From: Brenneria bubanii
GTDB taxonomy: Bacteria; Pseudomonadota; Gammaproteobacteria; Enterobacterales; Enterobacteriaceae
Direction of reading: 5' to 3'
Assembly (NCBI RefSeq): GCF_022378355.1
Contig: NZ_JAKMAJ010000021.1
Span: 1-43,255, forward strand
DNA length: 43,255 bases
The notes under the pieces were generated by a model. The model ran no database searches, was not told where the DNA came from, and worked only from the letters and a program-made list of their open reading frames with translations. Below, piece by piece: positions 1 to 43,255 of this stretch (the stretch's first letter is position 1; every line of letters starts with the position of its first letter). The position numbers and the translations under genes were made by a program.

Positions 1-75
1 AAATTATCTTTCGATGGTGAAATTAGGCTGTATCCGGCTTTTTCTCAGAAGATTATGTAATTGAGGGACACAGCC
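1..75 (+). mobile_element. right end of an IS5-like insertion sequence
   Basis: Positions 2-64 read in frame as the last 20 residues of a transposase, ending at TGA 62-64, with the tail LSMVKLGCIRLFLRRLCN typical of IS5-family DDE transposases. Positions 60-75 (ATTGAGGGACACAGCC) are the terminal inverted repeat and match, in inverse orientation, the 16 nt that open the IS at 43181. The base pair after the IS is TA (76-77), the likely target duplication. Only the 3' end of the element is in the window. Family placement rests on the tail motif and the GG...CC ends with a TA target; the exact IS name is unknown. Confidence 0.8.
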
Positions 76-210
76 TAGCATACCCGCGGCCGGGATCGAA
101 ACTTCGACGCCGCGGGCTATAACCGGTAACAATCCCATGGGGGAAAATTCTGTGGTGCCGATGGCGAATGCGCCTGTGGCCAGTGCTATCAGTGGAAAAT
201 TAAGTTTCAT
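76..210 (-). pseudogene. ydhP: YdhP-like MFS transporter, N-terminal fragment interrupted by IS
   Basis: The first 44 residues are a near match to E. coli YdhP, an inner-membrane major facilitator of the arabinose-efflux/AraJ type, with the signature GTTEFSPMGLLPVIARG. After GML the homology stops exactly where the IS begins, and the open frame only continues by reading backwards through the IS (to about position 4). The fragment covers roughly the first transmembrane segment, so it cannot make a transporter. The cause of inactivation is the IS insertion itself. Start at 210 is the family start. The rest of the gene should lie on the other side of the IS, outside the window. Confidence 0.8.
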
Positions 211-365
211 CGACAGCTAATCCTGATTAGAAAACGAGGGAGCCGACCGGGTTTTCCGGCCGGGTTGGTTCTGTTCGAACAGTTTTTTCAGGCGATTTAC
301 CAAAGGGCCGGGTTAACAAGGCGGCGCCTATTCGCCTTGCACCGGCGCTTCTTCTTGGCCAGAGG

Positions 366-1172
366 TCAATCATCCCAGCGGGCGGCCAGACCATCAGGGC
401 TGACTTCACGACCCCCGCGATCCAGACAGGCGATTTCCGCCATATCGTTCTCCGTTAACGTCAACTGTTGCGCCAGGAGATTGCTGGCCAGATTTTCCCG
501 CTTGGTCGATGAGGGGATCACGGAAAATCCTGATTGCAGCGCCCAGGCCAACGCCACCTGTGCCGGGGTGCCCTGGTGACGCAGGGCGATGGCATTCAAC
601 ACCTTGTCGTTCAGCACTTTGCCATAGGCCAGCGTCATGTATGAGGTGATGGCGATTTGCTGTTGCCTCAGGAAAGAAACCAGTGTGGGGCTTTGCAAAT
701 AGGGACTCAATTCGATTTGATTAGTGGCGATTTGCTCTTTGCCAATCGCCGCTATCGCCGCCTGGGTTTCCGCCATCGGAAAGTTGGAAATGCCAATCTG
801 GCGGCTCAGACCTTGCGCTTTGGCCTCAGCCAGCGCATGCATAAATTCATCCACGCTGACGCCGTTGCCGGGAGCGGGCCAATGGATTAACGTCAGATCC
901 ACATAATCCGTGCGCAATTTTTTCAGACTGGCTCGCAGGCTGGGAATCAGCTTGTCTTTGGCGTAGTTATCGACCCAGATTTTAGTGGTAATAAATAATT
1001 GGTCGCGGTCGATGGCGGATTCCGCAATGGCCTGACCGACTTCGGCTTCATTATCGTAAATCTGGGCGGTATCAATCGCGCGATAACCGACATCCAGCGC
1101 ATTACGCACGGAATCGATAACCACCTGACCGTTCAAGCGGAACGTCCCCACTCCAAATGCAGGAATAGTCAT
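366..1172 (-). CDS. dkgB: 2,5-didehydrogluconate reductase B (aldo-keto reductase)
   Basis: A 268-residue aldo-keto reductase that aligns along its length with E. coli DkgB (YafB), a cytosolic NADPH-dependent reductase of 2,5-diketo-gluconate, methylglyoxal and other small carbonyls. The catalytic tetrad is visible as Asp34 and Tyr39 ([11 protein letters not shown]), Lys64 (ITTKIW) and His97 (LIHWP). The cofactor-binding region near the C terminus ([15 protein letters not shown]) is also kept. I chose the ATG at 1172 because GGAGAC precedes it and the protein then starts MTIPAFG like the family; a longer frame to 1214 adds 14 residues without support. It is a single gene, opposite in direction to its right-hand neighbour. 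Confidence 0.93.
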
Positions 1173-1340
1173 TTTTGTCTCCCGAAAAATAGCAGAATTG
1201 AATTTCTCAATCATTACATATGGCTACGTGATCCTTCGCGTTGACATCCATTATGACAGCCTGGCATGTCAGATATAGTGGGGTAATTGCGAAAGATAAT
1301 TGCCGTCAGAGCAACAATAGACGCAGCGCCGCTATCGTAA

Positions 1341-1511
1341 CTAATCGCCAGCCCTATTTACTCGACTTACCATTGTCTGAGCGCCAGCGCCGCGGCGCCG
1401 AATGCGGCGCTGTTGCTGTTCGATGCCGACGGAAACCGCCTGCCCGGCGTGACCCTCTCTTTTCCTTCTGCACATCGTCCTGCCAAACGGCAGGCCAACT
1501 CTCCTTGGTAA
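1341..1511 (+). pseudogene. possible C-terminal gene remnant upstream of the EEP gene
   Basis: Between dkgB and the next gene an open frame from 1341 to the TAA at 1509-1511 reads plausibly as protein (for example NAALLLFDADGNRLPGVTLS) and has codon use like the neighbours. It has no start and a stop directly upstream at 1338. It ends 11 nt before the next start, as an operon partner would. I do not recognise the family. It may be the tail of a gene whose front was deleted, or a chance frame. The rest of 1173-1340 shows no gene. Confidence 0.3.
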
Positions 1512-1522
1512 CAGGTTAAATT

Positions 1523-2386
1523 ATGCTTATTGTCAGCTACAACATTCAGTACGGCCTCGGCCGCGACGGTCATTATGATTTGGCGCGGATCGTCGATGAG
1601 GTAAAGGACGCGGATATTATCTGCATGCAGGAAGTCGAACGTTTCTGGCGGCGTTCCGGAGAACGGGATGAAGCGGCGGAGATTGCGACGTTGCTGAAAA
1701 ACCATTACTGGGTATACGGCGCCAATCTTGATATGGACGCCAGCACCGTGGCGGCCGACGGTCAGGTGCATAACCGGCGTCGTCAGTTCGGCACGTTGAC
1801 GCTGTCCCGCTGGCCGATTATCGCCAGCCGTAATTTCCCGCTGCCCAAATTCGGCACCTTGACGCAGCACTCTATTCAGCAAGGCGTGCTGGAAGCGGTG
1901 ATCGACACCGGCGCGTCGGCATTACGCGTTTACAACACCCACCTTAGCCACCTGTGCGCGGAAACGCGTTTGCCGCAGGTCGAGGCGCTGATGTCGATTT
2001 TCGATCGGGCGCCGGACGAGTGCGGCGCCTGGTGCGGCGGTCATCCCGATCCCCAGGCGGGCTGGACGCAGGGAGGAATGCCGCCGATGCCCGCGGAGAT
2101 GATTCTGATGGGCGATCTGAACTTTCTGCCGGACAGTCAGGAATATAGCCGGCTGATCGGACCGGTGTCGCGCGAGCACGGACGATTGATTCGTCATAAC
2201 GGGTTGATGGACGCCTGGGTCGCGGCGGGACAGCCGGAAGCGAGCGGCGTGACGCACCCGAATGTGGGCGGACGTATCGATCACTGCCTGCTGACGCCGA
2301 CGTTAGGCCAGCGGGTACGCCGTTGCTGGGCGGATACCGACGCTCAGGGTTCCGATCACTATCCGCTGTGGGTGGAGATGCAGTAA
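1523..2386 (+). CDS. endonuclease/exonuclease/phosphatase family protein
   Basis: A 287-residue protein of the DNase I-like (EEP) fold, whose members are metal-dependent phosphodiesterases acting on DNA, RNA, sugar phosphates or phospholipids. Visible active-site motifs are Asn7 (SYNIQYG), Glu37 (MQEVER), a GDLNFLP motif in the middle, GRIDHCLL near the end and the final SDHYPLW. There is no signal peptide, so it is probably cytosolic. The substrate cannot be told from the sequence; small cytosolic EEP proteins often hydrolyse metabolite phosphodiesters. The ATG at 1523 follows a weak AGG at 1513-1515. Confidence 0.85.
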   Translation: MLIVSYNIQYGLGRDGHYDLARIVDEVKDADIICMQEVERFWRRSGERDEAAEIATLLKNHYWVYGANLDMDASTVAADGQVHNRRRQFGTLTLSRWPIIASRNFPLPKFGTLTQHSIQQGVLEAVIDTGASALRVYNTHLSHLCAETRLPQVEALMSIFDRAPDECGAWCGGHPDPQAGWTQGGMPPMPAEMILMGDLNFLPDSQEYSRLIGPVSREHGRLIRHNGLMDAWVAAGQPEASGVTHPNVGGRIDHCLLTPTLGQRVRRCWADTDAQGSDHYPLWVEMQ

Positions 2387-2476
2387 AGGATCTTGCCGGT
2401 GGGGGACTGGCTCTGATTTATGCAGCCGTGCCGTGTTAATCTGCTCAATCTATTCATCAATACGGGAATGATTAAC

Positions 2477-2788
2477 ATGATAGTCCGCACATGGCACGGC
2501 TGCGTGCCCCTAGCCTATGCTGAAGGATTTGATAAACACCTCCAGCACACCGGCGTTCAACATTCAAAGGGCATTGACGGCAATCTTGGCGCCTTTGTTC
2601 GACGTGAAACCCAGGGCGAGTGGGAACATTTTTTTCTGGCGACCTACTGGCGCGATATGGCGGCGGTAACGGCGTTTGCCGGTGAGCGCTATGCAGTGGC
2701 GGTGACCTATCCGGATGACGAACAGTTTAACTTACTCTCCGATCCTTATGTGTTCCACCATCAGGTTAATGCGGTGACGCCGTTGTAA
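2477..2788 (+). CDS. antibiotic biosynthesis monooxygenase (ABM) domain protein
   Basis: A 103-residue, single-domain protein of the dimeric alpha/beta barrel type, with the usual opening IVRTWHGCVP followed by an E-G-F-x-x-H-L helix and a WRDMAAVTAFAGERY motif. Members include small quinol monooxygenases and heme-degrading enzymes, but many are uncharacterised. The ATG at 2477 is preferred because GGGA lies at 2464-2467 and the domain begins at once; starts at 2420 and 2468 are also open. It stands alone about 90 nt after the EEP gene. Function is not predicted beyond the fold. Confidence 0.75.
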   Translation: MIVRTWHGCVPLAYAEGFDKHLQHTGVQHSKGIDGNLGAFVRRETQGEWEHFFLATYWRDMAAVTAFAGERYAVAVTYPDDEQFNLLSDPYVFHHQVNAVTPL

Positions 2789-2946
2789 CCTGCGGTGAAT
2801 CAATCAAGGGAAGGGATGCGGACGCCGTCGATCTTGCTCCCTGATGCGCGCGCATGATAAATTTTCAGCCGGGTGTCGGCTGTATAGGGCAGTCAGGCAG
2901 GTTATCATCATGCGCTGGTCGGGCCGCCGCGCGGAGTTTTCACGTT

Positions 2947-4332
2947 ATGAAGCGCGACCTTTCGGCACGTAATTCCCCGTGCGTTCGTCTGTTGGCTGAA
3001 CGCGCCTGCGCCGCGTTACAACGTTTTGCCCATCTTGAATCCGTTGGCGGCATGGTGTTGCTGCTTGCCGCGGCAATCGCTCTAATCTGGGCCAATTCTC
3101 CCTTTGCAGCGGGTTACCATCAGCTATGGCATACGCCGATTTCTGTCGGCTTCGGATCGTTTTCCTTTTCCCACTCCCTTCATTTCTGGATCAATGACGG
3201 ATTAATGGCGATCTTTTTTTTAGTGGTCGGCATGGAAATCAGACATGAAATGCACGCTGGCGCGCTGAGCGATATCAGACAGGCGGCGCTGCCGATCCTG
3301 GCCGCTTTCGGCGGCGTTGCGCTGCCGGCGCTAGTTTACCTGTTGTTTAACGGCGATCCGGCGCACCGCCACGGATGGGCGGTGCCCACCGCCACCGACA
3401 TCGCTTTCGCCGTGGGCGTTCTTACGCTGCTGGGGCGCGCTATTCCCGGCAATGTCCGGGTTTTTTTACTCACGCTGGCGATTATCGACGATATCGTCGC
3501 CATTATTATGATCGCGCTTTTTTATTCTTCGGGCCTCGACTATAGCGGGCTGGCGATCGCCGGAGCCGGAGTTCTACTGGTCTTCGGTTTACAGCGGCTC
3601 GGTGTCGGCGCGGCGCTGGTCTATCTGTTGCCCGGCATGATTATCTGGAGCGGTTTTCTGATCATGGGCGTGCATCCCACCCTCGCAGGGGTCGTGCTGG
3701 GATTGATTACGCCGGTATTGCCGGCGCGGATGGATGAAAGCGCGCGGGAGAAGATTGTTCGTATCGGTGGTCAATTAGCGAGCGGCAATCCAGAACCGGG
3801 GAACCACCCTGAACGGCTGATCCAGCAGTTTCGGCAACTGCATGTAGCCCGACGCGAGCTGCTTTCCCCGGTAGCCAGGGTGCAAATGGCGCTGCATCCG
3901 TGGGTGGCGTTTTTCATCATGCCGCTATTTGCGCTGGCGAATGCCGGCGTGAGCCTTGACGGCGTCGATCTTTCTGCGCAAGGTTCTCATTGGGTAATGA
4001 TCGGCGTAATGGCGGGACTGGTGTTAGGCAAGCCATTGGGCATTATCGGCGTCAGTTGGCTAATGGTTAGGATCGGCTTGTGCAAACGTCCGCCCGGCGT
4101 ATCCTGGGGCGGTATCGCCCTGATCGGCCTGCTGGGCGGCATTGGCTTCACCATGTCTATTTTCATCGCCATGCTGGCGTTCTCGAGCGAAAACCAGCTG
4201 GCTGCGGCCAAACTGGGCGTGTTGTTAGGCTCGCTGACGGCGGCGCTGTTGGGGATGGCGTGGGGTTACCTTTATCTGAGGCGAATACGCGCGGCGCATG
4301 GCGGCCACCCGCGACAAACGCCGGTGGCCTGA
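2947..4332 (+). CDS. nhaA: Na+/H+ antiporter NhaA
   Basis: A 461-residue inner-membrane antiporter that exports Na+ or Li+ in exchange for protons. About 12 hydrophobic segments are present. The ion-binding aspartates are clear: Asp151 ([11 protein letters not shown]) and the pair Asp181-Asp182 (AIIDDIVAI), equivalent to E. coli Asp133, Asp163 and Asp164. It is longer than the 388-residue E. coli NhaA, with an extra N-terminal stretch of about 25 residues and a cytoplasmic insert before the eighth or ninth segment (around [19 protein letters not shown]). The ATG at 2947 is chosen because GGAG lies at 2933-2936; the frame is open further upstream to 2854. The next gene starts 29 nt downstream and is probably co-transcribed. 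Confidence 0.92.
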
Positions 4333-4361
4333 ATTCGCCGTCAGACAACACGGAGAGGAGC

Positions 4362-5195
4362 ATGTGGCGAGCGTACCGGCCGCAAAAGCGTCTGACGTTT
4401 ATCGGCGAGTCTATCCATGGGGTGAGTGAGTTCACCCGATGCAAACAGAATTTTGCCCGACGCTTTTGCGACAAAAGCTGGGTATGGATATTTGAAGCCG
4501 ACCAACTGGGCATGGCATTGTCACATGCGAATCAGGAACCGGCCGGCGCGCGCCTGATGAATTTTCCCGCAGTGATGCGAACGAAGGAAATGCGTGATTT
4601 GCTCGGATGGGGGATTGATGCGGGCATCCCCTGTCTGGGCGCGGACATCATCCCCCGGCGCCCATTGGCGTCGTTTCCCGCCGAGTGGGCGGCGCGGCGA
4701 ATGCGGCAAGCGGCGCTTTTTCACCAGATACGCGGCCGCGACGGATATGCCGCGCGACGCGACCGTTATATGGCGCGTCAGGTGCGGCGAATTGCCAGCC
4801 ACTACGCCGACGCGCCGCTATTGGTGATGATGCACAACATGCACATCAAGCGAAGCGGAAGCCGGGAGGTTTCGTCACTGAGGCTGAAGTCGGTGCGGGA
4901 ACATCTGGCCGGCGATTTTTCCGCGCAGATGGAAAGTATCGCGCTTTTTGCGCGTCAGGGATGCGTCTGTCACAACGACTTAACGCCCTTCACCTTTGCC
5001 ATTGACGATCCGCTCTCGGCGGAAGTCTTTCTTACCGCCGCCGAACCCACGCTAGCTGTTGTCGCCTGCGCCGATATGCCATCAGCGCATGTGGCCTGGC
5101 ATCACGCCTTTGAAAGGGAAACACGGCCGGTCGGTGAGCAATACGAATGGTGCGCGGTGTTTGCGCAGGTCGCCGCGCCGACATTTGAATTGTGA
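4362..5195 (+). CDS. erythromycin esterase-like protein
   Basis: A 277-residue protein with the signature of the erythromycin-esterase (EreA/EreB-like) superfamily: IGESIHGVSEF near the N terminus (Glu16, His19), FEAD at about residue 46 and MMHNMHIKR around residue 160, which match the family's Glu/His clusters. Real Ere enzymes open macrolide lactones, but most chromosomal homologues have unknown substrates, and this one is much shorter than EreA/EreB (about 400 residues). The start at 4362 has a strong AGAGGAG just upstream, whereas the longer open frame from 4080 only overlaps nhaA. It follows nhaA closely, suggesting an operon. Resistance should not be assumed. Confidence 0.65.
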   Translation: MWRAYRPQKRLTFIGESIHGVSEFTRCKQNFARRFCDKSWVWIFEADQLGMALSHANQEPAGARLMNFPAVMRTKEMRDLLGWGIDAGIPCLGADIIPRRPLASFPAEWAARRMRQAALFHQIRGRDGYAARRDRYMARQVRRIASHYADAPLLVMMHNMHIKRSGSREVSSLRLKSVREHLAGDFSAQMESIALFARQGCVCHNDLTPFTFAIDDPLSAEVFLTAAEPTLAVVACADMPSAHVAWHHAFERETRPVGEQYEWCAVFAQVAAPTFEL

Positions 5196-5363
5196 GCGCT
5201 GTTTTTAGTCGTTGCGAATACTCTTAATGGTTATCAATACTGGATATGGCGTGGGTTTATCAACCGCAGACGAGTAAACAGACGATGTCTGGGATTGTAA
5301 CTCTCTGTGAGAAAACATTATTATTGCGACTCGATTGTTATAATAAAACTAGCGAATACATAA

Positions 5364-6284
5364 ATGAGAAATGCGAAAAAATTTACGCTGACGACGCTAT
5401 TTTCCGTGCTTTTACTGTGCGGCATGGCCGGGTGCGATCGGCATAGCGAGGAGCCGGCTAGTGCAGCGAGCAGTCTCTCCGAGGATCAGAAAGAGACGCA
5501 GGCCATCAGCTATTACGTTGAAATAAGCAATCAGCTTGGGAATATCAATGGTCTGGAAGCCGCCGCGCGCAGCTATATACGGCAGAATATTGATAAAGGC
5601 AGTGGGAAAGGCAGCTATTCGCTGACGCTTGACCCGGGTAATTATAATTACATCATGCAGCAATATGCCAACGTCGAAGGGCTAAATTATCAAGGCAATC
5701 CTGAATTAACTCAGGCTGCCGACGATTTAAAGAAAAATCTCGCAGCGTTGCACAATGAACGGCAGCAACTGGGCCAGTATTATGACACCGCCGAGTATAA
5801 AACCGATAATCTGGCTAAGGGAAAAGGCGCGGACGCCCGGATTAAAGATGAACTGCGGCAGGCATTGCAAAGCTATGCCGATTTTCAGAGCAGGTTGAAT
5901 GTGGTGTATCACCAGAATCAGGATAAGCAGATGGAAGCGATGAAAAAGGGCGGCCAGATGTACGCCTATTATCAACTGAAAAGCTTAAATCTGGGCGAAC
6001 AGTTGGTTTCACTGATTCAGTCAGAGGAAGACTTGCAGGATAAAGATAAAGTCGCGCGCGCGGATGCCATCGCCAAAGGGACCCAGGATAACCTTGCCAG
6101 CCTGCAGGCGCTGATTGATCAGGATCCTGACGCTAAAAAACCGGGCGTGCCTAAAAATACGGTGATCAATTATCTTTATAGCGAGCTTAGATACTATCGT
6201 GAATTTAAAGAGTCGAAAAATCAGTCCGATCTTAACTTTATGATCGACGGCTACAACAGCGCGGTTAACGCTTACAATCATTAA
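5364..6284 (+). CDS. DUF3829 family lipoprotein (YiiG-like)
   Basis: A 306-residue predicted lipoprotein. The signal peptide ends in MAGC, giving lipidated Cys24, and the following Asp25 would favour inner-membrane retention if the E. coli +2 rule applies. The mature part is helical and resembles the DUF3829 family that includes E. coli YiiG, with the recurrent pattern of a tyrosine-rich helix, a short KTDNLAKGKG loop, and a closing YNSAVNAYNH. The role of the family is unknown. The ATG at 5364 has no clear Shine-Dalgarno but gives a textbook lipoprotein signal. It is a single gene. Confidence 0.75.
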   Translation: MRNAKKFTLTTLFSVLLLCGMAGCDRHSEEPASAASSLSEDQKETQAISYYVEISNQLGNINGLEAAARSYIRQNIDKGSGKGSYSLTLDPGNYNYIMQQYANVEGLNYQGNPELTQAADDLKKNLAALHNERQQLGQYYDTAEYKTDNLAKGKGADARIKDELRQALQSYADFQSRLNVVYHQNQDKQMEAMKKGGQMYAYYQLKSLNLGEQLVSLIQSEEDLQDKDKVARADAIAKGTQDNLASLQALIDQDPDAKKPGVPKNTVINYLYSELRYYREFKESKNQSDLNFMIDGYNSAVNAYNH

Positions 6285-6524
6285 CCGTGTGGCACCAGCG
6301 CGTGGCGAGTGCAGTTCGCTGCGCGTGAATTCCCCCCTCGCTTTTGTTGACGTTCCGCCATTCCGGTTCACGTTTTTATCCTGATCGCCAGAATATTTTT
6401 CCGTCGTATGCCCTGTGCGCGACATACCGTCCTACGGGTTAGATTCCGTGGCGCGATTTATTGAGAATGAGGTTGGGCGGGGTAAGTAAACACGATGACT
6501 GACGCGCATGGATTAACGGTTAGC

Positions 6525-6549
6525 GGCCGGACAGGCTGTCTGTCCGGCC
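6525..6549. terminator. hairpin in the 3' region of the SSS transporter gene
   Basis: A perfect 10-bp stem, GGCCGGACAG (6525-6534) and CTGTCCGGCC (6540-6549), with a 5-nt loop lies 10 nt past the stop of the minus-strand symporter. No U-run follows on the minus strand, while TTTT follows at distance on the plus strand. It may terminate or stabilise the transcript end, and could serve the lipoprotein gene from the other side. Confidence 0.4.
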
Positions 6550-6558
6550 TCCGGTGTT

Positions 6559-8046
6559 TTAGCGCAGCGTGCCGGTATCGACGATTCCAACGTCGGCCGA
6601 TTTACGCGTCAGCAGACTGACAACCAGGAATACCGCGCAGGTTGCCATCAGCGCCAGGCATCCGGCATTGATATGACCGATGTCATAAGGCAGCGGCACC
6701 ACGGCCATCTTTTTGACGACCAGCAGGTAATAAACCAGGCTTTCCCCAACCACCAGGCTGGCTATTGCCCCCCAGCGCGTCGCGCCGCGCCAGAAAATCC
6801 CCAATACGATCATCGGGAAAAATTGCGCCACCCCGGTATAGCCGGTGATCAGCAGGTTCACCAGCGCGTTGGCGTTGAAGATGGCGAAGTACAGCGCGAT
6901 GGCCAACAGCACGATCACCATCAGCCGCGCAAAGCGCCGGGCGGAATCTTCCTTCATCTCCTGCTGGGTGGTACGCAGCCAGACATTACGAGTGAACAGC
7001 ATGGAGGTGGACAACACCAGCTCTGCGGCCGGGATCATACAGGCCAGCGCGCCGACGGCGCCGATAATTCCCAGCAGCCAGGGCGGGAAAAACTGCCGTA
7101 CCACCTGCAGGAAAGCCTGATCCGTTTCCGCGGCGCCCAACGCCGGGTGCAGCACCATGATGGCGGTAAATCCCACCAGCATGGGGAACAGCAGGAATAG
7201 GTTGTACAGCGGCAGATAAACCGCGTTATGACGCAGCACATCGCTGTTTTTAGCGGCAAAGGCGCTGGCGGTAAAATGCGGCCACATATAAAAACCGCAG
7301 GCGAACAGCACCAGCGTGCTCATCATCCAGGCGACATCCAGATTCGGCGTCGCGCCCGGTAAAACCAGAAATCCGGGGCGGGCGGCGTTCAGTTCGTGGA
7401 ACATGGCGCCGACGCTGCCGAAGAAATGGATAGGAATATAGAGTCCCAGTCCGACAATCACCACCAGCATCAGGATATCTTTCACCACGGCGGTGTAGGC
7501 CACGCCGTGCAGACCGCTGAGATAGACGAAGCTGACAATCAGGATGACTGCGACGATCATCGCCGCTTCACGCGGGATCAGGCCGTAGGAGCAGACTTCG
7601 ATAATCATCCCCAGACCGGTCAACTGGAGTTGCAGGTAAGGGATCAGGAAAACGATGCCGATCACCGCGACGACGATACCCAGTCGGCGGCTGCCGTACA
7701 GCTGTTCCACCAGGTCGGGCTGGGTCATCAGGTTGAATTTCCGTCCCAGGGGGGAGAGGCGCGGCAAGATCCAGAATCCCACCACGTAAGCCAGCGAGCC
7801 GTAGCCGAGAATATAAAATACCGGCGCGCCCTTGGAGTAGGACCAGCCGCTGGCGCCAAGAAAGGCGAACGCGGTATAAATTTCGCCGGCCAGCACAAAC
7901 CAGTTCATCCAGCGAGGGAAGCTGCGGCCGCCTACCGCCCATTGTTCCAGCGTTTTGCCCTTGCCGCGCCATCCCGGCACCATGCCCACCACGGTAATCA
8001 GCAGTACCGCCAGCGCAATGATTATTAACGCACTGTATCCCATCAT
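6559..8046 (-). CDS. sodium:solute symporter (SSS) family transporter
   Basis: A 495-residue membrane protein of the sodium:solute symporter family (TC 2.A.21) with about 13 transmembrane segments. Typical features are the early GGRSFPRWMNWFVLAGE with FAFLGASGWSY and the ITGYTGVAQFFP motif late in the protein. It resembles the PanF/ActP branch but is not clearly a pantothenate carrier. Its ATG overlaps the stop of the small DUF3311 gene by one base (TGATG), with GGAGGGA upstream, so the two are translationally coupled. The upstream M20 amidohydrolase points to uptake of an acylated amino acid, peptide or similar compound; this is inference from context. Confidence 0.85.
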   Translation of the reverse strand: MMGYSALIIIALAVLLITVVGMVPGWRGKGKTLEQWAVGGRSFPRWMNWFVLAGEIYTAFAFLGASGWSYSKGAPVFYILGYGSLAYVVGFWILPRLSPLGRKFNLMTQPDLVEQLYGSRRLGIVVAVIGIVFLIPYLQLQLTGLGMIIEVCSYGLIPREAAMIVAVILIVSFVYLSGLHGVAYTAVVKDILMLVVIVGLGLYIPIHFFGSVGAMFHELNAARPGFLVLPGATPNLDVAWMMSTLVLFACGFYMWPHFTASAFAAKNSDVLRHNAVYLPLYNLFLLFPMLVGFTAIMVLHPALGAAETDQAFLQVVRQFFPPWLLGIIGAVGALACMIPAAELVLSTSMLFTRNVWLRTTQQEMKEDSARRFARLMVIVLLAIALYFAIFNANALVNLLITGYTGVAQFFPMIVLGIFWRGATRWGAIASLVVGESLVYYLLVVKKMAVVPLPYDIGHINAGCLALMATCAVFLVVSLLTRKSADVGIVDTGTLR

Positions 8047-8252
8047 CAATCATTCCCTCCCAGGTCGTCGTGTTCTCGATTGGCCAACTGGCGATAGAGA
8101 TTATGCAGGCAAACCCATGACACCACGCCGCCGGCAATCATCCAGCAGGCAAGAAAAGGAACACCGAATATCGTCGGTTCGACCCGATTAACGAAAGGAA
8201 TCATCGCCACCATCCAGATAAAGGGAATGGCGGTAAGCACTATGCATTTCAT
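8046..8252 (-). CDS. DUF3311 small membrane protein, symporter partner
   Basis: A 68-residue protein with two transmembrane segments and the DUF3311 pattern (FVNRVEPTIFGVPFLACW), known as the small companion gene directly upstream of SSS transporters. It is presumed to be a subunit or stabiliser of the symporter. The start at 8252 (MKCIVL) follows a G-rich stretch; a frame open to 8297 adds 15 residues without support. The stop overlaps the symporter start by one base. Confidence 0.8.
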   Translation of the reverse strand: MKCIVLTAIPFIWMVAMIPFVNRVEPTIFGVPFLACWMIAGGVVSWVCLHNLYRQLANREHDDLGGND

Positions 8253-8638
8253 TAGCAGCCCCCTGGTTTTTAAAATCGCAATAAGCGAAAAAATCACATA
8301 TCTCTATTAGTGATGGTTTTGCATATTGCATGCCAGATTTTATTCAGAATATTTCACTACTTACAGACCTGGCGGATGGCTGTTTGCTCTGGAGTAGGCG
8401 GTTCGGCGAAATATTATGGATATGACGAGCGCAAGACGGAGCAATAATGATTAACGTTGGTGCATTAAGCCGGCGCTATGCACCAAAATACGGCTATTCG
8501 ATCGTGGCCGCTGGCGAAATGAGAAGGAGTGCACCGACTTGGAGCAGGCAAATCAGATTGAAAATAGATCATTATTCTCGTCTGACGGCCAGCTCCGGCC
8601 GGCAAGCTCAGCCGCGGCGGCGGTACAGCGTTCGGTGA
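8253..8638. other. intergenic region between amidohydrolase and DUF3311/SSS genes
   Basis: About 390 nt without a convincing gene. The part nearest 8252-8360 is AT-rich and is a likely site for the promoter of the DUF3311-symporter pair. Short open frames here have no family features. Confidence 0.4.
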
Positions 8639-9829
8639 TCAGAACGCATCCTGTTGTAAATAGCGCCAGGCATATTGCGCATACAGTTCGGCGCCGAGCG
8701 CCATCGCATCTTCATCGACGTTGAAACGACCGTGGTGATGAGCCCAGGTGGTGTCTTTATCCGGATTGCCGCAGCCGAGCAGCGCAAAGCAGCCGGGAAG
8801 ATTCTCGGTGTAGTAGCTGAAGTCCTCGCCGATGGTCTCCAGCGATGCCTGATAGAGCGCCTGTTCGCCAAAGGCGGAACGCACCAGCGACTGAACCAGA
8901 TGGGCGCTGTGTGTTTCGTTAATGACCGGCAGGGTGCCGTAGAGATACTCGACCTCGGCGGTGGCGCCGTAGACGGCGGCGGTATGCTCGGCATAGCGGC
9001 GGATAGCGTTTTCAATGCGCTTGCGCGTGTCCAGATCGAAACAGCGAACCGTGCCTTCCAGCTCGGCGTGTTCAGCAATAACGTTGAAGCGGGTGCCGGC
9101 TTCCAATCGGCCGATGGTGACGACGGCGGAATCCAGCGGTGATGTCTCACGTGCGACGATAGCCTGCAAATTCATGACGAAAGAAGAGGCGACCAGCGTG
9201 GCGTCGACGCAGTCCTGCGGCATGGCGCCGTGGCCGCCGCGTCCGCGGAATCTTACCTTGAGCAGATCGGCGGAGGCCAGCGACGGGCCGGCATTGCAGC
9301 TGATGCGTCCCGTCGGGCCTGGAGTCCAGATATGCATGCCGAATACATTATCCACGCCCTCAAGCGCCCCTTGCGCAATCATCGCCTTGGCGCCTTCGGC
9401 AATTTCTTCGGCCGGCTGAAAAATCAGCCGCACGCCGCCGCGCAGCCGATCGCGGTTTTCCATCAGCGCTCTCGCGGCCGTCAGCAGCATCGCGGTATGC
9501 GCATCGTGGCCGCAGGCATGCATCTTGCCGGGATTGCAGGATTTGTAACTCAGATCCTGGCTCAGTTCCTGTACCGGCAAGGCGTCCATATCCGCCCGCA
9601 GCGCTACGGTCTTACCCGGCAGGGCGCCGTCAATCCAGGCGATGATCCCGGTTGGCTGGGTACGGCGGTAGGGAATGTCCAGCTTATCCAGTTCAGCCGC
9701 CACGGCGGCGGTAGTCTGAACTTCCTGCCAGGGCAACTCAGGATTGGCGTGCATCGCGCGACGAAATGCGATCATCTCTGCGAGATGTTGTCGTACCGAG
9801 TTTTTAAGTTCGGGGGAATGAGCGATCAC
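8639..9829 (-). CDS. M20 family amidohydrolase (HipO-like)
   Basis: A 396-residue zinc enzyme of peptidase family M20D (aminoacylase/hippurate hydrolase type), which cleaves N-acyl amino acids or related amides in the cytosol. The metal site is visible: Cys106 and His108 in HACGHDAH, Glu141-Glu142 in FQPAEE, His166 in FGMHIWTPGP and a late His in WAHHHGRFNVDE. Length matches the family. The start is a GTG at 9829, with AGGA at 9844-9841 on the mRNA strand. Downstream on the same strand lies the DUF3311/SSS transporter pair, a common partnership, so it probably hydrolyses the compound imported by that symporter. Confidence 0.87.
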   Translation of the reverse strand: MIAHSPELKNSVRQHLAEMIAFRRAMHANPELPWQEVQTTAAVAAELDKLDIPYRRTQPTGIIAWIDGALPGKTVALRADMDALPVQELSQDLSYKSCNPGKMHACGHDAHTAMLLTAARALMENRDRLRGGVRLIFQPAEEIAEGAKAMIAQGALEGVDNVFGMHIWTPGPTGRISCNAGPSLASADLLKVRFRGRGGHGAMPQDCVDATLVASSFVMNLQAIVARETSPLDSAVVTIGRLEAGTRFNVIAEHAELEGTVRCFDLDTRKRIENAIRRYAEHTAAVYGATAEVEYLYGTLPVINETHSAHLVQSLVRSAFGEQALYQASLETIGEDFSYYTENLPGCFALLGCGNPDKDTTWAHHHGRFNVDEDAMALGAELYAQYAWRYLQQDAF

Positions 9830-9842
9830 GGTAGTCTGTCTC

Positions 9843-9875
9843 CTGTAAAGGTGTAAAGGTGTAAAGGTGTGAAGG
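9843..9875. repeat. 8-bp tandem repeat, about four copies
   Basis: The unit GTGTAAAG repeats about four times with the last copy altered to GTGTGAAG. It lies directly upstream of the Shine-Dalgarno of the amidohydrolase gene, so it would be in the 5' untranslated RNA as ACACCTTT repeats. Copy number could change by slippage. Confidence 0.8.
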
Positions 9876-10078
9876 TTGAGATGACGCGCCAGGTATGCGC
9901 GTCATCTCTTCGCGCCGCGTTTGCGATTATTATTGATGGGGCAACATCGGCGCAGTTTTCAATCGTCGGTCTGGCGCCGGCATCGGTTTTCGCCGGACAC
10001 CTGTTATAACCATCAGCGGCGTGAAAATTCAAATTTTAATTATTTCATTCTGCCGTAATGGCGACGATTAAACGCGAC

Positions 10079-10951
10079 TTATCGGGTATTCGGCGCGCTT
10101 AATTTATCGACCAGCGTTTGGCTTTGCTTGATAAAACGGCGGCTTTGTTCGCTGTTCTGCTGCAAAAGACAGACAAACAGCAGATCGGTAATGGTGTTTT
10201 GCGCCGTTCTGGCGGAGATAGAGGAGCTGCGCCAGCGGGTTTCGTCGGCGATGGTATCCAGCGTATAGTCGGCCAGCGCGCGCAGCGGGTTATGTTGCAG
10301 GGACGTAATGGCTATCAGCGTCGCGCCGCTTTTTTTGGCGATCTCGGCGGCAATCAACAGCTCCCGGCGTTTGCCGGAAAATGAAATGATGATTTGCACA
10401 TCGTCGGCGCCAAGGGATTGCGCGACGGTAAGCTGGACGTGGCTATCCAGTTCATTCATCACCGGGTAGCCGATTTTCATCAGCTTATAGGCCAGATCCT
10501 TGGCGACCAGCGATGAGCCGCCAACGCCGATAATCTGAATACGCTTGGCGGACTGGATATGTGAAACAGCCTGCTGTAGCTGGGCAAAGTCAAGGCTGTC
10601 GGTGGTCTCCCGCAGCGCTTTTTGCTTTTCCACGAACAACTTCTCGGCGATATCCGTCAGGCTGTCATGGCTGCTGATGGCGTTGTGAATGTGCGAGCGC
10701 TGCTGCTTTTGTTGCGAGGTCTGCTTTCCCCACTCTTCGATTAACGCCATCTTCAGGTCGGTAAAGCCTCTCAGACCGAGCTTCTGGGCGAATTTGATGA
10801 TACTGGATTGACTGATGCCCAGAACAGCGGCCAGCCCCTGCGAAGAAAGCTGTTTTAACGCCTCCGGATGTTCCAGCACATAGTCGGCGATCTTACGCTC
10901 GACGGGCGTCAGTATCGCCTGATTGTGGATGATTTTTTGTCTGTATCTCAT
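10079..10951 (-). CDS. murR: MurR/RpiR family transcriptional regulator
   Basis: A 290-residue regulator with an N-terminal RpiR-type helix-turn-helix (about residues 1-80, core LGISQSSIIKFAQKLGLRGF) and a C-terminal SIS sugar-phosphate-binding domain (about 120-270). It aligns with E. coli MurR from first to last residue, which supports the ATG at 10951; the frame is open to 10999. MurR represses MurNAc catabolism and is released by MurNAc 6-phosphate. It is divergent from murQ-murP, exactly as in E. coli, so it is expected to control that operon from the 177-nt gap. Confidence 0.9.
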   Translation of the reverse strand: MRYRQKIIHNQAILTPVERKIADYVLEHPEALKQLSSQGLAAVLGISQSSIIKFAQKLGLRGFTDLKMALIEEWGKQTSQQKQQRSHIHNAISSHDSLTDIAEKLFVEKQKALRETTDSLDFAQLQQAVSHIQSAKRIQIIGVGGSSLVAKDLAYKLMKIGYPVMNELDSHVQLTVAQSLGADDVQIIISFSGKRRELLIAAEIAKKSGATLIAITSLQHNPLRALADYTLDTIADETRWRSSSISARTAQNTITDLLFVCLLQQNSEQSRRFIKQSQTLVDKLSAPNTR

Positions 10952-11047
10952 CGTGAAAACTCGCATGGCCGAGGGAACGGATAGCTTGATTCGCCTCATC
11001 TTACGTGGCGTGCGGCCAAAAACACAATGGCGATATCCAGCGCGACA

Positions 11048-11098
11048 GGAATAATAAAATATTATTTTATTTGATTATATTTAGGTATAAATTATTCC
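11048..11098. promoter_or_regulatory. inverted repeat in the murR-murQ divergent promoter region
   Basis: GGAATAAT (11048-11055) and ATTATTCC (11091-11098) form a perfect inverted repeat with 35 nt between the arms, about four helical turns centre to centre. Between them is a second weak dyad (AATAAT/ATTATT), and TATAAA boxes occur at 11086 and 11106. The position suits MurR operator half-sites and the murQ promoter, but I cannot match it to a proven MurR site. Confidence 0.4.
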
Positions 11099-11128
11099 TT
11101 CACTGTATAAATATGACGCAATCATCCG

Positions 11129-12049
11129 ATGAAAATAGACTTATCCACCCTGGTGACCGAGAGCCGAAATAAGGCGAGTGAGAACATTGATACGCTGCCG
11201 ACGCTGGAAATGCTTCAGGTTATTAATGCCGAAGATCAAAAGGTTGCCTTCGCCGTCGAGCGGGTATTGCCGCAGATTGCGCAGGCCGTAGATGAGATTA
11301 GCGCTGCTTTTAGCCACGGCGGCCGCCTGATTTACTGCGGCGCCGGCACCTCGGGACGTCTGGGCATTCTGGACGCCAGCGAATGTCCGCCGACCTACGG
11401 CACGCCGCGCGGGCAGGTTGTCGGCCTGATCGCCGGCGGACATCCGGCGATTTTACAGGCGGTGGAGAATGCCGAGGATGATAGTGCGCAGGGTGAGCAG
11501 GATTTGCGCGATCTGAATTTTAACGCCCGCGATGTACTGGTGGGGATTGCCGCCAGCGGCCGTACGCCTTATGTCTTGGGGGCGATGCGCTATGCCCGCT
11601 CTGCGGGGGCGGTGGTGGTCGCCCTGACCTGTAACCCAGAGAGTGAGATGAGCCGGCTGGCGGCTATTGCCATTGAGCCGCTCGTGGGAGCGGAGGTCGT
11701 CACCGGCTCATCGAGAATGAAAGCGGCGACGGCGCAGAAGCTGGTGCTCAATATGCTGACCACCGGATCGATGATCCGCAGCGGAAAGGTGTACGGCAAT
11801 CTGATGGTGGATGTCGAAGCCACCAACGCCAAATTGGCGCAGCGCCAGATTAATATCGTCATGCAGGCGACGGCGTGTAGCCGACAGCGCGCCAGCGACG
11901 CGCTGAGTGAATGCGGTAACCATTGTAAAACGGCGATTGTGATGGTGCTGGCCAATCTTTCCGCCGCGGATGCGAGTGCGATTCTGAAACGCAACCAAGG
12001 CTTTATTCGTTCGGCGTTACACGACACGGGACATCCCAACGATGGCTAA
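11129..12049 (+). CDS. murQ: N-acetylmuramic acid 6-phosphate etherase
   Basis: A 306-residue SIS-domain lyase that splits the D-lactyl ether of MurNAc 6-phosphate to give GlcNAc 6-phosphate and lactate, the second step of MurNAc use and cell-wall recycling. It matches E. coli MurQ throughout, including [21 protein letters not shown] with the catalytic Glu85 and a C-terminal helical (UBA-like) part. Its last 8 nt overlap the start of murP, so the two are translationally coupled. Cytosolic. Confidence 0.96.
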
Positions 12050-13484
12050 AATAGATGAAGCGATGATTGGACAGATTGTTGATCATGTGGGCGGCGGCGG
12101 AAATATTACGCTGTGCGGCAACTGCATGACGCGCCTGCGTTTGACGCTGGCGGACCGAGCGCTGGTCGAGCTTGTGGCCCTTAAACGCATCGCCGGCGTG
12201 ATGGGCGTGATTGAAGGCGACGATCAGCTACAGATTGTGCTTGGTCCCGGGAAAGCGCAAACCGCCGCCGAGATGATCAATATACGGCTGAGTCGCGCCG
12301 CGCCGCAGCGTTCCGCCGTCGTGGATCTGAAGTCGATCGCCGCTGAGAACAAGCAGCAGATCAAATCGAAACAGAGTAGCGGCATTCATCACTTTTTCAC
12401 TAAATTCGCCACCATTTTTACGCCGCTGATCCCCGGTTTTATCGCGGCGGGGCTGCTGTTGGGCATCGCCACGCTGCTGGAACAAAGTCTGGTGCTGGGC
12501 ATTGAGTCGCCTAATCATTGGCTGGTCAGCGCCATCGGTTATATGAAGGTATTCAGCAAGGGGCTGTTCGCCTTTTTGAGTATTCTGATCGGACATAATG
12601 CGCAAAAGGCTTTTGGCGGCACCGGCGTAAACGGCGCCATCATCGCCGCGCTTTTTGTGCTGGGCTATACCCCGGACGCCAAAGTCGGCTATTACGCGGG
12701 AATCGATAATTTCTTCGGTCTGCCCATCGATCCCAGAGGCAGCATTATCGGCGTGCTGATCGCCACGATTTCAGGCGCCTGGGTCGAGCGTCAGGTGCGG
12801 AAGTTCATGCCCGACAACCTGGACATGATCCTGACCTCGCTCGTCACTCTGCTGATTATGGGCGCGGTGACGTTTGTGGCGATCATGCCGGTCGGGGGCG
12901 AGTTGTTCAAAGGGATGTCGTGGCTGTTCCTGAATCTGAATGGCAACCCGATCGGCAGCGCGGTTTTGGCCGGGCTATTTCTCATCGCGGTGATGTTCGG
13001 TATTCATCAGGGCTTTGTCCCGGTATATTTCGCCCTGATGGATGCCCAGGGATTCAACTCGCTGTTTCCTATCTTGGCCATGGCCGGCGGGGGGCAGGTC
13101 GGGGCGTCGCTGGCGTTGTTCTTCAGAGCGAAAAGCGGCTCTGTGCTGCGCGCCCAAATTAAAGGGGCGATCATTCCGGGCATTCTCGGTATCGGCGAGC
13201 CGCTGATTTACGGGGTGACGCTGCCCCGATTGAAGCCCTTCATCACCGCCTGTCTGGGCGGCGCGGCCGGAGGATTTTTTATCGGCACGGTGGCCTACCT
13301 GGGCTTGCCTATCGGTCTGAATACCGTCTTTGGTCCTTCCGGCGTGGTGTCTATTCCACTGATGACCTCCGGGCAGGGCATCTATGCAGGTATTCTGGTG
13401 TATATCGCCGGGCTGCTGGTGTCTTACTGCGCCGGTTTTATTTTTACCTGGTTCTTCGGCAGCAAGGATGTCGATTTAAGCTGA
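12042..13484 (+). CDS. murP: PTS N-acetylmuramic acid transporter subunit IIBC
   Basis: A 480-residue phosphotransferase permease with an N-terminal IIB domain (phosphorylated Cys28 in [10 protein letters not shown]) and a C-terminal IIC membrane domain of the glucose/sucrose superfamily with about ten segments and the [10 protein letters not shown] substrate-site motif. It imports MurNAc as MurNAc 6-phosphate. There is no IIA domain, so like E. coli MurP it must borrow IIA-Glc (Crr). It overlaps murQ by 8 nt and completes the MurNAc operon. Confidence 0.95.
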
Positions 13485-13493
13485 GCCAGCGCG

Positions 13494-13517
13494 CCTTGCC
13501 GTCGGATGGCGGCAAGG
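13494..13517 (+). terminator. hairpin just after murP
   Basis: CCTTGCCG (13494-13501) and CGGCAAGG (13510-13517) form a perfect 8-bp stem 10 nt past the murP stop. No U-run follows, so it may be a pause or stabilising hairpin rather than a full intrinsic terminator. Confidence 0.35.
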
Positions 13518-13530
13518 TTACCTCATCCCG

Positions 13531-13780
13531 CCGCTGCTTGCCGATGCGCAGCCCGCTCATCTTGACTCCCGCATTCGCAGAATAACTATCGGCGATCTTT
13601 TCCCAACAAAGCGGATGCACCACTCTGCAACTGGCGCGTGATTGGGTTAGGCCGCCGGATGATTTCGCCATTACGGGCTGGAAGCGCGATCCGCAAGGCA
13701 TTTATCTGGTCGGTAACGGGATGACGCTTCGTCAGCGGCCCGTGACGGCCATCGGAGCGTGCTGGGCGATATTATCCGCG
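13531..13780 (+). pseudogene. frameshifted beta-lactamase-family serine hydrolase remnant
   Basis: Downstream of murP two adjacent frames read as parts of one protein. From 13531 the frame gives HLDSRIRRITIGDLF, like the ITIRDLLTHTSG region of class C/PBP-like serine hydrolases. From 13601 the next frame gives a stretch containing SGCTTLQLARDW and then WKRDPQGIYLVGNGMTL, like the later region of the same family. The frame changes in a TTTTCCC run near 13597-13603, and the middle of the protein and both ends are missing. In E. coli the gene after murP is yfeW, a penicillin-binding protein of this superfamily, so this may be its decayed relative; that link is inferred. Confidence 0.5.
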
Positions 13781-14099
13781 AGCGGCAGCGTGCGGGCTGA
13801 GTATGCGCTGGTATCGCCGATGATGCCTGATCTCGCCTCCGCGCCTTTCCTTATGCCATCAGAAGCTATGGCGAGTCGCCATACTTCCCGATCATTTATT
13901 TAACATTGAGTTTCATTTGCTAATAGGAATTTTCTTGCTTTTTTCTGTCGCCATCATGAAAATTAATTATTTTTTAGTGTTTTTGGTTTTATTTTTTATT
14001 TTTTTTGGATTAAAACTCTGCTGAATTTGTATTTTTTTAAAAATATGGTTTTTTATTCTTAAAGGCGCGATTTTTCTATGTCAGGGTGGCGCAAATTAT
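13781..14099. other. AT-rich boundary region before the fimbrial locus
   Basis: Up to about 13910 the GC content is that of the murP remnant. From there it falls sharply, with long T-rich tracts on the plus strand (13960-14070). No gene is visible. The change in base composition marks the left edge of the fimbrial region and suggests a different origin or H-NS-bound DNA. Confidence 0.5.
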
Positions 14100-14213
14100 A
14101 TGTCTAAGCTTAAATTAGTGTTGAATCTGTTTAACGGCGTGAACAGAACAGCCGGAATTACGCTGCTTAACTTTATTGTTGGTTTAATTTTGACCATTGT
14201 CTATATGATCTGA
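14100..14213 (+). CDS. candidate 37-residue single-pass membrane peptide
   Basis: An ATG at 14100 opens a 37-codon frame ending at TGA 14211-14213. The product has a short basic front (MSKLKLVLNLFNGVNR) followed by a hydrophobic helix (TLLNFIVGLILTIVYM) that fits one membrane span. An AGGG lies about 13 nt upstream, which is distant. It sits alone in the AT-rich region ahead of the fimbrial regulator. Small membrane peptides are common but chance frames of this size also occur, so this is only a candidate. Confidence 0.35.
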   Translation: MSKLKLVLNLFNGVNRTAGITLLNFIVGLILTIVYMI

Positions 14214-14404
14214 CTTTCAATAAGTAGTAAATATGAGCGAAACTCGATTAAAAAATGGTAAATGTAAAAGAGATGTGTTTAACCTGTGCTAAATGGATTT
14301 TCATCCGTTGCTGACGGTTTTATTCCGTGTCTGAAAAATACTGCTATATTAAAGGAAAGCTGCGCACACAGCATGTTAAGAAATAATACTTACTAGATAA
14401 AAAG

Positions 14405-14425
14405 ACACGGAGTCTTACTCCGGTC
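14405..14425 (+). terminator. hairpin in the leader of the fimbrial regulator
   Basis: CGGAGT (14408-14413) and ACTCCG (14417-14422) form a perfect 6-bp stem with a 3-nt loop, extended by GAC/GTC with one bulged A. A long T-rich tract runs from about 14438 to 14460, roughly 15 nt later and just before the regulator's ATG. It could act as an attenuator or simply shape the leader. Confidence 0.35.
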
Positions 14426-14477
14426 TGATTAATGAACTCTTTCTTTTTTTATTTTTTTTTAGATTAAGGTTACTCAA

Positions 14478-15083
14478 ATGGTTGATTTGGAGCAATCCAT
14501 CTCTCGTCTGACAAAAACGCTTTCTCCACATGCTCGTTTAGCAAATCCAACAGAAGTTGTGAAAGGTAAACGCCGTTACCATCTTCATTCTGATGGCGAG
14601 CAATTTATTTATTTTCTTGATGAAGGTGAATTTTTAATGAAGCGAACCCGAGATAATAAAGTTATCTCGGTTATTTTGTCGCCGTCGATTGTAGGATGGT
14701 CTTTGGCGGTATTAGGTGGTGATGACATTTATATAGAAAGAGTGGATTATGGCAAGATAAGATGTCTTCCGTTCGATATTGCATTAAGAGTTGTTACCGC
14801 CTATCAGCGATTTGATGATGTTCTGCGTATTGTGAATTTCTGGTTTCATTATCTGGTCAACTTTTGTGTCGATAACGATGGCGATTCGGCTTCCATCGTG
14901 AAAAAAATGCTGATTTCATTGAATAATTTACCCCCTGAAGTCAGACACCGATTTAGCGCGCTAACCTACATCGCCGATAGAACTTCGTTATCAAAAAGCA
15001 CTATTTTCAGAGTTCTGAAGAAGCTGCAGCAGGAAAAGGCCATAGAAATGGAGAACGGCCGGTTAAAGAATATCTCTTTTTAA
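14478..15083 (+). CDS. IprA/CRP-like winged-helix transcriptional regulator
   Basis: A 201-residue protein resembling the YaiV/IprA branch of the CRP-like fold. The N-terminal half looks like a cyclic-nucleotide-type beta roll (HLHSDGEQFIYFLDEGEF) without obvious nucleotide-binding residues. The C-terminal half carries a winged helix (TYIADRTSLSKSTIFRVLKKL, about residues 165-190). Regulators of this type often lie next to fimbrial operons, and this one is directly upstream of the pilin gene in the same direction, with a strong terminator between. It probably controls the fimbriae; whether it activates or represses is not shown. Its AT-rich codon use differs from the operon behind it. Confidence 0.7.
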   Translation: MVDLEQSISRLTKTLSPHARLANPTEVVKGKRRYHLHSDGEQFIYFLDEGEFLMKRTRDNKVISVILSPSIVGWSLAVLGGDDIYIERVDYGKIRCLPFDIALRVVTAYQRFDDVLRIVNFWFHYLVNFCVDNDGDSASIVKKMLISLNNLPPEVRHRFSALTYIADRTSLSKSTIFRVLKKLQQEKAIEMENGRLKNISF

Positions 15084-15116
15084 TTTAAAATTCCGACTGA
15101 TAGATTACCCGCTGTG

Positions 15117-15160
15117 TTAACCGGATCCCTGGTCATCCAGGTATCCGGTTAACCTTTTTA
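15117..15160 (+). terminator. strong intrinsic terminator after the fimbrial regulator
   Basis: TTAACCGGAT (15117-15126) and CCTGG (15128-15132) pair with CCAGG (15137-15141) and ATCCGGTTAA (15143-15152) around a TCAT loop, with one opposed C/T mismatch. A run of T's follows (15155-15160). This is a classic rho-independent terminator 33 nt after the stop. Confidence 0.9.
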
Positions 15161-15863
15161 TTTTGTGCATCACCTTTTCAGTATTACCCCCTTTCCTCTT
15201 ATTCACTCATTTCTCATTGATATAACCTCTTTTTTTCTTTCATTGCAGGGGAGGCTCTGTGATGAATAACCGTATGTTATATCCTTCCCTGGCTTTTTAA
15301 TAACTCACAGTAACTAATTGAATTTTTTCTTGCATGAGGATAGATGAAAATAAAAATGAGTGATTTTTATTTGAGGTTTGTTTTTAAAATACCACAGGCT
15401 ATTTTTTTATTTTTTTAATCGTTTTTATTATTAACAATTAAAAAACATTCATGTTCATATGCCTGTTTTTTATTTTTATTTCAACATTTCATTATTGTTA
15501 CCTGTTTTTTAATTTTGGTTTTTTATTTTGTTTTTTTTAGAAAAAAAGTCATTTATACGATTTTGTCGCTTTTTGTTTTTTGATTTTGGTTTTTTAATCT
15601 GATTACGTTGGTTTTTCGCCTTATCCCCCATAATGCGGTGTTTTTTCTAATAATAAGAGGGCGGAAGGGATACTGTGGACGTTGTAATTTTCTCAACCTC
15701 ACTGCTTATGACTCTATATACAAGCATTAGTTTCGGTATGTTTTTATGTCGATGTCAGAATGGATCATTGCAGATGAGAATTAACTACGCGTTCGATGTA
15801 CTTCATTCATTCATTTGTTGGCCGCCATCGTGGCCCTTTATTGGTAATAAGGAATCTTCACTT
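15161..15863 (+). promoter_or_regulatory. long AT-rich regulatory region upstream of the major pilin
   Basis: About 700 nt without a gene, extremely T-rich on the plus strand between 15360 and 15600. A 14-nt direct repeat, ATTTTGGTTTTTTA, occurs at 15512-15525 and 15583-15596, 71 nt apart. Such DNA is typical of H-NS binding and long fimbrial promoters. I looked for flanking inverted repeats like those of the fimS switch and saw none. A GTG frame from 15675 runs in frame into the pilin but lacks protein-like features. Confidence 0.6.
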
Positions 15864-16421
15864 ATGCGTAAATTACTACTCAGCGCCCTGATCGGTGCAT
15901 CCGTGCTGTCATCTGGTTTGGCTGCCGCCGCAACGACAACCGTTTCTGGCGGTACCGTTCATTTTAAAGGCGAGATCGTTAACGCTGCCTGTGCGGTAAG
16001 CACCAACACTGCCGACCAGACCGTAAACCTGGGTCAGTACCGTACGGCCAACTTTACCGCTGTAGGGGCATATACCAGCAAAGTTCCGTTTACTATCAAA
16101 CTTGAAGATTGTGATACCACCGTATCCACTACTGCCGCTGTTGCTTTTAGTGGTTCAGCAGATTCTACCGATAACACCGTGCTGACCACCAGCAACATCA
16201 CTGATGGTGGCGCCGGCGCTGCAAGCGGCGTAGGTATTGAAATTTCCGACAGCAAAGGCACCGTATTGCCGCCTAACGGTTCTACCTACTCCTCTGCGCA
16301 GACTCTGGTTAACGGTAACGGCAACACATTAAACTTTACCGCACGTTATAAATCCACACTGGCTACCGTCACCCCAGGTCAGGCTGATGCGGATGCCACC
16401 TTTACCATGCAGTATGAATAA
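15864..16421 (+). CDS. type 1-like major fimbrial subunit (FimA family)
   Basis: A 185-residue pilin precursor. The signal peptide (MRKLLLSALIGASVLSSGLA) is probably cut after AAA at about residue 23. The mature pilin has the conserved disulfide pair Cys43-Cys83, the beta-zipper C terminus (ADATFTMQYE with the penultimate Tyr) and the alternating hydrophobic donor strand near the N terminus. This is the expected main shaft subunit, assembled outside the cell by the chaperone-usher pathway. AAGGA at 15849-15853 supports the ATG at 15864. The chaperone gene follows after 321 nt, leaving room for mRNA processing that keeps pilin expression high. Confidence 0.92.
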   Translation: MRKLLLSALIGASVLSSGLAAAATTTVSGGTVHFKGEIVNAACAVSTNTADQTVNLGQYRTANFTAVGAYTSKVPFTIKLEDCDTTVSTTAAVAFSGSADSTDNTVLTTSNITDGGAGAASGVGIEISDSKGTVLPPNGSTYSSAQTLVNGNGNTLNFTARYKSTLATVTPGQADADATFTMQYE

Positions 16422-16742
16422 ATCGCAATAAGTTCATACCCCAGAGATTCCGCGTTGCAGTCAGCATACTGACAAGCTACCTCTGCGCTTAATCAAGCAA
16501 ACGACAGTGGTAAATGGGTCAGTCAGGTGTCTGCGGCCAGGAAAATACAGGGTATAGGGATGTGAACAAAAGCCATGGACGGCTGATTCAGTTGGGAAGG
16601 CTCATTGCAGGGACATCCATTCACCGCCACCGTGCGATGGCGTTCTGTCGCCCCTATTTTCGCCTGTCGTTCGACAAAAACGCGTCCTGCGGCCACCAGT
16701 ACCAACTGCTTAGCGTCTATTTATGCATCAACGAGGTCTAAT
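16422..16742. other. intercistronic region between pilin and chaperone genes
   Basis: A 321-nt gap. A weak hairpin (GTCAG/CTGAC near 16459-16472) lies after the pilin stop. Open frames across 16514-16741 have no signal peptide or pilin features, so no FimI-like gene is present. Confidence 0.4.
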
Positions 16743-17465
16743 GTGTTTACTACCCCATCATTTTTTACGACGTCATTACGCTGGTCAGCGCGCGTCGGCA
16801 TTGTATTTTTTTCTTTGTTGACCGTTTCTCATTCCGCGTTGGCCGGGGGCATCGGCCTTGGCGCTACGCGTGTTATTTATCCCAACGGTGCGGCCCAGAC
16901 ATCGTTGACCGTCAACAACAGTGATGAAAAATCGCGGTTTCTCATTCAGTCCTGGGTGGAAGACAGTAACGGCGATAAAACCAGCGACTTCATCGTCACC
17001 CCTCCGCTGTTCGTCGCCAACCCCAAGGGCGAAAATACGCTGCGTATCATGTACACCGGCAAAGCGCTGCCGACAGACAGAGAATCGCTGTTCTGGATGA
17101 ACGTGAAAGCGATTCCCTCGGTGGATAAAAACGACCTTCAGAATAAAAATGTGCTGCAGCTGGCGGTATTATCACGTATCAAACTGTTTGTACGCCCCAC
17201 CGAACTGGCCATCGCCTCTACCGATGCGCCGGGCAAACTGCATTTCAGCCGCGTGAACGAAACGGCTCGCATCGATAATCCCACGCCTTATTACATTACC
17301 CTGGTAAACATCAGCCGGGGCGGGAAAAAGTTGCCTAACACCATGGTGCCGCCAAACGGCAACGTTTCGATAGCGCTGCCAGCCGGAACCAGCGGCGATC
17401 TGACCTATCAGACCATTAACGATTACGGTGGCAATACGTCGAAAGCGATCGGCGTATTGAAATGA
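16743..17465 (+). CDS. fimbrial periplasmic chaperone (FimC/PapD family)
   Basis: A 240-residue chaperone with a signal peptide ending in SALA (about residue 34) and two Ig-like domains. The invariant subunit-anchoring pair is Arg43 (GATRVIYP) and Lys147 (SRIKLFVRP), about residues 9 and 113 of the mature protein as in FimC. It caps pilin subunits in the periplasm by donor-strand complementation and hands them to the usher. The short F1-G1 region fits the FGS class used for rod-like pili. The start is taken as GTG 16743, with GAGG about 7 nt upstream; the frame is open to 16605 but that part reads as non-coding. Confidence 0.9.
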   Translation: MFTTPSFFTTSLRWSARVGIVFFSLLTVSHSALAGGIGLGATRVIYPNGAAQTSLTVNNSDEKSRFLIQSWVEDSNGDKTSDFIVTPPLFVANPKGENTLRIMYTGKALPTDRESLFWMNVKAIPSVDKNDLQNKNVLQLAVLSRIKLFVRPTELAIASTDAPGKLHFSRVNETARIDNPTPYYITLVNISRGGKKLPNTMVPPNGNVSIALPAGTSGDLTYQTINDYGGNTSKAIGVLK

Positions 17466-17568
17466 TTTCAATGCATTGCCACCGGCACTAAAACAAAAGC
17501 AAATAAAAGCGCAATGACCCAATTTTCGCTCGCGGGCGCGTTTTCGTTTTAACAGCGAGGATTTTCGC

Positions 17569-20187
17569 ATGCAGTCGCTAATCCCTATACATTGCCGCCT
17601 GAATCCGCTATGTCAGGCGATTATATTGAGCATCGCGCTCCCATTTGGCGGCGCATCGGCTGAAGAGTATTTTAATCCGTCGTTTCTATCAAACGACCCG
17701 TCCTCGGTTGCCGATTTATCGCGTTTCGAACGTGGCGAAGGGCAGCCACCCGGTATTTACCGGGTAGATATTTATATTAATGACGAGTTTGCCACTTCCC
17801 GAGATATCTCTTTTCACGCCAAGCCGGCGGCAGCGAAAAATGCCGCGTCGGCAACAGATAATACCGGGCTGGAAGCCTGTCTGACGCGGGCGTTGCTGAC
17901 GGAACTTAACGTCAGCGTAAACGCCACCGCCGACAACGGGCAGGTTTCCAACGATAAATGCATCGCGCTGGCGACGGCGATTCCCGATGCCAGCAGTACC
18001 TTCAATTTCGAGCAGCAACGCCTTTATCTCAGCGTACCGCAAGTCGCGTTATCGCATAGCGGGCGTGGCTATATTCCACCGGAGCAGTGGGATGACGGTA
18101 TTACTACCGCCTTGCTCAATTACCATTTTACCGGGAGCAACACCTCCGGCGACAGCACAAGCAACAATAACTATTTTCTCAATTTAGACAGTGGAATTAA
18201 CTGGCGGGGCTGGCGCTTACGCGATTTCTCGACCTGGAGCTATAACCAGCAGCATAACGTCCGCAACAGCGAGTGGCAGCACGTCAGCACTTATTTACAA
18301 CATGCGATTACGCCATGGCGCAGTCAGGTAACGATTGGCGATAGCACCACCACCGGCGAAGTATTCGATAGCCTCGGCTTTCGCGGCGTACAGTTGGCAT
18401 CCGACGATAACATGCTGCCGGACAGTTTGCGTGGGTTCGCTCCGACGATTCGCGGCATCGCCAAAACCAATGCCCGCGTGACTATCCGACAGAACGGCTA
18501 TGTCATTTATCAGGCGTACGTCGCGCCCGGCGCCTTTGTCATCAACGATTTATATCCCACCTCATCCAGCGGTGACTTGCAGGTGACGGTTACCGAAAAC
18601 GATAACAGCGTCAATAGCTTTACCTTGCCTTATTCTGCCGTACCGCTGCTGCAACGTGAAGGCCATGTTAAATACGCCGTTACGATGGCGGAATACCGTA
18701 GCAACCTCAGTCAGCAGGATAAGCCGAAATTCGCACAAGGCACTTTGGTTTGGGGCTTGCCGCACGGCACGACGCTGTATGGGGGGAGCCAATTATCGGA
18801 AGACTATAAATCGGCGGCATTAGGCGCCGGTCAGAATTTAGGCTATTGGGGGGCGCTCTCTTTAGACGTCACGCAGGCCCATACCCAACTGGCGGACGGC
18901 AGCGAACATGACGGACAGTCGGCTCGATTCCTGTACGCCAAATCGCTTAATGACTACGGCACCAACTTCCAACTGCTTGGCTATCGCTACTCGACCAAAG
19001 GCTTCTTTACGCTGGATGAATCCAGCTACAGGAATATGCGCGGCTACACCATCGATGATTCGGTAACCGATCGCATTGTCTACCGTGACTACTACGACCT
19101 GCGCCACGCCAAGAAAAGTCAGATGCAAATCAACATTTCTCAGCAATTGGCCGAAGGCATGGGCTCGATATTCTTCTCCGCCAACCGTCAGACGTATTGG
19201 CAAAGCGACAGCACCAACGAGCTATGGCAGTTGGGATACAGCGGCAGCTATAACAACATCAGCTATAACCTGACTTACAGCTACAACAAAAGCCAGGCGT
19301 TTGACGATAGCGATAGGATGGTGTCCTTCAATCTTTCATTGCCGTTGGGCCAGTGGCTCAGCCCGGCGAAAAGCAAAGGCATATTCAGCAACGCCAGCAA
19401 CAGTACCTACGCGACGTATAACGCCACTACCGACAATCATCATCGCACCGTTCATCAGGCCGGCGTCAGCGGTACGCTGCTGGAGGATAATAACCTCAAT
19501 TACAGCGTTCGACAGGGCTATGGCAATAAAAACGTCGGCTACAGCGGCGGGGCTGATCTTAATTACCAGGGCGCTTACGGCAATAGCAACATCGGTTACA
19601 ACTACTACCGCAATTACCATCAGGTGAACTATGGGGTCAACGGCGGCATTGTCGCCCATGCTGACGGCGTTACGCTCAGCCAGCCGCTGGGCGATACCAA
19701 CGTATTGATCAAGGCGCCCGGCGCCAAAGATGTCAAGCTGCTCAATACCACCGGGATTCATACCGACTGGCGCGGTTATGCGGTGATCCCTTATGCCAGC
19801 GTGTATCGCGCCAATCGCATCGCGCTGGATATCAATTCGCTGAAAACCAATACCGAGATCGACAACGGCATCGTGAGCGTCGTGCCGACGCGCGGCGCAT
19901 TGGTGCGGGCGGATTTCCATGCCCACGTGGGGGGCCGCGCCTTGATTACCCTGTTGCAACCGGATGGAAAATCGGTGCCCTTCGGCGCGCAGGTTAAGCG
20001 TACCGATAGTGATTACACCAGCATTGTCGGCGACAACGGCCAGGTATTCCTGTCGGGATTGCCGAACAAGGGATCGCTCAAGGTTGAATGGGGCAGCGGC
20101 GCGCAGCAGCAGTGTCTGGTCGACTATACGCTGCCGAACGGCAGTGAGAATCAACCGATAACTTACGCCAAAGCCGGATGTAAATGA
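17569..20187 (+). CDS. fimbrial outer-membrane usher (FimD/PapC family)
   Basis: An 872-residue usher with a signal peptide ending near GASA and the mature start EEYFNPSFLS typical of FimD-like ushers. Domains in order are the N-terminal periplasmic domain with a Cys pair, the 24-strand barrel with plug, and two C-terminal domains ending in a Cys pair (QQCLVDY and GCK). It forms the secretion pore and orders subunit assembly. It has full length for the family. It follows the chaperone by about 100 nt and its stop overlaps a possible ATG (20184) of the next frame. Confidence 0.94.
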   Translation: MQSLIPIHCRLNPLCQAIILSIALPFGGASAEEYFNPSFLSNDPSSVADLSRFERGEGQPPGIYRVDIYINDEFATSRDISFHAKPAAAKNAASATDNTGLEACLTRALLTELNVSVNATADNGQVSNDKCIALATAIPDASSTFNFEQQRLYLSVPQVALSHSGRGYIPPEQWDDGITTALLNYHFTGSNTSGDSTSNNNYFLNLDSGINWRGWRLRDFSTWSYNQQHNVRNSEWQHVSTYLQHAITPWRSQVTIGDSTTTGEVFDSLGFRGVQLASDDNMLPDSLRGFAPTIRGIAKTNARVTIRQNGYVIYQAYVAPGAFVINDLYPTSSSGDLQVTVTENDNSVNSFTLPYSAVPLLQREGHVKYAVTMAEYRSNLSQQDKPKFAQGTLVWGLPHGTTLYGGSQLSEDYKSAALGAGQNLGYWGALSLDVTQAHTQLADGSEHDGQSARFLYAKSLNDYGTNFQLLGYRYSTKGFFTLDESSYRNMRGYTIDDSVTDRIVYRDYYDLRHAKKSQMQINISQQLAEGMGSIFFSANRQTYWQSDSTNELWQLGYSGSYNNISYNLTYSYNKSQAFDDSDRMVSFNLSLPLGQWLSPAKSKGIFSNASNSTYATYNATTDNHHRTVHQAGVSGTLLEDNNLNYSVRQGYGNKNVGYSGGADLNYQGAYGNSNIGYNYYRNYHQVNYGVNGGIVAHADGVTLSQPLGDTNVLIKAPGAKDVKLLNTTGIHTDWRGYAVIPYASVYRANRIALDINSLKTNTEIDNGIVSVVPTRGALVRADFHAHVGGRALITLLQPDGKSVPFGAQVKRTDSDYTSIVGDNGQVFLSGLPNKGSLKVEWGSGAQQQCLVDYTLPNGSENQPITYAKAGCK

Positions 20188-20221
20188 ACCAGAACCTTAA
20201 CAATGCAAGCACGGGTCGCGG

Positions 20222-20242
20222 CGCTGCCGCCGAACGGCAGCG
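20222..20242 (+). promoter_or_regulatory. intercistronic hairpin between usher and first tip adhesin
   Basis: CGCTGCCG (20222-20229) and CGGCAGCG (20235-20242) form a perfect 8-bp stem with a CCGAA loop, with no U-run behind it. It could stabilise mRNA or lower expression of the tip genes relative to upstream genes. Confidence 0.4.
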
Positions 20243-20282
20243 GAAATCAATCAACGATATTGCCATTAGAAGCGAAACGCTA

Positions 20283-21332
20283 ATGAAACAGTTTGTGAAA
20301 AAAACGCTCAACGCCGTGCGCGGCAATGCGCTTTGGTTAACGCTGGCGGCAGGCGCGCTGGGATTGCCACAGCTAGGGTGGGCTGCGCAGTGCAGTACGG
20401 TCAGCGGTTCGCCGACTACCTATAACTTTGCTTATACCATCTCCTCCACCCAGAACTATACCGGTTATGAGACCGGATGGAAGGATGAAACCGCATCAGG
20501 ATCGTCGGCGATCGGCGGCGCGTGCAAAGGCGGACCCGACACCTATTTTACCTCAACGGTCGGGCCGTCGCTGACCTTCGCGGTAGCCGAAGGCGATACC
20601 AAATGGTACGACATCGGCGGGAATGATTACCTGCAGGTCGCCTCGCAGATCGGTATCAATAACGTCAGTCTGGGACAGCTTGTCTACCAGTATGTCCCTT
20701 TTACCGACGTCAACAACAATTGCCAGGGGCGCTGCGGTTCGACGCTGGCCAGCGGCAGCCGCGTACGGGTTAACTTCCGCATCAAGCGGCCGTTCGTCGG
20801 GATTACCACCATCTCATCTATTCCTATCTTCTACTTGTACGCCAACCAGGGCGGAACCGGCCTGGGCACCGGCACCCCGATAGCGGTGGGCTATCTGAGC
20901 GGCACGGTCACGGTGCCGCAAAGTTGTGAGTTGAATGCCGGGCAAATCATCGCCATCGATTTCGGCACCGTCTCGACCGGCGCGTTCAAAACCGCAGGTC
21001 AAATAGCGGAGGGCGTGTCGCCCGTCAGCAAAACCATCGGCATTCAATGCAAGGGCATCGAAGCGCAAACCAGCCTATCGCTGCGGGTGCAGGCTGATAG
21101 CGTGAAGGACAATATGATTATCTCCGATAACGCCGATATCGGATTCGTCATCACCGACGGCAGCAACAATCCGCTGACGCCCAATACGCTGTCCAGCGTG
21201 ATTCCATTCGTTCTCGACGATAGCGCCAGCGCCAGCGTCAAGATTGGCGCTTATCCGGTCAGCGTGACCGGCCAGACGCCGGCAGTCGGTCTGGCGACCG
21301 GTAAAGGCTATTTGCGTGTCGACTTCTACTAA
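20283..21332 (+). CDS. two-domain fimbrial tip adhesin, copy 1
   Basis: A 349-residue secreted protein with a signal peptide ending about GWA, an N-terminal receptor-binding-like domain (about residues 35-200, rich in Tyr, Gly and Cys) and a C-terminal pilin domain beginning near GTVTVPQSC. This is the FimH-type plan for a tip adhesin. The ATG at 20283 gives a clean signal peptide and matches the start of its paralogue at 21964; an alternative ATG at 20184 overlaps the usher stop by 4 nt and would add 33 residues before the signal. It is clearly paralogous to the adhesin at 21964, sharing YDIxGNDYLQVASQI and the whole pilin domain. The ligand is unknown. Confidence 0.8.
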   Translation: MKQFVKKTLNAVRGNALWLTLAAGALGLPQLGWAAQCSTVSGSPTTYNFAYTISSTQNYTGYETGWKDETASGSSAIGGACKGGPDTYFTSTVGPSLTFAVAEGDTKWYDIGGNDYLQVASQIGINNVSLGQLVYQYVPFTDVNNNCQGRCGSTLASGSRVRVNFRIKRPFVGITTISSIPIFYLYANQGGTGLGTGTPIAVGYLSGTVTVPQSCELNAGQIIAIDFGTVSTGAFKTAGQIAEGVSPVSKTIGIQCKGIEAQTSLSLRVQADSVKDNMIISDNADIGFVITDGSNNPLTPNTLSSVIPFVLDDSASASVKIGAYPVSVTGQTPAVGLATGKGYLRVDFY

Positions 21333-21346
21333 CAGGAGAAATTCAG

Positions 21347-21916
21347 GTGAACCCTCCTTTACCTAACTGCTCGATGGCTCGCGCCTGCGGCCGTCAAGGC
21401 TTGAAATTTGGCGGCGCGCTGTTGCTGGCCGCACTGGCGTCGTCCGCCGAGGCGGATCTGGGACTGACGAATATGCAATTGACCGTTACGGTCGTGGCCA
21501 ATAGTTGCATCGTTAGCCAGGATAGCGTCAATAAAACCGTGGACTTGGGCAGTTGGGCCAGTAAGCAGTTTATCGGCGTGCAGAAAAGTCCGGAAGCGAC
21601 GCCTTTCCAGATTAATCTGGAGAGTTGCGCTGCGGCGGCGACCGGCGTACAGGTCACCTTTTCCGGCACTCAGGACTCGACAGACAACACCATGCTGGCA
21701 TTGAACAGCGATAGCACCGCGACTAACCTCGCGGTGGAAATTTTGGACAAAGATCGCAATCAAATTCCACTCGGTCAGGCGAGCGAAATTTATCCATTGA
21801 CCGCCAATGCCAGTAGCGCATCGCTGATGTTCTATGGGCAGTATGTACGAACAGGCGCCGCGGTAACGCCGGGTTCTGCCAATGCCGATGCGACCTTTAC
21901 GCTGAGTTATCAGTGA
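21347..21916 (+). CDS. minor fimbrial subunit, copy 1
   Basis: A 189-residue pilin-like protein with a signal peptide ending near SSAEA, a Cys pair (NSCIVS and ESCAAA) and the C-terminal motif PGSANADATFTLSYQ. It is probably a tip or adaptor pilin. The start is a GTG at 21347 behind AGGAG (21334-21338). It lies 14 nt after adhesin copy 1 and is paralogous to the pilin at 23024. Confidence 0.85.
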   Translation: MNPPLPNCSMARACGRQGLKFGGALLLAALASSAEADLGLTNMQLTVTVVANSCIVSQDSVNKTVDLGSWASKQFIGVQKSPEATPFQINLESCAAAATGVQVTFSGTQDSTDNTMLALNSDSTATNLAVEILDKDRNQIPLGQASEIYPLTANASSASLMFYGQYVRTGAAVTPGSANADATFTLSYQ

Positions 21917-21963
21917 GCGGCGAGAGTAACAAACGGCGGACAACCCATGCTAAGGGAGTATTA

Positions 21964-23010
21964 ATGAAAAGAAAAATGATAGCGCTAGTTAAATTTATCA
22001 GGGGCAAAAAGTGGTGGTTAACCCTGGCGACGCTGTGGTTTTTGTTGCCGCAGCTGGCCTTTGCCGTTCAGTGTAATACTGCGACAGGTTCGCCCGTGAG
22101 CTATGATTTTAATTTCCAGTTCTCTTCACAGCAAAACTATGTCGGTTATACCACCGGCTGGAACCAGAAAACCGACAGCGGCTCATACACCATAAGCGGC
22201 GGGTGCAATAATAAAGATACCGTCTATTACACCGCTCAGGCCGGCGCCGGACTGAGCTATTCTTTCAACGACGGTTCCGCTAACTGGTACGATATTACCG
22301 GCAATGACTATTTGCAGGTCGCTTCGCAAATCTACGTGTATAACGCGTCAGGCGGCAGCACCTACCATAATGTGCCTTTTGTCGACCTATCCAATAACTG
22401 TAATGGGAAATGCGGCGGCACGGCGACCACCGGCAGCCGGGTGCAGGTCAGTTTTCGTATCAAACGGAAATTTGTCGGCGTGACAACGTTGCCCTCCATT
22501 CCCATCTTTTACGTCTATGGCAATCAGGGCAGTACGGGACAGGGTACGGGGTCGCCTCTGGTGGTGGGGTACCTGAGCGGCACGGTGACGGTACCGCAAA
22601 GCTGTACGCTGAATTCCGGGCAGGTGGTTTCCATCGATTTCGGCAATATCTCCACCGGCGCCTTTACCACGGCGGGCAGCAAGCCCGATGGCGTGCAAAC
22701 GGCCACCCGTACCATCGGCATCGCCTGTAACGGTATTGCCGCCCAGACCAATCTTTCGTTACGCGTTCAGGCAGATACGGCATCCGGTAATGCGATCGTC
22801 TCTGATAACAGCGATGTCGGTTTCGTGGTTACCGATAGCAGCAATAGTCCGCTGACGCCGAACGATCTTGCCAGCGTGCTGCCCTTTACGCTGGATGATA
22901 ACGACAGCGCCAACGTGACGATCACCGCTTATCCGGTCAGCGTAACCGGCAATAAGCCGCAGGCGGGCGTCGTGACCGCGTTGGCTTACCTGCGTGTCGA
23001 TTTCGACTAA
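21964..23010 (+). CDS. two-domain fimbrial tip adhesin, copy 2
   Basis: A 348-residue paralogue of the adhesin at 20283, with a signal peptide ending LAFA, an N-terminal binding-like domain and a C-terminal pilin domain from GTVTVPQSC. The ATG at 21964 has GGGAG just upstream. The pilin domain and the domain linker (KRKFVGVTTLPSIPIFYVYG) are well conserved between copies, while the front of the binding domain differs more, for instance in loops and charges. Two tip adhesins in one operon may allow two binding specificities on alternative tips. Confidence 0.8.
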   Translation: MKRKMIALVKFIRGKKWWLTLATLWFLLPQLAFAVQCNTATGSPVSYDFNFQFSSQQNYVGYTTGWNQKTDSGSYTISGGCNNKDTVYYTAQAGAGLSYSFNDGSANWYDITGNDYLQVASQIYVYNASGGSTYHNVPFVDLSNNCNGKCGGTATTGSRVQVSFRIKRKFVGVTTLPSIPIFYVYGNQGSTGQGTGSPLVVGYLSGTVTVPQSCTLNSGQVVSIDFGNISTGAFTTAGSKPDGVQTATRTIGIACNGIAAQTNLSLRVQADTASGNAIVSDNSDVGFVVTDSSNSPLTPNDLASVLPFTLDDNDSANVTITAYPVSVTGNKPQAGVVTALAYLRVDFD

Positions 23011-23023
23011 GGGGAAAAGCGCC

Positions 23024-23578
23024 ATGAGATTATCGGATGCTTTGCGCCTTCGCGCGCCGACCCCGTATCTGTCGTTGATGCTCGGGCTGTGGTGTAGTCT
23101 GCCGTCCGCGCAGGCGGAGTTGGGGACAACGAACATGCAGCTTACCGCGACGCTGGTGTCGAACAGTTGCTCGGTCAGCGTGGCCTCGCAGGAACAGACC
23201 GTCAATATGGGAATCCTGGCGACAAAGGCGTTTTCCGCAGGAAAAGCGGGGGCGGATCCGGTCCGGTTCAATATTAATCTTGAAAGCTGCGGTTCGGCCG
23301 TTTCTTCGGTCTCCGCCACGTTTTCCGGCACCGCGGATGCCAATGACGCAACGCTGCTGGCGTTAAATGCCGACAGCGTCGCGACGCATGTCGGTATCGC
23401 CATTCTGGATAAGGACCGCAATCGTATTCCGATTGGCAATGCCAGCGAACAATACCCGCTCACAGCCGGCGTCAGCAACGCGCAGTTGGTATTTTACGGT
23501 CAGTATGTGGCGACGCAGAACAACGTCACGCCGGGGTCGGCCAACGGCGACGCCACCTTCACTTTGAATTATGAATAA
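23024..23578 (+). CDS. minor fimbrial subunit, copy 2
   Basis: A 184-residue pilin-like protein, paralogue of the one at 21347, sharing the opening after the signal peptide (LGxTNMQLT), the NSC/ESC cysteines, AILDKDRNRIP and the ending PGSANGDATFTLNYE. AGGGGA precedes the ATG at 23024. It starts 13 nt after adhesin copy 2. Its last 20 nt overlap the 3' end of the convergent AraC-type gene. Confidence 0.85.
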   Translation: MRLSDALRLRAPTPYLSLMLGLWCSLPSAQAELGTTNMQLTATLVSNSCSVSVASQEQTVNMGILATKAFSAGKAGADPVRFNINLESCGSAVSSVSATFSGTADANDATLLALNADSVATHVGIAILDKDRNRIPIGNASEQYPLTAGVSNAQLVFYGQYVATQNNVTPGSANGDATFTLNYE

Positions 23579-24350
23579 ACGGCGATTCGGCGGTCGTCCA
23601 ATGGCGGTCGCGATCGGCATCGCGGGCAAAATAACCGCCGGGCGTGACCCCAAAGCGTTGACGAAAAACGGCAATGTACGCGCTGACATTCTCATAACCG
23701 CAGGCCGCGGCAACGTTGCCGACGGGATCGCCGTTGGCCAGCAACGCCAATGAGCGCAGCAGGCGGGCTTGCTGACGCCAGCGGGCAAAATTGATCCCCG
23801 TCTGGGCGAGGAAAAGCCGGCTTAACGAGCGGGCGCTCAGTCCCCCCCAAGCGGCCCAGTCTGCCTGAGTGCGGGCATCGGCCGGATTTTCCAGTATTTC
23901 GCGCGCGATCTTCAGCGCCCGGCTGTCATTCGGCAGCGGCAGGTGCGAAGGTATCGCCGGGGCGGATAACAGCTCGTCTATCAGTACCTGAATCAGACGC
24001 TGATGTTTTTCCATCATGGGAGAGAATTCCAGTTCGGCGATGCGTTCCACCAATGCCTGTAGCAGCGGATTGGCGCTGAAAATTCGCGGCGCGCCGGGGA
24101 GCTCCCGGCAATATTCCGCCGCCAGATAGAGTCCCACTCCCGTCATATGGCCGAAGGCGCATGCCCGATGAGGCATATGCGGCGGAAACCAGCCAAGACA
24201 ACCTGCCGTCAACGCCCATTGTTGTTCCGGCGTCTCAAGCGCAATCATCCCTTGGTTTAACCAGTAAAGCTGACCGGCTTCATGCTGGTGCCAGGGCGTG
24301 AGGGCTTTTTTCGCATGCGCCAGTTTTTCGCTGCGGATAACGTTCGTCAT
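23559..24350 (-). CDS. AraC family transcriptional regulator
   Basis: A 263-residue regulator with an N-terminal cupin-like sensing domain (HQHEAGQLYWLNQG, PHMPHRA) and a C-terminal double helix-turn-helix of the AraC/XylS type (LSARSLSRLFLAQTG and VAAACGYENVSAYIAVFRQRFG). This arrangement occurs in regulators controlling an adjacent divergent gene; here that is the SnoaL-like gene 93 nt away. The C terminus runs 20 nt into the convergent fimbrial gene. The ligand is not evident. Confidence 0.88.
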   Translation of the reverse strand: MTNVIRSEKLAHAKKALTPWHQHEAGQLYWLNQGMIALETPEQQWALTAGCLGWFPPHMPHRACAFGHMTGVGLYLAAEYCRELPGAPRIFSANPLLQALVERIAELEFSPMMEKHQRLIQVLIDELLSAPAIPSHLPLPNDSRALKIAREILENPADARTQADWAAWGGLSARSLSRLFLAQTGINFARWRQQARLLRSLALLANGDPVGNVAAACGYENVSAYIAVFRQRFGVTPGGYFARDADRDRHWTTAESPFIHNSK

Positions 24351-24443
24351 GGCTGAAAATCATTATTAAATGTCAGAGTGTGGTTATTATGACATGCGCC
24401 GGCCGGGTTATCCTTTGCGTATTCACTCAACGGGGAGATAAAA

Positions 24444-24845
24444 ATGGTATTTTCAGCACGGCAACAGGTTATTCAGGCATTACATCAGACGATCGCCTCT
24501 CCCGTACATAACCCGGCGTTGATCGCCGAATTTTTCGACCAGGATTATGAGCAGTGGGTGGATGGCAATACCCTCGGCTATAACGATTTTTTGCATCATA
24601 TGGCGTTGTTGAAGCAGGTGACTCGGCGTATGTCGCTGACGATCCTGGCCGTGGCGGCGCAGGGAGACGATGTACTGACCCATCATTTGGTTGACGTTGA
24701 AAAGCCGGATGGCGCATGCAGCAGGATTCAGGTGTTCGCGCATTTTACGTTGAGGGAGCAGCGAATCTATCGATGCAGCGAACTTACCCGCCAGCTTAGC
24801 GGCGATCATCATGATGCGGATTTAGGCGCGCGCATGCCCGCCTGA
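24444..24845 (+). CDS. SnoaL-like (NTF2-fold) protein
   Basis: A 133-residue protein of the NTF2-like fold, beginning with the usual amphipathic helix and EFFDQDYEQWVDGNTLGYNDFLHHM motif and ending in beta strands. Members include small cyclases, isomerases and many stress-related proteins of unknown role. A GGGGAG precedes the ATG. It is divergent from, and probably controlled by, the AraC-type gene. Confidence 0.7.
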   Translation: MVFSARQQVIQALHQTIASPVHNPALIAEFFDQDYEQWVDGNTLGYNDFLHHMALLKQVTRRMSLTILAVAAQGDDVLTHHLVDVEKPDGACSRIQVFAHFTLREQRIYRCSELTRQLSGDHHDADLGARMPA

Positions 24846-24977
24846 TGCTGACGGCGGCGGCCTGAGCGGCAATTTTCTCTCGCGGCGACCCTTGTGCATA
24901 TATCGCAATCGGGAAACCATGGCGACTAAGAGAGTAATGGCGGGGGAGGGGAGAATCCCGTTGTTTAATACGCGGAC

Positions 24978-25000
24978 GCCTCCCCCGACAAGGGGGAGGC
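24978..25000 (-). terminator. GC-rich hairpin after acuI
   Basis: GCCTCCCCC (24978-24986) and GGGGGAGGC (24992-25000) form a perfect 9-bp stem with a 5-nt loop, extended by GAC/GTC with a bulge. It lies 7 nt past the acuI stop. No clear U-run follows on the minus strand, so termination may be imperfect. Confidence 0.5.
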
Positions 25001-25006
25001 CGTCGA

Positions 25007-25984
25007 TTAATCGCTAACCTTTACCAGCGTTCGTCCCTGTATTTTATTGTGTAAAAAATCGGCGGCGGCGCTGACCGCTTCTTCCAATGTAATTTCTGTC
25101 GCCGCCTGTTGGTAGAAGCTTTTCGGCAATATTTCCGCCAGGCGGCGCCATATGTCTGCCCGGCGCGCGCCAGGAACCGAAACGGAGTCCACGCCCTGCA
25201 AACGGATATTGCGCAGGATAAACGGCATGACCGTGGTCGGCAGCGTAAACCCGCCTGCCAGACCGCAGGCGGCGACGCAACCGCCGTAATTGGTCTGCGC
25301 CAGGACTTTCGCCAAAACGGCGTCGCCCACGGTATCCACCGCGCCCGCCCATAGCTGTTTTTCAAGCGGTCGGGACTGGGTGAAATCGGCGCGCGCCAGG
25401 ATCTCCCCGGCGCCGAGGCGGCGCAGGTAATCATGCGTCGCTTCACGGCCGGTGACGGCCGCCACGCGATAGCCCAACGCGTGCAGTAAAGCCACCGCGG
25501 TGCTTCCTACCCCGCCGCTGGCGCCGGTGACCACAACGTTGCCGCTGTCCGGGGTGACGCCGGCTTCTTCCAGCGCCATAACGCACAGCATGGCGGTAAA
25601 GCCGGCTGTGCCGACGATCATCGCCTTGCGCTCATCCAGTCCGGCGGGTAAGGGCACCAGCCAGTCGCCCTTGACGCAGGCCTGCTGCGCCAAGCCGCCC
25701 CAGTGATTTTCACCAACGCCCCAGCCGGTCAATATCACCGATTGGCCGGGCGTGAAGCGGGGATCGTTGCTGCGGTTTACCCGGCCGGAAAAATCAATGC
25801 CCGGAATCATCGGAAACTGGCGGATAATTTTCCCTTTCCCGGTGATGGCCAACGCATCCTTGTAATTAAGACCGGACCAGTCGACATCCACCAACACCTC
25901 GCCGTCTTGCATTGGCGGAAGCGTGATATCTTTTACCTCAGCGGAGGTTTTATCTTCTTGCTGTTCAAGTACCAGAGCTCTCAT
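25007..25984 (-). CDS. acuI: acrylyl-CoA reductase (NADPH)
   Basis: A 325-residue medium-chain reductase nearly collinear with E. coli AcuI (YhdH), which reduces the toxic, reactive acrylyl-CoA to propionyl-CoA. The NADPH site is VVTGASGGVGSTA, and the family-specific stretches LNYKDALAITGKGKIIR and CVAACGLAGGFTLPTTVMP are intact. Like others of this group it has no zinc ligands. Cytosolic. It lies 82 nt behind the AcuR-type repressor, probably in one operon. Confidence 0.93.
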   Translation of the reverse strand: MRALVLEQQEDKTSAEVKDITLPPMQDGEVLVDVDWSGLNYKDALAITGKGKIIRQFPMIPGIDFSGRVNRSNDPRFTPGQSVILTGWGVGENHWGGLAQQACVKGDWLVPLPAGLDERKAMIVGTAGFTAMLCVMALEEAGVTPDSGNVVVTGASGGVGSTAVALLHALGYRVAAVTGREATHDYLRRLGAGEILARADFTQSRPLEKQLWAGAVDTVGDAVLAKVLAQTNYGGCVAACGLAGGFTLPTTVMPFILRNIRLQGVDSVSVPGARRADIWRRLAEILPKSFYQQAATEITLEEAVSAAADFLHNKIQGRTLVKVSD

Positions 25985-26066
25985 TAATAGCGCCTTTATA
26001 GTTTGACGCGTTTATCGCCCGGCCGGAGATGTTGCGCGATGGCCGGAAGGTAAATGCGTTGATGAA

Positions 26067-26804
26067 TCAAACACCACGTCCTGGTAAACATACGGGTGAT
26101 ACGTCTTCGTCACTGATATTGGTCGGAGAGTGCGCGTTGTCATTCTCCCGATGCTTGGTGTTGTTGGCCTGAATGCTTTGCAGAAAGAAAAACCAGAATT
26201 GTTGCAGCGGCTCCACCGAACGGAACAGCTTGGCGCGCATGACCGCGCCTTCCCAGCCGGACCAAAAGATCCGCGCAAGCGATAAAGAAGAGGTGGTGGT
26301 GACGATCTCGCCTGCCAGCCGTGCTTCTTCCAGGCATTGCGCCACGCGGCGTTCCCAGTCTTCCAGGATAGTTTTGAGCATGTCGGGGAAATCGTCGGGA
26401 AGCAGGGGCGACTCCTGCAACAGGTTGCCGACCAGACAGCCGCGCTTGAAATCATGACCGGCCATCGCCAAACCGGAATGGGTGACAAGGTTTTGCATTC
26501 GTTGCAACGGCGAAGATTGGGTGTTCAGTAAGTATTTATCCAGCCGGTGGGCGAAGAATGAACCGTAAGCCGTTATCACCGCGACGCCGAACGCGTGTTT
26601 GCTTGTGAAGTAATGATAAAAAGTGCCTTTCGGCACCGAAATGTTTTTGATCACCGCCTCAATGCCGGCGGACAGATAGCCGGTTTCGGTAATCACTTCC
26701 AGTCCTGAACGAATCAGCGCCTCTCGCGTATCGCTGAACTCGCGTTTCGCTTTGGGCGGTCGCCCCCGACGGGGCTTTATTTCAGCATTTGATTCGTCAT
26801 GCAT
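26067..26804 (-). CDS. acuR: TetR family regulator, AcuR type
   Basis: A 245-residue TetR-family protein with a basic front (KPRRGRPPKAKREF), a helix-turn-helix (VIKNISVPKGTFYHYFTSKHAFG, about residues 50-73) and a ligand-binding helical domain resembling AcuR, the acrylate-responsive repressor. It is directly upstream of acuI, the known partner. The last 25 or so residues after IQANN look like an unstructured extension. The start at 26804 has no visible Shine-Dalgarno, and a dyad with the look of a TetR operator lies only 4 nt upstream, so the gene is probably autoregulated. Confidence 0.82.
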   Translation of the reverse strand: MHDESNAEIKPRRGRPPKAKREFSDTREALIRSGLEVITETGYLSAGIEAVIKNISVPKGTFYHYFTSKHAFGVAVITAYGSFFAHRLDKYLLNTQSSPLQRMQNLVTHSGLAMAGHDFKRGCLVGNLLQESPLLPDDFPDMLKTILEDWERRVAQCLEEARLAGEIVTTTSSLSLARIFWSGWEGAVMRAKLFRSVEPLQQFWFFFLQSIQANNTKHRENDNAHSPTNISDEDVSPVCLPGRGV

Positions 26805-26807
26805 AAT

Positions 26808-26827
26808 TTAGACCGATTGGTTTTTAA
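26808..26827. promoter_or_regulatory. candidate AcuR operator
   Basis: TTAGACC (26808-26814), a 4-nt centre GATT, then GGTTTTTAA (26819-26827) form an imperfect dyad of the TAGACC...GGTCTA kind used by TetR-family repressors of the NemR/AcuR group. It lies immediately ahead of the acuR start codon. Confidence 0.5.
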
Positions 26828-26968
26828 TCATTGGAATCCTACGCCGAAATGTTAAATCAGGCAAGTAACGGAGCGGCGGAGATAAAGCATGGCTGGGACG
26901 CGTTCGGTAAAATTGACGGTTTTCCGCATGACGTTAGTCGTGATTTGATGAAAAAACAGGCGGAACCG

Positions 26969-26999
26969 GCGGGCCATGCGCAGAGACAGGGTGGCCCGC
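26969..26999. other. hairpin between acuR and lipoprotein genes
   Basis: GCGGGCCA (26969-26976) pairs perfectly with TGGCCCGC (26992-26999) around a 15-nt loop. The region 26830-27010 holds no gene. Confidence 0.4.
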
Positions 27000-27013
27000 T
27001 GGAGGAGGAGAAA

Positions 27014-27054
27014 ACTGTCTCTGCTGCCGTATAACCATCGGGCTCAGAGACAGT
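27014..27054 (-). terminator. terminator-like hairpin for the repeat lipoprotein
   Basis: ACTGTCTCTG (27014-27023) and CAGAGACAGT (27045-27054) form a perfect 10-bp stem with a 21-nt loop. On the minus strand it is followed by TTTTC, and it lies 63 nt past the lipoprotein stop. Confidence 0.5.
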
Positions 27055-27117
27055 CCGTCGATAAGATGGGAAGACTTCGGCCTGCTGGCCTATATGCCGC
27101 TGATCAGACCGCGATGC

Positions 27118-27651
27118 TCAAGGATTGCTGTGTGTGGCGGTCGCCGGCTGCGCTTCAGTGACCGGCGCTGCCTGAGTATCCTGGCTCATCGTCTGCTGAG
27201 TGGTATCTTTATTTATGCTGTCTTTGATCGCCTGGGTTTGTTTCTGGGCTTCGGCGGACAGGTTCTGCGCGCCGCTGATGGCATTATCCTTGATATCCTT
27301 AGCCTGTTCGACGATCTGGTTGCTTTGCTGGCTGGCCTGTTCTTTGATGTCGCCGGCCTTCGCTTTTGCTTCTTCGGTAATGGCTTTGGCGCGTTGTTCC
27401 GCGTCGTTTTTAATCGCCGCAGACTCTGATTTCAACTGGTCGACTTGCGTGGACGCTTCTTTCTTCAATTCATCGGCTTTCTGTCTGGCCGCGTCGGTCA
27501 GCTGATCGGCTTTGCTGTCGGCGGCTTCTGTGATCTGTTGCGCGTTATCCTTCGCTTTATCCAGTTGCGCGTCCACTTTGGATGAGTCGTCACACCCGGC
27601 GAGAGCCAATCCGATCAGCGAAGCCAGCAAAACTTTATTCCATACTTTCAT
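27118..27651 (-). CDS. coiled-coil lipoprotein with 11-residue LEA-like repeats
   Basis: A 177-residue lipoprotein with a signal peptide ending LALAGC (lipidated Cys20), followed by Asp21-Asp22, which suggests inner-membrane retention. Residues 25 to about 145 are one long charged helix made of near-repeats of 11 residues, for example AQQITEAADSK, ADQLTDAARQK, ADELKKEASTQ and VDQLKSESAAI. This is the periodicity of group 3 LEA and apolipoprotein-like amphipathic helices. A Gln/Thr/Ala-rich tail follows. It has no catalytic features. The role could be envelope stabilisation or stress protection by analogy, which is inference. It is a single gene with its own terminator. Confidence 0.8.
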   Translation of the reverse strand: MKVWNKVLLASLIGLALAGCDDSSKVDAQLDKAKDNAQQITEAADSKADQLTDAARQKADELKKEASTQVDQLKSESAAIKNDAEQRAKAITEEAKAKAGDIKEQASQQSNQIVEQAKDIKDNAISGAQNLSAEAQKQTQAIKDSINKDTTQQTMSQDTQAAPVTEAQPATATHSNP

Positions 27652-27968
27652 AGTACATTTTCCTGAAGATTGATGAGATGTTAAAAATAGGTAATGTAAT
27701 CATTGAATTATACAGAAAAATAATAGTACAAATTTCAACGTTTGCCATCTCGGACTGCAGATTTGTGATGGCCGTCGTTTTCATCGTATTGCATTGAACT
27801 GTCAGGAGAAAATGGGGAAGGGAGCTGAGGGCGCCCTGAAGGGCGATCGGCTTTATCCATCTCGGCCATTGCGCTTGACCGTTCCGCGAGTCAGCGCTCG
27901 ACGACACCGCTTCCTCAGACGTCGGCCGGCTCCGGCAGGGATTGTCGGCGATGACGGAAGGTTTCCGA
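27652..27968. other. intergenic region upstream of the repeat lipoprotein
   Basis: About 317 nt without a clear gene. The part near 27652-27740 is AT-rich and should contain the lipoprotein promoter; a small hairpin (CGCCC/GGGCG) lies near 27830. Confidence 0.4.
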
Positions 27969-28616
27969 TTACAGACGATTCGCCTGGATGCCGCGCAGGA
28001 ATATTTCAAACCTTTTTTTGATGTGTTCGATTCTGGATGCCCGTGCCGTCTCTTGTCGCCCTCTTCTGTGCGGCAACAGCGCGCCAAAGACGATATCCAT
28101 CAGCATACCGGCACAAACATTCAGATCGTCAACCGCCATTCGGCCGCGATCGGCCTCCATTTGCAGCCAGTCGATCAGGGCTTCGCGCGAACGAATAATT
28201 TCATTGTCATACAGGTAATCGGACAGCTCGGGAAACTGTATGGACTCCCTGACAATCAAATTCAGCATGGCTTCTCGTGCGCGAGCGGCTTCTTCATCGA
28301 TTTCCAGACGAAAAATTTCGATTAGCGTATCCAGCAACGGCAGTCTCTCATCCGGAGGACGGGGCAGGGCGAGAATCAAATGCTGATGTTCCTGGATAAT
28401 GGCGGCAAACAGCGCGGTTTTATTACTAAAAACTTCATAGATAGATCGCTTCGATACTCTGGCTTTTGCCGCGATAACCGCCGTTGTGGTGCGGGCGAAT
28501 CCCTGTTCAATAAACGCCTCATAGGCGCCCTGAATGATGGATTGCCGACGCGCTTTGTGCCCGATGACTTTTGGTCGCCCTGGTTTCGAGACGGATTTTT
28601 TGTCGCTGATTTCCAT
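27969..28616 (-). CDS. TetR family transcriptional repressor
   Basis: A 215-residue TetR-family regulator. The basic N terminus (KPGRPKVIGHKARRQ) leads into a helix-turn-helix (AVIAAKARVSKRSIYEVFSNKTALF, about residues 47-71) and an all-helical C-terminal domain close to the TetR_C AefR-like group. It is divergent from the two-gene hydrolase operon, and a perfect palindrome lies between them on the operon's predicted promoter. It most likely represses that operon and itself, with an unknown small-molecule inducer. Confidence 0.88.
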   Translation of the reverse strand: MEISDKKSVSKPGRPKVIGHKARRQSIIQGAYEAFIEQGFARTTTAVIAAKARVSKRSIYEVFSNKTALFAAIIQEHQHLILALPRPPDERLPLLDTLIEIFRLEIDEEAARAREAMLNLIVRESIQFPELSDYLYDNEIIRSREALIDWLQMEADRGRMAVDDLNVCAGMLMDIVFGALLPHRRGRQETARASRIEHIKKRFEIFLRGIQANRL

Positions 28617-28641
28617 CTATACTCCGACTTGCGCTTTTTAA

Positions 28642-28670
28642 TTGACAGCCGCTGGTCGCTACAATATGGT
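28642..28670 (+). promoter_or_regulatory. predicted sigma-70 promoter of the exported hydrolase operon
   Basis: A perfect -35 box TTGACA (28642-28647) is followed after exactly 17 nt by TATGGT (28665-28670) as -10. The -10 lies inside the palindrome at 28664-28688. The start codon is 189 nt downstream, giving a long leader. Confidence 0.6.
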
Positions 28671-28688
28671 ACTTTCATAGTACCATAT
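28664..28688. promoter_or_regulatory. TetR operator palindrome
   Basis: ATATGGTACT (28664-28673) and AGTACCATAT (28679-28688) are perfect 10-bp inverted arms around TTCAT. It lies between the TetR gene and the hydrolase operon and overlaps the -10 box, the expected geometry for repression by steric block. Confidence 0.8.
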
Positions 28689-28858
28689 CAACTGCCCCGC
28701 CTTTCTTCAAGGCAGTCGCGTTGGCTTGCGTTCAGTATACGTCGGCAGTCGACCTTGGCAGGCGACGGTGAGATAAATAAAGCAAAGGAACGGGCATACG
28801 CCAGGTAGTTTTGCCGGCAACGCATGGCGCCGCGCCGGCTTTGCCTGTCGGTTGAGAT

Positions 28859-30259
28859 ATGAATATGCAGTCACGACGAGAGTTTTTGTTGACGGGGTTG
28901 GGGCTGGGAATAGCGGCATGGCTTCAGCCCGGCGCGGCGTTTGCCCGTCCGGCGGCGGCGTTCAATGCCGGCGCGGGGCGCGCCGATATCGTCTTTTCCG
29001 CCGACCTCTATCCGCTGGACGGCTTCACCGGCGAGCGCGATGCGCTTGCCGTTCGTGTGCTTTTGCTGGATGACGGCGGCACGCGTATGAGCATCGCTGT
29101 CGTCGATCTGACCTCGATTGCCGACCAGATGATCGGCGCGATAAAGGCCATCCTTGCCGATGTCGCGGGCGTGGCGGCGGAAAACGCGCTGGTATGCGCC
29201 AGCCATACGTTTTCGACGCCGCACATCTTTTCGGCCGGACAGGCTCCCGCCGGTACCGATCTCACGCGCAACGCGGCCGCTTTACGCGCTGTCGAGGCCG
29301 CGATGCGCCGCGCGGCGACGCAAGCCGTCGCCGGTTTGCAGCCTGCGCGTCTGGGATTCGAGTCCGGCGTCAGCCGGGTGAACGTCAACCGTGACGTGCA
29401 AACGCCCCACGGATGGTGGCTGGGCGCCGACGATGCCGGCTTCGCCGATCCTTTCCTCGGGGTATTGCGCATCGATCGCCTCGACGGCAAGCCGTTGGCG
29501 ATTCTGATGAACGTGGCGGTGCAATCTTCCATTATGGACGGCTCGCAACGCGCCGCGGGCGGTCGATTGATTTCCGCCGATCTGGCCGGATCGGCGGCGC
29601 GTTATGTCGAAGCGCATTATGGTTCAGACGCCGTTGCGCTGTTTCTCGTCGGGGCGGCCGGCGATCAGGCGCCTTATCTTCAGGCGAACCGGCATGTGGT
29701 CAACCACGATGGCGGCGTCGGTCAAATCGATATGCACGAAGCGGGATTTATGCTGGTGGATCTGCTCGGCGAGCGGCTCGGTGCGGACGTCGTGCGTGTC
29801 GCTCAGCGTATCGTGACGCAGGCCGGCGGGCCGCTGGAGATGCGGCGTGAAAGTATCGAGGTGGATTCGCAGCGCTTTGCGCCGGAGGATAAGCCGGTCG
29901 GTCCGGTGACGTCGTTCAACTACAGGATCGGCGAGAAACGTAGGGTTCCAGTGATCCTGATGCGTATCGGCGACATGGTTCTGGTGGGCATGCAGCCGGA
30001 GCTGTCCGCCAGCATCGGCGCACAAATCCGGGCGGGATCGCCCTATGCGCAGATTATGGTCGCGACCATGGTTGATGGCGCGGCCAAATATATGCCTGAT
30101 GCGCGGAGTTATGATCGCTTTACCTACGAAGCGCGTAACTCGCCATACGCCAAAGGCGCGGCCGAAGCGGCGGCGACCGCTATCGTTGATAAACTGAAAC
30201 GAATGAAAGACAGCAACAATCGAGGAGAATTAAGATGCCATCACGTCGGGAATTCCTGA
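28859..30259 (+). CDS. Tat-exported neutral ceramidase-like protein with altered metal site
   Basis: A 466-residue protein with a twin-arginine signal (SRREFLLTG, cut near AFA at about 29) and the N-terminal domain of the neutral/alkaline ceramidase family: an opening AGAGRADIVF, the VGAAGDQAPYLQ motif (about 265-275) and MVDGAAKYMPD late. In active ceramidases the zinc site uses a THTH-type motif and a His in a NxAxHP motif. Here the first reads SHTF (His116, Phe118) and the second NVAVQSS with Gln222 in place of His. The enzyme may therefore bind metal differently, act on another amide, or be inactive. It overlaps the next gene by 25 nt. Folding before export fits a cofactor-bound periplasmic enzyme. 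Confidence 0.72.
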   Translation: MNMQSRREFLLTGLGLGIAAWLQPGAAFARPAAAFNAGAGRADIVFSADLYPLDGFTGERDALAVRVLLLDDGGTRMSIAVVDLTSIADQMIGAIKAILADVAGVAAENALVCASHTFSTPHIFSAGQAPAGTDLTRNAAALRAVEAAMRRAATQAVAGLQPARLGFESGVSRVNVNRDVQTPHGWWLGADDAGFADPFLGVLRIDRLDGKPLAILMNVAVQSSIMDGSQRAAGGRLISADLAGSAARYVEAHYGSDAVALFLVGAAGDQAPYLQANRHVVNHDGGVGQIDMHEAGFMLVDLLGERLGADVVRVAQRIVTQAGGPLEMRRESIEVDSQRFAPEDKPVGPVTSFNYRIGEKRRVPVILMRIGDMVLVGMQPELSASIGAQIRAGSPYAQIMVATMVDGAAKYMPDARSYDRFTYEARNSPYAKGAAEAAATAIVDKLKRMKDSNNRGELRCHHVGNS

Positions 30260-31602
30260 TCATGGGCGTATCTGCCGGCGCGCTGATTGCGATCAATGTC
30301 CCTGTTTTTGCCAAAGGCGCCACGCGGAATACGCAGGGGGCTACCGCTATCACCCAGGTGTTTGGCGATGGCATCCGGCTGATCGGCGTCGCCGTGGAGT
30401 ACGACGCTGCCCTCAAGTGCGCGGCATTGTCTGCGACGAGTTTTCACGTCGAGGGCAGGACGGTGACCGATGTCTTCGCCAGCACATCGGCTAATCCCGC
30501 TGACCGTGCTGCGCAAGGGCGCTTTGCCATCATTATGCTGTCGCCCGAGGATGACAATGCGCCGCTGGCCGAGAAAGTTCAGGGGCATACCGGAGGACAG
30601 GCGGCGGCTTCTCCCGCTGGTGATACTGGTGGCGGCAAGCGAAGCGGCGGGCCAGGAAATGCGGGCGACATACCGGTTTATGACACCGTCTACAAGACTG
30701 CCTCGGCCAGCGTCATTCAGTGCGGAACCGTTACATTGACCAACGGCGATGTCATTCCCGCCAGCAGCAAGACGATGGCAACGACCCACGTCGAGAACCC
30801 GGTCGTCGACGATTTCCGGCAACTGGCTTTTCAGGATCCGAAAACCGGCAAAACGCTGCGCTATAATCTGTTTGTACCGAAAAACTACGATGCGAGCATC
30901 GCCTATCCGCTGGTGCTGTTTATGCATGATGCCGGCGCCACCAGCGACGTTACGCCGACTACGCTGTATCAAGGTCTGGGCGCGTTGTCCTGGGCAAGCC
31001 CCGAAGATCAGGCCCGTCGGCCCTGCTTCGTCCTGGCGCCGCAATACGCCGAAATCATCGCTGACGACGCGTCGAAAACCTCCGATATGCTGGATACCAC
31101 CATCAATTTGATCAACGCGCTTACCGCTGAATACCCTATCGACCGGAATCGGCTCTACACCACCGGACAGTCTGGCGGTTGTATGATGTCGATCGCGATG
31201 GATATCAAGTATCCAACCTTCTTCGCCGCCTCTTTTCTGGTTGCCGGCCAATGGGATCCCGCGCTGGTGAAACCGCTCGCCAAGCAGAGGCTGTGGATCC
31301 TGGTCTCCCAAGATGACGACAAAGCCTATCCGGGACAAAACGCCATTACCGCGGTGTTGGAAAAGGAAGGGGCGAAAGTCAGCCGTGCGGTTTGGGACGG
31401 TACCTGGACGTCGGAACAATTCCGCCGCGCTTTTGACAAAATCGATGCGCAGAACAGCGCAATCAACTACGTGGCTTTCCGCGAAGGCACCGTCATCCCG
31501 CCGGGTCAGTCAGCCGCCGGAGCCAGCGGACACCGCAATACCTGGCGCATCGCCTATAGCATTGAACCTATCCGCGAATGGATTTTCCGCCAGCACAAAT
31601 AA
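30235..31602 (+). CDS. Tat-exported Ig-like/esterase (PHB-depolymerase-type) protein
   Basis: A 455-residue exported hydrolase. The twin-arginine signal (SRREFLIMG, cut near VFA at about 26) is followed by an Ig-like domain (about 40-195, with an inserted Gly/Ser/Ala-rich linker at 118-145) and an alpha/beta-hydrolase domain (about 205-455) of the phospholipase/carboxylesterase or PHB-depolymerase group. The nucleophile is Ser313 in TTGQSGGCMM; the Asp in SQDDDKAYP and the His in ASGHRNTW complete a likely triad. It starts inside the ceramidase-like gene (25-nt overlap), so both are made together and may act in sequence on a lipid or polyester. Confidence 0.8.
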   Translation: MPSRREFLIMGVSAGALIAINVPVFAKGATRNTQGATAITQVFGDGIRLIGVAVEYDAALKCAALSATSFHVEGRTVTDVFASTSANPADRAAQGRFAIIMLSPEDDNAPLAEKVQGHTGGQAAASPAGDTGGGKRSGGPGNAGDIPVYDTVYKTASASVIQCGTVTLTNGDVIPASSKTMATTHVENPVVDDFRQLAFQDPKTGKTLRYNLFVPKNYDASIAYPLVLFMHDAGATSDVTPTTLYQGLGALSWASPEDQARRPCFVLAPQYAEIIADDASKTSDMLDTTINLINALTAEYPIDRNRLYTTGQSGGCMMSIAMDIKYPTFFAASFLVAGQWDPALVKPLAKQRLWILVSQDDDKAYPGQNAITAVLEKEGAKVSRAVWDGTWTSEQFRRAFDKIDAQNSAINYVAFREGTVIPPGQSAAGASGHRNTWRIAYSIEPIREWIFRQHK

Positions 31603-31861
31603 AGCTGTTCCGCCGTCGCCGGCTACGGCTCGAACCGCATTCGGTTTTCCAATACGATCGACAGGTTGATGCAAAACATGCCAAACGATCCCCGTGGAGG
31701 CATTTCACCTTGACGCGCACAACCCAAAATCAGGCGAGTATTTTTGCGCCGATGAGCGATGTTGAACCAGGGTAAAGGCCGTATTGAAAGTGGATATCAA
31801 CATCAGGATTGGTGATTTCAAACGGCGTCGGTTGACGTTTATTGGTTAAATAAAGCATGCA

Positions 31862-31881
31862 CACTGATGATGCCATCAGTG
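31862..31881 (-). terminator. terminator of the EAL-HDOD gene
   Basis: CACTGATG (31862-31869) and CATCAGTG (31874-31881) form a perfect 8-bp stem directly after the stop codon, followed on the minus strand by a T-rich stretch (GCTTTATTT). Confidence 0.5.
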
Positions 31882-31882
31882 G

Positions 31883-33112
31883 CTATAGCTGAAATTCATC
31901 GGTCCATTTGATGGCGTCGCTCATCGTTTTGATCACGATCTCTTCAGGAATCTTGAGGTCCGCGATAACGGCGTTGGCATCGTCCCACTGTTGCTGTTCG
32001 TATAATTGCGCAAGATTCAAGAGCGGGTAGAGCTCGCCTTCATGCCGGAGCAGGGTATCTATCACCGTTTCAAATATGGTTACCTGTTTAAAAAGCTCAT
32101 CCAGTGGGATATCAAGAATGACATCAAGCAAGGAAAAGAGGCCGCAAAGAAAAGCATCTTGAGAATGGGAATGCAGGTTCAAGTGTTCAGCAATCAATTC
32201 ACAGAATCGCCCTCTGATCAAACTGGTATGATACAGTTCCGGCATTTTTACATTATCTTTATTTGCCAGGCAGGCCACTGAAACAAAACGGCGCAGTTCA
32301 TTTTTACCGAGATACATGGCGATCTCTTTGAGAGATAACCGATTAACGTTATGATTTCCTACCGATTTATATAAGAAGTTTTTGGCATAGCGCATGATTT
32401 TATAAGAAAGGGATAGATCGCGCTTGATGATAATTTCAATTTTATTGAAATCAGGATCATCCAAATTTACTTCAAGCATTAGTTGAAATGCGGATATTTC
32501 GTTCAGTGAGAGTCGTCGTTTTTTTATTAATTCAGGTTTGCTGTAAAAGTAACCTTGAAATAGGCCAAACCCCATGGATTTATATTTTTCAAATTCAACG
32601 TAGGTTTCAACTTTTTCTGCTAAAAATGTAACATTCTTGAGCCTTTGTTTATGTGATTTTATATAATCATCGATTTCTCTAAAGGTATTAATCCTAACGT
32701 CAAATTTTATAAAATTGATAAAAGGAATAAATTTATCCCATTTTCCGCTTAAAGAAAAATCATCAAGCGCGATGCGGAATCCGTCACTATGTAATCTTTT
32801 TATTGCTCTTAGCAAATGTTCATCAGGTTCGGCATTTTCAAGTATTTCAATGACGACTTCCTCCCGAGGAAGCGTATCTGCCAAACCCTGGATAATCATT
32901 TGGTAAGGGAAGTTAATAAAAGAAGAATAGTTACCTACCAGCCGAAAATTCGGCGAGCCAAGAAATTGATCTGAAATCATCTGTGTTGTAGCGTATTCAT
33001 CTGAAACGGAGGGAAAGGTATTGTTTAATCCGTTTCTGAAAAGCAATTCATAAGCCACGGTATTCAGGTTTTTATCAAAAATAGGCTGTCGTGCAACAAA
33101 AGAATATATCAT
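31883..33112 (-). CDS. EAL-HDOD signalling protein (YuxH type)
   Basis: A 409-residue cytosolic protein with an N-terminal EAL domain (about 1-200) and a C-terminal HDOD domain (about 205-400), the YuxH/CdgJ-like architecture. The EAL signature is changed to ELL (AYELLFRN). Metal and catalytic positions are partly kept (NFP, VIEILEN, ALDDFSLSG, IKFDVR, AEKVET, LFQGYFYSKP). In studied relatives the domain does not hydrolyse c-di-GMP but affects motility or twitching. AT-richer codon use than its neighbours suggests a different history. It is a single gene with its own terminator. Confidence 0.87.
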   Translation of the reverse strand: MIYSFVARQPIFDKNLNTVAYELLFRNGLNNTFPSVSDEYATTQMISDQFLGSPNFRLVGNYSSFINFPYQMIIQGLADTLPREEVVIEILENAEPDEHLLRAIKRLHSDGFRIALDDFSLSGKWDKFIPFINFIKFDVRINTFREIDDYIKSHKQRLKNVTFLAEKVETYVEFEKYKSMGFGLFQGYFYSKPELIKKRRLSLNEISAFQLMLEVNLDDPDFNKIEIIIKRDLSLSYKIMRYAKNFLYKSVGNHNVNRLSLKEIAMYLGKNELRRFVSVACLANKDNVKMPELYHTSLIRGRFCELIAEHLNLHSHSQDAFLCGLFSLLDVILDIPLDELFKQVTIFETVIDTLLRHEGELYPLLNLAQLYEQQQWDDANAVIADLKIPEEIVIKTMSDAIKWTDEFQL

Positions 33113-33504
33113 AAAAATCCTTCAATCAGTCTAAAACGCATATGTAAGCACCGATATTGTCTAAATTTATTATTTTTTTATTACAAGGTGTCATTTCCCA
33201 AGCAGGGTGAGGGATTTATGTAGTGGTAATAATAAAATTGTTGATTTTGAACCTAATTATGTCGTTTTTACCATTTAATCACAAAATGGCGAGTTTCTCT
33301 TAATATTCTATGGGCATATAGGGGGAATATATTATAAATATGTGGAATTTAAATAATTATTTTCGGATAGGGGACGATTTCAGCGTAGCGCACGGCCGAA
33401 AATCGCCCCAGTCACCCACGTAAGCCCGATCCTGGAGGAATGACGCGGTATCCGGCTTTAAGCCGGCTCTTGTGGTCATAGGATTCCGGCGCATCCCTGA
33501 TGGT
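33113..33504. other. intergenic region with two hairpins
   Basis: About 390 nt without a gene. The part next to 33112 is AT-rich and probably holds the EAL-HDOD promoter. An imperfect long hairpin (GGGG-A-CGATTT with AAATCG-CCCC, 33370-33409) and a short one (CCGGCTT/AAGCCGG, 33451-33465) lie downstream of the decarboxylase and may end its transcript, though neither is followed by a U-run. Confidence 0.45.
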
Positions 33505-34902
33505 TCAATAAATATCGTATTTGAGCATATCTTCGTAGGTGTCTTCCCTGCGAATCAGGCGCTCCTCTCCCTGTCGGTCAATCATCACTACCGCCGTGCG
33601 CGGACGGTTGTTATAGACCGTCTGGCTTTCGATGGTATAAGCGCCGGTATCAAGAAAAGCGGCGATATCGCCGATTTCCGTCCCGCAGGGCAATAAAAAT
33701 TCTTCGCCCTGCACACCGGCGTGGAAGTAGTCGCCACCGTCGCACAACGGGCCGCCCAGCTTGACGTAGCGCTCATGTTGTTCATCGATACGTGAGGCGT
33801 TATAGACGTAATAGAACCAGTTATAGAGCAGGCTATCGGTTAGTATGCTGTAACCGGCGTCAACGAATTTCCACTCGACGCGGCGTTCTACGTTGCCGTT
33901 GGCATCGTAATGCGTCTTCTGTTTTTCACAGCAGATTTCGGCCAGCAGTACGGCGGCGGAGCCAACCACCTTGCGCCCCGGCTCAATGCAGATTTGGATA
34001 TCGGTGCGCCATTGATGCACTTCATTGACGATCGCATCGGCAAAATCCTGAGCGGTAATGCCGGCATACATATTGTCATGCACCGGATCGCCATTTTCCT
34101 CGTCGTATTTATAAGGTACCGGTATGCCGCCGCCGACGTTGATCACGTCGAAGCGGATAGCCAAAATCTGTTCCAGACGCCGGGCTTCATTGACTAATAC
34201 GCGAGTGGCTTTGGCGAAAGGCTCCACTTCCGGCACCTGATCGCCGACGTGCATATGCAGACCGCGTAGCCGGACATAAGGCATAGCCAGGACGCGGCGG
34301 CAGGCGTCCTCCGCCTGTTCCAGATCCAGGCCCGACTTGGCGTGGAACGCGGTAATCAATTCGGGATGAGTCGCCGACGGCACGTTGGGCTCAAGGCGGA
34401 TACAGACATTGGCCGTTTTCTTGAGCCGGCGGGAAATCGCATCAATCTGTTCCAGTTCATACAGGCTATCGACATTGATCAGATACAGGTCGTGGCTAAT
34501 GGCAAACTCCAGTTCCTGCGTTTTTTTGATTACCCCGTTATAGACGATCTGCCCGCCGTGAAAACCGGCCTCCAGGCATTTGCGTATTTCATTCAGTGAA
34601 TTAGCCTCCGCACAAATGCCGGTTTTACACACCGATTGTAATATGCTCATAACGGAACAGGCTTTGGAGGCGAAACATATTTTCGTCTCGGCGTGAGACG
34701 CAAAGGCCTGCTGAATTTCCCGAATATTGGCGATAATTTCCTCTTCGGAAAATACATATAGCGGCGTGCCGTATTTTTTCGCCAGCGCTTCAACGTCGAT
34801 GCCGGCAAAGTGAAGTTTTCCACCGCGGGCGCTGAAGCGTCTGTCCTGAGCAATAATCTTTTCACGTACCTGGTTATAGTTTTTTATCGTTAGATCGGAC
34901 AT
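33505..34902 (-). CDS. fold-type III PLP-dependent decarboxylase (LysA-like)
   Basis: A 465-residue alanine-racemase-fold decarboxylase related to diaminopimelate and ornithine decarboxylases. The PLP lysine is Lys80 (CFASKACS), the phosphate-binding loop is [15 protein letters not shown], and the dimer-interface motif [11 protein letters not shown] supplies the substrate-side cysteine. It is longer than biosynthetic LysA (about 420), and there is no LysR-type regulator beside it, so it is probably not the housekeeping enzyme. A similar 465-residue enzyme from Salmonella acts on D-ornithine and D-lysine, a possible match to be tested. The start at 34902 follows AGAGAA; the frame is open to 34944. 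It lies 60 nt behind an amino-acid-binding protein gene. Confidence 0.82.
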
Positions 34903-34962
34903 AAATTTCTCTGCTAATAAGCGTTGGGATGCGCACCGCGACAAGCTCGTAGCGCGAAAGTA

Positions 34963-35739
34963 TTATCGAGCGGTGATATCGCGCGCAAAATAGTGCTTCG
35001 ACATTTTTTCCAGCGTGCCATCCGCCTTCATACTATCCAATGCCTGATTCACCTGTTGCAGCAACGCGCCGTCTTTTTGACGCAGGCCGATGCCCGTGCC
35101 TTGTCCCAGCGTCGACGGGTCGGTTACCGGATCGCCGGCGAAGCCGAAATCGTGTCCTTGCGGCTGATTGAGGAAGGTATCCAGCGCCGATTGGCTTTCC
35201 TGCAAGGCGGCGTCAAGGCGTCCGACGGATAAATCCATAAAAATCTGATCCTGCTCTGGGTAGGTAACCACATCCACGCCGGATTTAGCCCAGTATTTCA
35301 TCGCATAATCCGCCTGCGATGTGCCTTGCTGCACGCCGACGCTCTTCCCCTTCAGGCTTGCCGCCGTCGGCAGCAAGCCGGCGTTTTTTCTGGCCACCAT
35401 CTGAATCGGCACAATGTAGATCGGTTTGGTAAAGGCGATTGACTGTAGCCGCTTTTCCGTAATGTTCATGGCTGAATTGATCAGGTCGATTTTATTGGCC
35501 TGAAGCGACGGAATCAGCCCGTCAAAGGCGGTATCGACCCAAACGCATTTGGCGCTGAGCCTTTTGCACAATTCGTTGCCAATATCTATATCAAGTCCCG
35601 CCAGCGTGCCGTCGCTTCTGGTTATTTCGAAAGGCGCATAGCCGCTATTGGTGCCGATCTTCAGTGTTTGCTGTTCCGCGGCGCTAACCAGACCACTATA
35701 GGCGACCATGCCCGCCAGCACTGTGATTTTCCAGTTCAT
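34963..35739 (-). CDS. periplasmic amino-acid-binding protein (ArgT/HisJ-like)
   Basis: A 258-residue solute-binding protein with a signal peptide ending LVSA and the cluster 3 fold: NSGYAPFEITRSDGTLAGLDIDIGNELC with the substrate Arg/Asp contacts, and SAMNITEKRLQSIAFTKPIY. It is most like the lysine/arginine/ornithine and histidine receptors. No permease or ATPase gene is near, so it must share a transporter or act as a sensor. It is upstream of, and probably co-transcribed with, the PLP decarboxylase, suggesting that basic amino acids are its ligand. Confidence 0.87.
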   Translation of the reverse strand: MNWKITVLAGMVAYSGLVSAAEQQTLKIGTNSGYAPFEITRSDGTLAGLDIDIGNELCKRLSAKCVWVDTAFDGLIPSLQANKIDLINSAMNITEKRLQSIAFTKPIYIVPIQMVARKNAGLLPTAASLKGKSVGVQQGTSQADYAMKYWAKSGVDVVTYPEQDQIFMDLSVGRLDAALQESQSALDTFLNQPQGHDFGFAGDPVTDPSTLGQGTGIGLRQKDGALLQQVNQALDSMKADGTLEKMSKHYFARDITAR

Positions 35740-36521
35740 TCTTCCACCTTTCTGATTCAGTTAAAATTAAGGTAAATAAAGTGCGCCGTTTACCGGTATT
35801 CCGGATGGGCCTTGATGGTTATGTATAGGTTGCATGAGTCTCTTTTCATTCATGTTACGCCGTTACTCAGTTTGGGATTACTGAATAAAGATAAAAAGGG
35901 ATGAATGCCGCTGCGCTGTTTATGTTTTTAGCCATCGCAAGATAAGCAGCAGTAATCGTGCCAAATATGCATAGACTTGTTCTTTTATCGCTTTTAATTT
36001 AAAAAACAATGACTTGTTTTGAATGGTTATGCATTATTTATGCATTTGTACGTTGGCGTCGCTATAGGCAAAAGGGGCGTAGTCAAGGTGAAAGGTTAAA
36101 TATATTCAATCCAGGCGACGGCGAAAAACGGCATTACATACTTGCCGCCGCCTTTAGGCGGTCTGGATCGGTTACGGCGTTGCACCAAAATATGATGTTG
36201 AAAAGGTCATTAATGGTGCACGCCGCCATATTGCACCACCATGTATCAAATTGCGCTGGCCATCATGGTATTCCGGCGGCGGTATACGGTTGAGGTTATT
36301 ACGCGTATGTTCGGTCAGTGCATGGAGCCGCGTTGGTTGGCGTCATTTTATCGGCCTATACTCAATCCGATGGCGCTTTGCCGGGGCTCGCCCTACAGAA
36401 GAGGCGGTTCGTCCGTTGGAGCCAGCGAGGGCGGTCGCCGCTTCGATACTGGCAATTATCATAAGTCTTGGTCGCCTACGGCATGCGCGCGCATAGCCGG
36501 GTCAAGATATTGGAAAACCCT
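35740..36521. other. long intergenic region before the MBL-fold gene
   Basis: About 780 nt. The first 250 nt are AT-rich and suit the promoter of the binding-protein operon. From about 36060 to 36520 several overlapping frames are open, some reading locally like protein (for example YGVAPKYDVEKVINGARRHI near 36170), but none has a start, domain or clear family. It could be a decayed gene. Confidence 0.4.
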
Positions 36522-37592
36522 ATGCTTTTATTACTGGCTGTCGTCATACTCGTGATTTATGTCTGGCTTCAGCAACCGCAGTATGCTTCGCCTGATGTGC
36601 ATCCAGCGTCGGCAACGCCGAACTTCCGCGATGGCCGCTTTCGCAATCAGATTGAACAACCGATTATCAGCCGTAACCAAAACTACTTTATGCTGTGGTA
36701 TCGTTTTGTTTTCGGTAAAGATCCCGGTGCGATCCCCGCTTCCCGCATCCCATCGCAAAAAACCGATCTGCATGCCCTGAACAAAACCGATAATGTGATT
36801 ATCTGGATGGGGCATTCCAGCTACTTTATTCAGATGGAGGGGCTGCGCTTTTTGGTTGATCCGGTATTCAGCGACAGTGCATCGCCGATCCCGGCAACCA
36901 ATACCGCTTTCAAAGGGAGCAATATTTATACGCCGCGGGATCTGCCCGAGATCGATTATCTGCTGATTACCCACGATCACTGGGATCATCTGGATTACCC
37001 CACTATCAAGGCGTTGCGCGCAAAAATTCGCCATGTCATTACCCCGACAGGCGTCGGTTCTTACTTTCTCAAATGGGGATTTTCACAGGAAAAGATCACG
37101 GAGGGCGGCTGGTTCAGCGTGGTGAACAAGGACGCATTGACCATCCATATTCTTCCTGCTCAACACTTTTCCGGTCGGCTGCTTAAGCGGAATCAGACCT
37201 TGTGGGGATCTTTTGCGCTGATAACCACGCGCCATCGCATTTATCTGGGCGGCGATAGCGGTTATGGTCCTCATTACAAAGAGATTGCCGAGCGTCTGGG
37301 CGGATTTGATATAGCCGTCATGGAGTGCGGGCAGTATGACCCCGCCTGGCCCCATGTTCACATGACGCCGGAGCAGACCGCTCTGGCGGCCGATGATTTG
37401 CATGCGCAGGCCTTGTTGCCCGTTCACCATAGCAAATTCAAGCTGGCGCATCATCGCTGGGATGGCCCGCTGGAGCGGATTTTTCAGGCTGCTCGCAATA
37501 AAGAATGGCGATTAATGACGCCACGTATTGGTGAAGATATCGCCATTGATGATTCTCGGCAGACATTCTCACCGTGGTGGCGGAGCCTGTGA
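36522..37592 (+). CDS. membrane-anchored MBL-fold metallohydrolase (NAPE-PLD/UlaG-like)
   Basis: A 356-residue metallo-beta-lactamase-fold hydrolase. An N-terminal hydrophobic helix (LLLLAVVILVIYVWL) anchors it in the inner membrane, probably facing the periplasm. The metal motif is THDHWDHLD (His151, His153, Asp155, His156), with further ligands in LPAQHFSGR, GGDSGYG and LPVHHSKFKL. The insert with WMGHSSYFIQMEGLRFLVDPVF is typical of the NAPE-PLD-like/UlaG-like group that cleaves phospholipid or lactone esters. The ATG at 36522 gives the membrane anchor directly; the frame is open to 36468. Substrate unknown. Confidence 0.85.
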   Translation: MLLLLAVVILVIYVWLQQPQYASPDVHPASATPNFRDGRFRNQIEQPIISRNQNYFMLWYRFVFGKDPGAIPASRIPSQKTDLHALNKTDNVIIWMGHSSYFIQMEGLRFLVDPVFSDSASPIPATNTAFKGSNIYTPRDLPEIDYLLITHDHWDHLDYPTIKALRAKIRHVITPTGVGSYFLKWGFSQEKITEGGWFSVVNKDALTIHILPAQHFSGRLLKRNQTLWGSFALITTRHRIYLGGDSGYGPHYKEIAERLGGFDIAVMECGQYDPAWPHVHMTPEQTALAADDLHAQALLPVHHSKFKLAHHRWDGPLERIFQAARNKEWRLMTPRIGEDIAIDDSRQTFSPWWRSL

Positions 37593-37727
37593 CCTGGCGG
37601 CCATGGCCCCCATATATCGCTGGGGAATAATGTGTCCGCTACCGGCGGTATGCGATAACATGAAGATCATGATTGCCGTGACGGTAAGCCGTTGAACGGA
37701 AGATAAACTGACTGGAGTTAACGTCTA

Positions 37728-38243
37728 GTGAAACTACTCATCGTTGTTGATATGCAAAATGGCGTATTTGTCGCGCCGCGCTATGATAGGCAAGGCCGGG
37801 TCAATTTGATCAACAAGCTGATATCGCAAGCGGATCAAACAATATTCATTCAGCATATTGAAGGCGAAATGGCTGAAGGCAGCGCATTATGGCAAATATT
37901 GTCGGATCTTGAGCGACCGGATAATGCTGTTTATGTTAATAAAACCGCCTGTGATGCCTTTTGGAACACTGAACTGGAAACTGTTTTTAAACGGTTAAAT
38001 GCCGATAGCTTCGTTATTTGTGGTTGCGCGACGGATTATTGTATCGACACCACAATAAAAGTCGGCGCCAGCAAAGGTTATGCCATCACCGTTGCTTCAG
38101 ACGCGCATACAACCTCTAACCGCACCTATGCGACGGCGCCACAGCTGATTGGTCAACATAATGAGGTTTGGGCGGAACTGAGTATTCCGGGAAATGTCAT
38201 TCAGGTGAAATCAACGGACAGCATCATCGCTGGATGGCGATAG
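37728..38243 (+). CDS. isochorismatase-family cysteine hydrolase
   Basis: A 171-residue cytosolic hydrolase with the family triad Asp8 (VVDMQNG), Lys72 (VNKTACDAF) and Cys105 (CGCATDYCID), including the non-proline bend before the cysteine loop. Members act on nicotinamide, biuret, ureidoacrylate and similar amides. The short length matches the single-domain group. The start is a GTG at 37728 with GGAG at 37714-37717. It follows the MBL-fold gene by 135 nt; co-transcription is possible. Confidence 0.86.
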   Translation: MKLLIVVDMQNGVFVAPRYDRQGRVNLINKLISQADQTIFIQHIEGEMAEGSALWQILSDLERPDNAVYVNKTACDAFWNTELETVFKRLNADSFVICGCATDYCIDTTIKVGASKGYAITVASDAHTTSNRTYATAPQLIGQHNEVWAELSIPGNVIQVKSTDSIIAGWR

Positions 38244-38767
38244 ACCGGTCTGCGCCCATGAGAGCGTCGTTTGCTTTCTGATGCGTTTCAGCGGTTTCAT
38301 CGACCAAGGTTGCGTTTGTATGGCGAGGTCGCTTTTGTCTCCCCGCGTCGCGTCTTCAACGGCAGTAAAAGATCGGAAGCATTATCCCATTGTCCGGCAA
38401 GGTGTGTGAGTATTGCCGTGCCGTGCCGTGTAAACCCAAACAAAGCCATAAGATATTGATCTGGGATGACTCTGAATTTCCCACTGATTGATATGACCGT
38501 TATCGTCAGCGGATACAGAATGATATATCACCATTTTCTTTGTAATATCATGAAAAATAATAATTAGTAAGAAATTATCTCCATATCCCCTGGTGGATGC
38601 GCCTGGCGCCGGTAATCTGGAATGGCTTGACGGACAAAAAAAAATCCTTTTCATTTAATCTGTTATCGCTTAGCTGCGTCTATACTCTCAGGTTACGCGT
38701 AAGTACCAATACGCCAGTATTTTCAGGAATACGCTCGTGTAATTCACTACTAATAGTCGAGAATATT
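38244..38767. other. intergenic region upstream of the sugar porter
   Basis: About 520 nt. A GCCGT motif repeats three times in tandem near 38417-38431. The last 250 nt are AT-rich and likely hold the transporter's promoter. A frame to 38597 extends the transporter upstream but lacks membrane-protein features. No other gene is seen. Confidence 0.4.
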
Positions 38768-40249
38768 ATGGATTCCCAGGATACACATTTATCTCAGACA
38801 GACGGACCCTCCCACGCGGAGCTTGTGAAGCAAAGGATTTTTTTTGTCGTGCTTGTTGCGACGATGGGATCACTGGCATTCGGATATGATACCGGTATTA
38901 TTTCAGGGGCATTGCCTTATATGTCCTCTCCCATGGCGGAGGGGGGGCTGGGGCTGAACTCCTTTACGGAGGGGCTGGTTGCGTCGTCACTGATTTTTGG
39001 CGCCGCGTTAGGTTCGTTTTTCAGCGGTTTTTTCTCCGACAAGTTTGGACGCCGTATCACGCTGCGCAGTCTCGCTATTGTATTTGTCGTCGGCTCTCTG
39101 GGAACCGCGCTGGCTCCCACGGTGCCGACAATGGTTGCTATGCGGTTTTTGCTGGGTATTGCAGTCGGCGGTGGTTCCTCGACCGTACCGGTGTTTATCG
39201 CGGAAATCGCGGGGCCGAAACTGAGAGCGCCTCTGGTAAGCCGTAATGAACTGATGATCGTCACCGGGCAGCTTGTTGCCTATGTGGTCAGCGCGTTACT
39301 CAGCTATTTGCTGCATGATGGGCATCTATGGCGCTATATGCTGGCGATTGCCATGGTGCCAGGCATCTTACTGTTTTTTGGCACCTTTTTTGTGCCGGTA
39401 TCACCGCACTGGCTTGTTTCTGAAGGTCGGCCGGAGGAAGCGAAAAAAATTCTCAAACGATTCCGTGCAACGCCGCGTGAGGTAAATAAAGAACTGACAC
39501 AGATGCGTAAACAGGCAAAACAAGCCGAACGCGGGCCGGATGTCATGACGCTTATTCGTGAAAAATGGGTTTTAAGACTGATGATTGTTGGGATTGGACT
39601 GGGCTTTGCCCTCCAGTTCACGGGCGTTAATGCGTTTATGTACTACACTCCGATTATCCTCAAATCCACCGGACTCGGCACCACTGCCGCCATTACCGCC
39701 ACTATCGGCAATGGCGTGGTTGCCGTTATCGCCGCCTTTGCCGGAATTTGGGCCGTGAGCCGTTTCTCGCGCCGAAGAATGCTGATCACCGGATTTATTT
39801 TTGTTATCTTTGCGCAGGTTTCGCTGGGCTTGGTGTTGTCTTTGTTACCTGCCGACATCACTCAAAGTTATATTGCGTTAGCCTGCATACTGCTCTTTCT
39901 GTTTTTCATGCAGATGTTTATCGCGCCGGTTTACTGGTTGCTGATGTCGGAATTATTTCCAATGCAACTCCGGGGACGGTTGACCGGAACCGCCATTTCG
40001 ATCCAGTGGATTTTCAACGCGTTAGTGGCTTTCAGTTTCCCACCGGTAATGGCATATGCCGGCAGCAAAACCTTTTTCATCTTCGCGGTGATTAATGTGG
40101 GTTCTTTACTGTTTATCATGCTTATGGTGCCGGAAACGCGGGGCAAAAGCCTGGAAGAAATCGAAACGCACATGCGGGAGAAATTTGGCGAGAAGCATGA
40201 GAATGTTACTCAGGATCTGTCGGCCAATGACAAGTCCAGTCCTGAATAA
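38768..40249 (+). CDS. MFS sugar porter (inositol/xylose-type)
   Basis: A 493-residue inner-membrane sugar:H+ symporter of the SP family with 12 segments. Signatures are GYDTGIISGALPYM in segment 1, the D-x-x-GRR loop motif (SDKFGRRITL) and its repeat (SRFSRRR), the QFTGVNAFMYYTPIIL substrate motif in segment 7 and PETRGKSLEEIE at the end. It is closest to the IolT/XylE/GalP branch. The ATG at 38768 begins a typical N-terminal tail; upstream in-frame codons are unlikely. No catabolic genes lie beside it, so the substrate cannot be assigned. Confidence 0.88.
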   Translation: MDSQDTHLSQTDGPSHAELVKQRIFFVVLVATMGSLAFGYDTGIISGALPYMSSPMAEGGLGLNSFTEGLVASSLIFGAALGSFFSGFFSDKFGRRITLRSLAIVFVVGSLGTALAPTVPTMVAMRFLLGIAVGGGSSTVPVFIAEIAGPKLRAPLVSRNELMIVTGQLVAYVVSALLSYLLHDGHLWRYMLAIAMVPGILLFFGTFFVPVSPHWLVSEGRPEEAKKILKRFRATPREVNKELTQMRKQAKQAERGPDVMTLIREKWVLRLMIVGIGLGFALQFTGVNAFMYYTPIILKSTGLGTTAAITATIGNGVVAVIAAFAGIWAVSRFSRRRMLITGFIFVIFAQVSLGLVLSLLPADITQSYIALACILLFLFFMQMFIAPVYWLLMSELFPMQLRGRLTGTAISIQWIFNALVAFSFPPVMAYAGSKTFFIFAVINVGSLLFIMLMVPETRGKSLEEIETHMREKFGEKHENVTQDLSANDKSSPE

Positions 40250-40660
40250 ACGGCGTTCTGGCAGGCGAGGTTTATTGGCTACGGGCTGAATGACTGACCG
40301 ATCGTTTCCGGGGGCGGCAATATGGCTCTTCCTTGGGGCGGAACCATCTAAAGCTCCTGCCGTTGTGGCCGAATGGATGGGGCGATTGGGTCAATCGCCA
40401 AATCAATAGTCGAACAGCGCGATGTAGTCATCGTCCCTGCGGCACGGGCAGGGCGTTATCAAGAGATGGTCGCAAGTGCTTCAGTTTTCGACCGCTGCTC
40501 AAACCGCGCGTGATGCCGGACTGCATCGTCATTACCGTGCAGGATATTCGGGTCTGTGGCGCTGTCAGGGAGGATTAAGCCGCAGCCGTTCGATTAACGC
40601 GCCGCCGTCGGCGGGCTGGATCCGACGGGAATAATGGGTAATGACTGACCGATAATAAGA
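40250..40660. other. intergenic region with a possible small remnant
   Basis: About 410 nt. A 46-codon frame at 40373-40513 reads plausibly (SIVEQRDVVIVPAARAGRYQ) but has no recognised family and no ribosome-binding site. It is probably a remnant or chance frame. Base composition is still that of the chromosome, dropping sharply beyond 40700. Confidence 0.35.
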
Positions 40661-40698
40661 AAGCCGGAAGGATCACATGATCGCTTCCGGCTTTTTTT
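40661..40698. terminator. strong intrinsic terminator, probably bidirectional
   Basis: AAGCCGGAAG (40661-40670) and CTTCCGGCTT (40684-40693) form a perfect 10-bp stem with an inner GATCA/TGATC stem. TTTTTTT follows on the plus strand and TTTCTTATT on the minus strand. It ends transcripts from the left and also serves the minus-strand gene that stops at 40708. Confidence 0.9.
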
Positions 40699-40707
40699 GT
40701 TAAAAAA

Positions 40708-41085
40708 TTACATATTAAATGGTGTCAACACTGTTTTATCCGGAGGCGAATAAAACATTACGAAACATCCAACACTGATCTCTTTTACACCCAACGCGTT
40801 AATAAATACGACATTATTATCTAGCTGTATAGTAATTACATCTTCTTCAATGGCAATGACTTTAGAGAAAATCTTATTCATCCCATTTTCAAAGAGAATT
40901 TTATGGCATGGAAAATCAGAGAGAATAATATTCTCACCCCATACATACTCAGTATCGAAATCTATTTCCACATCATAGCACTCTGATATACAAATCTTGT
41001 CGCCATTCCATTTAGCAACGCCACTACCCAATGAAGAGGAAAAGAAAATATTATCAATAATCTCTTCTGTTAATTTGATTTTCAT
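40708..41085 (-). CDS. hypothetical protein, candidate orphan immunity protein
   Basis: A 125-residue acidic, AT-rich protein that I do not recognise. It is predicted to be mostly beta strand (for example KICISECYDVEIDFDTEYVW and VITIQLDNNVVF), soluble, with no signal or membrane segment. It begins 5 nt after the stop of a toxin-tail-like fragment (41091-41205) and ends 15 nt from a terminator, the layout of an immunity gene after a polymorphic-toxin C terminus. Low GC unlike the rest of the window points to horizontal gain. The immunity role is inferred only from position and size. Confidence 0.5.
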   Translation of the reverse strand: MKIKLTEEIIDNIFFSSSLGSGVAKWNGDKICISECYDVEIDFDTEYVWGENIILSDFPCHKILFENGMNKIFSKVIAIEEDVITIQLDNNVVFINALGVKEISVGCFVMFYSPPDKTVLTPFNM

Positions 41086-41090
41086 ATATC

Positions 41091-41199
41091 TTATTTCATA
41101 AATGGCATCTGAATCACAAGATTATAAATATCCATGATGTTATTCCTAGCATCATAAATCCATCTCTCTTCATGATAACAATGCTCAACCAGACTATAA
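41091..41199 (-). pseudogene. toxin-tail-like coding remnant 2
   Basis: On the minus strand an open frame without a start reads SLVEHCYHEERWIYDARNN and on to IQMPFMK, ending with TAA at 41091-41093. It is too short for a protein but reads as the natural C terminus of one. It lies between a terminator-like hairpin and the 125-residue gene, as the tail of a displaced toxin module would. Family unknown. Confidence 0.4.
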
Positions 41200-41202
41200 A
41201 AT

Positions 41203-41242
41203 AAAAAACCGGAAGGATCGTTAGATTATTGCCAGTCTTTTT
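41203..41242 (-). terminator. terminator-like hairpin after the 194-residue gene
   Basis: On the minus strand AAAAAGACTGG pairs with CCGGTTTTTT (two wobble pairs), and the right arm runs into T-rich sequence. The right arm shares CCGGAAGGATC (plus strand, 41209-41219) with the intact terminator at 40661. Confidence 0.45.
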
Positions 41243-41253
41243 CATTTTTTGAT

Positions 41254-41838
41254 TCAAGATAACTTAATATCTTTAATATCCTTCCTTACATATTCTTTCG
41301 GAGGGAGATCCAATTCAGGATATAAATATTTTATTTGATTGTCGAAATTAATCCCTTCGGAAAAATACCTCACCAACCTTTTATTTATTTTTTCCACATT
41401 CCCATTCATACCAAGAAATTCAAATGAATAAAGAATATCCTGATGGGAAACAGGATCTAAATTTTTAATCAACACCTTGATTTTATTAGGGTTAAATGTT
41501 TTGTCATATTCAATTAGTTCAAGACCAAAAACGCCTGTACTTTCCCTTACGGATGAATAGCTAAGTCCAACTAGACCACGTTCTTTCTCATTAAATATAA
41601 CTTCCGACGTGATATTTCTATGAAATAGAGCGAGTAACCGATGTGCTGCAACTACAATGCAGAAAAGTATTTTTTCTTCATTCAGATTTATTTCTGCCCA
41701 ATCATCTTTATCTCTAAGAACATCAAAAAACTCCATTTGACAATCACCTCTCAACTGGGCAACAGTAAACCCAATCCCTTCTAAATAAATTGAAAAAACA
41801 GAATTCTCAACCAACTCTTTCTTCTTTATTTTGAACAT
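41254..41838 (-). CDS. candidate immunity protein (possibly Imm26-like)
   Basis: A 194-residue cytosolic protein with an N-terminal stretch (FSIYLEGIGFTVAQLRGDCQMEFFDV) that recalls the Imm26 family of polymorphic-toxin immunity proteins, in which a beta-rich opening of the form GDxFxIxLxxGxYxxGRV is followed by an FFD motif. The match is weak. The ATG at 41838 has GGGGGGAG just upstream. Its first 30 nt overlap the end of a toxin-tail-like frame that stops at 41807, the usual coupling of toxin and immunity genes. AT-rich. Confidence 0.5.
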   Translation of the reverse strand: MFKIKKKELVENSVFSIYLEGIGFTVAQLRGDCQMEFFDVLRDKDDWAEINLNEEKILFCIVVAAHRLLALFHRNITSEVIFNEKERGLVGLSYSSVRESTGVFGLELIEYDKTFNPNKIKVLIKNLDPVSHQDILYSFEFLGMNGNVEKINKRLVRYFSEGINFDNQIKYLYPELDLPPKEYVRKDIKDIKLS

Positions 41839-41980
41839 TTACTCCCCCCTTGGACCGGTGATCATCCGCAGCAGCCAAGAAATCATCTCTACATGGATTA
41901 TTTGGACCTATCGGGTTTTGTTTATTTGCTCTTCCTTCTAATCCACCAAGTTCTTCACACCTGACAGAGGGGATTAGGTA
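41807..41980 (-). pseudogene. toxin C-terminus-like remnant overlapping the immunity gene
   Basis: A 57-codon frame without a start ends at TGA 41807-41809 inside the first codons of the 194-residue gene. It reads as a folded-protein tail, with GRANKQNPIGPNNPCRDD and AAADDHRSKGGVN. Stop-start overlap of this kind is the rule between a polymorphic toxin's C-terminal domain and its immunity gene. The large N-terminal delivery part is absent, so this is a displaced tip fragment. The toxin family is not recognised. Confidence 0.5.
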
Positions 41981-43076
41981 TTAGCTATGTAACCATTCCT
42001 TTTTAAACGACACACTTTTCCATGAGGCGGTACGCCGTTTGGTCACCCATTGATTTAATTTTTCATCTTTAGGTCGGCCTGACTTAGGGTACTTAATTGG
42101 TACAAGTAACAATAGTGAAGCGAAATTTTCATCAAAGGTTGATTCTTTTTTTTATGGTTGAACGAATAATCAACTGTAATTAGTCCACTGATTTCTTCCG
42201 GCCATGCTAACTCACATCATTGTTTATCTTTTTTGTCAAAAATATAACCTTCACTGAAACTATCATTGTCGAAATTATATTTCGACAATGATAAAAAAAT
42301 TTTAATGGGAATGCTTCTTTATAGTTTCCATCAAATATCTCTTTGTTTAAAGGCCAGTCATAAGGTAAACATATTAAAAACTCTTGCTTGAGATGGGATT
42401 TGAAATGGCCAAATGTAAATAATAGCTTGTTGTTGTTTCCTTTCCCTACTAAAGCTGTCTTTAGCGTTGAATTGCCTAACGAGTACTCATCTGTAAGAAT
42501 TGGACCAACATTGTTAAAAATGTGTTCAATAATTCCGCTGCCTAATTCAGTGCTAATATTTATCTTTCCCAAAGAGGTTTTTGCTCCCTGATTTTTTAAA
42601 AAATAAATAATATTTTCTCTATTATATGAAATGGCTAGATCCAGAGCTGTGCAATTTAAATTTATTTGAAGTCTATTAATATCTGCACCATGATTAAGTA
42701 GCAGTTCAACAATATTTAAATGGCCTTCTTGACTGGCTAATATCAACGGTGATGTTTTTCCTCTAGGATCACCATCCACTGCCGCTCCTTTATTTAAAAG
42801 AAACTCAGCGACATGAAAGTGTCCTTTTACAGCTGTATTAGCCAGAGGGGTCATAAGATTATCATCTAGAATATCGATATTTATGCCTTCTGAAAGAAAA
42901 AAATGACACAGGTCGATATTTCCTGCAGCAGCTGCAATATGTAATAGTGACCGTCCTCTCCGTACTTCATGTAAAAGATGATTATGTGATTTTAGTGATG
43001 ACTTAACACCTTCAATATTTCCCTCATCGACCATATCGCAGATATGATATATATCAATATTAGAAGAACATACCAC
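41981..43076 (-). pseudogene. broken ankyrin-SUFU fusion, polymorphic-toxin immunity type
   Basis: The intact part (42207-43076, 289 codons) has about four ankyrin repeats (residues 10-165; RSLLHIAAAAGNIDLCHFFL, SPLILASQEGHLNIVELLL) and then the start of a suppressor-of-fused (SUFU) domain (LLFTFGHFKSHLKQEFLICL then PYDWPL). The frame is lost at a T7 run on the minus strand (42293-42299). In the other frame the domain continues (LSLSKYNFDNDSFSEGYIFD), crosses an in-frame TGA (42217-42219), reads ELAWPEEISGLITVDYSFN, shifts again in an A8 run (42146-42153) and ends FASLLLLVPIKYPKSGR to TAA 41981-41983. SUFU and ankyrin proteins are known toxin-immunity families. Start GTG 43076 with AGGAG upstream. 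Confidence 0.65.
42261..42293. repeat. perfect 14-bp inverted repeat inside the ankyrin-SUFU pseudogene
   Basis: TATCATTGTCGAAA (42261-42274) and TTTCGACAATGATA (42280-42293) are exact complements around TTATA. It lies beside the frameshift T run. No U-run follows on either strand, so it is not a standard terminator. Confidence 0.85.
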
Positions 43077-43089
43077 TATACATCTCCTC

Positions 43090-43180
43090 TTAAATCGCTT
43101 CCGGCTTTATTTGGCTTTTTCTTACCTTTTCGTATAGAGTGGCAATATGAACTAATTCTTCTATCAATACATCTTCACTA
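43090..43180 (-). pseudogene. C-terminal gene fragment cut by the right-hand IS
   Basis: From the IS edge inward on the minus strand, 29 codons read SEDVLIEELVHIATLYEKVR and on to KPEAI, ending with TAA at 43090-43092. The frame is amphipathic-helical and ends just before the Shine-Dalgarno of the ankyrin-SUFU gene, so it was the preceding gene of the same transcript. Family unknown; the front lies beyond the IS. Confidence 0.55.
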
Positions 43181-43255
43181 GGCTGTGTCCCTCAATAGAT
43201 TTTGATAGAATATCGTTCTGATTTTTCATGTAGATATCGCCATGGCTCGTTACGA
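43181..43255 (+). mobile_element. left end of an IS5-like insertion sequence with transposase start
   Basis: The terminal inverted repeat GGCTGTGTCCCTCAAT (43181-43196) is the exact complement of 60-75. The transposase ATG is at 43242 and begins MARY, as in many IS5-family enzymes. TA precedes the element (43179-43180). Both IS ends in the window belong to elements read in the plus direction. The sequence stops 14 nt into the transposase gene. Confidence 0.82.

Follow-up and report, generated by a model that had tools for sequence, protein, structure and literature searches.

The window analysed here is the whole of contig C21 of the Brenneria bubanii genome, 43,255 nucleotides in length, and therefore the sequence to the right of it is absent from the assembly. 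The site of interest is bounded by a sugar-transporter gene on one side and an IS on the other. The right edge of the window features a block of minus-strand reading frames with a G+C content of 34% across 41001-43000, measured in 1-kb steps. The remaining steps have 46-64% G+C, except for three at 36-37% (14001-16000 and 32001-33000). The original prediction described this edge as a sharply AT-rich block of displaced toxin tips and immunity genes ending at an insertion sequence (IS) at 43181; all parts of its layout were found where it had placed them, and the base composition agrees. The features are as follows.

40494..40653, plus strand: remains of a symE-like gene (type I toxin family) running antisense to the rhs array, from DNA and short protein matches
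40661..40694, no strand assigned: stable hairpin separating the immunity array from the symE-like remnant, perhaps terminating transcription in both directions, from recurrence and fold energy
40708..41085, minus strand: 125-aa putative immunity protein whose family is unnamed, frame intact, with eight named relatives and the same toxin domain upstream
41091..41195, minus strand: tail A, probably what is left of the cognate Rhs toxin's C-terminus, from homology to Thauera and Xenorhabdus toxins and a shuffle test
41205..41242, no strand assigned: decayed copy of the 40661-40694 hairpin, located between two modules, one arm intact (CCGGAAGGATC) and the other degenerate
41254..41838, minus strand: 194-aa candidate immunity protein, frame intact, faintly Imm26-like, with relatives behind rhs genes in genome G057 and Caballeronia
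41810..41980, minus strand: tail-like frame (tail B) overlapping the start of the 194-aa gene, no convincing homologue
41990..43076, minus strand: broken ankyrin-repeat putative immunity gene with a SUFU-like C-terminus, from a three-piece alignment to E. coli WP_137588799
43093..43180, minus strand: short open frame (tail C) cut by the IS and preceding the ankyrin gene, no toxin family matched
43181..43255, plus strand: insertion sequence terminus, of which three other contigs of the genome (C9, C18, and C7) carry copies at their ends, 92-99% identical

The match of the repeated terminus starts at 43174 and is 99% identical over 82 bp to C9 and 92% to C18 and C7; this recurrence at other contig ends bears out the predicted IS. 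Searches of plasmid records gave zero matches for the IS terminus and for the block DNA. A scan of the window found 11 promoter-like sites, where 11.6 are expected by chance.

The three modules

The 125-aa gene was predicted to be an intact and possibly new immunity gene. Its frame is open and its family has neither a Pfam nor an NCBIfam match, nor a credible match to PDB sequences. Sub-threshold hits of its relatives to DUF7076 (E 0.021), SIBA-E_N (E 0.037), and CobF (E 0.025) resemble chance, and a PDB sequence match of the family profile (E 0.25) is also regarded as chance. Members of the family follow intact or displaced Rhs toxins, as the predicted toxin association implies, and relatives in Xenorhabdus, Thauera, and Streptomyces lie behind one common toxin domain. 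In Xenorhabdus japonica the gene follows an intact Rhs, and in Thauera butanivorans it follows a displaced toxin. The Streptomyces locus was retrieved with the toxin as the sole query, and the next gene matches the immunity profile. The toxin domain features the motifs HPRTG, DG-RSIR-G-HE, and H-H-ETW; its predicted model is poor (pLDDT 56.7), and the Thauera toxin fragment found no match among phage records. Among the 10 loci examined, a toxin trace lies immediately upstream of the 125-family gene in 5, an Rhs core with a different C-terminus in 1, and the trace is absent or non-significant in 4. The 125-aa protein was found in 5 of 394 genomes at order level (its own counted), in 1 of 369 at class level (its own), and in no plasmid.

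The original prediction had also called for a structure prediction of this protein, and AlphaFold gave a confident all-beta model (pLDDT 92.3). The model most resembles tandem-OB DiMOP domains, as in ModE/ModG, and the C-terminal domain of the MalK type. This likeness to molybdate-binding and transporter domains would suit an unrelated AT-rich island of small genes with non-immunity functions, and low G+C by itself is compatible with any foreign DNA. Such an island is extremely improbable, as the 125 family repeatedly adjoins one toxin domain in both Pseudomonadota and an actinomycete.

Tail A, proposed earlier as a toxin C-terminus (41091-41199), is indeed homologous to the end of the Thauera toxin, with the remnant frame itself at 41103-41195. 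Its stop codon ends 5 bp upstream of the 125-aa gene, and it aligns to the Thauera C-terminus with 45% identity over 31 aa (E 1.4e-5 in the set of fetched loci) and weakly to the Xenorhabdus toxin (37% over 30 aa, E 0.042). The alignment score of 85 compares with a maximum of 44 in 2000 shuffles. Tail A and the 125-aa gene thus represent a displaced toxin C-terminal fragment beside its own immunity gene, and sequence comparison shows this third module to be homologous to a real Rhs toxin-immunity pair. The remnant immediately upstream of the gene argues against a polyimmunity locus, in which the immunity genes were acquired singly by horizontal transfer and were never the tail of a local rhs gene. 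The latter explanation draws on Gilliamella, where a 125-family gene adjoins a SUKH gene with no rhs gene in view at two loci (L032 = L051 and L033 = L052) and a SUKH gene lies near it at a third (L030 = L050). Additionally, excerpts of PMC3482391 describe loci that carry immunity genes alone, with SUKH, SuFu, and ankyrin domains. Polyimmunity is considered unlikely, and the hairpin and symE signature common to the block and the rhs loci of this genome also stands against it.

The ankyrin gene is open over 42207-43076 on the minus strand. Compared with the 366-aa E. coli homologue, it aligns in three pieces with 42% identity over 265 aa, 40% over 62 aa, and 69% over 54 aa; the alignment passes through three reading frames, with a stop within one piece, and ends at 41990. 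The window frame matches Ank_2 (E 4e-22) and has no match to the Pfam SUFU profile. In the intact homologue, SUFU (PF05076) scores 12.7 bits (E 0.12) in the C-terminal part, compared with a cut-off of 25. Of the predicted ankyrin-SUFU gene, the ankyrin repeats and an Rhs-linked homologue were found, but the gene is not intact and the SUFU label is weak. The E. coli gene order is VgrG, a DcrB-related gene, an intact Rhs, the ankyrin protein, orphan rhs fragments, and a convergent SymE, and the ankyrin gene overlaps the end of the Rhs gene by 17 bp. Ankyrin repeats adjoining a polymorphic toxin, the mark of Imm-Ank, are thus present, with adjacency seen only for the E. coli homologue; module 1 is shown by its alignment to be homologous to an Rhs-linked immunity gene. 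The window gene shares ankyrin repeats and a SuFu-like C-terminus with the Imm-Ank and Imm-SuFu proteins in excerpts of PMC3482391, but unlike them the window copy is broken and its SUFU part falls under the Pfam cut-off. The E. coli Rhs toxin has an HRHH motif, noted by eye, that recalls the Imm-Ank/Tox-AHH pairing in the same excerpts; a Pfam search of this toxin end returned no family. Tail C was not matched to a known toxin end, its best target being equalled by 15 of 500 shuffles.

The 194-aa gene belongs to a family of which three members were seen, and its distant relatives are second genes behind Rhs toxins. This genomic context supports the toxin association in the original prediction, but the protein has no match to the Imm26 (PF15428) profile. 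The 199-aa relative scores 17.4 bits against Imm26 (E 0.0054), under the gathering score of 23.3 bits, and a profile comparison of the family with two Imm26 proteins gave a probability of 8% (E 0.0042). URI1 toxins are GIY-YIG proteins. Imm26 is the partner of Tox-URI1 toxins in excerpts of PMC3482391, and the 199-aa member, in which the faint likeness is found, itself comes downstream of an Rhs toxin that resembles GIY-YIG and of a true Imm26 gene. The 194-aa family differs from Imm26 in scoring under this threshold and in being longer. The GIY-YIG toxin from G057, used as a query against plasmids, found two records. A Cmr7b-like match of the 194-aa protein (E 0.04) and PDB sequence matches of the family (E 0.15 or worse) are regarded as chance. 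A scan of genome contigs with the protein gave 32 candidate stretches and zero relatives, and a class search with the three-row family alignment found 1 of 369 genomes, its own.

Tail B (predicted at 41807-41980) matched no known toxin end, with no convincing homologue in order-wide, plasmid, or pairwise comparisons. At E up to 0.1, the order-wide search matched 7 of 394 genomes, one of them its own and the other six at 0.034-0.097; the plasmid search gave seven records at E 2-8. The sequence preceding the 199-aa gene of G057 agrees with it at 8 of 17 positions, which was equalled by 9 of 2000 shuffles. The Lys-Gly-Gly codons common to both sit, by eye, where the ribosome-binding site of the immunity gene is expected, so this similarity may reflect that site alone. 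A match to an orphan toxin frame of its own genome (L042; score 42, 0 of 500 shuffles) was set aside, being the top hit among as many as 60 targets and located in the middle of that frame.

Hairpins and the antisense symE-like remnant

Two rhs contigs of the same genome match the symE-like remnant in DNA: L043 in its symE (79% identity over 126 bp) and L036 (82%, 104 bp). The protein of the remnant is 83% identical over 18 aa, after which frame changes interrupt. The L043 gene matches PF08845 (E 3.2e-21); this profile misses the remnant, and none of the 19 SymE matches in the genome lies in the window.

The 40661-40694 hairpin folds with -23.2 kcal/mol on one strand and -25.8 kcal/mol on the other. 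A first hairpin pattern was overly strict and found one palindromic place only, on C27. The strict pattern used for counting occurs at 7 places in 4.89 Mb, compared with 0 for a control pattern, and the other six are all on contigs carrying symE matches. The strong terminator predicted here is a stable hairpin that recurs at rhs loci, but it is not among the 3 sites returned by a consensus terminator scan (1.2 expected). The terminator-like hairpin predicted between two modules is present at about 41205-41242, but as a decayed copy of the first; it folds with -10.8 kcal/mol on the minus strand and partially matches hairpins of other rhs contigs.

In all 15 cases that allow a comparison, the symE closest to an rhs core runs antisense to it. 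The observations show that a hairpin and an antisense symE recur at the rhs loci of this genome; given this orientation and their co-occurrence, the two may mark a common 3′ boundary of the cassette. This boundary has exceptions: the rhs contig C11 has no SymE match, no rhs core match is found on the SymE contigs C4, C18, and C41, and on C4 the hairpin and its SymE are 1.4 kb apart.

Probable origin of the array

The AT-rich block is very probably what remains at the 3′ end of an rhs orphan array that has decayed and whose tip was exchanged several times. The graveyard of toxin tips and immunity genes in the original prediction is supported by homology for the 125-aa and ankyrin modules. C-terminal displacement is a published model (excerpts of PMC8125069 and PMC3150448). 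Each incoming rhs C-terminus with its immunity gene would sever the old tip from the delivery part and push it downstream together with its own immunity gene. Three modules (ankyrin, 194-aa, and 125-aa) would have been left, their toxin parts reduced to brief tails and two of their immunity genes with the frame still open, and the parent rhs gene would lie off the contig. Elsewhere, the 125 family is joined to full-length rhs in Xenorhabdus and the ankyrin family in E. coli, and the 194 family is found only in second-gene position behind rhs. We infer that both the 125-aa and the 194-aa protein are produced and that, by binding the toxin domain, they neutralise incoming toxins of competitors in which the active tips are still present.

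Rhs cores (TIGR03696, E 0.001) occur at 16 places in the genome, nine of them with an internal stop and none on C21. Core remnants beside such modules are frequent but optional, and CDI orphan fragments keep varying amounts of the carrier (excerpts of PMC3150448). As described in parts of PMC8125069 and PMC3150448, Rhs orphan arrays resemble the block in having multiple heterologous tails of toxins and immunity genes, all in a single orientation, open immunity frames, decaying tails, and an IS at the edge. Unlike those arrays, the block has no rhs core match and is flanked by the recurrent hairpin and the antisense symE-like remnant. CDI (CdiA/CdiI) and Rhs form similarly organised orphan arrays (excerpts of PMC3150448), but a CDI origin is highly unlikely here. 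The core-bearing carriers seen near these families are Rhs in E. coli, Xenorhabdus, Thauera, Streptomyces, and Snodgrassella, those of the 194 family are also Rhs (Caballeronia and G057), and the symE-hairpin boundary is Rhs-linked in this genome.

The decayed rhs array resembles the orphan immunity arrays of the V. cholerae T6SS in keeping old immunity genes behind newer effector-immunity modules. In excerpts of PMC5361080, those arrays are said to recombine without specific integration sites, the non-homologous side being attributed to illegitimate recombination, whereas the window features a recurring hairpin-symE boundary. A more extended reading, put forward tentatively and on balance doubtful, is that in this lineage the displaced rhs unit is a four-part cassette of rhs C-terminus, immunity gene, bidirectional hairpin, and antisense symE. 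The conserved hairpin-symE block would give the missing 3′ homology for swapping toxin tips, symE would contribute a post-segregational hold on the array, and the 125-aa gene would found a DiMOP (tandem-OB) immunity family whose partner is an undescribed Rhs toxin domain.

With the rhs array reading, past toxin swaps can be read from an AT-rich contig edge. The reading also offers a testable toxin-immunity pair, found in Pseudomonadota and an actinomycete, without a Pfam or NCBIfam name. If the hairpin and symE are a recombination boundary, they would help explain how toxin tips are added at rhs loci.

Layout of the AT-rich right edge

Contig C21, which makes up the entire window, belongs to a 4.89 Mb genome assembled in 533 contigs. 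The AT-rich part is the final 2.5 kb of the window, and the G+C content is 34% over positions 41001-43000. Other AT-rich stretches (36-37% G+C) are located at 14001-16000 and 32001-33000; they carry a helix-turn-helix regulator-like gene together with a fimbrial gene, as well as an EAL/HDOD gene. Read in minus-strand order, the block features the following elements:

43181..43255, IS terminus, a repeated element that cuts the first open frame
43093..43180, minus strand, short open frame cut by the IS
41990..43076, minus strand, ankyrin-repeat ORF
41810..41980, minus strand, tail frame (tail B) overlapping the start of the 194-residue ORF
41254..41838, minus strand, 194-residue ORF
41205..41242, weak hairpin
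41091..41195, minus strand, second tail frame (tail A)
40708..41085, minus strand, 125-residue ORF
40661..40694, strong hairpin
40494..40653, plus strand, eroded symE-like remnant

The original prediction described this layout accurately, except that the ankyrin gene it listed is in fact broken and the SUFU label it applied is weak. The evidence supports the assignment of the AT-rich block as an Rhs orphan array. Its content, likewise supported, is a new immunity family together with the toxin partner, a second and weaker candidate, and an ankyrin gene that is broken. The parent rhs gene would be located off contig C21. Three further copies of the IS terminus are found at the ends of contigs C9, C18, and C7, next to CTA bases; the C18 copy adjoins another symE match.

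The 125-residue family and its toxin partner

Neither Pfam nor NCBIfam matches the 125-residue protein up to an E-value of 1, and a search of PDB sequences with the family profile gave nothing credible (best E 0.25). The protein is present in 5 of 394 genomes of the order, its own included, and is absent from the other 368 genomes searched in the class. A scan of a named genome collection determined that eight loci carry the family, four from Gilliamella and the others from Snodgrassella alvi, Xenorhabdus japonica, Thauera butanivorans, and Pseudomonas syringae. The X. japonica member stands behind the gene for a 1524-residue Rhs protein, preceded in turn by genes that by eye resemble VgrG and an adaptor. 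A gap of 2 bp separates the T. butanivorans member from the displaced toxin fragment before it, inside an array of rhs C-termini.

The toxin C-termini of Xenorhabdus and Thauera share 62% identity over 87 residues and have a KHHYHEETW ... VRVP stretch in common. Both are without a Pfam or NCBIfam match up to an E-value of 1, and the Xenorhabdus C-terminus, the one compared with the PDB, has no match there up to the same value. With the Xenorhabdus toxin domain as the sole query, a reciprocal search of plasmid records revealed one record, from Streptomyces yangpuensis (52% identity), in which the next gene encodes a hypothetical protein of 122 residues and has a start codon that overlaps the toxin stop codon by one base. 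This protein matches the 125-family profile with an E-value of 1.5e-7, scored against the ORFs of the compared loci only. Tail A is 45% identical to the Thauera toxin C-terminus over 31 residues (E 1.4e-5 within the compared loci), and its score of 85 exceeds the 44 that 2000 shuffles reached at most. The score against the Xenorhabdus toxin is 59, above a shuffle maximum of 43, but the E-value is only 0.042. Additionally, the 125-family gene of Gilliamella bombi is preceded by a remnant of the same toxin that is interrupted by a stop (E 9e-10, scored among 700-bp stretches taken from upstream of the genes).

Ten loci were counted, namely the window, the eight named loci, and Streptomyces; those from the order-wide search are the same places as four named ones and were counted once. 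A toxin trace lies immediately upstream in five (Xenorhabdus, Thauera, Streptomyces, G. bombi, and the window), the Snodgrassella locus features an Rhs core with another C-terminus, and the remaining four comprise three without an upstream toxin trace and one with an insignificant trace.

In two Gilliamella islands (L032 and L033, the same places as L051 and L052) a 125-family gene is grouped in conserved order with a SUKH gene and two small unnamed genes; the islands have no rhs gene in view and adjoin a gene that by eye is ribose-phosphate pyrophosphokinase-like. The Thauera butanivorans locus (L056, 3468-11873) contains a long series of rhs C-termini with a different small gene after each, a run that is a source of more unnamed toxin-immunity pairs.

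The 194-residue and ankyrin modules

The 194-residue module is placed in the array by its context only. A homologue was found in one of the other 98 relatives searched (G057, 29% identity) and in one plasmid record, from Caballeronia sp. NK8 (22% identity). In G057 a 1501-residue Rhs protein is followed by a true Imm26 gene and then by the 194-family gene, which is second behind rhs; the end of the Rhs protein is GIY-YIG-like with an E-value of 0.0032, below the cut-off. In Caballeronia the order is an Rhs protein that ends in Ntox47, a DUF6756 gene, and the 194-family gene, and HQYAPHPIGWIDPL, which resembles the end of an Rhs core, is located immediately before the latter in a different frame. 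The 199-residue relative from G057 matches Imm26 below the cut-off (E 0.0054), and the 194- and 215-residue proteins have no Imm26 match. Comparing the family profile with two Imm26 proteins returned a probability of 8% (E 0.0042). Searches of genomes of the order and plasmid records found no toxin family for tail B.

A distant DNA search matched the block in 2 of 5426 complete E. coli genomes, both times at an ankyrin-repeat gene. In E. coli HCP5S3_I2 this gene (product WP_137588799, 366 residues) shares 17 bp with the end of an rhs gene. Upstream of the pair are VgrG and a DcrB-related gene; downstream come rhs fragments, small hypothetical genes, and SymE in convergent orientation. The window copy aligns to WP_137588799 as three pieces spread over three frames, and one piece is interrupted by a stop. 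In tables excerpted from PMC3482391, ankyrin immunity proteins are partnered with Tox-AHH, and fusions to SuFu-like domains are reported. The E. coli Rhs toxin features an HRHH motif by eye, and its C-terminal end has no Pfam family match.

A possible hairpin-symE boundary and displacement

The strong hairpin, in its strict form, is present at seven places in the genome, and a control pattern at none. The other six are on contigs C4, C37 (two), C42, C43, and C44, every one of which carries a SymE match, and the distance from hairpin to SymE midpoint is 96-150 bp in five cases and 1.4 kb in the sixth. SymE (PF08845) is matched 19 times across 14 contigs (15 above cut-off) and the Rhs core (TIGR03696) 16 times across 12 contigs (12 above cut-off). 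Both occur on 11 contigs, a co-occurrence that is only indicative because the rhs contigs are fragmented by assembly and the SymE matches include two pairs of adjoining pieces. Fifteen of the 16 Rhs cores have SymE on the same contig at 76 bp to 8.9 kb, and the nearest SymE is opposite in strand in all 15.

The DNA just left of the window hairpin matches two symE genes of these contigs (79% over 126 bp and 82% over 104 bp), and the window stretch is frame-broken. E. coli HCP5S3_I2 has the same order, with a weakly matching hairpin-like stretch (E 0.039). Excerpts of published work place SymE genes downstream of the Vorin toxin of Erwinia amylovora, on the reverse strand (PMC7764402), and, in Pantoea ananatis, close to orphan hcp genes (PMC3942780). 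Among the papers listed by literature searches on SymE together with Rhs, no title or opening abstract line gives an account of a hairpin-symE block as a cassette boundary. The genome has many further orphan rhs C-terminus/immunity modules, at L040 (C30), L036 (C37), and L039 (C27), and these include Imm26-like genes and cores interrupted by stops.

Displacement of rhs C-termini together with their immunity genes has already been described (excerpts of PMC8125069 and PMC3150448), and for V. cholerae arrays the proposed mechanism is homology-facilitated illegitimate recombination (excerpt of PMC5361080). The hairpin and symE may supply the 3′ homology. The window block fits the displacement picture, with old toxin tips decaying and immunity frames persisting, and the two intact proteins of 125 and 194 residues are presumably expressed and protective.
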